Below are positions 1-43,991 of a stretch of 43,991 bases of DNA, in pieces. This stretch comes from an uncultured Mucispirillum sp. Its GTDB lineage: Bacteria > Chrysiogenota > Deferribacteres > Deferribacterales > Mucispirillaceae. A program made the translations under genes and the position numbers. The stretch is from assembly GCA_944325215.1 (NCBI GenBank), contig CALUZC010000021.1:1-43991 (forward strand), given 5' to 3'. The notes under the pieces were generated by a model that searched no databases, was not told the origin of the DNA, and saw only the letters and a program-made list of their open reading frames with translations. Numbering within the stretch: the stretch's first letter is position 1; every line of letters begins with the position of its first letter.

Positions 1-11
1 AAGCTCCTTTC
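1..11 (-). promoter_or_regulatory. Ribosome binding site of a gene beyond the left edge
   Basis: Read on the minus strand the first bases give AAAGGAGCTT, a near-perfect Shine-Dalgarno sequence running into the left edge. A minus-strand gene probably starts just outside the window, divergent from the first gene here. The start codon itself is not visible. Confidence 0.4.
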
Positions 12-208
12 ATATTTTTTTAGTATATCATAGAAAACTTAAGTTTGCACTATTTACAGACTTTTTTTCACAGGCTCAACTAATAAGTTCATATTATTTA
101 TTTATATAAAATGTGGTAACTAATTATTAGTTTATTACTTTTGAAATAATTTGTATATTTATCTTATATTATTATGGAGAACATATAATATCTTTAAATC
201 TATCTTTT

Positions 209-224
209 TGGCACTATATTTGCT
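209..224 (+). promoter_or_regulatory. Sigma54 (RpoN) promoter
   Basis: TGGCACTATATTTGCT matches the sigma54 consensus TGGCAC-N5-TTGCW, with the -24 GG and -12 GC exactly ten bases apart. It lies about 47 bases before the ATG of the downstream membrane protein, giving a short leader with a strong GGGAGG ribosome site. A weaker sigma70-like pair (TTGACT/TTTATT) overlaps it at about 227-255. The sigma54 match is clearly the better one. Two flagellar operons in this window have similar sites, so this gene may belong to the same regulon. Confidence 0.75.
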
Positions 225-270
225 TCTTGACTTATGAAGGTAAAAATGCTTTATTATTCGGGAGGCAAAT

Positions 271-840
271 ATGGCAACATTTATTTCTATTTTTCTTGCT
301 TTAGTTGCTGCCTGCATTAGTGTATTTGCATTGTTTTCCGTTAAAAAATCAAGTGAAACTGGCGATAATCACTTAGATGAAATTATGAGGTTAAAACAGC
401 ACCTTAATGAAACTAATGACAGGCTTGCACAACTTAAGCACGAACATAATGCGCTTTTAGAACAATTTAAACGTCTGCAGGAAGTATCTATTAATAACGA
501 TATGCAGGTGCTTTTAAATTCTGCTATAAAAGATTATAATGAGATAGCAAGTGTTACACCTGAAGAAGGTAATATTGGTAAACATGAACGAGCTAGAAAA
601 CAGGCTGCTGAAAAAGTGCTGCAGGCTTGCAATGAAGTATGCCAGCGTTTTATAGCTGAAGACTTAAGCCATAATACTTTTGCTTCTGTTTACAAATCTC
701 AGTTGCAGGATATTTTAAACAGTGATGATTTAAAAGAAATTTATACAAGTGTTAAAGGTAAGTACCCGTATATTGAACGGGTACTACTTGCTCCATCTGA
801 TGATTTACTCGCTGAATACAACCAAATCTCTGCTAACTAA
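271..840 (+). CDS. Small membrane-anchored coiled-coil protein, function unknown
   Basis: The protein has 189 residues and is not a family I recognise. Residues about 3-24 form one hydrophobic segment, likely an uncleaved N-terminal anchor. Residues about 36-75 are heptad-like and charged (a predicted coiled coil). The rest is soluble and mostly helical. It starts at an ATG seven bases after GGGAGG. A consensus sigma54 promoter lies just upstream and no operon partner follows: the next gene is convergent, 28 bases away. Sigma54 control is shared here with flgI and flgM, so a motility or envelope role is a reasonable inference, but nothing in the protein itself proves it. Confidence 0.75.
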   Translation: MATFISIFLALVAACISVFALFSVKKSSETGDNHLDEIMRLKQHLNETNDRLAQLKHEHNALLEQFKRLQEVSINNDMQVLLNSAIKDYNEIASVTPEEGNIGKHERARKQAAEKVLQACNEVCQRFIAEDLSHNTFASVYKSQLQDILNSDDLKEIYTSVKGKYPYIERVLLAPSDDLLAEYNQISAN

Positions 841-868
841 TTCTTATATAATTCATAATTTTTTTAAT

Positions 869-2947
869 CTAAAATTGAAACCCTGCTCCAAAAAATGGTG
901 TTTCTCCGCTTACTGTTGTTGTTAATATTCTCTCTACAAATATATTTATTCTATATGCTTTGCTGTATGTTGGGTCTATTTGAATAGAAAAGCCACCTTT
1001 TGCTAATAAACCTGCACTATTTTTACCATATGTATCAAAAAAATAACCACCATTGACTTCACCGAATAAGATAAAATTATTACTTAAATACAATTCAAGC
1101 CCAATGCCTGCAAATATACTATAATCCATACCACTACTACTGCTTATATTAGAACTTGAGTAATAATAGTAATCATCATGCAGCATACTTCTACCTGATT
1201 CAATCTTATTAGTACCTAATAGAAATCCAAGATTAGTATATAATCCAGTCCATCTATTAAAACGCCAGTGAGTTTGTAATGTTAAATCTGCAATAAATAC
1301 ATCTAAATTAAAACCACCACCAAAATTAAATCCTAAAAACCAAAATTCGTCTTTATAATCATAGCTTGACTTATGTAAATCTGATGTATGATGTTTTATT
1401 TCAGATTTTTTAACTGGTTCTTCTTTAGGTTTAGGGTTAAGAACTTCCAACATTTTTTCATATTCTTCTATCTCTGGAAATATACTGTATTTGATATCTA
1501 CTTTAAAAAATTGAGTTTTATTATTACCAAGATGAACCACATTAAACCCTGTTAAATATGGTGCTGACTGACTACCACCCTTTGCTTCCGCACCAAAAAG
1601 TGGTATTGCCTTAAAACTGCCCCTTGTTTCATACATTGTTCTAAATTCTTCTACACTATCAAATATATAATCAAAACTATACTTTTTACCATCATATTTT
1701 ATATATATGGGAAGCTTTAACTGGTCTATATTACGCTCTCCAAATGAAATAACAGCTTTTACAGTTTTTGATGAAATATATTGCCCATTAGAATACTTTT
1801 GCAGCCTTTTATATAATGGTTCTAATGCTTTCACTAATGATTTAGTTGCTTCTGTTTTATTATTTTCTATTTTTTCTTGATACGCATATTCTATATTTTT
1901 TATTTTTTCATTTTTATTTGCTTCAAACTCTTTTTTATGTTTTTCATATTCTGCTAATCTTGATTTATATTCATTTGTTTGCTCCCATTCCCCTTTAACT
2001 GGTTTTTTTTCTTGGAATATTTGGTTTTTAACAAGTTTTAACTGGTTATTATGAAGCTGTTTTAGTTTTTTATTATTAGCATCTGTAACGGTCTTATACT
2101 CTTTGATTAATGCAGCAAAATTAACACGAACACTTGCTGCATCTATTACAATCATTTCAATAGTATCACTTGCTGCTGCATCTAATGTTTTATCATTTAT
2201 TAATGCATTTTGCGTAAGCTCTGCTAAAAGTGCCTGATATTCCATTTCAGCTTTTGCTTCTGCATTTTTTTCTTCAGCTATTTTTTTCTTTAATGCTGCA
2301 TCTTGAGCTTTATATTCTTTTTCTAAACGCTCTAATTCCTGCACCGCTTCTAGTTCTGCCTGTTTCTGCCTGCGTTCTGCCTCCATTAACTGCTGTTTTG
2401 CATTTGCCATTTCAATTTCAAGCTGTTTCTGTCTTGCAGCCTGCACTTTTGCAATATTTTCTGCCTCTTTACTTAGTGTTTTATCATATTCTTCCTTAGA
2501 AGCATTTTTTAATTTTTTCTCTAAATCAAGCTTTGCTTTTCTTTCCTGTTCTAGTTCTTTTTTTAAGGCTTCATTTTGCATAAGCTGCCTTAAAAATGCA
2601 TCAAGCTCGGCTGAATCTACAGTGGCAGTAACCTGCACAGTAATATATGTAACACCTTTTATAGTTTCTTGTTTTAAAAGTTTCGTTTCTTTTTGAGCAA
2701 TAGCACTTGTCTGCATTTTGATTTCATCTTTAGATATTTTTCCATCAACCAAAACAGTATCAGTAGATATGGCAACACCTGCTTCCTCTGCTGCCTGCCT
2801 TGCCAGTTTCTCGCTAGTATATTTTAAAACCTGTTCTACTGACTGGTTTTGAGGAACAACTACTCGCTCTGTCTTTGTGATTTTTTTTACTTCACCATAA
2901 GAAAATAATGGTATAAATAAAAAACAAATTATGAGTATATAACGCAT
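869..2947 (-). CDS. Envelope protein: signal peptide, coiled coil and C-terminal beta-barrel
   Basis: The start is the ATG at 2947, which begins a clear signal peptide (MRYILIICFLFIPLFSYG) and follows GGGAG; a longer frame upstream is unlikely. The mature region opens with about 100 residues that look like the FlgT-N/LPP20-type fold (a run of Ala/Glu-rich helix, then 'GVTYITVQVTATVD'). About 130 residues of highly charged Ala/Glu/Lys/Gln coiled coil follow, then a mixed domain. The last roughly 160 residues alternate aromatic and polar residues as in an outer-membrane barrel and end GAGFQF, with the terminal Phe typical of BAM substrates. The mature protein is about 675 residues. The full architecture is not one I can name. 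It is monocistronic and convergent to the preceding gene. Confidence 0.7.
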   Translation of the reverse strand: MRYILIICFLFIPLFSYGEVKKITKTERVVVPQNQSVEQVLKYTSEKLARQAAEEAGVAISTDTVLVDGKISKDEIKMQTSAIAQKETKLLKQETIKGVTYITVQVTATVDSAELDAFLRQLMQNEALKKELEQERKAKLDLEKKLKNASKEEYDKTLSKEAENIAKVQAARQKQLEIEMANAKQQLMEAERRQKQAELEAVQELERLEKEYKAQDAALKKKIAEEKNAEAKAEMEYQALLAELTQNALINDKTLDAAASDTIEMIVIDAASVRVNFAALIKEYKTVTDANNKKLKQLHNNQLKLVKNQIFQEKKPVKGEWEQTNEYKSRLAEYEKHKKEFEANKNEKIKNIEYAYQEKIENNKTEATKSLVKALEPLYKRLQKYSNGQYISSKTVKAVISFGERNIDQLKLPIYIKYDGKKYSFDYIFDSVEEFRTMYETRGSFKAIPLFGAEAKGGSQSAPYLTGFNVVHLGNNKTQFFKVDIKYSIFPEIEEYEKMLEVLNPKPKEEPVKKSEIKHHTSDLHKSSYDYKDEFWFLGFNFGGGFNLDVFIADLTLQTHWRFNRWTGLYTNLGFLLGTNKIESGRSMLHDDYYYYSSSNISSSSGMDYSIFAGIGLELYLSNNFILFGEVNGGYFFDTYGKNSAGLLAKGGFSIQIDPTYSKAYRINIFVERILTTTVSGETPFFGAGFQF

Positions 2948-3122
2948 TTCACTCCCAGATATATATACTACTCTAAACATCTAACTAATAAAAATCAATC
3001 GATTATTTGAATTGCTGCATATAGATATTAAGACAATTCAAGTGTTATAAAGTTTTTTCACTCTTATATCAACAATTTATAATTTTAGTAAAAATTTACT
3101 CTTGAATATAATTTTTTTTTCT

Positions 3123-3262
3123 GATAGATATAAATCAGAGTTAAGTGGAAGCAGGTTCAAGTCCTGCACTGCCCCCGCAACTGTATGCCAGACAAAACCC
3201 ATTATGCCACTGTTTTTCGGGAAGGCGGGTAGAGGATGAAGGCAAGTCAGGATATACTTATC
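3123..3262 (+). promoter_or_regulatory. Cobalamin (B12) riboswitch
   Basis: The conserved cobalamin aptamer blocks appear in order: CAAGTCCTGCACTGCCCCCG with CAACTGTA (about 3158-3185), GCCACTG, CGGGAAGGCGGG, GATGAAGGCAAGTCAGGAT (the B12 box). The ends GATA..TATA and TATA..TATC can pair as P1. A CTTC/GAAG hairpin follows at about 3273-3286. A weak TAACTA/TAGTTA hairpin with a T-rich tail at about 3339-3372 could be the terminator of the expression platform. It sits about 180 bases upstream of nrdB. Cobalamin repression of a B12-independent class I reductase is known from Streptomyces. This arrangement implies a B12-dependent class II enzyme elsewhere in the genome. Confidence 0.93.
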
Positions 3263-3440
3263 TCATCAATATTCTTCGGAGGGAAGCTAACTTATGTGTG
3301 TGTACTCTTATTAATCTAAATTTTATTCACCACTTTTATAACTAACTATACAGGTAGTTACTTAATATTTTTGTGCATTGACCTCGCTTAAAAATATCAC
3401 TGCCTGCCTAGTTAGTATTTTATGTATTAAGGATAATTAT

Positions 3441-4523
3441 ATGACAAAACCAGTATTAGATATTTCATTTAAAGTAGAAAATGAAAAAATATTTTTTGGA
3501 AAATTTGGTAATTATATTCGTATTGATAATATTACCCATGATATTGCAAGGAAACTAAAAGAGATAAGTGAAGCAAACACTTGGTTTACAAAAGAAATTG
3601 ATTATAAATCAGATAAAACTAAATTTCAAAACCTGCCACCAGATGTAAAACGTGCTTTTAAACTTAATATTGCATACCAAACATTAATGGATAGTGGTGT
3701 AACAAGTGGTATCAGCTATGTGCTTTCTCAAGTTGTTACAAGCTCTATCTGGAGCCTTCTATATGCTCGTATTGCCATTGAAGAAGCAATACATGCAGAA
3801 TCATATTCTTATGGGCTTTCAGAAGTATTTGGCCATGCTGCTGCCCTTACTTTAGATTTAGTATATACTGATGAATTTGTAAAAAAACGTATGGAAAGTG
3901 AATGCGAACTCTTTGATAAGGTATCTGAAATATGTATAGAAAACAGTAGTAAATATAGTATGGAAGAAAAACAAACTGCTCTTTTACGCCTGCTTTTAGG
4001 GATATATTTTTTAGAAGGTATAAAGTTTCCTTTTTCATTTCTAGTTACTTTTATTATTAATGATAACTATGATAATGCGATTTCAGGTTTTACTAAAACT
4101 ATTAAATTAATTGCCCATGATGAATTATCAGTCCATGTGGTTACAGGTAAAAATGTTTTAAATATTTTATCAAAAGAAGAAGAACAGGGCTTTAAATACT
4201 TATTTGATAACGGCACCTTTGCTAAAATGGCAAACGAAATAGCTCAAAATGTCGTAGAACAGGAAGTATTATGGGCAAAATATCTTTTTGATGACCATGA
4301 AGTTGCAGGAATAAACAGCCAAATATCAGAAAGTTTTATTAAATACTGGGCAAATATTAGGTTAAAAGATATAGGTGTTAATGATAACCCATATATGAAA
4401 TCAGAAAAGACTGATATTATTGATTTTTTTAATAATTATAGAAATATTAATAAACAAAATGCAGCCTTACAGGAAACTTCCAATACTTCATACCAAAAAG
4501 GCACACTTAAAAATGATTTATAA
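3441..4523 (+). CDS. nrdB: Class I ribonucleoside-diphosphate reductase, beta (radical) subunit
   Basis: This is the 360-residue R2 subunit, which generates the radical used by NrdA to reduce ribonucleotides. The start chosen is the ATG at 3441 after AAGGA; an in-frame ATG 63 bases upstream gives an unlikely N-terminus. The carboxylate and histidine ligands can be aligned to E. coli NrdB: D84 in YQTLMDSG, E115 and H118 in EEAIH, E204 in FLEGIKF, E238 in AHDEL. The radical Tyr122 equivalent is present (IHAESY). An oddity: the last motif reads DELSVH, so the histidine is four residues after the glutamate instead of three. The C-terminal tail contains NTSYQKG, where the Tyr356 radical relay would be. 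It is the first gene after the B12 riboswitch and is followed by nrdA after 8 bases. Confidence 0.93.
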   Translation: MTKPVLDISFKVENEKIFFGKFGNYIRIDNITHDIARKLKEISEANTWFTKEIDYKSDKTKFQNLPPDVKRAFKLNIAYQTLMDSGVTSGISYVLSQVVTSSIWSLLYARIAIEEAIHAESYSYGLSEVFGHAAALTLDLVYTDEFVKKRMESECELFDKVSEICIENSSKYSMEEKQTALLRLLLGIYFLEGIKFPFSFLVTFIINDNYDNAISGFTKTIKLIAHDELSVHVVTGKNVLNILSKEEEQGFKYLFDNGTFAKMANEIAQNVVEQEVLWAKYLFDDHEVAGINSQISESFIKYWANIRLKDIGVNDNPYMKSEKTDIIDFFNNYRNINKQNAALQETSNTSYQKGTLKNDL

Positions 4524-4531
4524 GGTGAAAT

Positions 4532-6808
4532 ATGGTTACTTTAGCAGAAGGTAAAAAACATATAATAATAAAAAGAGATGGCAGGCATGAGCCATATAAT
4601 GAAGAAAAACTTAGAAAAGTTACTTCATGGGCTACTGGTGGCAAAGATGCTTTTACAAATAAACTGCTTAACGATTTAAATATTAAAATCAATAATAAAA
4701 TGAAAATAACTGACCTTTATGATGCTTTAATTAATACGGCAGTAAATAATATAAGCCCACTTTATACTGAATATGATGAGATAGCAGAAAAGCTTTATTT
4801 AATGAAAATATATAAAGAAACTTACGGGCTTAAAAAAACAGGGCAGTATCCCCATTTAAGTTTAGTGCTTACTCGCGGTGTATCAGGTGGTGTATATAAC
4901 AAAGAATTTATAAACTCATTTACACACAAAGAAATAGATATGTTAAATGATATGATAGTGCCAGATAGAGATTTTATTTTTACATATAAAGCACTTAATA
5001 TATTCTTTACAAAATACTGTAAAACCATAAAAAATAAAAAACTTGAACTGCCGCAGATTACTTATATGGTTGCTGCCATGTATTCTTTTTATAATGATGA
5101 TAAGAAAAAGCGTATGCAGCTTATTAAAGATACATATGATATGTTAAGCCTGCATAAAATTACATTTGCTACACCACGTATTATGAACAGCGGCTACAAT
5201 AATGCACAGCTTGCATCATGCGTATTAAATACTCCAGATGATGATACATGGAGCTTAAACCAAACTGACTCAAATATTGCTTTATACTCTAAATTTTCTG
5301 GTGGCATTGCTTATGATGTATCAAATATTCGTGCATCAGGTTCAAAAATTGCATCATTTAATGGCACTTCTGATGGTCCTGTGCCTTTTATTAAGAGAGT
5401 AGAGCAGACAATTTCTGCTTTTAACCAGCAAAGCAAACGAAAAGGCTCATGTGTTATTACTTTTCCTTTCTGGCATTATGATGTGCAGGATATGGTAATG
5501 TTAAAAGATGCAGGCGGCACAGAAGATACACGGGCTAGAAAATTAATGTATTCCATTCGTATCCATAATATATTTAAGGAACGAGTAGAACAAAATGGGG
5601 ATATTACCCTTTTTGACCCAAAAGAAACTCCACTATTAAATACTACATATGGTAAAGAGTTTGATAAAGCCTACCTTTACTATGAAACAAAACCGGGTAT
5701 TAGAAAAAAAACTATTAAAGCAAAAGATTTACTTTATCTTATATTAAAAATACGTACAGAAAGTGGTAATCTATACTTAACTTTTGTTGATAATATTAAT
5801 GAACAGTCTGTTTTAAATACATTTGTTGGTGCATCTAATTTATGTACTGAAGTGCTTGTGCCATCATCTGCTTCAAAACTTATATCTGAAAAACTTTATT
5901 TAAATGAAGATAATGAGTATGAAATACATCAGGTAAAAAAAAGTGGTGAAATAGGTATATGTAATCTTTGTTCTATTAACCTTATATCATGGGATAATAT
6001 GGATTATAAACAAAAGTCTGAATTTTCATATACTTTGCTTAGGGGCTGCGATAATATAATAGATTCCCAGTTTTACCCAGTAAAAGAGGGGGAAGCTGCT
6101 AATAAGAAAAATAGACCAATAGGCATAGGTGTGCTAAATTATGCTAACCTGCTTGCAAAAAACAAAATAAAATTTACAGATGAGAAAGCAAAAGAATTTA
6201 CTAATGCACTTTTTGATGATTTATATTTTCACTTATATTCTGCTGCCTGTTCATTGGCTAAAGAACGCGGACCATACCCTGCATTTAAAAACTCAAAATG
6301 GCATAGTGGAAAAACTCCATTTCATTTATCATTATTTGATTATAAATCATTTAATTTAAAGGTTGATAAGAAAAAATGGAATAGATTAGCTGATGATATA
6401 AAAACATTTGGTATTCGTTTTTCTTATGTGGCAGCTATTGCACCAACTGCTACAAGTGGTAAAAGCATTAATGCTACAGAATCTATTGAGCCTGTTATGG
6501 ACCTTTTCTATATGGAAGAAGGTATCCAAAACCTGCCTACACTTGTTGCTAATATTAAAGAAAATAGAATGTTCTATGAACGATGCTGGGATATTCCAGC
6601 AAAAACAATTATAGAACTTGCAGCAATAAGGCAAAAATATATTGATCAGGCACAATCTATCACACTTTACTATAAAAAACCAGAATCAGCGAAAGCTTTA
6701 TGGGAAGATATAAAATATGCAATGGAGCTTGGTATAAAAACACTTTATTATATGAAGACACCTAAAGCAAATTACAGTGATGAAGAAATATGTGAAAGCT
6801 GCAGTTAA
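4532..6808 (+). CDS. nrdA: Class I ribonucleoside-diphosphate reductase, alpha (catalytic) subunit
   Basis: This subunit reduces ribonucleoside diphosphates to deoxyribonucleotides, with NrdB as partner. It has 758 residues, close to the 761 of E. coli NrdA. An ATP-cone lies at about residues 8-95 (IIKRDGRHEPYNEEKL). The redox cysteine is in ASCVLN (about 229). The catalytic Asn-Cys-Glu set is in ASNLCTEV (about 437) and the second redox cysteine is in IGICNLCS. The radical-relay pair TLYY is near 738-740. The tail ends CESC, the shuttle cysteine pair for thioredoxin or glutaredoxin. The nrdB-nrdA order and close spacing indicate a two-gene operon under the B12 riboswitch. The retained ATP-cone suggests dATP feedback. 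Confidence 0.96.
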   Translation: MVTLAEGKKHIIIKRDGRHEPYNEEKLRKVTSWATGGKDAFTNKLLNDLNIKINNKMKITDLYDALINTAVNNISPLYTEYDEIAEKLYLMKIYKETYGLKKTGQYPHLSLVLTRGVSGGVYNKEFINSFTHKEIDMLNDMIVPDRDFIFTYKALNIFFTKYCKTIKNKKLELPQITYMVAAMYSFYNDDKKKRMQLIKDTYDMLSLHKITFATPRIMNSGYNNAQLASCVLNTPDDDTWSLNQTDSNIALYSKFSGGIAYDVSNIRASGSKIASFNGTSDGPVPFIKRVEQTISAFNQQSKRKGSCVITFPFWHYDVQDMVMLKDAGGTEDTRARKLMYSIRIHNIFKERVEQNGDITLFDPKETPLLNTTYGKEFDKAYLYYETKPGIRKKTIKAKDLLYLILKIRTESGNLYLTFVDNINEQSVLNTFVGASNLCTEVLVPSSASKLISEKLYLNEDNEYEIHQVKKSGEIGICNLCSINLISWDNMDYKQKSEFSYTLLRGCDNIIDSQFYPVKEGEAANKKNRPIGIGVLNYANLLAKNKIKFTDEKAKEFTNALFDDLYFHLYSAACSLAKERGPYPAFKNSKWHSGKTPFHLSLFDYKSFNLKVDKKKWNRLADDIKTFGIRFSYVAAIAPTATSGKSINATESIEPVMDLFYMEEGIQNLPTLVANIKENRMFYERCWDIPAKTIIELAAIRQKYIDQAQSITLYYKKPESAKALWEDIKYAMELGIKTLYYMKTPKANYSDEEICESCS

Positions 6809-6905
6809 TTAATATATTATACTCTTTTGTTAAAAATTTGCATATTATTTTTATTGATAATACTTGTATTTTTATGCTAGACTTACTAAATTTCAAGGTT
6901 GGGTT

Positions 6906-8561
6906 ATGGTAGCTTTTTTTACAAGTATTTTTCAATTAATTATTGCAGGTTTAGTAATATTTGCTGTGTTACGTATACGTAAAAATCTACATGCAAAAAA
7001 AAGGAGTAGATATATGTTAATAACTTTTTTTATAATTTTAGGTATAGTTTTAATTGCAAGTAGTGCCACAGTAATATACTCTACAAAAAATCTGCCACGA
7101 GATTATAAAAATAAAATATCTGCTAAAATTATTATCCCACCATTTAATATTCTTGATACACCTATAAGCTCAGTTTATAAAGATGAGCTTATTGATAACC
7201 CTAAAAAAAGTGGTGCTATGCTTATAAAAAGTGGTAAAGTTGCATTTTTACACCGTATTGCTTTAGTTCGAATGGCACGCCACAGCGTAGAACTCCAAAC
7301 ATATATATATGAAAACGATGTAACATCAAGAATATTAATGCATGAATTAAAAATGGCAGCAGACAGGGGAGTAAAGGTTAGAATAATAGTAGATGATAAC
7401 GGGCTTTCTTCTGATACAAGCGATATTATGCTTCTAAACTATCATCCAAATATACAAGTAAAAGTATTTAACCCTTACGAATATCGCTCAAAAATATTAA
7501 AATATCCGCAGTTTTTATTTAATATATCACGCCTTAATTACAGAATGCATAATAAACTTTTTATTGTTGATGGCTCTGCTGTAATAATTGGCGGCAGAAA
7601 TGTTGCAAGCAACTATTTTGATGATAGTGCTGAGATGAATTTTTCAGATACTGATGTGCTTTTTATTGGAAAACTTGCTCAAGATGCACTAGGTTCATTT
7701 GAAGAATACTTTAGCTATCACAAATCTATCCCTGTAGATGTATTTCCAAACCATAATAACCCTAAAGAGCTAGAAGATTTAGTTAATAATATTGTTGCAA
7801 AATCTGCATATTATCACCAGGAAAAAGAAATATTTAATGAGGCTGTTAAAATATTTATAGAAAGTTATAATGCCAAGAAATTCCCTATATATTGGGGTAA
7901 TGCCAGATTAATTGCAGACAGTCCTAAAAAAGCAGAGGGTGGCGAACAAGTAAGCCCAATAATAGATGCACTTGATGGGTTATGGAAAGAAACTAAAAAA
8001 TCTATATATGTATCAGCTGCATATTTTGTGCCTGGTAAAAATGGTACAGAAAACTTAATTAAGGGAGCAAAAAGCGGTATAGATATAAATATATTAACAA
8101 ACTCACTTTCTTCAACAGATGCCACTGTAGTATATTCTGGCTGGGACAGATATAGAGATGACTTAATAAGAAATGGTGTCAATATTTATGAATTTCGTAA
8201 CGAAGGCTATAAAGTCTATAACAGACATAATTCTGGTGCATCATTGCATAGCAAAACAATAGTAGTAGACGATAAAATAAGCTGGATAGGAAGTTTTAAT
8301 CTAGATGGCAGGTCTGCAATATATAATACAGAAGTAATTGCCGCATTTTTCAATGAGGATTTTGCAAAAATTTTAAGACAGGCTATGGAAAAAGACATGT
8401 CTGAATACGTTTCATGGCACCTTTTTGAAGAAAATGGTAAAGTAAAATGGAAAACAAATAGAGATGATAAAGTCATAATATCACCTCACAGCCCAGATAC
8501 CACATTTTTAAAACGAATTACAACATTTTTACTAAAGATTATACCTGAAAAGTTGATATAG
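6906..8561 (+). CDS. Cardiolipin synthase-like phospholipase D family protein
   Basis: This is a membrane PLD-superfamily enzyme, most likely making cardiolipin from two phosphatidylglycerols. The start chosen is the ATG at 6906 after AAGGTT; an earlier TTG at 6864 lacks a ribosome site. Two N-terminal hydrophobic segments (about residues 3-22 and 36-58) are followed by two HKD motifs: MHNKLFIVDGSAVIIGG near 213 and LHSKTIVVDDKISWIGSFN near 447. Both have the HxKx4D residues and downstream Gly/Ser/Asn. The length of about 552 residues is a little above bacterial Cls (about 480). It is a separate unit about 100 bases after nrdA. Another PLD transferase such as a phosphatidylserine synthase is possible but less likely given the two membrane segments. 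Confidence 0.85.
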   Translation: MVAFFTSIFQLIIAGLVIFAVLRIRKNLHAKKRSRYMLITFFIILGIVLIASSATVIYSTKNLPRDYKNKISAKIIIPPFNILDTPISSVYKDELIDNPKKSGAMLIKSGKVAFLHRIALVRMARHSVELQTYIYENDVTSRILMHELKMAADRGVKVRIIVDDNGLSSDTSDIMLLNYHPNIQVKVFNPYEYRSKILKYPQFLFNISRLNYRMHNKLFIVDGSAVIIGGRNVASNYFDDSAEMNFSDTDVLFIGKLAQDALGSFEEYFSYHKSIPVDVFPNHNNPKELEDLVNNIVAKSAYYHQEKEIFNEAVKIFIESYNAKKFPIYWGNARLIADSPKKAEGGEQVSPIIDALDGLWKETKKSIYVSAAYFVPGKNGTENLIKGAKSGIDINILTNSLSSTDATVVYSGWDRYRDDLIRNGVNIYEFRNEGYKVYNRHNSGASLHSKTIVVDDKISWIGSFNLDGRSAIYNTEVIAAFFNEDFAKILRQAMEKDMSEYVSWHLFEENGKVKWKTNRDDKVIISPHSPDTTFLKRITTFLLKIIPEKLI

Positions 8562-8639
8562 AGTTATGCTTTATGCTTTATTCTTTACTTTTTACTACAC
8601 ATATGTTATACGTATCATATATATTTGTTATAAGTGAAA

Positions 8640-9110
8640 ATGTTTAGATTTATTTGTTTATTTTTGTCTGTTCTTTTTTTATATTCTTGTGCATTAAAAC
8701 CTGTTCAAGTTACTAAGAATACTGATTTTAAACAGTATAAATATGCATATATTAATTCAAGTAATACTGTAACATCTGTCAGTAGTTATACAGATTATAA
8801 TTCATATTCTCATTCATATTCTCAACATGTTAATCCAAGCGAATATATTGCTGGTTTTTTAATGAAAAATGATATATTAATTATAAACCAAATTAAGCAG
8901 CCTAAAAAAACTTTAATTGTTAATTATGGGCAGAGTGGTAAACGAAATATTGCTGGTGGTTTATTTGGGTATACTCTTGAAGTTACAGTCCAATTTATAG
9001 ATGCATCTTCTCATAATCTGATTGCAAAATGTTCTGCAGAAGGTTTTGGTGGTTCAGAAGTAGAAGATATAAGACAAGCGATCGACAGGTGCTTGCAGAG
9101 TTTAATGTAG
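8640..9110 (+). CDS. Small lipoprotein, function unknown
   Basis: The 156-residue protein begins with a lipoprotein signal (MFRFICLFLSVLFLYSC) whose Cys follows LYS. A GTG two codons upstream is an alternative start. After a Ser/Tyr-rich stretch (about residues 40-65) the C-terminal half looks like a compact beta-rich domain with 'GGLFGYTLEVTVQFID' and ends in a helix containing DIRQAIDRCLQSL. It resembles small outer-membrane lipoproteins of the DUF4136 kind in outline, but I cannot assign a family. Its last 9 bases overlap the convergent fic gene. Confidence 0.7.
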   Translation: MFRFICLFLSVLFLYSCALKPVQVTKNTDFKQYKYAYINSSNTVTSVSSYTDYNSYSHSYSQHVNPSEYIAGFLMKNDILIINQIKQPKKTLIVNYGQSGKRNIAGGLFGYTLEVTVQFIDASSHNLIAKCSAEGFGGSEVEDIRQAIDRCLQSLM

Positions 9111-9824
9111 ATTTTCTATTAAACTTTCAAGCCTTTTAAGTTCATATTCTGCAATAAATTTATAAAATGGAATATAGTCAGCAGTGCAGTGTGCATGGTC
9201 TAAATATTCATAATATTCTGCTTTTCTACTGTTTTCTATTGTAATAGCTTCATAGCCATTTTTTAAAAGCTCTAAATTCATTAAAAGCCTGCATAACCTG
9301 CCGTTGCCGTCTATAAATGGGTGGATACCAACCACATCAATATGAACTTTTGCTGCTTTTAACACTGGGTGCAGATTATTTTCATTTTTATACCATTTAA
9401 TAAATTTTTCCATTTCTTCTTGTATAAAAATATAATCTATTGGTTTATGATTAGCACCACTTATTATTACATTTTCTTTTCTATACGAGCCTGCATTTTC
9501 ATTATCAATATTTTTAAGTATTAGGTTGTGTATAGATTTTATTATATATTCGCTTAATTCCTGCTTTTCTTTTATTATATTTTCCACATACTCTATAGCT
9601 TCATTATGGTTTATTACTTCAAAATGTTCTCTTAAACTTTTGCCACCTATGGTTATACCTTCTAATACTACCTTAGTTTCTTTTAATGTTAAGGTATTAC
9701 CCTCTATGGCATTTGAGTTATATATATAATTTAACTTAAAATCTTCATACTCATTTTTAATTTTTCTTTTGTGATTTCTTAATTTATCTTTTAATAAATC
9801 TATTTTCTGCAATAATTTTTCCAT
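9102..9824 (-). CDS. Fic-domain protein with N-terminal inhibitory motif
   Basis: Fic proteins usually transfer AMP from ATP onto a hydroxyl side chain of a target protein. The catalytic motif HPFIDGNGRLCR (about residues 168-179) has the His, the phosphate-binding GNGR and the final Arg. The motif SNAIEGN near residue 37 matches the inhibitory-helix signature [S/T]xxxE[G/N] placed before the Fic core, so this is a class II, self-restrained enzyme. At 240 residues it is the compact form without an extra DNA-binding domain. It is the last gene of the hypA-hypB-rnhB-yraN-transpeptidase run, 12 bases after its neighbour. No antitoxin-like gene adjoins it, as expected when inhibition is intramolecular. 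The target cannot be read from the sequence. Confidence 0.88.
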   Translation of the reverse strand: MEKLLQKIDLLKDKLRNHKRKIKNEYEDFKLNYIYNSNAIEGNTLTLKETKVVLEGITIGGKSLREHFEVINHNEAIEYVENIIKEKQELSEYIIKSIHNLILKNIDNENAGSYRKENVIISGANHKPIDYIFIQEEMEKFIKWYKNENNLHPVLKAAKVHIDVVGIHPFIDGNGRLCRLLMNLELLKNGYEAITIENSRKAEYYEYLDHAHCTADYIPFYKFIAEYELKRLESLIENLH

Positions 9825-9836
9825 TATATTCTCTTT

Positions 9837-10385
9837 TTACTGTTTTATTTCTATTTTTGTGCCAATATCTATTATATTATATAATTCTGCCATATCTTCG
9901 TTATTTACTGCAATACAGCCTTCTGTCCAGTCCCCATATATATTAAAAAGTGGTTTTGCTAAACTAAATCCGTTTGGAAGCCCGTGTATTTTTATATCTC
10001 CACCTGCACTTTTTCCCTGACTTGCTGCATATTCTTTATCTTTTTCATTAGGGTAGCTTATGCCTAAATTTAAAAAATATTTACTTTTTGGGTTTTTGCC
10101 GTCAATATAATATACGCCTTCTGGGGTTTTGCTGTCCCCTTCAAACTGTTTATGACCTACAGGGTTTTTCCCCAGTGATATTTTATAACTTTTAACAAGT
10201 GAGCCATTATCATATATTGATAATATCCGCTTTGCTTTTTCCACCACTATTAAATCTATTTTTATATTTTCTGTCATATTATCATTAAGCTCCTCTTTTA
10301 TTTGTTTTTCTCTACTAGAAGATATTATAAAAACTACTGCAAAAATTATAATTATTAATATAAAAACAAAAATAATTTTTTTCAT
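9837..10385 (-). CDS. L,D-transpeptidase (YkuD family)
   Basis: It is a periplasmic, membrane-anchored YkuD-fold enzyme, likely forming 3-3 peptidoglycan cross-links or attaching proteins to peptidoglycan. The start is the ATG at 10385, after GGAG and one base past the stop of yraN; the upstream ATG at 10403 would read through that ribosome site. The anchor is residues 2-22. The YkuD core has GVYYIDGKNP, IHGLPNG and the catalytic segment DWTEGCIAVNN with the nucleophilic Cys preceded by Gly. The usual Arg after SxGC is Ala here (GCIAV), a deviation also seen in ErfK-like divergent members. It lies within a tight operon with fic. Confidence 0.87.
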   Translation of the reverse strand: MKKIIFVFILIIIIFAVVFIISSSREKQIKEELNDNMTENIKIDLIVVEKAKRILSIYDNGSLVKSYKISLGKNPVGHKQFEGDSKTPEGVYYIDGKNPKSKYFLNLGISYPNEKDKEYAASQGKSAGGDIKIHGLPNGFSLAKPLFNIYGDWTEGCIAVNNEDMAELYNIIDIGTKIEIKQ

Positions 10386-10386
10386 G

Positions 10387-10728
10387 TTATGCTCCAAATG
10401 CATTTTCTATATGGGTAATTTCATCATTATCTATACTTATTACATCAAATCTAACAGGTGATTTTATCTTTTTTTCATTTATATAATATTCTGTAGTTTT
10501 TATAATCTTTTGCTGTTTTGAACGCCCCACTGCTTCATAACCTTTACCAAAACTTGCATTTTTTCTATACTTTACTTCAACTATCACTAATGTTTTATTA
10601 TACTCTGCTATAATATCAATTTCACCATATAAGCATCTATAATTTTTTTCTAATATTTTATATTTTTTATTTTTCAAATATTTTTCTGCCTTTTCTTCAC
10701 CAGTTTTACCAGTTTTTGCTTTTTCCAC
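10387..10728 (-). CDS. yraN: YraN family (UPF0102) endonuclease-like protein
   Basis: This 113-residue protein belongs to the UPF0102 family, related to Holliday-junction resolvases and restriction-like nucleases. The fold markers are the helix TGKTGEEKAEKYL, then YGEIDIIAEY and VIVEVKYR, giving the E...D...ExK metal-binding pattern. The start is GTG with AGGTGATGT before it. It follows rnhB directly, an order seen in many bacteria. The biochemical role of the family is not settled. Confidence 0.92.
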   Translation of the reverse strand: MEKAKTGKTGEEKAEKYLKNKKYKILEKNYRCLYGEIDIIAEYNKTLVIVEVKYRKNASFGKGYEAVGRSKQQKIIKTTEYYINEKKIKSPVRFDVISIDNDEITHIENAFGA

Positions 10729-10735
10729 ACATCAC

Positions 10736-11287
10736 CTATATAAAATTTTTACAAAAACTTTTCCTATGCACTTCTGTTATACCGCATTCTTTTATAGCAT
10801 CTATATGCTCTTTTGTGCCATAGCCTGCATTTTTTTCCCATTTATAAAATGGGTATATTGTGGCAAGCCTTTCCATTAACCTATCTCTATAAACTTTAGC
10901 AATAATGGAAGCTGCTGAAACCTGTATATAATTGTCATCTGCTTTGTAGGGGTGGATATATTCTTTATCTATATGGTTTAATGCAACTGCATCTACAATT
11001 AATTTATCATAAGGTGAGCTAAGGCGTGATAAACTTAAATGCATAGCCTGTTTTACTGCATTTAATATATTTATTTTATCAATTATTAATGGGCATACTA
11101 CACCGATACCGTAAGATATGGTATTTTCTAATATGTAAGGGTATAACTTTTCACGCATTTTTTTTGAAAGTTTTTTTGAATCTTTTATTCTTTCATCAAA
11201 AAAATCTTCCTTTAAAATAATGGCACAAGTAACCACAGGGCCTGCCAGGCAGCCCCTGCCTACTTCATCAATCCCTGCTATGAGCAT
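10736..11287 (-). CDS. rnhB: Ribonuclease HII
   Basis: It cleaves the RNA strand of RNA-DNA hybrids and single embedded ribonucleotides. The diagnostic N-terminus GIDEVGRGCLAGPVV carries the first Asp-Glu pair. Later acidic positions lie in KLIVDAVAL and the C-terminal AGYGTKEHIDAI helps confirm type 2. The 183-residue length is on the short side of the family's normal range. The ATG overlaps the last 10 bases of hypB, so translation is probably coupled. The embedded-ribonucleotide role links loosely to the reductase genes in this window, but the neighbours here are hydrogenase maturation genes. Confidence 0.96.
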   Translation of the reverse strand: MLIAGIDEVGRGCLAGPVVTCAIILKEDFFDERIKDSKKLSKKMREKLYPYILENTISYGIGVVCPLIIDKINILNAVKQAMHLSLSRLSSPYDKLIVDAVALNHIDKEYIHPYKADDNYIQVSAASIIAKVYRDRLMERLATIYPFYKWEKNAGYGTKEHIDAIKECGITEVHRKSFCKNFI

Positions 11288-11943
11288 TGTTTTTTAGCCA
11301 AAATACCACGCTCAAACCAGTCTATTACTTTATCAAGCCCTTCTTCTGTTTTACATGATATTATAAATTCTTCTAATGTGCTTTTTATTTTTTTTGCATT
11401 TTCTACTGCTTTATTTATATCGAAATCTACATAAGGGGCAAGGTCTACTTTATTAATAATAAAAATATCTCCAGCAAAAAACATTGTAGGGTATTTTAAT
11501 GGTTTATCGTCCCCTTCTGTAACAGAAAGTAGTATAATATTTGCGTCTTGTCCTAAATCATACTCTGATGGGCATACTAAATTACCCACATTTTCAATAA
11601 TTAATAAATCAAGATTATCACCATCAACAAACGGCAGTTTTTTCTCTATTTCAGCAGCTTCTAAATGGCATGCTCCACCAGTTTGAATCTGCACAGCTTT
11701 TACACCAACTTTTTCTATACGCTCTTTATCGTTTTCTGTTTGTAAGTCACCCTCTATAACTGCAACATTATATTTGCTGGATAATGCACCTAATATTTTT
11801 TCTAAAAGGCTTGTTTTACCACTGCCAGGTGATGACATAATATTTACAGTAAATGTACCGTTCTTTTTAAACCTGTTACGCAGTTCTGCTGCATCCATAT
11901 CGTTTTTAGATAATACTTTTTGGTTTATTTCTATTTTTTCCAT
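11278..11943 (-). CDS. hypB: Hydrogenase/urease nickel incorporation GTPase HypB
   Basis: This GTPase delivers nickel, with HypA, to the active site of [NiFe] hydrogenases (and in some species urease). The start is the ATG at 11943, after GGAG; a TTG at 11955 overlaps that site. The P-loop is SSPGSGKTSLLEK. The metal-binding G-domain motif is GGACHLEA, with Cys and His at the dimer interface. NKVDLAP is the guanine-specificity motif. The N-terminal CXXCGC nickel site and the His-rich stretch found in some HypB are absent, so it is the short form. It directly follows hypA (12 bases). hypC, hypD, hypE and hypF are not in the window. Confidence 0.95.
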   Translation of the reverse strand: MEKIEINQKVLSKNDMDAAELRNRFKKNGTFTVNIMSSPGSGKTSLLEKILGALSSKYNVAVIEGDLQTENDKERIEKVGVKAVQIQTGGACHLEAAEIEKKLPFVDGDNLDLLIIENVGNLVCPSEYDLGQDANIILLSVTEGDDKPLKYPTMFFAGDIFIINKVDLAPYVDFDINKAVENAKKIKSTLEEFIISCKTEEGLDKVIDWFERGILAKKQCS

Positions 11944-11955
11944 TATTTTCTCCAA

Positions 11956-12297
11956 TTATTCTATATCAATATATGCAATTTCTAATTCGTTGCCTGTTAG
12001 TATTGTTACTCTGCCTGATGAACATTTTGGGCACAGCACAAAATATCCCTCCAGTTCTGATTCATAGCCACATTCTTCACATTTTCCAGTTAAAGGCACA
12101 TCAATATATTCAAATGTAGCATTAGCTGCCATAGTCTCTTCTTTTAGTGCATCAAAAGCAAACCGTAAAGATGCTTCATCAATAGCATTCATTTTACCTA
12201 CTTTAACAGCTACATTATTGATTTTTTTTGCTCCATTTTCTAAAGCTGTTTTTATTGCTATATCTAATATACTTTGTGCAATACCTGTTTCATGCAT
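11956..12297 (-). CDS. hypA: Hydrogenase nickel incorporation protein HypA
   Basis: HypA is a small nickel metallochaperone that hands nickel to the hydrogenase large subunit with HypB. The N-terminus is MHETGIAQ, in which Met1, His2 and Glu3 form the nickel site. A structural zinc site is made by CEECGYESE...LCPKCSS. The length of 113 residues is exactly that of the family. It is the first gene of the operon that continues to fic, with AAGGTGA before the start and a credible promoter 25-50 bases upstream. Confidence 0.96.
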   Translation of the reverse strand: MHETGIAQSILDIAIKTALENGAKKINNVAVKVGKMNAIDEASLRFAFDALKEETMAANATFEYIDVPLTGKCEECGYESELEGYFVLCPKCSSGRVTILTGNELEIAYIDIE

Positions 12298-12319
12298 AAT
12301 TTCTCACCTTGTACTAGGT

Positions 12320-12348
12320 ATAATAATTATTTAATGTAAAAATAACAA
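12320..12348 (-). promoter_or_regulatory. Probable sigma70 promoter of the hypA operon
   Basis: On the minus strand TTGTTA (12343-12348) and TATTAT (12320-12325) are separated by 17 bases. The pair lies just upstream of hypA in the short gap after the NYN gene. AT-rich sequence raises the chance of a coincidental match. Confidence 0.45.
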
Positions 12349-12372
12349 GGGGAAAATATAGTAATCTCTTTA

Positions 12373-13032
12373 CTATTGCCATTCTTCTGGTCTTTTTATT
12401 ATTTTTTCGTTTTCAATACAAATTTCTTCGTCCATTAAAGATGTTTCTATATGATGTTTTTTTATACCCATTGCATTTTCTTTTCCCACTATTTTTTTTA
12501 ATGCATTAGTATGTTGTTTATATGGAAATATAATTTTTATTGTTTTACTAAGTAAATTATTGCTTGTATTGATATATTCTTTTGCTCGCTCTATAGCTGG
12601 TTTTAAATCTGAGTCTCCTGATATTATATAAATTCCATCAAAATCTTTATTCAATGTATAATCTATTATATCTAATGCAATATTTACATCAGTTTCTTTT
12701 TCTTCATGCTGTTTTATATACTCCTTACATATAGGACATCTTCTATCTTTTTCTTTAAAATTACCAAATACTATTTTTACTCCATAATATCTTAATGCTT
12801 GTATAAATTTTTTATGCCTATATACTGCCTCTTTACTTCGCCAATGTGCATAAGCAGTATATAACACAACTTCACCTATTTCTTCTGTTTGATTTTTTAA
12901 AAATGATTGGCATAATTTTTTATAATTTAGCCACTTATACTTATTTGATAATCTATTTTCTTTTAGACATGTTACTATTGAATGATATAAATTAAATCCA
13001 TCAATTAAAAAAACAATTCTTTTTTTATTCAT
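12373..13032 (-). CDS. NYN-domain (LabA/DUF88-like) predicted ribonuclease
   Basis: NYN proteins have a PIN-like nuclease fold and are thought to cleave RNA. Motif RIVFLIDGFNLYHS gives the first Asp and Asn. KETDVNIALDIIDY and GIYIISGDSDLKPAI give the further acidic positions, including the SGDSD signature. A CPICKEYIKQHEEK segment at about residue 110 (Cys-x2-Cys) interrupts the core and may bind zinc. The length is 219 residues. The start ATG lies 11 bases after a strong minus-strand terminator hairpin, so the gene may be separately initiated or attenuated. Target and partner are unknown. Confidence 0.82.
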   Translation of the reverse strand: MNKKRIVFLIDGFNLYHSIVTCLKENRLSNKYKWLNYKKLCQSFLKNQTEEIGEVVLYTAYAHWRSKEAVYRHKKFIQALRYYGVKIVFGNFKEKDRRCPICKEYIKQHEEKETDVNIALDIIDYTLNKDFDGIYIISGDSDLKPAIERAKEYINTSNNLLSKTIKIIFPYKQHTNALKKIVGKENAMGIKKHHIETSLMDEEICIENEKIIKRPEEWQ

Positions 13033-13043
13033 ATTTTACCTAT

Positions 13044-13070
13044 AAAAAAACCCTGCCCACTGGGACAGGG
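13044..13070 (-). terminator. Intrinsic terminator
   Basis: On the minus strand CCCTGTCCCAGTGGGCAGGG folds as a GC-rich hairpin followed by seven T residues. It would stop transcription coming from the lipoprotein gene at 13293-13877 and lies immediately before the NYN start. A second hairpin precedes it. Confidence 0.85.
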
Positions 13071-13072
13071 AG

Positions 13073-13093
13073 CCTTTACTACTTTAGTAAAGG
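13073..13093. repeat. Perfect 9-bp inverted repeat next to the terminator
   Basis: CCTTTACTA and TAGTAAAGG are separated by three bases and lie three bases from the terminator hairpin. As RNA on the minus strand this gives two hairpins in a row before the NYN gene. They could be a terminator pair or the end of a small RNA. Confidence 0.6.
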
Positions 13094-13178
13094 GATTAAG
13101 TTATGCTTATAATATATATTATTTTTTTTAATAATTCAATATTTTTATTTAATTATAATCTATTTTTCCAAAAAAGCC

Positions 13179-13250
13179 TTATAATATATGATGCAAACTC
13201 CATTTATTATTTTATAAATGGATTTTGCATCAGAAAACATTATATTATAA
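13179..13250. repeat. 72-base imperfect inverted repeat
   Basis: Three stem blocks pair in order: TTATAATATA with TATATTATAA (outer, 10), TGATGCAAA with TTTGCATCA (middle, 9) and TCCATTTAT with ATAAATGGA (inner, 9). The loop is six bases and an eight-base bulge lies on one side. It sits in the gap between the lipoprotein stop and the tandem hairpins. It could be an RNA structure stabilising the lipoprotein mRNA 3' end, or a small miniature element. No transposase is nearby. Confidence 0.6.
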
Positions 13251-13292
13251 CTTTAAAATTGTATTATATTTAAAAATCAATTAACTAAATTT

Positions 13293-13877
13293 TTATTTAC
13301 TACAATTTGATTTTAATTTATCCATGTCTACTGTATATGCTAATTTATCAAGATATCCAGCATTATTTACTGCATTAATGCATTCAGGTGTAATATCTTT
13401 AGCACTACTTAATCCTGCACACTCTTTAAGTTCTTTTAATTTTGCTGGATCTGCTATATTAAAAAAATAAAAATAATCATTTAATACACCATTTAATGTT
13501 GTATCTTCCACTATAACATATTTTGTGCCATCACTATGTCCATCATAATGTATATTATATTTTTTTGTTAATTCGCCCCAAGTATCTCTATTATTATAAA
13601 ATAATACATCCATATTCATAGGATATTTTTTTGCTATTTCACTATCAATTTGTGTATTTGTTAATTTATAACCGCCACTATAACTGTCATAAGCACAATT
13701 ATAAGTATTCAAATCAATTGGATTGGTATCAGTTCCCATTTGATTTGAACCAATTCCTATACCTCCTGCTCCAGTGTTTCCTGATGAAATTGAGCCGTTT
13801 TTTGCTCCATCATCTGCACAGCCATAAACACCTAATACAAGAACTGCAAACAAAGCAGTTAAAATAATTTGTTTCAT
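13293..13877 (-). CDS. Lipoprotein, function unknown, with phase-variable-type promoter
   Basis: It is a 194-residue lipoprotein with signal MKQIILTALFAVLVLGVYGC. A Gly/Ser/Asn-rich linker follows (about residues 27-55), then a folded domain with Cys at about 61 (NTYNCAYDSY), 153 (KECAGL), 165 (PECIN) and 192 (SNCSK), which could make two disulfides. I do not recognise a family. The start follows AAGGAG. It is monocistronic: the rpsU terminator lies upstream and its own terminator lies downstream. The promoter carries a nine-C tract in its spacer, so expression may switch on and off by slippage. Exposure on the cell surface is an inference from the lipoprotein signal and this type of control. 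Confidence 0.8.
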   Translation of the reverse strand: MKQIILTALFAVLVLGVYGCADDGAKNGSISSGNTGAGGIGIGSNQMGTDTNPIDLNTYNCAYDSYSGGYKLTNTQIDSEIAKKYPMNMDVLFYNNRDTWGELTKKYNIHYDGHSDGTKYVIVEDTTLNGVLNDYFYFFNIADPAKLKELKECAGLSSAKDITPECINAVNNAGYLDKLAYTVDMDKLKSNCSK

Positions 13878-13924
13878 AAAAATCTCCTTTTGAATAAAAT
13901 TTTTCCATCACCATTATTTTGCCT

Positions 13925-13951
13925 ATTCTATCATGGGGGGGGGAATGTCAA
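13925..13951 (-). promoter_or_regulatory. Promoter with poly-C tract in the spacer (candidate phase-variation switch)
   Basis: On the minus strand a perfect -35 TTGACA (13946-13951) and -10 TAGAAT (13925-13930) are separated by 15 bases, nine of which are an uninterrupted C run (plus-strand G9 at 13935-13943). Slipped-strand mispairing would change the spacer. With two more C it would be the optimal 17. This is the layout of known phase-variable promoters such as opc and porA in Neisseria. No other homopolymer of G or C this long was noticed in the window. Confidence 0.7.
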
Positions 13952-13994
13952 GGATTATTTTTATGATTTTGAAAATTTGTTATTCGATAGACAC

Positions 13995-14033
13995 AAAAAA
14001 GACCCTTCTCACAATTAAGAAAGGGCCTTTTTT
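13995..14033 (-). terminator. Terminator after rpsU (bidirectional)
   Basis: A hairpin of GGCCCTTTCTT and GAGAAGGGTC with a short loop is flanked by T-runs in both directions. It starts four bases after the rpsU stop and ends the tig-to-rpsU block. Confidence 0.85.
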
Positions 14034-14036
14034 CAA

Positions 14037-14255
14037 CTACGCATTTTTGTAGCTTTTTTGAAGTTTTCTTTGTAACTTCTGTTGTTTGCGACGAGCTTTT
14101 AAAAGTTTTTTACGTCTTACTTCTGTTGGTTTTTCGTAGTAAGCGTGTTTTTTAATCTCACGGATTAAGCCTTCACGTTCGATTTTCTTTTTTAAAAGTT
14201 TTAATGCTTGGTCAACATTATCCCCGTCAACTCGGACGATTGCATTAACTGCCAC
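14037..14255 (-). CDS. rpsU: 30S ribosomal protein S21
   Basis: This is a small basic protein of the 30S subunit involved in initiation. The start chosen is GTG at 14255, which gives MAVNAIVRVDGDN as in the family and follows GAAGG at good distance; a GTG three codons upstream is less likely. The core is ALKLLKKKIEREGL and YYEKPTEVRRKK, and the C-terminus is Arg/Lys-rich. The length is 72 residues. It is the last gene of the minus-strand block, 22 bases after lon. Confidence 0.95.
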   Translation of the reverse strand: MAVNAIVRVDGDNVDQALKLLKKKIEREGLIREIKKHAYYEKPTEVRRKKLLKARRKQQKLQRKLQKSYKNA

Positions 14256-14277
14256 CGTAAACACCTTCTTTCATAGT

Positions 14278-16587
14278 TTATTTTAGAACAAGCTCTCTCA
14301 CTTCATCAAAAGTAGATACAAGCTTGAATTCCATTTCATTTCTAACATCTTCTGGAATATCCGTCAAGTCTTTTTCGTTCTCTATTGGGCAGATAACTGT
14401 CCGTAAACCTGCACGGTGAGCTGCTAAAACTTTTTCTTTTAAGCCACCAATCTGTAAAACTTTGCCACGAAGTGTTATTTCACCAGTCATAGCTATTTTA
14501 CAGTTTGCTTTCTTATCTGACACTGCTGAAAGTATAGCCGTTGCCATTGTAATACCAGCTGATGGCCCGTCCTTTGGAACTGCACCTTCTGGCACATGCA
14601 AATGTATATCAAAATCTTTAAACTTATATGACGGCACTCCAACTTTACCTGCCACACTTTTTACTACAGAATAAGCAATATTGGCAGATTCTTTCATAAC
14701 ATCACCTAAATGACCTGTTACAATTAATTTGCCAGTGCCTTCAAAAAGTGCAACTTCTATCTGCAGTAAATCTCCACCATACTGAGTCCAGGCAAGCCCT
14801 GTAGCTACACCTAACTCCTCATCATCATATACACCGCCTATCCTAAATTTTCTAGGCCCTAAATATTCTTTCGTTAATTCATCATCAACTTCTATCTTCT
14901 CTATATTTTCATCACTTACTAACCTTTTTACACTTTTTCTCACAAGCGATGCAATATTTCTTTCTAAATTCCTAACACCGGCTTCTTTTGTGTAGTAAGT
15001 AATAAGCTCCATTATGGCACTATCTGTTATTGTAATTTTATCATCTTGCACATTATGTTCTTTTAACTCTTTTGGTATTAGAAAGCCCCGTGCAATATGT
15101 AATTTTTCCTGCTCTGTATAGCCTGAAAGCCTTATTACTTCCATTCTATCTAAAAGTGGTGCAGGGATAGTCTCCAGTGAGTTTGCTGTAGTTATAAAAA
15201 ATACTTTCGATAAATCCAGCTCTGTTTCTAAATAATGGTCTGTAAAAGTGCTGTTTTGCTCTGGATCTAGTGCTTCAAGTAATGCAGAAGCTGGATCACC
15301 TCTGTAATCTGAGCCTATTTTATCTATTTCATCAAGTAAAAATACTGGGTTCATACTGCCTGCTTTTTTCATAGACTGCACAATTTTACCCGGCAGTGCA
15401 CCAATATATGTTCTTCTGTGCCCTCTAATTTCTGCTTCATCTCGCACACCACCCATACTCATGCGAACAAATTTTCTGCCCATAGCATCAGCAATAGAGC
15501 GAGCAAGGGAAGTTTTACCAACTCCCGGCGGACCTACAAAACATATAATTGAACCCTTCATATTTTCAGAATATTTTCTAACTGATAAAAACTCTAATAT
15601 TCTTTCCTTTGGTTTTTCTAACCCATAATGGTCTTTATTAAGCACATCTTCTGCATGCTTTATATCTATTATATCTTCTGTTTTTATATTCCAAGGCAGG
15701 CTTATTATCCAGTCAAGATAATTTCTAACAACTGTTGTTTCTGCACTCATTGGCGGCATAAACCTAAGTTTTTTAAGTTCTTTTTCTGCCTTTTCCTTAA
15801 CTGCTTCAGGCATAGCGATTTCTTTTATTTTCTGCTCAATCTCTTCAATATCTGCCTTATAATCATCTTCTTTACCCATTTCTTTTTGAATGGCTTTCAT
15901 CTGCTCATTAAGGTAGTATTCCTTTTGAGACTGGCTCATTTTTGCCTTTACTCTGTTTTTTATACGTTCATCGATTTTTAATAACTCTAGTTCTGTTTTA
16001 ATAAGCTCTATTACTTTTTCAGCACGAGCAACAGGGTTACCTATTTCTAATACAGACTGAAAATCCTGTGCTTTTACTTTTAGATTAGATGCTATTAAAA
16101 ACGTCATGCGGGATAAATCTTCTGCCTGCACAATATTTTGCAGCACTTCTTGATTTATGCGTTTTGTTTGAGCCACATAACTTTCAAAATTTTTAACAAG
16201 CACAAAACGTGCTGTATCCATTTCTTCCTGCTCAACAATATCATCATTTAGCCATTCAATATCAGCAAAATAACATTCCTCATCAAGCACAAGGTTTGTC
16301 ATTTTTGCTCGTCTTAACCCTTCGATTAGCACTTTAACATTGCCATCAGGCAGCTGCATAGTTTGTAAAACCCTTGCAATAATACCTGTTTGGTTTAAAT
16401 CTTCCATTTGCGGGTTATCTGTAACTGCCTCTTTTTGAAGCGTTAAAAATAATTTTTTATCTGTAGAGTTTGCAATATTTAATGCTTTAACAGAGCGTGG
16501 CCTGCCTACAAATATAGGCACTATCATATATGGAAATACTACCACATCTCTTAATGGTATTACTGTAAACTGTTCCTTATGATTCAT
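14278..16587 (-). CDS. lon: ATP-dependent protease Lon
   Basis: Lon is a cytoplasmic AAA+ serine protease that degrades misfolded and regulatory proteins. The 769 residues contain an N-terminal substrate domain, a coiled-coil region, Walker A GPPGVGKTSL (about 350), Walker B VFLLDEIDKIG, and the catalytic Ser-Lys dyad at about S676 (PKDGPSAG) and K717 (GGLKEK). It follows clpX by 18 bases, so it is probably co-transcribed. This clp-lon order is common among several proteobacterial and Deferribacteres-type genomes. Confidence 0.98.
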   Translation of the reverse strand: MNHKEQFTVIPLRDVVVFPYMIVPIFVGRPRSVKALNIANSTDKKLFLTLQKEAVTDNPQMEDLNQTGIIARVLQTMQLPDGNVKVLIEGLRRAKMTNLVLDEECYFADIEWLNDDIVEQEEMDTARFVLVKNFESYVAQTKRINQEVLQNIVQAEDLSRMTFLIASNLKVKAQDFQSVLEIGNPVARAEKVIELIKTELELLKIDERIKNRVKAKMSQSQKEYYLNEQMKAIQKEMGKEDDYKADIEEIEQKIKEIAMPEAVKEKAEKELKKLRFMPPMSAETTVVRNYLDWIISLPWNIKTEDIIDIKHAEDVLNKDHYGLEKPKERILEFLSVRKYSENMKGSIICFVGPPGVGKTSLARSIADAMGRKFVRMSMGGVRDEAEIRGHRRTYIGALPGKIVQSMKKAGSMNPVFLLDEIDKIGSDYRGDPASALLEALDPEQNSTFTDHYLETELDLSKVFFITTANSLETIPAPLLDRMEVIRLSGYTEQEKLHIARGFLIPKELKEHNVQDDKITITDSAIMELITYYTKEAGVRNLERNIASLVRKSVKRLVSDENIEKIEVDDELTKEYLGPRKFRIGGVYDDEELGVATGLAWTQYGGDLLQIEVALFEGTGKLIVTGHLGDVMKESANIAYSVVKSVAGKVGVPSYKFKDFDIHLHVPEGAVPKDGPSAGITMATAILSAVSDKKANCKIAMTGEITLRGKVLQIGGLKEKVLAAHRAGLRTVICPIENEKDLTDIPEDVRNEMEFKLVSTFDEVRELVLK

Positions 16588-16605
16588 TATAAACCCTTAT
16601 ATATA

Positions 16606-17886
16606 TTATGCTGTTTCCTTATTATCATTTGTTTCTGCATCTGGCAGTTCATCATTTCTAACAAGTATAGGTTCAGCACCCTCTGTAATAACTTCTTCAT
16701 TTATTATACATTCTTTTATACTGCCTGCTTCTGATGGGATTTTATACATTACATCAAGCATAGCATCTTCTAAAATAGAGCGAAGCCCCCTTGCGCCAGT
16801 TTTTCTTTTAATAGCAAGCTTTGCAACAGCATGGAGAGCATTTTCTGTAAAAGTTAATTTTACTTTATCAAAATTAAGCATAGCTTCATACTGCTTAACA
16901 AGTGAGTTGTGTGGCTCTACTAATATTCTCACCAGTGCATCTTCATCAAGCTCATCAAGTGCAGCAGTAATTGGCAGCCTGCCCACAAATTCTGGAATAA
17001 GACCATATTTAACAAAATCATCAGGCTCTAATTTTGCTAAAAGCTCCATACGTTTCATGTTTTTAGCGTTTGTAGTTTCTTTTTCTTCAACAGCACCAAA
17101 ACCTAATGTTTTCTTACCAATTCTTCTTTTGATGATTTCTTCCATACCATCAAATGCACCACCACAAATAAATAATATATTTGTAGTATTAACTTGGATA
17201 TATTCCTGCTGTGGATGTTTTCTTCCCCCCTGTGGTGGAATATTTGCAACAGTACCTTCTACTATTTTTAAAAGTGCCTGTTGAACACCTTCGCCAGATA
17301 CATCTCTTGTAATAGAAGGGCTGTCGCCTTTTTTAGAAATTTTATCTATCTCATCAATAAATATAATACCATGTTCTGCCATTTCCACATTAAAATCTGC
17401 ATTTTGTAAAAGCTTTAGCACAACATTTTCCACATCTTCACCAACATAACCAGCCTCTGTTAAGGTGGTAGCATCTGCTATGGCAAAAGGCACATTTAAA
17501 AGCCTTGCAAGAGTGCGGGCAAGTAATGTTTTACCTGTCCCTGTTGAGCCAATAAGTAATATATTACTTTTTTCAAGCTCTACATCGCTTTTTGCTGCAT
17601 ACTGTATACGTTTATAGTGGTTATAAACTGCAACACTTAATATTTTTTTAGCCTCATCTTGACCAATAACATACTCATTTAATTTTTTATGTATTTCTTC
17701 TGGTGTAGGCAGTTCTGCCATTTCTTCAACTTCTTCTGCTGATTTTTCTAAAATTAATTCCTGACAAAGTGCAACACAATCATTACAAATATAAGTGCCT
17801 TCCTGTATACCTGCAATTAACTGTTTTGCTTCATCTCGCCCTTTATTACAAAATGAACAATGAACGTCATCTTCTATTTTAGACAT
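16606..17886 (-). CDS. clpX: ATP-dependent Clp protease ATP-binding subunit ClpX
   Basis: ClpX unfolds tagged proteins and feeds them to ClpP. The N-terminal zinc domain has C10, C13, C34 and C37. Walker A is [11 protein letters not shown], the pore loop is GYVGEDV, Walker B is IIFIDEIDK, and the ClpP-docking loop is the LGFG near the middle. The length is 426 residues. GGAGG precedes the start. About 200 bases separate it from clpP and contain an intrinsic terminator, so clpX-lon-rpsU may have its own promoter. Confidence 0.98.
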
Positions 17887-18017
17887 TACATCCTCCGTAA
17901 TATATATGATACTCTAATATATATCTTACATATTTATATACTCTGATAGTATAGTATATAGAATAAATAATGCAATAAAAGATTATGCTTTTATACACAT
18001 TATTATATATATTTAGC

Positions 18018-18067
18018 AAAAAAGCCACCAGTAATAGAAATATTTATCTCTATTATAAGGTGGCTTT
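18018..18067 (-). terminator. Terminator between clpP and clpX
   Basis: On the minus strand AAAGCCACC and GGTGGCTTT pair around an inner TAATAGA/TCTATTA stem, and a run of T follows. It lies 20 bases after the clpP stop and would fully or partly end the tRNA-tig-clpP transcript before clpX. Confidence 0.85.
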
Positions 18068-18087
18068 ATATTTTAAATTATTTTATT

Positions 18088-18678
18088 TTATGCTCTTTTT
18101 TCAAACACATTATCAATTAAGCCATATTCTTTTGCTTCTTCTGCACTCATAAAATAATCACGTTCAGTATCAGCTGCGATTTTTTCATATGGCTGGCCAG
18201 TTTTTTCTGATAATATTTTATTTAAATGTTCTTTTGTTTTAATAATCTCATTAGTTTGTATTAAAATATCTGTTGCCTGGCCTCTAAAACCACCTGATGG
18301 CTGGTGTATCATCACTCTTGCATTAGGCACTGCAGAACGTTTGCCCTTTGCTCCTGCTGCAAGTAAAAAAGCACCCATGCTTGCAGCCTGACCAAGACAA
18401 ATTGTTGCCACATCTGGTTTTATGTAGTTCATAGTATCAAATATTGCCATACCTGATGTAATCACTCCACCGGGAGAGTTAATATATAAATAAATATCTT
18501 TCTCAGGGTCATCAGCTTCTAAAAATAAAAGCTGAGCACATATAATATTTGCCACCTGGTCATTAACTTCTGTGCCTAAAAATATTATTCTGTCTTTTAA
18601 AAGGCGAGAATAAATGTCATAAGAACGTTCGCCGCCTCTGCCTGTCTGCTCTATTACATATGGAACATAGTAACTCAT
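18088..18678 (-). CDS. clpP: ATP-dependent Clp protease proteolytic subunit ClpP
   Basis: ClpP is the tetradecameric serine protease chamber that partners ClpX. The catalytic triad is visible: S100 in [10 protein letters not shown]125 in MIHQPSGG and D174 in TERDYFM. The N-terminal loop is [17 protein letters not shown]-like (one extra Gly here). The length of 196 residues is typical. It starts 12 bases after tig, as is common, so nascent-chain folding and protein turnover are co-expressed. Confidence 0.98.
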
Positions 18679-18690
18679 ATTACACCTAAC

Positions 18691-20208
18691 CTACTTTTCT
18701 TCGCTTTCTTTTTTCTTTGTAGTTTTTTTAGCAGTAGTTTTTTTAGGTTTTTCCTCTGTTTCTGTTGCAGTTGCTTTTGCTGTTTTAGTTGTAGCTTTAG
18801 CAGTAGTTTTTTTAGCAGCTGGTTTTTTCTTTTCTTCTTTTTCTTCTTCGCCTTCTTGAGCTTTTGCCTGGTTTTTAGCCTGCTCTGCAAGTTTATGAGC
18901 TTCATATTCCTGTTTGCTCATTTTTGAGTTTTCGCACTTATTAACACCTGCTAAAAATTTATAAACTTTATCACCTAACACTTCGTTTTTAACAGCATCT
19001 ATCTGCATTTGTGCTTCAAGCTCTTTTTTCAAATCTGCCACTGTTTTATCCTGCAGTTCTGCATGGAAAGAAAGATATGCATCTATATCTTCATTTTCTA
19101 CAACAATATTTTCAAGTTTTGCAACTTCATTAATAACAAGTGCTTGTTTTACCTGCTCTCTTGCCTGCTCAACATACCTTTGAGCCATCATCTCAAAAGA
19201 TATACCCACTTGTTCAGGGTTTATGCCCATTTGATAAAACTGGTTCATAGCATTATATGCAAGCCTGTCAGTTTGCTCTTTTACAAATGAATATGGAACA
19301 TCAAAAGGGTTTTCTGCAACAATCTGCTCTAAAATTTGACCAAATGCTTCTATTTGTGTAGCTCTGTCTGCTTCCTGTTGTAAACCTCTTTTAAGTTTAG
19401 CTTTTAAATCATCAAGCCCTTTACTGTTTGGATCAATATCACGGGCAAAATCATCATTTATTTCTGGTTTCACTTTTTCTTTTATTTCATGAACTGTAAC
19501 AGTGAAAACAACATCTTTTCCAGCTAATTCAGCATTATTATATTCTTTTGGGAAAGTAAGGTTTAAATCTTTTGTTTCACCTTTTTTCATACCGATAACG
19601 CCATCTTCAAAACCCGGTATAAACTGACCACTGCCAATATTTAAAGAAAAACCTTTAGCTGTGCCGCCTTCAAAAGCAACACCGTCTTTTTTACCTTCAA
19701 AATCAATAACTGCAACATCACCTTCAATAACACTATCCCTGTTTTCTACAGGTTCATATGTCATATCACGTTCCTGCAAAGATACAAGTGCATCATCAAT
19801 ATCTTTATCTGTTATTTCTACATCTATTTTCTTAAATGAAAAATCTTTATATTTGCTTAAGTTTAATGTAGGAAATACATCAACTCTTGCTTTAAAAGTA
19901 ATAGGTTTATCTTCTTCAAATACCACATCAGAAATATGAGCTTGAGATATTGGTATTATATCGTTTGATGTCATAGCATCTTGAACAGCTTCGTTTATTA
20001 CTTTTTCAATTGCTTGAGATTTAATTTGGTGCGAAAACTGTTTTCTCGCCACTTCTCTAGGTGCTTTACCCGGACGGAAACCATGTATTTTTGCTTTTGG
20101 AAGAAGTGCATCTAACTCTTTATCTGCTGCTTCTTTAAAAACTTCATATGGTAATTCAACTACCAGCTCTTTTTGAGAATGTTCTGCATCATTGACTTGA
20201 ACTTTCAT
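18691..20208 (-). CDS. tig: Trigger factor with extended Lys/Ala/Thr-rich tail
   Basis: It is a ribosome-bound chaperone and peptidyl-prolyl isomerase. The N-terminal ribosome-binding domain ends in FRPGKAPREV (the conserved GFRxGxxP signature). The FKBP-like domain begins about residue 155 (EGDVAVIDFEGKKDG) and the helical C-terminal domain follows to about 430. The 505-residue length exceeds the usual 430-450. The surplus is a low-complexity tail of Lys, Ala, Thr and Glu with repeats such as KKTTAK. AAGGAG precedes the start. It is the first protein gene after three tRNA genes, probably on one transcript. Confidence 0.97.
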   Translation of the reverse strand: MKVQVNDAEHSQKELVVELPYEVFKEAADKELDALLPKAKIHGFRPGKAPREVARKQFSHQIKSQAIEKVINEAVQDAMTSNDIIPISQAHISDVVFEEDKPITFKARVDVFPTLNLSKYKDFSFKKIDVEITDKDIDDALVSLQERDMTYEPVENRDSVIEGDVAVIDFEGKKDGVAFEGGTAKGFSLNIGSGQFIPGFEDGVIGMKKGETKDLNLTFPKEYNNAELAGKDVVFTVTVHEIKEKVKPEINDDFARDIDPNSKGLDDLKAKLKRGLQQEADRATQIEAFGQILEQIVAENPFDVPYSFVKEQTDRLAYNAMNQFYQMGINPEQVGISFEMMAQRYVEQAREQVKQALVINEVAKLENIVVENEDIDAYLSFHAELQDKTVADLKKELEAQMQIDAVKNEVLGDKVYKFLAGVNKCENSKMSKQEYEAHKLAEQAKNQAKAQEGEEEKEEKKKPAAKKTTAKATTKTAKATATETEEKPKKTTAKKTTKKKESEEK

Positions 20209-20292
20209 AAGGACTCCTTAAATAATATGTATATCTGTATAATCTATAATCATTTATTACATAACTGCTGAAAAATAACTAGACGAAAAAAA

Positions 20293-20365
20293 AGCGGGTG
20301 ACGGGACTCGAACCCGCGACCTCAACCTTGGCAAGGTCACGCTCTACCAGCTGAGCTACACCCGC
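20293..20365 (-). tRNA. tRNA-Gly (GCC)
   Basis: The 73-base cloverleaf on the minus strand has acceptor GCGGGTG/CACCCGC, D-arm AGCTCAGCTGGTAGAGC, anticodon loop TTGCCAA with GCC, and T-arm GCGGGTTCGAGTCCCGT. CCA is not encoded. Confidence 0.97.
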
Positions 20366-20390
20366 ACGCTTGGAAGTGACTAAATCGTTA

Positions 20391-20471
20391 TGCGGATGAA
20401 GGGACTCGAACCCCCACGCCGAAGACACTAGATCCTAAGTCTAGCGCGTCTACCAATTCCGCCACATCCGC
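20391..20471 (-). tRNA. tRNA-Leu (TAG)
   Basis: It is a class II tRNA on the minus strand with acceptor GCGGATG/CATCCGC, a long variable arm (TGTCTTCGGCG) and anticodon stem CTAGA/TCTAG with loop CTTAGGA, giving anticodon TAG for CUN codons. The discriminator base is A, as required for leucine. Confidence 0.96.
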
Positions 20472-20491
20472 AAGTTATTTATTATTATAAG

Positions 20492-20565
20492 GGTGGATGA
20501 CGGGGCTCGAACCCGCGACAACAGGAGCCACAATCCTGGACTCTACCAACTGAGCTACATCCACC
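20492..20565 (-). tRNA. tRNA-His (GTG)
   Basis: The minus-strand tRNA has anticodon stem CAGGA/TCCTG and loop TTGTGGC, giving GTG. The acceptor extends to eight pairs because of the extra 5' G opposite C73, the identity mark of histidine tRNA. It is the first of the three tRNAs transcribed, right after the promoter. Confidence 0.96.
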
Positions 20566-20589
20566 ATGCTATTCTCGTTAGAGTTAAGA

Positions 20590-20618
20590 CTTATAATACT
20601 TTTTTTAAATATTGTCAA
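20590..20618 (-). promoter_or_regulatory. Strong sigma70 promoter of the tRNA-tig-clpP transcript
   Basis: On the minus strand a perfect TTGACA (20613-20618), a 17-base spacer and TATAAG (20590-20595) lie about 25 bases before tRNA-His. The -35 is perfect, the spacing optimal and the -10 five of six, the best sigma70 promoter seen in this window. Confidence 0.8.
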
Positions 20619-20864
20619 GCAAAAAAATTTTAATTCCTTAAATATATACTTACTACTAAGGTATTTTATCTATTTCCCATATACATTATCTATATGTATA
20701 AACTTTTACAATTTCAATAGATAATTTACTATATATGCATATTTCTATATCTAACACAGTATTTATACTACTACATCTATTTACTATTTATAACTAAATA
20801 ACGTGCTTACATTATGCTATAAAATATTTTCTTTTATACTATTTTTTTCTGTATGAACATTTAA
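20619..20864. other. AT-rich intergenic DNA without recognisable features
   Basis: This stretch lies between the tRNA promoter and the pilin-like remnant. No open frame, hairpin or repeat was found. It may be decayed sequence from the missing 5' part of the downstream remnant, but no similarity to a pilin N-terminus can be read. Confidence 0.4.
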
Positions 20865-21023
20865 CATTTACCTCTCAATAATCTTAACAATGCATATTCT
20901 GAAAGGTTTCAAGTATATGGTATTAATAGAACAGCTAATGGTGTATATCTTTATGTTTTTGGAGAAGGAACAGCAGCAAGTGGGCCTGCATGCAGCAATA
21001 GATATCAACTTGCAACTCCGTAA
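20865..21023 (+). pseudogene. C-terminal gene remnant, possibly type IV pilin-like
   Basis: An open frame of 52 codons without an in-frame ATG, GTG or TTG start at its beginning ends at TAA and is directly followed by a strong terminator hairpin. The peptide contains GINRTANGVYLYVFGEGTAA and ends ACSNRYQLATP. Its Gly/Thr/Ala-rich loop and single late Cys resemble the C-terminal part of pilin-like proteins, though this is only a resemblance. The frame is coding-like in residue use while the upstream DNA is not. This suggests a deletion that left the 3' end of a gene with its terminator. Confidence 0.5.
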
Positions 21024-21036
21024 TTAATGTATAAAA

Positions 21037-21075
21037 AATAAATTCATGGCAGCTTAAATCTGTCATGAATTTATT
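21037..21075 (+). terminator. Long perfect-stem terminator
   Basis: AATAAATTCATGGCAG pairs with CTGTCATGAATTTATT over 16 positions (one G-U), with a seven-base loop and T-rich sequence after. It ends the pilin-like remnant 14 bases after its stop, which supports that the remnant once was an expressed gene. Confidence 0.75.
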
Positions 21076-21165
21076 AAATCATTTTTCTTATATTAAATTA
21101 TCTCTTTTAAAATATAACTTTTTAGTATATATTTCTTAAAAACATTTCATTATTTAGGTTAATTT

Positions 21166-22692
21166 ATGAAAAAAGAATTAATGTATAATTTTATTAATAA
21201 ATGGTATGGGCAGGTTTTGCTTTCTCTTTTATCTGCTTTACTTTTAATATTATCTACTGCCGGTTTTGGGCTTTCTTTTACTGTTTTCTTTGCTTTTATA
21301 CCATTATTTTTTGCATTAAAAGCAAATAACAAACATTCTGTTCTTTTAGGAATTATTACAGGTTTTACATATTTTGCTGTATGCCTTTCCTGGATGATGA
21401 TAACTTTTGGTTATTTTGGTGGAGCTCCCGTTTATGCTGCTTTTTTTCTGCTTGTTTTTATTTCATTTTTAGGTTCATTATTTTTCTTTGTTCCTTTTAC
21501 TTTTGTAGCAGGTAAATACAGCAGTAATCCATATATTATTGCACTACTTTTTGTTTTATTAGAAGCTGTAAAAGGAACTGTCTTTTTTGGTGGAGTGCCA
21601 TGGTTAAACCTTGCCCAGTCACAATACAGTAACACCCTTATTATCCAGTCTGTTTCTGTTTTTGGAGAATACGGGCTTTCATTTATTATTATGCTTATTA
21701 ATATTTTCTTATTTAATATTATTAATGATTATAAAAACAAAAAAAATATTATACTGCTTGCTGCTGCTATCTTTGTAATGATACTTCCGGGTATTTATAG
21801 AGCAGTAAACCCAATAGAGTATTCTGATTATAAAAAAATAGCTGTAATCCAGTCAGGCTATCAGCAGGAAGATAAATGGAACCAAAATAAATGGCTTTTT
21901 ATTATAAATAATATAAATATGCAGGTGGTTGGTGCTTCTAATATTGAAGATATAGATATGATTGTTCTTCCTGAAAGCTCATACCCTGCAAAAGTGCTTT
22001 CTACTGATATTATAATGAATGTGCTTAATAAAGTTTCAGAAAAAACACCAATAATTTTTGGTGCAGATAGACGCCTTATGATAAATAATGAAAGTAAACT
22101 TTTTAATACTATGGTGCTTTTAGACAATAGAACTCAAAGCTATTATGATAAAAGACATTTAACACCTTTTGGAGAATATTTCCCATTTGAAAATCTTCTT
22201 CGTCCTGTAAAAGAATTTTTCTTTGGAAAAGGCTCTATGTTCAGCCCTGGAAATAATGCTTCCGTATTGCTCTCTAATAATGGTATAAAGGCGGCACCTG
22301 TAATATGCTTTGAAAGTGCCTTTTCTAACCTTGTTAGGGATAGTATTCTTTTAGGTGCTAATATACTTGTAGTTATATCGAACGATACATGGTTTGGTAA
22401 AAACCAAGGCAGAATACAACATTTAGCAGTAGATACTATACGTGCTGTTGAATACGGCAGGTCTATGGCAAGAGCTACACAAGATGGAATAAGTGCTTTT
22501 ATTATGCCTAATGGAAAAATAGTCCTAAAAGAAGATAAGCAAATACCTGCTACACTTGTATATGAAATGCCAGTTAGTGATTTTAAAACATTTTTTTCTA
22601 TTTTTGGAAATATTTGGATTGCTTTTATTATACCTTTGATTTATTATCAAATAAGGCAATCAAAATTAAAAGAGAAAAAAAGTGATGGATAA
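21166..22692 (+). CDS. lnt: Apolipoprotein N-acyltransferase
   Basis: This inner-membrane enzyme adds the third acyl chain to lipoproteins, fitting the several lipoproteins in the window. The N-terminal half has about six membrane segments (from residue 14 to 210). The nitrilase-like periplasmic domain carries the catalytic Glu in LPESSYP, Lys in YDKRHLTPFGEYFP and Cys in APVICFESAF. A last membrane helix precedes the C-terminus. The length of 508 residues is typical. It opens an operon with a small membrane ORF and tatA. Confidence 0.95.
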   Translation: MKKELMYNFINKWYGQVLLSLLSALLLILSTAGFGLSFTVFFAFIPLFFALKANNKHSVLLGIITGFTYFAVCLSWMMITFGYFGGAPVYAAFFLLVFISFLGSLFFFVPFTFVAGKYSSNPYIIALLFVLLEAVKGTVFFGGVPWLNLAQSQYSNTLIIQSVSVFGEYGLSFIIMLINIFLFNIINDYKNKKNIILLAAAIFVMILPGIYRAVNPIEYSDYKKIAVIQSGYQQEDKWNQNKWLFIINNINMQVVGASNIEDIDMIVLPESSYPAKVLSTDIIMNVLNKVSEKTPIIFGADRRLMINNESKLFNTMVLLDNRTQSYYDKRHLTPFGEYFPFENLLRPVKEFFFGKGSMFSPGNNASVLLSNNGIKAAPVICFESAFSNLVRDSILLGANILVVISNDTWFGKNQGRIQHLAVDTIRAVEYGRSMARATQDGISAFIMPNGKIVLKEDKQIPATLVYEMPVSDFKTFFSIFGNIWIAFIIPLIYYQIRQSKLKEKKSDG

Positions 22693-22870
22693 TTATCAAC
22701 TTTATATTAACTTAAACTATTTAGAAATTGTGTTAATATTTGTAGTATTGGTGTATTCTTTTTATTTTAGTGAAAAAAAATACTTTAATAAATTAGTTTT
22801 ATCTGTTATTAATAAGATACTCGTTTTATTTCGAGGTGTAATAAGACATAAAAAAATGGAGGATAAATAA
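22685..22870 (+). CDS. Small single-pass membrane protein between lnt and tatA
   Basis: This is a 61-codon frame starting at ATG inside the last codons of lnt (8-base overlap) and ending exactly one base before tatA. The product has one hydrophobic segment (about residues 13-28, EIVLIFVVLVYSFYF) and a basic C-terminal part ending RHKKMEDK. The tatA ribosome site lies in its last codons, so translation of all three is likely coupled. I do not recognise a family. The snug fit on both sides favours a real gene over chance, but the ribosome site is weak. Confidence 0.55.
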   Translation: MDNYQLYINLNYLEIVLIFVVLVYSFYFSEKKYFNKLVLSVINKILVLFRGVIRHKKMEDK

Positions 22871-23101
22871 ATGGGCAGCATAGGACCTTGGCAGGTTATA
22901 ATAATACTTGCAGTATTCGTTTTACTTTTTGGGGCAAAAAAACTCCCTCAAATCGGTAAAGGTATGGGTGAAGCACTTAGAAATTTCAAAAAATCTGTTA
23001 ATGAAGTTGATGATGCAACAGATATTACTCCTATTGCTTCTAAAAGAAGTGATGATGCATCTAAAAATGAAGTTCGTTCTGAAGAAAAAAAAGACGCTTA
23101 A
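22871..23101 (+). CDS. tatA: Twin-arginine translocase subunit TatA/E
   Basis: It is the pore-forming subunit of the Tat system, which exports folded proteins such as the small subunits of [NiFe] hydrogenases. The 76 residues show a short N-terminal helix (GPWQVIIILAVFVLLFG), the hinge GAKKLPQIGKGMGEALRNFK and a charged tail. GGAGG precedes the start. tatB and tatC are not in the window. A terminator follows. Confidence 0.95.
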   Translation: MGSIGPWQVIIILAVFVLLFGAKKLPQIGKGMGEALRNFKKSVNEVDDATDITPIASKRSDDASKNEVRSEEKKDA

Positions 23102-23122
23102 TCTATATTGCAGGGATATAAT

Positions 23123-23153
23123 GGCGGTAGCTTTTTACCGCCTTTAATTTTTT
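23123..23153 (+). terminator. Terminator after tatA
   Basis: GGCGGTA and TACCGCC pair over a six-base loop, followed by TTTAATTTTTTT. It ends the lnt-tatA transcript only a few bases before the ATG of ecfT. Confidence 0.85.
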
Positions 23154-23157
23154 ATTT

Positions 23158-23949
23158 ATGAACCGTTTTTATTTTGGCAGATATATTCAGCAGGAAAATC
23201 CTTCCATTATCCACACTATTAATCCATTAATTAAACTACTTATTACAGCTATAGCTGCAGCTGCTATATTTTACTTTGGGAAAAATATATTATCATTTGC
23301 TGTCTTAACTTCTATTTTATTTATATTAATAATCCTTTCTGGCAGTATATTTTTACCTGTATTTTATTCTGTTAAATCATTTAAAGTGCTATATATTTTT
23401 ATATTTATTACTGTGCTATTTTTTGGTGAGCAGGGGCAGTTTTCAATATATATTACAAAAGAAAATTTAATTAATGCACTTGCTGGGGTATATCAGTTTA
23501 TACTATTAGTGGCATATTCTTCTATACTTTCACTTACCACTTCTCCATCAGAGATTGCAAAATCACTTTATTTATTTATAAAACCGTTAAAAATTTTTAA
23601 AATAAATGTGGAAAATATAGGGCTTTCACTGCTTATTGCCATTAGATTTATACCACTTTTATTTGAAGAAGCTTCTAAAATTATTACAGCCCAAAAATTA
23701 AGAGGTGTTTGGATTACAGATGTTACATTTAAAGAAAAATTAAAATTTATTTTTAATATGGATTCTTTTATTATACCACTTTTTGTGCGTGTTTTCCATT
23801 ATGCTGAACAGCTTTCTATTACTGCAATGTATAGGCAAAATATTGATGATGTTTTAAAGATGCAGGGTATAACATTAAAAGATATAATATTTTTAATATT
23901 TTTTACAGCTACATTATGGGGCAGTTATGCAGCAGTCTGGTTTTTATAA
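23158..23949 (+). CDS. ecfT: Energy-coupling factor transporter transmembrane protein EcfT (CbiQ family)
   Basis: This is the membrane coupling subunit of an ECF vitamin or metal transporter. The N-terminus (SIIHTINPLIKLLITA) is the usual 'hRhDPRtKL'-type start. Five hydrophobic segments follow. The coupling helices carry AQKLRGVW (the first Ala-Arg-Gly site, here LRG) and AMYRQNID (the second, degenerate). The length of 263 residues is typical. The ATPase and substrate-binding subunits are not adjacent. The gene starts 5 bases after the tatA terminator with no visible ribosome site, so transcription must start within or be read through it. It overlaps truA by 23 bases, the usual ecfT-truA neighbourhood. 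Confidence 0.85.
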   Translation: MNRFYFGRYIQQENPSIIHTINPLIKLLITAIAAAAIFYFGKNILSFAVLTSILFILIILSGSIFLPVFYSVKSFKVLYIFIFITVLFFGEQGQFSIYITKENLINALAGVYQFILLVAYSSILSLTTSPSEIAKSLYLFIKPLKIFKINVENIGLSLLIAIRFIPLLFEEASKIITAQKLRGVWITDVTFKEKLKFIFNMDSFIIPLFVRVFHYAEQLSITAMYRQNIDDVLKMQGITLKDIIFLIFFTATLWGSYAAVWFL

Positions 23950-24730
23950 AGCATGCCTTTGCTCTTATTGTGGTGATAATTATAACGGCTGGCAGCGTCA
24001 AAAAAATGCAGTAGGTATCCAAAATATTATAGAAAACTGCCTTTCTAAAATGTATAACAGCCAAATATTAATTGCAGGCAGTGGCAGAACAGATACCCAT
24101 GTCCATGCTTTAGCACAAGTATTTAACTTCCATGCAGAAAAATATTTTTCCAATAATGATTTATTAAGGGGGATAAATGCACTATTACCAGATGATATTG
24201 CTTTGCATGATGTAATAGATGTTACAAAAGATTTTCATGCTGGTAAGTCTATAATTTCTAAAACTTATGAATATAAAATATATAACAGTCCATTCCATAA
24301 CCCTTTTATGAAAAACCGTGCTTTATGGATAAGAAATAAAATAGATATGGAAAAACTTAGAAATATACTTTCATATTTTGAAGGAACCCATGATTTTCAT
24401 TCATTTTGTGTAAAAAGAACAAAAAAAGAAAACACTATTCGCACTATTAACTTTATAAAACTTGAAAAAAATAAGGAAAATATTTCCATATTAATAAATG
24501 CCAGTGGTTTTCTACATAATATGGTTCGTATAATAGTTGGCACATCACTAAAAATATTAAAAGATAATATGCCATGTGATTACGTGCTTGATATATTTGA
24601 AAAAAAAGACAGGCGTGCAGCAGGCCCAACAGCACACGCTTATGCACTATACCAAAAAGAAGCAATATATAGTAATAATCATGAACATGGTCTTTTAAAT
24701 ATACCAGAAAAATACAGGGTTATTTTTTAA
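23927..24730 (+). CDS. truA: tRNA pseudouridine(38-40) synthase TruA
   Basis: TruA isomerises uridines 38-40 of the anticodon stem-loop in tRNA. The catalytic Asp is D56 in AGSGRTDTHVHALAQV. The family entry motif is CGDNYNGWQRQ, and KTYEYKIYNS and NASGFLHNMVRIIVG are characteristic of the second half. The length of 267 residues is typical. It starts inside ecfT after GGGGC, so it is translationally coupled. Its stop overlaps the stop of the convergent ROK gene by four bases. Confidence 0.96.
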   Translation: MQQSGFYKACLCSYCGDNYNGWQRQKNAVGIQNIIENCLSKMYNSQILIAGSGRTDTHVHALAQVFNFHAEKYFSNNDLLRGINALLPDDIALHDVIDVTKDFHAGKSIISKTYEYKIYNSPFHNPFMKNRALWIRNKIDMEKLRNILSYFEGTHDFHSFCVKRTKKENTIRTINFIKLEKNKENISILINASGFLHNMVRIIVGTSLKILKDNMPCDYVLDIFEKKDRRAAGPTAHAYALYQKEAIYSNNHEHGLLNIPEKYRVIF

Positions 24731-25614
24731 AGCCCAAAATATAATGCTGCCCCACCAAGCATACCAGCTTGATTTTTTAATACTGCCCTTTCTATTTTTA
24801 CCCTGCCTTTATAAGCAGGAAAAAGTAAACTTTCAAACTCGCTTATAAGTGAAGCCATATAGTAATATGAAAGTTCTGAAAGCCCGCCACCAAACTTAAT
24901 CTTTTCAGGGCAAAAAAGTGCTGCCAGGTTTGCAAAGGCAAAAGCAAGCAGTTTCCCGTATTCTTCAAATGTTTTTATTGCTGCATTATCATTATTTTTT
25001 GCTTTTTCTGATAATATATATGGGTTTATATTGCTGTTACTACCTGTTATCTCTTTATAAATCTCTGTAAGACCTGATGTTGAGCAGTATTCATCAAGAC
25101 AACCATTTCTGCCGCAGCCGCATTTTCTACCCTGTATATTAATAGATAAATGACCTACTTCAAAAAGTGTAATATTTGATTGTAAAAGCTTGCCATTAAG
25201 TATAAGCCCGCCACCAAAGCCTGTTCCTAGTGTGCAAAACACCATATTCTGCACCGATTTTTTATCACCAAAAACGTATTCTCCATAGGCTGCTAAATTA
25301 GCATCGTTTTCTGCTAATACTTTTATGCCACACATTTTTTCAATATCTGTTTTTATATGCCTGCCGTTTAATATCTGCAGGTTTGGAGCAAATATAGTAT
25401 CTTCTTTTATATCATAGCCACCAGGCAGTGCTGCTGCAATACCTGCTGGTTTTTCATCTAAATTATTAACTATTTCTTCCACTGTTTCAAGAAAACCATT
25501 ATAACTTTCATTTTTTATTATATTTTTATTTTCCTGTAATATATTTCCATTAATATCTACAAGCCCGCTTTTTATAGATGAGCCGCCAATATCTAAACAC
25601 AGCACTTTTTCCAT
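24727..25614 (-). CDS. ROK family sugar kinase
   Basis: It phosphorylates a sugar (glucose, N-acetylglucosamine or similar) with ATP. The N-terminal phosphate motif CLDIGGSSIKSGLVD and the ROK zinc site GRKCGCGRNGCLDEYCS (Cys-x-Cys-x4-Cys) are present. GLSLSIN-like VGHLSIN contributes the His of the zinc site. GTGFGGGLI is the sugar-binding loop. The 295 residues carry no N-terminal helix-turn-helix, so it is a kinase rather than a repressor. AAGGAG precedes the start. The exact sugar cannot be decided from the sequence. Confidence 0.92.
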   Translation of the reverse strand: MEKVLCLDIGGSSIKSGLVDINGNILQENKNIIKNESYNGFLETVEEIVNNLDEKPAGIAAALPGGYDIKEDTIFAPNLQILNGRHIKTDIEKMCGIKVLAENDANLAAYGEYVFGDKKSVQNMVFCTLGTGFGGGLILNGKLLQSNITLFEVGHLSINIQGRKCGCGRNGCLDEYCSTSGLTEIYKEITGSNSNINPYILSEKAKNNDNAAIKTFEEYGKLLAFAFANLAALFCPEKIKFGGGLSELSYYYMASLISEFESLLFPAYKGRVKIERAVLKNQAGMLGGAALYFGL

Positions 25615-25693
25615 ATATTCTCCTTATAATATAGTTCTACCATATTATTTTTTTTTATGCTAGAATATATTAAATTGTTCAAAAGGCAGTTTT

Positions 25694-26428
25694 ATGGATA
25701 TTGTAGATGTTTATGTAAAAAAAATAGATGAGTTTATATTAAAATATAAAGATGAAAACAAAATATCATCAATACAAATATACCTAAAAAATAATGCTAA
25801 AATTATATATGGCATACCTATGAAAAGATTAAAAGCATTATTTAGTAAATATGTTGATGAATTTAATAGTATTGATAATAATGATTTATATAATATTATA
25901 AATAATTTGTTTCTATCATTTGCTTTTGAAAAACAAGTTATAGCCTGCATGCTGTTAGAAAAATATATTAATAAGCTTCATATAAATATGGCTGATTTAT
26001 TTAAAAACTATGTGGAAGAGAATATTATTATTAACTGGGCAGTTTCTGACCAGATAGCATTAAATACATTAAGCCAGCTAAATGATTTATCTTTTATATA
26101 TGATTATGCAGTTCATGAAAATTATCTTTTACGAAGAACAAGCACTGTTTTATTTGCTGAAAAAAATATGACAGATGATGACTGCTTTATGCTTATAAAT
26201 GTTATTAAGCTTTTATTACAGGAAAAGGAAGAATATGTGTTAAGGGGTTCTGGCTGGGCTGTTAGAAACATATATAACCATAATCCAAAAATATATTTTG
26301 ATTTTTTAGAAGATTATGCCCATAAAATGCCACGTATAATGCTTAGAAATGCCATAGAAATGCTTGAAGAAGATATACGTATGAATATACTTGTTACTTC
26401 TAAAGAAAAAAGAGATGGTTTAAAGTAA
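25694..26428 (+). CDS. AlkD-like DNA alkylation repair protein
   Basis: It is a HEAT-like repeat DNA glycosylase family protein, expected to remove alkylated bases such as N3- or N7-alkylpurines. It has 244 helical residues. The family signatures are IPMKRLKAL near residue 38, the conserved Trp-Asp region in NWAVSDQIALNT and the late LRGSGWAVRNIYNHNP. Divergent members of this fold lack activity, and the 'WAVSD' version of the usual WD(L/H)VD motif keeps the Asp one position from standard, so activity is probable but not certain. AAGG precedes the start. Confidence 0.82.
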   Translation: MDIVDVYVKKIDEFILKYKDENKISSIQIYLKNNAKIIYGIPMKRLKALFSKYVDEFNSIDNNDLYNIINNLFLSFAFEKQVIACMLLEKYINKLHINMADLFKNYVEENIIINWAVSDQIALNTLSQLNDLSFIYDYAVHENYLLRRTSTVLFAEKNMTDDDCFMLINVIKLLLQEKEEYVLRGSGWAVRNIYNHNPKIYFDFLEDYAHKMPRIMLRNAIEMLEEDIRMNILVTSKEKRDGLK

Positions 26429-26491
26429 ATATTGTTGATTAAATATATTTTATATGATACCTTTCAATATATTAATTTGTGAGAACTAATA

Positions 26492-26857
26492 ATGAATAAA
26501 AATATTATTAATAAAATTTTTTCATCTACTACTATTACTATTTATTTTGTATTTATTTTAGGAATGGTCTTAATACTGGAAAAGTTAAATGAATATGACC
26601 TTTCAAAAACACTAATAAATCTTGCCTCATTCAGTACTGCATTAGTATTTTTGGTGTTAATATTAAAAACTTTATTTTCTATATTAAATCATAAGCATTA
26701 TAAACTTATTTCATTACTTTTATATAATATAATTTTTTTTATAATATCACTTGTTATTTTTGATTTGCATGAAGAAGAAGACACTTATTTCTTTTCTCAA
26801 GTATTATTAATATGTTATGTGTTAATTTTAAAACTATTAAAGATAATTAAAAAATAA
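26492..26857 (+). CDS. Small four-helix membrane protein, function unknown
   Basis: The 121-residue product has four hydrophobic segments at about 14-30, 40-64, 70-90 and 100-118, with the helix breaks at charged residues. No known motif is visible. Its ribosome site is weak. It lies 63 bases after the AlkD-like gene and ends before the first large interspersed repeat. The clean hydrophobic pattern favours a real protein. Confidence 0.55.
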   Translation: MNKNIINKIFSSTTITIYFVFILGMVLILEKLNEYDLSKTLINLASFSTALVFLVLILKTLFSILNHKHYKLISLLLYNIIFFIISLVIFDLHEEEDTYFFSQVLLICYVLILKLLKIIKK

Positions 26858-26989
26858 TTTACTGTGCCAAGCAAATAACTTTAATATGGTTTAAATTACA
26901 TATTTTACATTCTATATTTTTTTATTATAAATTTTAAACATCCTATATTTATAATTTAATAATATTTATCTGGATTTATTATACTTGTA

Positions 26990-27340
26990 TATCCTCTTAT
27001 TTCCATATCTCTACGTCGCACAGCTCAAATACGGGTAAGTTTGTTATATTATCCCTTCCTACCCAGCCAATATTTCTATATCCTTCCTACTCGGTCGGGA
27101 AATATTGTCCTCGCAAAAACGGGGTCTTGCCCATATTAATGGCAAGCCGTTTTCTGTACTCGGAGCGAAGCGGAGCAAAAAACGCTCGCCAAATTCCATA
27201 AACATTCCGTATTTTTTGCTCCATATGAAATTTGAACTCGTATTGCTAATAATATAATTAGCAATACTCAAACATAAATTCCATAATCATTACGCAAAAA
27301 ATACTACATATGAAATAAGTCGCTCAGTGATAATATAACA
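26990..27340. repeat. Interspersed structured repeat, copy 1
   Basis: This intergenic element fills the gap between two convergent genes. A core of 161 bases from 27041 is identical to 31825 onward, with homology extending about 50 bases left and 140 right. It contains several inverted repeats in order: CAATATTTC/GAAATATTG (27068/27099), AAAACGG..CTTGCC/GGCAAG..CCGTTTT (27116-27153), GGAGCAAAAAA/TTTTTTGCTCC (27172/27212) and ATTGCTAAT/ATTAGCAAT (27242/27257). A minus-strand frame of 70 codons (27271-27059) spans it and is kept in copy 2, but the shared core allows no test of coding. The element could be a noncoding RNA, a regulatory or a selfish repeat. No transposase is seen. Confidence 0.8.
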
Positions 27341-27423
27341 CAGGCTTCTATAATATAGATAAATTACTATTAATATATTTGAATATTAAATGTTTTGATA
27401 ATATAAAAACACATTAATAAGTT

Positions 27424-28818
27424 TTATGAAAGCATAGCTTTAAACTCAAAAGAAAACCTTAAGCCGTTTTCTATTCTTTCTACTTTTGATTTGCCATGGT
27501 GGCGTTCTACAATTGTCCCTGCAATTACAATGCCCCAGTAGTCAAAGCTTTGGGAAAGCATTGTATGTTTCCATGGGCTAAACATAGAATCTATTATATA
27601 ATCTGGTGCTTCCACACCGTATAAATCTATTATTAATGTAAGAACTTCCGTATTGGCTTTTAATTCAAACCTGTATTTTAATGGCAAACAGCTTGAAAAA
27701 TAACGGATATTATCTTTTAAAATATAGCATACTGCCAGTTTTAAAAACATCTTATTGGCAAGTATATGAAAACTTCTGCCATGAGTGATATCGTATTCTG
27801 CATTATAACTATCAACAAATTTATAAAGATATGCTGTAAAATTCCTATCAATATTTTTTTCAGAAAGTGATACAATTAATTCACTTAAAAATTCATATAA
27901 ATCTACATTTTCTGTGATTTTAAAAGATATAGCATGAGTATAATCATTATAGCCTGCAATAATCTCTTCTATTAGTGAAAGTTTATTATCTACTATTTTC
28001 CAAAGGTTTTGAATATGGGCATCTGATTCTGTTTTAAGTTTTATCTGCCTAATAAAGCCACCAGCTGCTGTTAAAGCGTTCATTACATTATGGGATAAAT
28101 GCCTGGAAAAACCTGCCACAATAGACTGTTCTTCTATTTTTCTCATTTGCAATATTTTTGTTATTTTTGTAGTGATATCATCAAAAACTATTTCAAAATT
28201 GTAGCTGTCATCACTTAATGCTATAACGTGGCCTGCAATTGAAATGCTTTCCCCTTTTCTGTTTATCAATTTACCAGAAAAGTTGGAATCAGTGCCCTGC
28301 AAAGCTGCTCCCATACAACGTTTTACTTCTGCTGCTGTGGTTTCGTCAAATATTTTAAATATATTTTCTTCAATTAAAAAATCATCATCTTGGTATACTT
28401 TTGCAAATTTTCTGTTATAAAAGAAAATATCACCTGTTAAATCTATCTCTACTATACTTTCAGGGGAAGAATTTAAAATATGCTCTAACTTATTCATAAA
28501 ATAAGTAATACGCTGCAAGCCGCCTTCTTTTTCCATATAAGGTGAATATTTACCTGCAACTTTTGTCATAAAAAAAGTATCAAGGCTTGCTATAATAGAA
28601 GTGAGTATTGTATCTGCATCTTTAGAACTATCTATAAAATAACTGCCGTTATGTGGGTTTTTATTACGTACAATAATAACAAAACAAGATGGGCTAAATT
28701 CATCTGGATATTCTGTAACAATAGCATGAGCTTCGTTTTTACTGCAAAGCTTATAATGGTTGTTTAACTCTTTTGCAATCCCTTCATAGTGTGGAAGGTT
28801 TACATAAACATGTCTCAC
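27424..28818 (-). CDS. PAS-domain histidine-kinase-like protein with degenerate ATPase domain
   Basis: The start is GTG at 28818 (RHVYVNLPHYEG) after GGAGA; a TTG 21 bases upstream is less likely. About 110 N-terminal residues of unclear fold are followed by a PAS-like domain at about 115-220 (SIVEIDLTGDIFFYNRKFAK), a His-box-like helix near 241 (FSRHLSHNVMNALTAAGGFI) and an ATPase-like C-terminal domain with N-box-like KDNIRYFSS and final GIVIAGTIVERHHGKSKVERI. The G1 loop that binds ATP (DxGxG) is not recognisable: DLYGVEAPDYI stands in its place. It has no membrane helix, so it would be cytoplasmic. It could be an active divergent kinase or a pseudokinase. A TTGACA occurs about 45 bases upstream. 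Confidence 0.7.
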   Translation of the reverse strand: MRHVYVNLPHYEGIAKELNNHYKLCSKNEAHAIVTEYPDEFSPSCFVIIVRNKNPHNGSYFIDSSKDADTILTSIIASLDTFFMTKVAGKYSPYMEKEGGLQRITYFMNKLEHILNSSPESIVEIDLTGDIFFYNRKFAKVYQDDDFLIEENIFKIFDETTAAEVKRCMGAALQGTDSNFSGKLINRKGESISIAGHVIALSDDSYNFEIVFDDITTKITKILQMRKIEEQSIVAGFSRHLSHNVMNALTAAGGFIRQIKLKTESDAHIQNLWKIVDNKLSLIEEIIAGYNDYTHAISFKITENVDLYEFLSELIVSLSEKNIDRNFTAYLYKFVDSYNAEYDITHGRSFHILANKMFLKLAVCYILKDNIRYFSSCLPLKYRFELKANTEVLTLIIDLYGVEAPDYIIDSMFSPWKHTMLSQSFDYWGIVIAGTIVERHHGKSKVERIENGLRFSFEFKAMLS

Positions 28819-28887
28819 ATTCTTTCTCCATAGGCACAATTATAGGCTATCATTATAAATTACATATGTCAACACATAGATTAATAA

Positions 28888-29406
28888 CTACTGACCTAGA
28901 AAGCTTTTAAAATATACTTCAATAACTGCATCATCTTGCAACACATTATTCATTTTTGTTCTTAAATCGCGTTTCATGTATGCCATAAGCCCTACCCTGT
29001 CTATTCCTACTACTGGGTAATCTTTTACCATACGGCGTATTTCTTCTACTGTTTCTTTCGTAATTTTTGTAATAGCTTCAGCATCTTTTTTATTATGTGC
29101 TTCAAATACTATATCTATTTTAAAAAAATGTGGGGTATCAAACTCATTTTTTCTATATGCATCACAATAAATATCATTAATTGTTACATAATAAAGGTTT
29201 CTATTTTGCTTTTTGCTCTGCACCTTATACATATCATATATAGTAGGCTCTTGTTTCTTTAATGTAACCTTTGAAAAGTCTGTTTTCTTTATTTCTATCT
29301 TCCCATAAAGTTTCCATATAACAAGGGCAATAGCAGTCATTACTAAAAGCCATACTAATATTTTTGCAATTTTTTTGACTGTGCTTTCATTTCTTTCTTT
29401 ACTCAT
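28888..29406 (-). CDS. FliL-like membrane protein
   Basis: The 172 residues comprise one N-terminal helix (about 13-33, ILVWLLVMTAIALVIW) and a periplasmic domain that ends LRTKMNNVLQDDAVIEVYFKSFLGQ. The closing pattern 'Lr..i...N..l....v..VyF..F..Q' is the hallmark of FliL, a protein that sits near the flagellar stator and aids torque. The N-terminal part of the domain (FFKIDIVFEAHNKKDAEAI) also fits. Sequence similarity is weak and no flagellar gene adjoins it, so a paralogue with another role is possible. It is divergent from mtaB. Confidence 0.55.
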   Translation of the reverse strand: MSKERNESTVKKIAKILVWLLVMTAIALVIWKLYGKIEIKKTDFSKVTLKKQEPTIYDMYKVQSKKQNRNLYYVTINDIYCDAYRKNEFDTPHFFKIDIVFEAHNKKDAEAITKITKETVEEIRRMVKDYPVVGIDRVGLMAYMKRDLRTKMNNVLQDDAVIEVYFKSFLGQ

Positions 29407-29466
29407 GGCTTATATTATCATATTATTTGCATTAATAAAAGCAATAATTATAATTTGAGGAATATT

Positions 29467-30717
29467 TTGAAAATAAAATTTATTACATTCGGCTGTAAAG
29501 TTAATGCTGGGGAAGACCAGCTTTACTTATCACAGCTTATTGAACAGGGCTTTTTAGAAGCAAAAGATATAGATGAAGCTGATATTGTAGTCATTAATAC
29601 TTGTGCTGTTACAGAACACGCTGCAAAAAAATCTGCTCATTATATTGCAAAACTACGTAAATCATACCCACATTTAAAAATAATTGTTACAGGCTGCTTA
29701 ACAGAAGATGACGGTATAAATTTAAAAGAATACGGAGCAGATATAATAATTACTAACGGCTCTAAAGCTGATATTATAAACCATATATTAAATATGACAG
29801 ATGGATATATTAAAGCAGGCACTGGCAGTTTTGCAGGGGGAGCTGTTTCATTTAATACTGGTGTAAAAACTAGAGCATTTTTTAAAATACAAGACGGATG
29901 TAATGCTTTTTGCACCTACTGTATAATACCACGCCTTCGTGGCAAACCAAAAAGTATGAAAAGGCAAGATGTAATATCTGGCTTTAAAAAACTAATATCT
30001 TCAAACTATAAAGAAATAGTGCTTGTAGGTATCCATATAGGGCTTTACGGAAAAGATACTAATGATAATTTAACAAGCCTTTTAAAAGAACTTGTTAGTA
30101 TTGAAGGCGATTTTCGTATAAGGCTTACAAGTATAGAAATAAATGAAATAACTGATGAACTTTTATATTTAATAAAAGACAGTAATAAAATATGCCCACA
30201 TTTACATATTCCTTTGCAAAGCGGCTCAAATAAAATACTTAAATTAATGGGTAGAAAATATAAAAAAGAAGACTATATAAATACTATTCAAAAGGCAAGA
30301 AGCATAATTAGTGATGTAACAATAGGTTCAGATATTATAGCAGGCTTTCCTAATGAAAATGATGATGATTTTAATGAAAGCTTAAACACATTAAAACTTG
30401 CAGGCACAGAATTTTACCATGCTTTTGCCTATTCTGAAAGAAAGGGCACACCTGCCCGCCTTATGGATAATAAGGTGGATATAAAAGTAAGGGAAGAACG
30501 CTCTAAAATATTAAGAGCCCAAGGCGATGTAATGCTTTTAGAACTGCAAAAAAAATCTATTGGCAAAACATACAGAGTGCTTTCAGAAAAAGGCAATAAA
30601 GGACACAGCCCAAATTATATGCTAATCCATTATGATAAAGATGTGGCACCAAACCAGTTTATAAATGTATTGATTAATGAAATAAAAAATGGTAAACTTT
30701 ACGGAAAAGTAATATAA
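29467..30717 (+). CDS. mtaB: tRNA t6A37 methylthiotransferase MtaB-like radical SAM enzyme
   Basis: It adds a methylthio group to t6A at tRNA position 37 using S-adenosylmethionine and iron-sulfur clusters. The start chosen is TTG at 29467, after GAGG. The N-terminal UPF0004 domain has Cys in FGCKVNAGE, NTCAVTEHA and VTGCL. The radical SAM cluster is CNAFCTYC, with PRLRGKPKS after it, and a C-terminal TRAM-like portion is present. The length of 416 residues fits MtaB rather than MiaB. Two small secreted-protein genes follow within 25 and 30 bases. Confidence 0.92.
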   Translation: MKIKFITFGCKVNAGEDQLYLSQLIEQGFLEAKDIDEADIVVINTCAVTEHAAKKSAHYIAKLRKSYPHLKIIVTGCLTEDDGINLKEYGADIIITNGSKADIINHILNMTDGYIKAGTGSFAGGAVSFNTGVKTRAFFKIQDGCNAFCTYCIIPRLRGKPKSMKRQDVISGFKKLISSNYKEIVLVGIHIGLYGKDTNDNLTSLLKELVSIEGDFRIRLTSIEINEITDELLYLIKDSNKICPHLHIPLQSGSNKILKLMGRKYKKEDYINTIQKARSIISDVTIGSDIIAGFPNENDDDFNESLNTLKLAGTEFYHAFAYSERKGTPARLMDNKVDIKVREERSKILRAQGDVMLLELQKKSIGKTYRVLSEKGNKGHSPNYMLIHYDKDVAPNQFINVLINEIKNGKLYGKVI

Positions 30718-30742
30718 ATTACATATAAAGGATGAGAATATC

Positions 30743-31180
30743 ATGAGAATAATACTTACAGTTTTATTAATTGCTGTTACTTCAACTTTTGCTTTTGCTA
30801 ATGATGCAGCAACTTATTCAAAAGAGCAGTATAATAAACTAATGAACTTAAAAGATACTATTACAGGCTGGGAGCCAACAGATTATGAGCTTAAAGACTG
30901 CAAAAGCTATCAAGTTCATTATAACGGTGTAAACTACTATAAAAGTGTTTATAATGTAAAAACAATTGAAGAAGCATATAATATTGTAGCTTTCGTTCAA
31001 GAAAATGAACATATGCCTAAAATTAAACCTTTCCCTACTAAATCTACCAGCTATAAAGGTGACTACTATTTTTATTTTGGAAAAGATGGTGTGTTTATAA
31101 ATGCTGGAGCAATGGATATTTTATTTACTATCAATAAAGATGGATATGTAGAATCATTAACATGTTATCCTGGTATATAA
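30743..31180 (+). CDS. Secreted protein, tandem paralogue 1
   Basis: The 145-residue protein has a Sec signal peptide (MRIILTVLLIAVTSTFAFA) and a small mature domain. Recognisable repeats with its downstream neighbour are PFPTKSTSYKGDYYFYFGKD, GVFINAGA and DILFTINKDGYVES. Two Cys in the mature part (KDCKS and LTCYP) could form a disulfide. Unknown family; likely periplasmic. AAGGATGAG precedes the start. It follows mtaB by 25 bases and may be co-transcribed with it. Confidence 0.72.
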   Translation: MRIILTVLLIAVTSTFAFANDAATYSKEQYNKLMNLKDTITGWEPTDYELKDCKSYQVHYNGVNYYKSVYNVKTIEEAYNIVAFVQENEHMPKIKPFPTKSTSYKGDYYFYFGKDGVFINAGAMDILFTINKDGYVESLTCYPGI

Positions 31181-31210
31181 ATATCTGGTATATAAATATA
31201 AGGTGAAATT

Positions 31211-31672
31211 ATGAGAATAATACTTACAATTTTATTACTTGCTTTTACTGCTACTTTTGCTTTTGCTGCTGATTTAAATGAAATGAAGGAACGTTATGAT
31301 TATTTATATAAATATAAAAACAGTTCTTCATGGAAAAAAACGGACTGTGGTGTTGGTATTGAAGAATTACAGCCGATTTTTGACAAATATTTTACAGCTT
31401 GTTCTTATACACATTCAGAAAGCGGTGATTTTGCAATTATAAGAGAAGTTTATAACAAAAAAACATATGAAGAAGTTTTAAATATTCATAAGAATAAACT
31501 GAATGATGAATTTTTATCTTTGATTGATACATTTCCAAAACAAACATCAAAGATTAATGAACATGGCTATGCATATTATGGAAAAGATGGAGTATTGATA
31601 AGCATTGATGTATGTGATTATTTATTTACAAAAACTAAAGATGGCTTTGTAGAAACTATACATTTCTGTTAA
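31211..31672 (+). CDS. Secreted protein, tandem paralogue 2
   Basis: It is a 153-residue protein with a nearly identical signal peptide to its upstream neighbour and the same closing pattern (FPKQTSKINEHGYAYYGKDG, then DYLFTKTKDGFVETIHFC). The middle has diverged strongly and contains extra Cys (DCGVG, TACSYTH). The pair arose by tandem duplication and then drifted, which is typical of exported proteins under variable selection. AAGGTGA precedes the start. A terminator follows. Confidence 0.72.
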   Translation: MRIILTILLLAFTATFAFAADLNEMKERYDYLYKYKNSSSWKKTDCGVGIEELQPIFDKYFTACSYTHSESGDFAIIREVYNKKTYEEVLNIHKNKLNDEFLSLIDTFPKQTSKINEHGYAYYGKDGVLISIDVCDYLFTKTKDGFVETIHFC

Positions 31673-31697
31673 ATGTAGCTTTCTTTATAAAAATATC

Positions 31698-31724
31698 AGC
31701 CCTGTTTTAAAGCAGGGCTTTTTT
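31698..31724 (+). terminator. Terminator after the secreted-protein pair
   Basis: AGCCCTG and CAGGGCT pair over an eight-base loop and run into six T residues. It ends the mtaB-secreted-protein transcript 25 bases after the last stop. Confidence 0.9.
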
Positions 31725-31764
31725 GTATATTTTTATATAAATATGTAATTAAGTTATTTATATC

Positions 31765-32124
31765 TTCCTGCCACGCTTTTACCTTCCCATTTTTTCACGC
31801 CGCAAAACTCAAATATGGATAAGATTGTTATATTATCCCTTCCTACCCAGCCAATATTTCTATATCCTTCCTACTCGGTCGGGAAATATTGTCCTCGCAA
31901 AAACGGGGTCTTGCCCATATTAATGGCAAGCCGTTTTCTGTACTCGGAGCGAAGCGGAGCAAAAAACGCTCGCCAAATTCCATAATCACTCCGTGTTTTT
32001 TACTCCATATGAAATTTGAACTCGCATTGCTAATAAATACCATTAGCATGCTCAGACATAAATTCCATAACCATTACATAAAAAACACTGCATATGAAAT
32101 AAGTCGCTCAGTGATAATATAACA
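31765..32124. repeat. Interspersed structured repeat, copy 2
   Basis: It is a second copy of the element seen near 27040: the 161-base core from 31825 is identical, and the flanks show scattered changes. The GGAGCAAAAAAC/GTTTTTTACTCC stem is kept in altered form and the AAAACGG..GGCAAGCCGTTTT hairpin is unchanged. The minus-strand frame (32049-31843) is also kept. It lies, like copy 1, in a gap between two convergent genes and just after an intrinsic terminator. Confidence 0.8.
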
Positions 32125-32399
32125 TCGGCAGCCAAATAATGAATTATAAATTATTAATATATATAATATTATGGTTATTACTTATATAATAATCATTTAC
32201 CTAATTCATATTTTGGTATATTTCGCTTCGCTCAATATTGCTTATTGGAAATAATTAAGATATGTAAAATTAATTGAATAATTATAGTATTATTTCCATA
32301 CTTTTTACATTGGTTATTTTGCACTATAAATGCCACTAAATCATATATGAAATTATTTTTTTGGAATAATGTTCCAGTTGCAAAAGTATTATAACAGCA
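32125..32399. other. AT-rich intergenic DNA with one TCGCTTCGCTC motif
   Basis: No gene is visible. TTTCGCTTCGCTCAATATTG at about 32220-32239 shares the CGCTTCGCTC word found in the structured repeats. A GC-N10-CC pattern at about 32319 resembles a weak minus-strand sigma54 box with nothing obvious to drive. Confidence 0.35.
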
Positions 32400-32431
32400 G
32401 GCTAAAAATCATATAAATATAATTTTTAGCC
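32400..32431. terminator. Stem-loop after the quinone-reductase-like gene
   Basis: GGCTAAAAAT and ATTTTTAGCC pair around an AT-rich loop, 14 bases past the stop of the minus-strand gene. It lacks a clear T-run on that strand, so it may act weakly. Confidence 0.5.
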
Positions 32432-32444
32432 CCATATTATACTT

Positions 32445-32990
32445 TTATATCATATCTATTAATCTTTTTGCATGAAGCTTTGCTTTTTCTTTTATTTCTG
32501 CTATTTTTTCTTCACTTATCCTTGTTTGATAAGATACTCCGTATGTAGCAGTATATCCTTTAAATTCCATACCAGTAAAGCCACATATAGTTTTTAAAGG
32601 TATTAGAAAATCATCTAATTTACTTTCATTATTATTTTTCTTTAATATTTCTTCATCTGCACCTGTTGTTACTGATGCTATTAATTTTTTACCTTTTAAT
32701 TTATCCCCAGTGCTTCCATGAGAAAAACCATGTGTAAAAACTTCCTCAAAATATCTGTGCATTATAGACGGCATAGAAAACCAAAAAAGTGGAAATACTA
32801 GCATAATAATATCTGCTTTTACTAGTTTTTCCTGCTCTATTTCTTTATTAATTTTATAATCCTTATATAACTTATCTAAATATCTTATTTCCTTGTTTTT
32901 TAAATTTTTTTCTAATTCATCTAATATTGCCTTATTTGCAACAGAATCCTCTAAATCAGTATGGCCTGAAATCACTAAAATATTTTCCAT
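32445..32990 (-). CDS. NAD(P)H-dependent flavin oxidoreductase (flavodoxin-like fold)
   Basis: It is a cytoplasmic quinone or small-molecule reductase of the KefF/MdaB/NQO type that carries FMN or FAD. The N-terminal flavin-binding motif ILVISGHTDLEDSVANKAI, the AD-I-MLVFPLFWFSMPS strand and HGFSHGSTGDKLKGK are characteristic. The length is 181 residues. AAGGTGA precedes the start. It stands as a single gene. The substrate cannot be told from the sequence. Confidence 0.88.
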   Translation of the reverse strand: MENILVISGHTDLEDSVANKAILDELEKNLKNKEIRYLDKLYKDYKINKEIEQEKLVKADIIMLVFPLFWFSMPSIMHRYFEEVFTHGFSHGSTGDKLKGKKLIASVTTGADEEILKKNNNESKLDDFLIPLKTICGFTGMEFKGYTATYGVSYQTRISEEKIAEIKEKAKLHAKRLIDMI

Positions 32991-33009
32991 AAAATCACCT
33001 TTTCTTAAT

Positions 33010-33597
33010 TTAATCTTTCTTTCCTTCTTGCTCTGCCTGTTTTCTTAAAGCAAAATAGTCTGTATTATCATTTTTAACATAATCTATTAGCTGCAAACAA
33101 ATCCAAGCATCTGTCGCTGCATACTCTAGCTGCCTTTCTGTTAAGTGGCTGTATGCCCAGTTTGTCTTTTGGGCACTTTTAACTAATTTTCTGCCTAAAT
33201 ACCGTGCTGTTAATGCCCTTGCTCCAGACTGAATAAGACCTTTTTTCTTCATTTCTGCCGATAAATCGTAAAATGATGCCTGCTTAAACCTGTAAAGCTC
33301 ATTAAGCCTGCGAATATCGTCCTGCACACCAACACCAACTTTTACAATATCTGGGTTTGATAAAAGCTCTACTAATCTGCCAGCAAAAGGCACAAACCTA
33401 AGCTGGAAAATAAAGGCTTCCTCATTTGTTGCAAGCTGAATAATAGATATTGGAAACTTCTGCCCCTTAAAAAAGGCAGGACGGGACTCTGTATCAAAGC
33501 CTATAACTTTCTGCTTAAATAATACATCAAGAGCCTGCTCTGATTTTGCTATACTATCAACTACTGTAATGGTACCCTGAAAAGATATGGGCTCCAT
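33010..33597 (-). CDS. 3'-5' exonuclease domain protein (DEDDy, RNase D-like)
   Basis: This is a stand-alone exonuclease of the DEDD superfamily. The motifs are GFDTESRPAF (first Asp-Glu), VGVQDDIRRL (second Asp) and YAATDAW (Tyr and last Asp). The length is 195 residues from the ATG at 33597. The reading frame continues upstream for about 24 codons without a stop and encodes a plausible N-terminus (VYDSNFPIRDLKISSEDINQ), reaching AGGTGA before an ATA codon near 33660. The true start may be an unusual AUA. Substrate (RNA or DNA) is unclear. It is next to csrA, possibly its distal operon partner. Confidence 0.87.
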   Translation of the reverse strand: MEPISFQGTITVVDSIAKSEQALDVLFKQKVIGFDTESRPAFFKGQKFPISIIQLATNEEAFIFQLRFVPFAGRLVELLSNPDIVKVGVGVQDDIRRLNELYRFKQASFYDLSAEMKKKGLIQSGARALTARYLGRKLVKSAQKTNWAYSHLTERQLEYAATDAWICLQLIDYVKNDNTDYFALRKQAEQEGKKD

Positions 33598-33683
33598 TTG
33601 GTTTATATCCTCAGAAGAGATTTTTAAATCCCTTATAGGAAAATTACTATCATATACTATGACATCACCTATAAAAAAATATA

Positions 33684-33926
33684 TTATTTGTGCTGCTTAT
33701 TAAAATACTCTAATAATGAAATAATATTTTCTTTAGGTGCTTCTTTCCTAACTGCCTGAATGTTTTCATCTTTAATAGCTTCATAGACTTCTTTTCTATG
33801 AACTACCACATCTTTTGGTGCTTCAATCCCCAGTTTGATAGATTTACCCGTAATCTCTATCACCCGAACTTCAATATCATCACCAATCATTATGCTTTCG
33901 TTACTTTTTCTTGAGAGGACTAACAT
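33684..33926 (-). CDS. csrA: Carbon storage / translational regulator CsrA
   Basis: CsrA binds GGA motifs in mRNA leaders and represses translation, for example of flagellin. The start is the ATG at 33926, giving the canonical [20 protein letters not shown] and [20 protein letters not shown]. The length is 80 residues. The ATG is one base after the fliW stop, so the two are translationally coupled. FliW binds and inactivates CsrA (known in Bacillus and Campylobacter), and it is the adjacent gene here. They close the flgM-flgN-flgK-flgL operon. Confidence 0.97.
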
Positions 33927-33927
33927 A

Positions 33928-34407
33928 TTACTCACTCTCAAACAATGGCGTTTTTATCTTAAGAGTATCATCATCTAAGATAATCTGCTTCGCCAGTTTT
34001 TTTTCAAAATTAACTACTAATGGTGCTCGCAGGTTTGCAGTAGATAATTTTGGGTCAGTAGGCACAACAACTATAGAAAATATTTTCATTTCCTTTTCGT
34101 CACTTATTGCTAATACTTTTAACTCACGTTTTGGGATAGTCGGGTTATAATCCTTAAAAAAAGTACTAGTTTCAATAAGAATAAAGCAAATATCAGTATC
34201 CTCAACAGACTGAAACCATAAAAATGGGTATGAGTTATCATCAGATATTAATAAAAAATCCTGTAAATCTGGAAAGCCAAGAAGTGGTGCACTTAAAGTG
34301 ATGACATCATCTTCTTTAAACTCAATCTCCCCTAGTTTTGATGAATTAATCTTCATAAACCCTTTGCCACCTTTATTTTCAGTCTGTTTAGAAGCTGTAT
34401 TCTCCAT
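33928..34407 (-). CDS. fliW: Flagellar assembly factor FliW
   Basis: FliW antagonises CsrA and binds flagellin, coupling flagellin level to translation. Signatures are [24 protein letters not shown] (in two parts) and [14 protein letters not shown]-type ending. The start is uncertain: ATG at 34407 follows AGGA at good distance and gives 159 residues. ATG at 34356 ([13 protein letters not shown]) gives a more typical 142 and also has a ribosome-site-like AAAGG. It lies between flgL (22 bases) and csrA. Confidence 0.94.
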
Positions 34408-34429
34408 ATCTTATCCTACTATACACTAT

Positions 34430-37400
34430 TTATCCAAGAAAATCTAGTATAGAAATGCTAACCATTCCACTTACTAGTTTCATAGCTGACTGATATGCTG
34501 TTAATGACAGCTCTACATCTGCATTTAATTTCACTAAATCAGTAGCTGTAGCACCAAGATAGCCTGCTTTTATTTCCTCATTATTTGTAATAACTGTCTC
34601 TTGAAATTTAATAACAGATTCTACACGCTGCCCTCTTGTTCCAATAATTGTTCCAGCCTGCAGCACTTGGTTTACTGCTGCATCTAAAGTATCTATTTCA
34701 TTTTCTATACCACTGCCTACTGCTGCTGTAAAACTATCTGTTGCATTAAGCGAGCCTGCATCAAAACCTAAATGAAGTCCGTCTGAAACAAATGTGCTTT
34801 TATTGGCAGTATCCAGCGTTACATTTTGCACTAAGCCGCCATCTGCATTTGTTACTTTAATATCTACACTATCACCAGTTTTTGGAAAACCAAGTGTGCC
34901 TGCATAATCACCCTCTGCTACAATAGAAGAATAAACATCACTTGTTTTAGTAAATGCAAGCTCACCATTGCTATTAACTACCGCTTTCATATTTGCTTCT
35001 AAAATACCTTGAGCCTGTAATTGTGCATTTATATCATCTGCCATTTCCTGAACTGATGTATATGCTTTCTTATCAAGCATTACTTTTACTTCTTTTTGTG
35101 TGCCAGGGTTTACGCCCTCTACATATTTTAATGTTAATGTCCTTGCTGCCTCATCTAGCTCACTAAGGTCTGTTTTTGGAGTCTGCACACCTGATACTGT
35201 TAATTCTGCAATACGCTCTGTTACTGGATCATGAGTAAGCCCAATATTTAATGGATTATCTGCTCCTGCTGGAACTGTTACTTCCACAGGCACATCAGTA
35301 TTAGCTGTTTTAAACTGAATAGAGCCATCTGCTGCAATATCTGCTATAATCCTACCGTTTGTGCCTGTTGCCGCATCATTTAAAGCAGCATTAATTTGAG
35401 CAAGTAAATCATTTTTGCTTATTGGATCAGTTGCTGGTGTTATTGTTATTTCTTTGTAACCTGCACCTGCTGGGTCTAGTGGGTCAGCCACACGGAAAGT
35501 AAAATTACCACCCGGAAAATCATCTGCTAAAGTGTATTCATCTTTTAATGCACCATTTGCTACAGTATCAAAACCCATAATGTATGATGCTAAAGCTCTC
35601 TCTTGAGTGCTTACTGCAGTATTGGCAAAATTTGCAACCCTTGTTCCACTGCCAGACTGTATTTCTATTGCTCCATCTTTATTGGAAAACTTAATACCTG
35701 CATCTACAAATGCTTTATTATTATTTAATTCTTTTAAAATATATTCCTGAGCTGAAGCTGCATCTGTTATTGGTGGATTTGCCTTAGATAAATCTATCTC
35801 TACATTTACTCTCTGTTGTTTACCTGTTTTATTATCATAAATATCAACACCAAACATTAATGGAGTATTTGCAATACTTGCATTTAATACTGCATCGTAT
35901 TTTATTGTGCCAGATGTTGTTTTATACTCATTTTGCAGGTAGAAATCTGTTTTATCATTTTTAGATAGTATTTCATACTTCCAATTGTCATTAAAATTAC
36001 CTTGAAATACTCCATCAAAAAATGGTTTTGCAGTAGAATTTAAATCTGTTGCACGCCATGCTGATGGCTCACCAAAACCGTTTTTAGTTATATTATGCTC
36101 TAATGCATGTATTAAGTTTTCTAATGCCCTAAAAACATTTACATTTTTACCAGTTTCTACAATATTAACATCACCAAAAGAAAGACCTGGCTCTGCTTTT
36201 AAATCTATTTGGAAAGTTGTAGTTGCTTCCCTTTTTGTTGGATCTAATGGGTTTGGTATTTCCATATCATCTGGTGTTAAAGTAATACCATTTGGAAGCT
36301 GGATAGGGCCGCCTTTATAATCTGTTGTTACTTCATCATATATTTTATTACCATTTTTATCTAATATGGTAATAGATATGTTTCTTTGGTCATTTAACCC
36401 CAATGTTGTTGTTACTGATACTTTCCAGTTTTCATCTTTTGTGCCAGTATATGCTCCACCAATTATTGATACCTGATCATTAGCATGAGTTACACCTTGG
36501 TTATTTGCGTTTGCTCTAAAAGAAAGTTTACTGTCACCACTTCTTAAATCAGCAATAGTTAATTTACCATCTACAATAGATACATCTACTGTTTGACCAT
36601 ATAATTCTTTTATAAAATCAACGTAATCACCTAATGTTTTTTCTTCTGCTGCATTCATTCCACTTCTATCAAGTATGGCAGTTTTCATATCAGAAGTTGG
36701 TGGTATTGTTGTATTATCATAATAAGTAGTAGTTAATGTTGCATCTCTACTGGAATTGTAATTCTGCAGCGAAAATGTAATATCATAATGGCCTAAATTA
36801 GCTGGATCATTTGGATTTAAATCAAGGCTTACACCAACACCAAAATCAAAACCTGCATTTCTTAAAGCCTGATCAAATGCATATTCTATATCTTTTTTAG
36901 TAGGTGTAGTTGTTGATACATCAAAAGTAAATGTGCCATTACCATTATCTACTACATTTGTAATAGCTGCCTCACCACCTAAACCGTATTCTCTTAATTT
37001 TTCATTTAAAAAGTCTTGTGGAGTAGTTCCTGCTGCTATTGCACCATTAAATTCAGTAGCAGATATTTTAATTTCTTTACCTGCTATGGAAAGCTCTACA
37101 TCGTTTGTTCCTAAACCAATATTGTTCATAGTTGCAGTAGCTGTTTGTGTAGCTGGTTTATTTACATTTATTTCTACACCATTTACAAAAAATGTGTAGT
37201 TTGTGCCTGATAAATCAAAATTTTCATGGGTTGTTTCAATCTGCTCTATTGTATCTTTATGAAAATCATAGCCTATTTCAAATATAGTATCTTTTCCTTC
37301 TGCTGCAACAGTTGCACCTTTAAAACCAAGTAAACTTTGGTCTGTTCCTGTCACTGCAAGGCGAACATTATCACCTGCTTTTAAACTTGTAAAATTAAGC

Positions 37401-38824
37401 CTGTCACCATCTGCTGATACTTGAATCTGTGCAGATAAATCTACCCTGTATTTATTTTTTTCTTCTTGAGTAGTGCCACCTACATATTTACCAGAATTTA
37501 CTTGGGTATTTATTGTTGCTTGATAATCATCAATTGTAATATTTTCTACATCACCAAGCCCGTTAATTGCACCGATATATTCTGCATTTTTAAGCTCATT
37601 ATTAATAGCACCAACTAATTCATCTGTTGTGTTGTATGCTTTTTGTGGAACTACTACTTTATATAGTTTATCACCATATGTAATAGTTAATGTTCTTTCT
37701 TTTTCTGAAGCATTTGCTAAATCTAAACTTGGGTTAGTATTTGATACTAAACTTGCAGTTCCCACTTTATTACCATTATGGTCTGTTCCTGCTATAGTTA
37801 TAGAATCACCTATACTTATATTAGTGCCATCTAAACTTGAAAATAAACTATTTATTGTTGCTGCAAGACCATTTACAGTATTAGTAGATGAACCTTGAAG
37901 AACTAAACTGGACTGAGTAAATATACTACTTCCCGGCATATTTACTGCAATATCTTGATTATATCCAATTTGAGTATAAATATAACCATTATCACCTTGA
38001 TATGTTATTTCAGAGCCTGATTTATAATCAAATTCCATTACAATACTTGTAGGGTTATCCAAATCTTCTGGCATTTTAAATGATATACCACGCCCTGTAT
38101 TTATAACTTTTCCTGGCTCATATTCAAAAGATAATGATACATTTGACTTATTACCATTACCACCTGATTCATCTGAACCGTTAGAATCCATTATCATTAC
38201 ATTGCCTTTTTCATCATAAAGCTGTAATTTTGCTATACCGTCTACTACTGTTATTTTTGCTGTATATCTACCAGATTTTAACTCTGTCATGTCACTAAAT
38301 ACATCTTTAGTAATAGCATCACCTGAAACATTTTCACCATTCTGGTTTTTTGTAATAACATTTGATACAGCATTTGTTCCACCTGAAAAAGGCGGTGTTC
38401 CTGTTTGAAATCCACCAAAAATATATCTGCCATTATAGCTTGCATTTGCAATATCCATAATTTGCTGGTAAAGACTTAACACATCTTGGGCTAAAGCTTT
38501 CCTGCTTTCTTCATCATAAGAATCTGATGCACCTGCAATAGCATAATCATCACGAGCTTTTTTTAATGCTTCTACAAGCTCCTGCAGCTCTGCATCAGTA
38601 TTATTTAACCAGTTTGAAGCACTATTAGCATTTTCACTAAACTGGGTAAGTTCATCAATCATATTTTGAACATTGTATGCTCCCACATACTTACTTGTAT
38701 CTTCCCATGGTTTAATTAAATTTTGCTGTGCACTAGCTTTTTTCAATGCCTCAGTATAATTTGAAAGGCTTGTAGAAAGCATATTTTGCATTTGCATTGC
38801 ACGCATATTAAATGTTACTCTCAT
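34430..38824 (-). CDS. flgL: Very large flagellar hook-filament junction protein FlgL
   Basis: FlgL forms the second hook-filament junction ring. The 1,464 residues compare with the usual 300-450. The N-terminal D0/D1 region is standard (MRVTFNMRAMQMQNMLSTSL to about residue 145, with YIFGGFQTG), and so is the C-terminal coil (from about 1375, ending QSAMKLVSGMVSISILDFLG). Over 1,200 residues between them form a Gly/Asn/Thr/Asp-rich insert of beta domains. They include flagellin-IN-like segments (DRLNFTSLKAGDNVRLAV) repeated in diverged form. GGAG precedes the start. It follows flgK. The insert probably projects outward like an enlarged D2/D3 domain; no motif in it shows an enzyme. Confidence 0.9.
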   Translation of the reverse strand: MRVTFNMRAMQMQNMLSTSLSNYTEALKKASAQQNLIKPWEDTSKYVGAYNVQNMIDELTQFSENANSASNWLNNTDAELQELVEALKKARDDYAIAGASDSYDEESRKALAQDVLSLYQQIMDIANASYNGRYIFGGFQTGTPPFSGGTNAVSNVITKNQNGENVSGDAITKDVFSDMTELKSGRYTAKITVVDGIAKLQLYDEKGNVMIMDSNGSDESGGNGNKSNVSLSFEYEPGKVINTGRGISFKMPEDLDNPTSIVMEFDYKSGSEITYQGDNGYIYTQIGYNQDIAVNMPGSSIFTQSSLVLQGSSTNTVNGLAATINSLFSSLDGTNISIGDSITIAGTDHNGNKVGTASLVSNTNPSLDLANASEKERTLTITYGDKLYKVVVPQKAYNTTDELVGAINNELKNAEYIGAINGLGDVENITIDDYQATINTQVNSGKYVGGTTQEEKNKYRVDLSAQIQVSADGDRLNFTSLKAGDNVRLAVTGTDQSLLGFKGATVAAEGKDTIFEIGYDFHKDTIEQIETTHENFDLSGTNYTFFVNGVEINVNKPATQTATATMNNIGLGTNDVELSIAGKEIKISATEFNGAIAAGTTPQDFLNEKLREYGLGGEAAITNVVDNGNGTFTFDVSTTTPTKKDIEYAFDQALRNAGFDFGVGVSLDLNPNDPANLGHYDITFSLQNYNSSRDATLTTTYYDNTTIPPTSDMKTAILDRSGMNAAEEKTLGDYVDFIKELYGQTVDVSIVDGKLTIADLRSGDSKLSFRANANNQGVTHANDQVSIIGGAYTGTKDENWKVSVTTTLGLNDQRNISITILDKNGNKIYDEVTTDYKGGPIQLPNGITLTPDDMEIPNPLDPTKREATTTFQIDLKAEPGLSFGDVNIVETGKNVNVFRALENLIHALEHNITKNGFGEPSAWRATDLNSTAKPFFDGVFQGNFNDNWKYEILSKNDKTDFYLQNEYKTTSGTIKYDAVLNASIANTPLMFGVDIYDNKTGKQQRVNVEIDLSKANPPITDAASAQEYILKELNNNKAFVDAGIKFSNKDGAIEIQSGSGTRVANFANTAVSTQERALASYIMGFDTVANGALKDEYTLADDFPGGNFTFRVADPLDPAGAGYKEITITPATDPISKNDLLAQINAALNDAATGTNGRIIADIAADGSIQFKTANTDVPVEVTVPAGADNPLNIGLTHDPVTERIAELTVSGVQTPKTDLSELDEAARTLTLKYVEGVNPGTQKEVKVMLDKKAYTSVQEMADDINAQLQAQGILEANMKAVVNSNGELAFTKTSDVYSSIVAEGDYAGTLGFPKTGDSVDIKVTNADGGLVQNVTLDTANKSTFVSDGLHLGFDAGSLNATDSFTAAVGSGIENEIDTLDAAVNQVLQAGTIIGTRGQRVESVIKFQETVITNNEEIKAGYLGATATDLVKLNADVELSLTAYQSAMKLVSGMVSISILDFLG

Positions 38825-38879
38825 AATAATGCTCCATAATCATTTTTGGCGATATTGTTCCTGTTACTTATATAGCAAA

Positions 38880-40649
38880 TTACCTGCCAACTGAACCAAG
38901 CCCGTTTATTAATGTATTTAACATTTCATCTACTACGTTAATATATCTTGAATTTGCTTCATACATTCTTTGGTAAAGCACTAAATTTACCTGCTCATCT
39001 TCTTCTGATACACCACGAATAGACATAAGCTGTGTATTTAATTCAGTATATGCCATATTTGTTGTTGCTTTATATGTTTCAGCTTGAGATTTTGCACTGC
39101 TCATTTCACCAATAAAATATCCATAGAATGCAGAAAAAGTAACGTTTCCTTTTACTGTTGAAAACGATGTAGTCTGTAATTTAGATATTTTTAATGCGTT
39201 TGTATTATCACCTTCTGCACCAAATTCTGAAGCTGCAATTAATCTCGGATTTTCTTTAATAGATGCATTTAATGTCATATCTTGAGCAGAACTTCCTGAA
39301 AAGAATGAGTTCATTCCTGTTGCCAGTAAGAAATCTGATGTATCATTTGCAAAGGAAATATATGAACCAGCTGCTGCTTTAATAGTAACTGTATTATCAA
39401 TATTTAATGATGCAGATACTAAATTACCTGCTTCCTGATTAATTCTTGCAAGCACTGTTTTTAAAGTATCATTTTCATCTATTTGTATTACTATTTTTCT
39501 ATCATCATATATTTCGTTACCTTCATCGTCCTGCTTACCTGTCGGAGTAGATACATTTATTTCAAATGAACCACTTTTTACAGTATAAGGAAGTCCACCC
39601 TCTGGGCTGTTTAAAGCATATTCTGGGTTTATAACCTGTGTTTTACCAGTATATTCTGAAGCTCTATCAAGCCCCATACCTGTTGCGTGAATTCTATTTG
39701 TTTCCTCTATCATTTTTTTAGCCAAAGAATCTAAATCAGACTGATACTGTTTTAACTCATTATCACGAACCTGTAATTGTGCTGCAATTGTACCGTTTTT
39801 CATAAGTGATGTCATATCAATTGGTTTAGAATTTGGGTTGTCTGTTTTCCACATTACTTTTAAATGGTTATTGTTATTTGGGTCTTTTTCAGTTAAAAGT
39901 ATGTGTGCAGTGCCACCATCAACTAATGTTTGGCCTTTCATAGATACATACATAGAACCGTCTTCTCTTAAATATGTTGTAACTTCAGTTTTTGTTGCTA
40001 AATCATCTATTAAGCCATCACGCATGTCCCTTAATTCATTGGCTGGCTGCCCCAGAGCTTCTGCTGCAACTATCTCTTTATTAAGCTGAGCTATTTGCTG
40101 AGTGATTTCATTAACAGCATCTACTTCCTGTTGGATAATAGTATCGCACTGTTTTCTTGCATCTTCTAAATATTTATATCCTTCTTGGATTTTTGAAGCT
40201 AATGTATCAGCTGCTTCTACTAAAACTGTTCTTTTTGTTAAAGATTCTGAAGTATCATCAGGTGCTGAGTTACTTAAATCCTGCCATGCATTAAAGTAAT
40301 CTTTTAAAGCGTCCCCTAAACCAGAACCAGACTCTAACTCATTAAAATAAAGCATTGCACTTTGAAGTGTAGAACTTGTAGATGTATAATACTGTAAAGC
40401 AGAATTAGTTGTGCGAACTGAAGATGCTAATAAATCATCATACTCCCTTCTAACACCTGCTACATCTACACCTTTACCAATTGCTCCGTTGTATGTGTAC
40501 TGAGGTTTTTTTGTAACAAGCTCCACAGTCTGTCTGGAATAATTTTCCGTTTTCATGTTTGCCATGTTATTACCTGTAACAGATATACCAGTTTGTGCTG
40601 CATATAATCCTGAAACACCAGTCCATATCATACCAAATAAATTACTCAT
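38880..40649 (-). CDS. flgK: Flagellar hook-associated protein 1 (FlgK)
   Basis: FlgK forms the first hook-filament junction layer. The N-terminus LYAAQTGISVTGNNMANMKT is the family signature (rod/hook 'sgL.aaq.gi.vtgnNiAN'). The C-terminus ends in the helical D0 with NLVLYQRMYEANSRYINVVD. The length of 589 residues is normal. GGGGGTGAG precedes the start. It follows flgN by 11 bases and precedes flgL. Confidence 0.96.
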   Translation of the reverse strand: MSNLFGMIWTGVSGLYAAQTGISVTGNNMANMKTENYSRQTVELVTKKPQYTYNGAIGKGVDVAGVRREYDDLLASSVRTTNSALQYYTSTSSTLQSAMLYFNELESGSGLGDALKDYFNAWQDLSNSAPDDTSESLTKRTVLVEAADTLASKIQEGYKYLEDARKQCDTIIQQEVDAVNEITQQIAQLNKEIVAAEALGQPANELRDMRDGLIDDLATKTEVTTYLREDGSMYVSMKGQTLVDGGTAHILLTEKDPNNNNHLKVMWKTDNPNSKPIDMTSLMKNGTIAAQLQVRDNELKQYQSDLDSLAKKMIEETNRIHATGMGLDRASEYTGKTQVINPEYALNSPEGGLPYTVKSGSFEINVSTPTGKQDDEGNEIYDDRKIVIQIDENDTLKTVLARINQEAGNLVSASLNIDNTVTIKAAAGSYISFANDTSDFLLATGMNSFFSGSSAQDMTLNASIKENPRLIAASEFGAEGDNTNALKISKLQTTSFSTVKGNVTFSAFYGYFIGEMSSAKSQAETYKATTNMAYTELNTQLMSIRGVSEEDEQVNLVLYQRMYEANSRYINVVDEMLNTLINGLGSVGR

Positions 40650-40660
40650 AACTCACCCCC

Positions 40661-41149
40661 TTACCCTATAACCTGTAAAGAAGATGGGGTATGAGATACA
40701 GATGATTTATCCATGCCGTATTTATTTGCAGGGAGATAGCCCATACGAACTCGAACATCGTTCATAATTTTAAGGTTAGTGTTATAAATAAATTTTAATG
40801 AAACTGTAATTTGAGATATTTCTGAAACTAATAATAAAAGATTATCACGTAACGATAAAAGCTCATTACGCACTTCTTCATTATCACATACTTCCATTAT
40901 TGCACTAACAGTATCTTCTTCCAAATGGTAATCCTGCATAATGCGCTGAGATAAAGTCTTACGTGCTTCTTCAAGCAGTTTTTCTTTTTTCATAAGCTGT
41001 TCTTTATGTTTGTTAAGCTCAAACATAGCTTTAGTATCCCAGCTTGTAACAGCAGTTTTTTCTTCTGTTAGCGTGTCCCTAATGTCAGTATAGTGGGCAA
41101 CTTGTGATTTTAAAATCTCCACTAAATTAATAAAAGAATTGTGTTCCAT
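40661..41149 (-). CDS. flgN: Flagellar export chaperone FlgN
   Basis: FlgN escorts FlgK and FlgL to the flagellar export gate. The 162-residue helical protein has the FlgN pattern (NLVEILKSQVAHYTDIRDTL at the start, and a final QVIG). Heptad-like leucines run through it. It sits between flgM and its clients flgK and flgL, as expected. A hairpin partly covers its ribosome site (AAGGGGG). Confidence 0.85.
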   Translation of the reverse strand: MEHNSFINLVEILKSQVAHYTDIRDTLTEEKTAVTSWDTKAMFELNKHKEQLMKKEKLLEEARKTLSQRIMQDYHLEEDTVSAIMEVCDNEEVRNELLSLRDNLLLLVSEISQITVSLKFIYNTNLKIMNDVRVRMGYLPANKYGMDKSSVSHTPSSLQVIG

Positions 41150-41158
41150 ATATATCCC

Positions 41159-41186
41159 CCTTAAAAGGCTAACCTTCTTTTTAAGG
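41159..41186 (-). promoter_or_regulatory. Hairpin overlapping the flgN ribosome site
   Basis: On the minus strand CCTTAAAA and TTTTAAGG pair, with inner AAGG/CCTT, and the 3' strand runs into the AAGGGGG ribosome site of flgN. It may limit flgN translation or act as a weak terminator after flgM. Confidence 0.45.
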
Positions 41187-41228
41187 ACTGCTTATATGGA
41201 AATTTACCTAAATTCTTTTAAATACTCA

Positions 41229-41534
41229 TTAAAAAGTATCCTCTAACGCAGTATTAACTATTTTTGCAGCCACATCTCTAGCTGATACATTATAAGTGCC
41301 ATTTGCAATGCGTTCTTTTAAATCAGCAATTTTGTCAGCTCTAACTTCAGGCATACTTTTTAATGTTCTAGTCATTTCAGAAACATCTTTACCTTTTTCT
41401 GAAATTGTGACATTATCACTTTCAACACCTGATGTTTGTTGCTGCTGCTCTGCAGAAGTTTTTTCTACATTTCTTGCGCGGGAAGTTTGTTCTAGAGTGT
41501 CCATTCCACTCATCATGTTGCTATTAATTCTCAT
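41229..41534 (-). CDS. flgM: Anti-sigma-28 factor FlgM
   Basis: FlgM holds sigma28 (FliA) inactive until it is exported through the finished hook. The start is the ATG at 41534, after GGAGG. The 101 residues show the disordered N-terminal half and the sigma-binding C-terminal half (EVRADKIADLKERIANGTY then NVSARDVAAKIVNTAL), which is diagnostic. It heads the operon flgM-flgN-flgK-flgL-fliW-csrA and has a sigma54-type promoter, a sigma28-like site and a short leader ORF upstream. Confidence 0.94.
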   Translation of the reverse strand: MRINSNMMSGMDTLEQTSRARNVEKTSAEQQQQTSGVESDNVTISEKGKDVSEMTRTLKSMPEVRADKIADLKERIANGTYNVSARDVAAKIVNTALEDTF

Positions 41535-41558
41535 AGTATCCTCCAATGCTCATCTTCC

Positions 41559-41586
41559 CTATCGGACTTACCCTAAAAAAACTTTA
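41559..41586 (-). promoter_or_regulatory. Sigma28-like promoter for flgM
   Basis: On the minus strand TAAA (41583-41586) is followed after 16 bases by TCCGATAG (41559-41566), against the consensus TAAA-N15-GCCGATAA. It lies about 25-50 bases before the flgM start. FlgM being partly sigma28-dependent is known in other bacteria. The match is imperfect (spacing one longer, two base differences). Confidence 0.5.
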
Positions 41587-41639
41587 GCATTTTTTTTAAA
41601 AAAATTAAATATTTTTTTACTAAATATTTTTTTAGGCAC
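41568..41639 (-). CDS. Possible 23-residue leader peptide upstream of flgM
   Basis: The GTG start is preceded by AAGGAGG, among the strongest ribosome sites in the window. The frame encodes a Lys/Phe-rich amphipathic peptide (MPKKIFSKKIFNFFKKNAKV and three more residues) and ends 34 bases before flgM. It lies between the sigma54 promoter and the flgM start, so transcripts from that promoter would include it. The leader also holds several GGA words that CsrA might bind. It could be a real leader peptide or merely an A/T-rich chance frame. Confidence 0.3.
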   Translation of the reverse strand: MPKKIFSKKIFNFFKKNAKVFLG

Positions 41640-41713
41640 CTTTCCTCCTTCTGCTACTAATTTAGGTAAATTTGCCTAAGCTATCCATAAACAAATTTTT
41701 TCATAAATTTATA

Positions 41714-41729
41714 AGCAATTATTATGCCA
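41714..41729 (-). promoter_or_regulatory. Sigma54 promoter of the flgM operon
   Basis: On the minus strand TGGCATAATAATTGCT matches TGGCAY-N5-TTGCW with GG and GC ten bases apart. It lies about 180 bases before flgM, just after the terminator of the flgJ unit. The RNA would run through the leader ORF into flgM. Confidence 0.78.
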
Positions 41730-41747
41730 AAATTAATGTGTTTTAAA

Positions 41748-41781
41748 TTAGAAAAGGGAAGCAAATGCTTCCCCTTTCTAA
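41748..41781 (-). terminator. Terminator after flgJ
   Basis: TTAGAAAGGGGAAGCA pairs with TGCTTCCCTTTTCTAA over 16 positions with one mismatch and a two-base loop (minus strand), 35 bases after the flgJ stop. It separates the flgI-flgJ unit from the flgM operon. Confidence 0.82.
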
Positions 41782-41816
41782 TTAAAGTGTGTGAATTTAT
41801 TGTGAAGTGATAGATT

Positions 41817-42215
41817 TTATTGCACTAAATCTAAGTTTTCTGATGATATACTTTCCTGCCTTTTTTGCTGGATAGCATATGGGTTTAACTCCCTGTGGAA
41901 AATTTTTCCCTCATCTCTATACTGAGGCATAGTCTGTTTTAAGTGTTTGTATAATGTTTCACCTAAACCAGAATCTGGCCTTTTTGCTAAAATATCTACA
42001 TACTGCTGGTCTAACATTTCTGTAAATATTTTCTCACCATTGCTTTTTTTAATTAAAGATGATTCCATACTTGCTTTACGCATAGTTTTCATCATCATAT
42101 CCATAAACATACCTTCGAATGCTGCACATGCGTCTCTTAATTCTTTATCACGTTTAGCTTTTGCTTCTTCCTGTGTCATTTCTGTGTTTACATTCATTTT
42201 AGCTAGTTCTATCAT
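41817..42215 (-). CDS. flgJ: Rod-binding protein FlgJ (rod-cap domain only)
   Basis: The 132 residues match the N-terminal rod-binding domain of FlgJ: CAAFEGMFMDMMMKTMRKA and GEKIFTEMLDQQYVDILAKR. The C-terminal muramidase domain found in enteric FlgJ is absent, as in many non-enteric bacteria, so another enzyme must open the peptidoglycan. The start overlaps the flgI stop (TAATG), so the two are coupled. Confidence 0.92.
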   Translation of the reverse strand: MIELAKMNVNTEMTQEEAKAKRDKELRDACAAFEGMFMDMMMKTMRKASMESSLIKKSNGEKIFTEMLDQQYVDILAKRPDSGLGETLYKHLKQTMPQYRDEGKIFHRELNPYAIQQKRQESISSENLDLVQ

Positions 42216-43312
42216 TACATCAGCTCCAGTTCTGCATGCAGGGCACCTGCTGCTTTTATTGCCTGCAAGATTGATATTAAATCCCTTGGTGTTACGCCTA
42301 TTGCATTCAATGCTTTTACTAAGTCTGATATTGTAACACCCTCTGGCACTACCATTAAGTTAGTCTGTTCTTCTGCCACTGTGATTTCTGGGTTGTTTGT
42401 TACTACTGTTTCCCCATCACTAAATGGTGCTGGCTGGCTAACATCTACTTGGTTTGTTATAGTTATAGTTAAGTTGCCGTGAGCTACTGCTACTGTGCTT
42501 ATTCTTACATCTGAACCCATAACTATTGTACCAGTCCTTTCATCTACTACTACCCTTGCAAATGTTTCTGGCTGAATTTCTATATTTAAAAGACTGCTTA
42601 AAAAGTCATAATAATTATTTTTAAATTCACCCGGAATATCTACACGTATACTAGTAGGTGAAGTTATAGTAGCAATTGGTGTGCCAATAAAACTATTAAT
42701 TGCTGATTTTGCTTGAACTATATCTGCTACGCCTAATGAACTAAATGATAAATCAAAATAATTGCCATCTAATGCGAAAGGTATTTCTTTTTCAACTGTT
42801 GCCCCGTTAGGAATTACACCTACTGTTGGGTGGTTTTTTGTAACATTTGCCCCACCTGCATTTACATTCATACCACCTACTGATAATGGACCTTGTGCCA
42901 CAGCATATACTTGACCATTAGCACCAGTTAAGGGTGTTAAAAGCAATGTGCCGCCTTCTAAACTTTTTGCGTCCCCTACAGATGATACTGTTACATCTAT
43001 TTTATTACCAGCTTTTGCAAATGCTGGAAGCTTTGCTGTTACCATTACAGCTGCTACGTTTTTTACTTTTACATCACCTTGTGGAACTGTTATGCCCATT
43101 CTATCAAGCATGTTTACAAGAGATTGAACAGTAAACTCTGTCTGCTGTTTATCACCTGAACCATTTAAGCCCACAACTAAACCATAGCCAAAAAGCTGGT
43201 TTTCCCTAATACCTTGAACGTCTGCTAAGTCACGGATTTTAACAGCTGCATTTGCATTTACTGCTGTTAATAAAACCATAACCGCCATTACAGTTAAAAT
43301 TAACTTTTTCAT
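42215..43312 (-). CDS. flgI: Flagellar P-ring protein FlgI
   Basis: FlgI forms the periplasmic P-ring around the rod in Gram-negative flagella. The start is the ATG at 43312, after GGAG; a GTG 15 bases upstream is less likely. A signal peptide (MKKLILTVMAVMVLLTAVNA) is followed by VKIRDLADVQGIRENQLFGY, then GLVVGLNGSGDKQQTEFTVQ, and the C-terminal GVTPRDLISILQAIKAAGAL. The length is 365 residues. Two sigma54-type sites lie 40 and 90 bases upstream. flgH (L-ring) is not in the window. Confidence 0.97.
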   Translation of the reverse strand: MKKLILTVMAVMVLLTAVNANAAVKIRDLADVQGIRENQLFGYGLVVGLNGSGDKQQTEFTVQSLVNMLDRMGITVPQGDVKVKNVAAVMVTAKLPAFAKAGNKIDVTVSSVGDAKSLEGGTLLLTPLTGANGQVYAVAQGPLSVGGMNVNAGGANVTKNHPTVGVIPNGATVEKEIPFALDGNYFDLSFSSLGVADIVQAKSAINSFIGTPIATITSPTSIRVDIPGEFKNNYYDFLSSLLNIEIQPETFARVVVDERTGTIVMGSDVRISTVAVAHGNLTITITNQVDVSQPAPFSDGETVVTNNPEITVAEEQTNLMVVPEGVTISDLVKALNAIGVTPRDLISILQAIKAAGALHAELELM

Positions 43313-43351
43313 ATCCTTCTTCTCCACAATAATTATTCACAACTTCATACT

Positions 43352-43367
43352 AGCAAACTGCATGCCA
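43352..43367 (-). promoter_or_regulatory. Sigma54 promoter of flgI-flgJ
   Basis: On the minus strand TGGCATGCAGTTTGCT matches TGGCAY-N5-TTGCW with GG and GC ten bases apart. It is 40 bases from the flgI start. Confidence 0.72.
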
Positions 43368-43399
43368 AAATTGTTTCACCATTCTTATTTTTTCTATAT

Positions 43400-43415
43400 T
43401 GCATTTTATATGCCA
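43400..43415 (-). promoter_or_regulatory. Second, weaker sigma54-like site before flgI
   Basis: On the minus strand TGGCATATAAAATGCA has GG and GC ten bases apart but ATGC instead of TTGC in the -12 box. It lies 33 bases upstream of the better site, so tandem promoters are possible, or one is a decoy. Confidence 0.4.
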
Positions 43416-43435
43416 AAAATATATGGTAAATTCTA

Positions 43436-43558
43436 ATTGTAAACTTAAAAAATATAACAGTTTCAGATATATTTAAATTAAATATAATCTATTAATATCT
43501 TACTGCCATATTTTTACCTTTCCATATCTTTACGCCGAAAATCTCAGAAACGGGTGTT
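43436..43558. repeat. Direct repeat, copy A (120 bases)
   Basis: This segment recurs at 43868-43991 with only about three differences in 120 bases, 432 bases apart. Its right half (TTTACCTTTCCAT, then TTTACGCCG) is also the left flank of the large interspersed repeats at 26990 and 31765. So it is the left end of a repeat copy. Confidence 0.85.
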
Positions 43559-43700
43559 TTGTTATTTTACCTATAAAGCTCCAAAGGTATAATCACTCAT
43601 TATTGTTTTTCCATTGCCACTACAACTCGCTTCGCTCTCAAGTAGCTGGCAAAACATTCCAAAAAAATAATTTCGCATACCATTTGAAGAGCGTTTATAT
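43559..43700. repeat. Diverged internal part of interspersed repeat, copy 3
   Basis: Following copy A, this stretch keeps the layout of copies 1 and 2 with different bases. A hairpin TTGCCACTAC...GTAGCTGGCAA (43614-43652) encloses CTCGCTTCGCTC, then AAAACATTCC and a CATTTGAA word follow as in the other copies. Structure retained with changed sequence suggests selection on RNA or DNA folding. Confidence 0.55.
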
Positions 43701-43867
43701 GTAAAATAACACTAGTACATAAAATTAAGGATAAATATTTATAAATATTATTTTGCTAAAGTTATTTAAAATATTATGAGTGTTTGTATTTATTATATTT
43801 GAGATTTTTTGCCTAATGGCTCAGTATATACAGGAAAAATGTGTCATATTGAGCGTAAGAAAATGAA

Positions 43868-43991
43868 ATTGTAAACTTAAAAAATATAACAGTTTCAGAT
43901 ATATTTAAATTAAGTATAATCTATTAATATCTTACTGCCATATTTTTACCTTTCCATATCTTTACGCCGAAAATCTCAAAAACGTGTAGAA
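43868..43991. repeat. Direct repeat, copy B, running off the right edge
   Basis: It is a near-identical second copy of 43436-43558. A further repeat body probably continues beyond the edge. Between the copies (43701-43867) no gene was seen. Confidence 0.85.

Follow-up and report, generated by a model that had tools for sequence, protein, structure and literature searches.

A probable slippage-tuned C-tract promoter of a Mucispirillum lipoprotein gene, one of about a dozen alike in its genome

Introduction

Homopolymer tracts sit in the promoter spacer of the Neisseria genes fetA and porA, and the promoter region of the Vlp genes of Mycoplasma hyorhinis carries poly-A. In the opc promoter of Neisseria meningitidis the length of a poly-C tract sets expression of a surface protein, with 11 C giving low and 12 C giving high expression in one strain, as related in later papers that cite the original study (Sarkari 1994, cited in PMC3447861, PMC6389960). 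The fetA tract is an intergenic poly-C of 10–14 (PMC5953494), the Vlp proteins form a lipoprotein system as cited in PMC11868660, and the poly-G tracts of Campylobacter jejuni have lengths that peak at 9 (53%) and 10 (26%) (PMC6321876).

Here we describe a C9 tract in the promoter of a lipoprotein gene of Mucispirillum. The window, i.e. the whole stretch of 43,991 nucleotides that we analysed, corresponds to contig C21 in a draft genome of 2.55 Mb (Deferribacterota). As in opc, poly-C lies in the promoter region before a surface-protein gene; opc, however, is a single gene with longer tracts, whereas the Mucispirillum promoters have a consensus −35, an extended −10 and a modal C9, and number a dozen in this genome. 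The fetA and porA genes share with our proposal the control of transcription of an outer-membrane protein gene by a homopolymer, but they are isolated loci with longer tracts rather than a repeated promoter type. In the Vlp system, as we propose here, several lipoprotein genes each have their own homopolymer-bearing promoter, which gives rise to combinations of surface proteins; Vlp is nevertheless one clustered gene family with poly-A, in contrast to the dispersed, mostly unrelated genes and poly-C of Mucispirillum. The C. jejuni poly-G/C phasome resembles the Mucispirillum tracts in its peaks at 9 and 10, but lies mostly within reading frames, whereas about a third of the Mucispirillum tracts are inside promoters. 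The mechanism class of opc, fetA and Vlp is thus already known, and our assignment to it, made from sequence, is provisional; the novelty lies in the organism and in the scale, with one recurring type of promoter in front of many, mostly unrelated lipoprotein genes. We found no relevant description of phase variation in Mucispirillum or Deferribacteres in the open-access library that we searched.

Results

We analysed the promoter on the minus strand, where positions 13951–13925 read TTGACA-TT-CCCCCCCCC-ATGA-TAGAAT, a homopolymer of at least eight thus lying between recognisable −35 and −10 boxes. The −35 box TTGACA (13951–13946) is identical at the 67 genus sites found by pattern (see below), and the −10 box TAGAAT (13930–13925) matches TATAAT in five of six positions and is the same in the orthologous promoter L088. 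Between them, the 15-bp spacer is made up of TT (13945–13944), the C9 tract (13943–13935), which is the proposed slippage element and has counterparts at 72 genus sites, and ATGA (13934–13931). This architecture had been pointed out in an earlier note on this DNA and is borne out by the sequence; absent from that description was the TG of an extended −10 (TGA-TAGAAT) at 13933–13932. The extended −10 region, TGATANAAT, is found again at most genus sites.

Downstream, a ribosome-binding site AAGGAG (13889–13884, minus strand) precedes an ATG that lies 74 nt downstream of the first base of the −35 box and opens a minus-strand gene of 194 aa (13877–13293). Its lipobox, VYGC, makes the product a surface or secreted protein, and confirms the lipoprotein target claimed earlier; the protein has no Pfam family match, and two of the ten genus genomes have the gene. 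The gene is monocistronic. Terminator-like hairpins on the minus strand lie on either side, as the earlier note had also stated, one upstream at 14024–14003, between an S21-like gene and the promoter, and one downstream at 13070–13051, ahead of an NYN-like gene. Judging by their translations, the upstream neighbours are S21-like, Lon-like and ClpX-like, and those downstream NYN-, HypA- and HypB-like. In M. schaedleri SI.A35 the orthologue of the lipoprotein (L140, G001:C36, about 1490-1520) carries a frameshift that splits it, apparently located in a run of T whose length is not that of the window copy.

The tract is the sole run of at least eight C in the window, where shuffles predict 0.04. 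The genome as a whole holds 33 such tracts, with lengths of 8 (2 tracts), 9 (22), 10 (6) and 11 (3) and with length 7 nearly absent, whereas chance runs would become steadily rarer with length. Of these 33 tracts, 12 lie 1–6 nt behind TTGACA or TTGATA, against 0.22 expected. In the promoter tracts C is always on the coding strand, and no G run was found 1–6 nt behind these boxes anywhere in the genome. We extended the comparison to 10 genomes of the genus, one per species, mostly metagenome assemblies with consensus tract lengths. A looser pattern occurred at 67 sites in nine of the ten, against 1 for the reversed pattern, and the other Mucispirillum genomes having any such promoter carry 3 to 12 copies each. 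Taken together, the window shuffles, the own-genome excess and the reversed pattern led us to reject chance as the origin of the promoter tract. The idea of a single switch that affects one gene does not hold either, as the promoter is one of at least 12 alike in its own genome.

Altogether we collected 72 genus promoters, each with a recognisable −10 box. When the −35 and extended −10 boxes were fixed and the spacer was left free, 32 of 40 matches contained a pure C8–C9 tract and none an interrupted one; the remaining eight were unrelated, equal to the count of eight for the reversed pattern. The flanks around the tract, TTGACATT and rTGATAwAAT, are conserved too, while the prefixes of the tract vary among sites (TT, AT, AAT, ATT, AAAT). 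The sister genus has two sites, both ahead of lipoproteins. In about 85,000 genomes the strict motif was found in 24 stretches, 19 of them from Mucispirillum and the other five single matches with C6–C8, and TTGACANNCCCCCCC was absent from all 25 genomes of other families in the order; on these counts a wider taxonomic origin was rejected.

Several loci deserve separate mention. At L047 (G000:C6:78313-79143) tandem identical genes for a 186-aa lipoprotein have one C9 promoter apiece, and at L045 (G000:C4:65850-65885) two inverted C9 tracts stand about 20 bp apart without a clear gene nearby. A C9 at L039 (G000:C1:27394) and in two relatives (G001:C65, G007:C8) lies within an imperfect inverted repeat, TTGACAT...ATGTCAA in both relatives and with TTTACAT instead of TTGACAT in the own genome; as none of the three has a clear −10, they are not promoters of the C-tract type.

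We then asked what the promoters serve. Among the 52 sites with a downstream ORF, a set that includes orthologous sites and so does not represent 52 independent events, a rule-based call gave 34 lipoprotein-like products and visual inspection another two, compared with 2 of 38 genes in the window. Most other targets are barrel-like secreted proteins or membrane proteins, several with signal peptides, and a few look cytosolic, e.g. a SUFU-domain protein. In the own genome, lipoproteins are the targets of seven of the 12 promoters. Two own-genome targets (L043, and L056 by reading its translation) are RCC1-repeat lipoproteins, bacterial surface proteins of the beta-propeller type.

Tract length varies. 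Over the 72 sites it ranges from 6 to 11 with a sharp mode at 9, and the spacers from about 12 to 19 bp, with exactly 15 bp at 44 of the 72. The predominance of C9 and of the 15-bp spacer could mean that the pair is a constant element, bound by a regulator or read through DNA shape, that co-regulates a lipoprotein regulon, length changes being rare noise. Retention of C9 across species in several orthologous groups, despite flank divergence of up to 17%, fits such a fixed element, as do the conserved flanks. Hard to reconcile with it are the other tract lengths and spacers of the same promoter type and the pair L101 and L113, which are C9 and C7 yet otherwise identical across about 120 upstream bases and the gene start. 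Near-identical flanks also surround orthologous promoters of C9 and C8 (L069 and L110) and of C10 and C9 (L042 and L120; L040 and L122). Furthermore, a binding site would tolerate interruption, whereas no tract is interrupted, and the modal length is the same in tracts of coding genes. We regard a fixed element as unlikely. At the window locus itself, the two species carrying the gene both show C9, as judged from consensus lengths in one genome per species.

If the spacer were under selection for length, other spacer bases should compensate for the tract. One site indeed has a C8 offset by an extra spacer base; over the 72 sites, however, tract length and non-C spacer length did not correlate (rho −0.05, p 0.69), as expected from tract dynamics and not from a fixed spacer, and selection on the spacer was rejected as the cause of C9. 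A shuffled-variance test was borderline (0.049), partly driven by outliers with uncertain −10 boxes. Since compensation is lacking, the non-promoter tracts of the own genome share the modal length of 9, and C. jejuni tracts peak at 9 and 10, we infer that slipping poly-C comes to rest at 9 and that this length is not something the promoter itself demands. Loss of mismatch repair was rejected as the source of slippage: MutS and MutL are full-length in the own and most genus genomes, so slippage is not raised by a repair defect.

Alternatively, one promoter may have been copied by gene duplication and recruitment, its poly-C staying near 9 through mutational equilibrium with little effect on expression. 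Shared flanks, paralogous genes at some sites (the L047 tandem pair and the L040 pair) and the equal mode of tracts elsewhere agree with such an inherited by-product. Nevertheless, the targets mostly look mutually unrelated, the differing prefixes around the same tract suggest repeated origin or retention of the tract, both sister-genus sites are again ahead of lipoproteins, and substitutions would break a neutral pure tract; we consider this origin quite improbable. An RNA element in the transcript is unlikely, because the tract is upstream of the predicted start, and a quadruplex or i-motif was rejected, as one C tract alone cannot make either intramolecularly.

To predict promoter output we compared the spacers of consensus promoters of the genus that have no C tract. 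Among at least 99 distinct matches listed, spacers of 15, 16 and 17 bp were found at 17, 19 and 14 sites, with a background of about 2–9 per length among the matches listed. Because these spacers concentrate at 15–17 bp, the C9 promoter is probably active, perhaps short of its maximum, and weak expression would more likely come from the loss of one or two C. We predict that C9–C11 (15–17 bp) are active and that C8 or less and C12 or more are weak, C10 being perhaps the strongest. The earlier note had reasoned that a 17-bp spacer needs eleven C; the arithmetic is right, but 17 bp is no clear optimum for promoters of this genus, and the eleven-C value presupposes the E. coli spacer. The OFF state that it implied for 15 bp is doubtful, given the 15–17 bp of ordinary genus promoters and the extended −10 here.

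Taken as a whole, the 33 tracts, 22 of length 9 and some leaving genes out of frame, amount to a simple-sequence-repeat phasome of the Campylobacter type. Non-promoter tracts lie mostly inside genes, for a glycosyltransferase, EptA-like, sulfatase-fold transferases, a formyltransferase, FdtA-like, radical SAM, porin-like and a DNA methylase, which are classic phase-variable classes; the coding tracts of C. jejuni are in the same classes. Coding poly-G/C of 9–11, in or out of frame, is seen at L059, L051, L049, L050, L046, L053, L054, L057, L062 and L063, in genes for surface modification and other functions that form a phasome independent of the promoters. A type III-like DNA methyltransferase (PF01555; L055, G000:C19:21515-21525) has an internal G11 and is out of frame in the own genome, whereas its orthologues in G001 and G008 (L143, L146) have G9 and are in frame; the G001 orthologue is 94% identical to the own-genome copy. 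L055 is a candidate for a switching methylome.

Discussion

The above results make it probable that the strength of this promoter is tuned by slipped-strand changes of its C tract, and that it is one of about a dozen like copies mainly serving lipoproteins. The promoter would be of the sigma-70 type, with the C tract between −35 and −10 as the tuning element of transcriptional phase variation. Slippage during replication would add or remove C, moving the boxes closer together or further apart and rotating them, which would alter RNA polymerase binding stepwise; cells within one population would then make differing sets of lipoproteins. Such slippage would have to be frequent within populations, and to act at the window locus and change transcription there. 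Weighing against this reading are the C9 shared by both species at the window locus, the C9 retained in several diverged orthologous groups, the prevalence of the 15-bp spacer, the one C8 offset by an extra base and the intact MutS and MutL. The phase-variable promoter proposed in the earlier note stands as regards a slippage-prone tract, its promoter position, the lipoprotein target and the monocistronic layout, and the genus-wide evidence supports length variation as a design; what changes is its scale.

A broader possibility, for which we see about even chances, is a dispersed stochastic lipoprotein regulon, in which one C-tract promoter type precedes a dozen mostly unrelated, chiefly surface-protein genes, beside coding-tract switches that include the methyltransferase. 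If so, independent slippage would yield thousands of surface combinations. Mucispirillum schaedleri belongs to the core microbiota of the mouse gut, and in mouse models it has been associated with inflammation (PMC5285517). A phasome with one third of its tracts in promoters, mainly of lipoproteins, would, if real, explain surface variation under host immunity, and the expression state would vary between mice and between cultures. With one promoter type governing many genes, Mucispirillum would offer a testable system.
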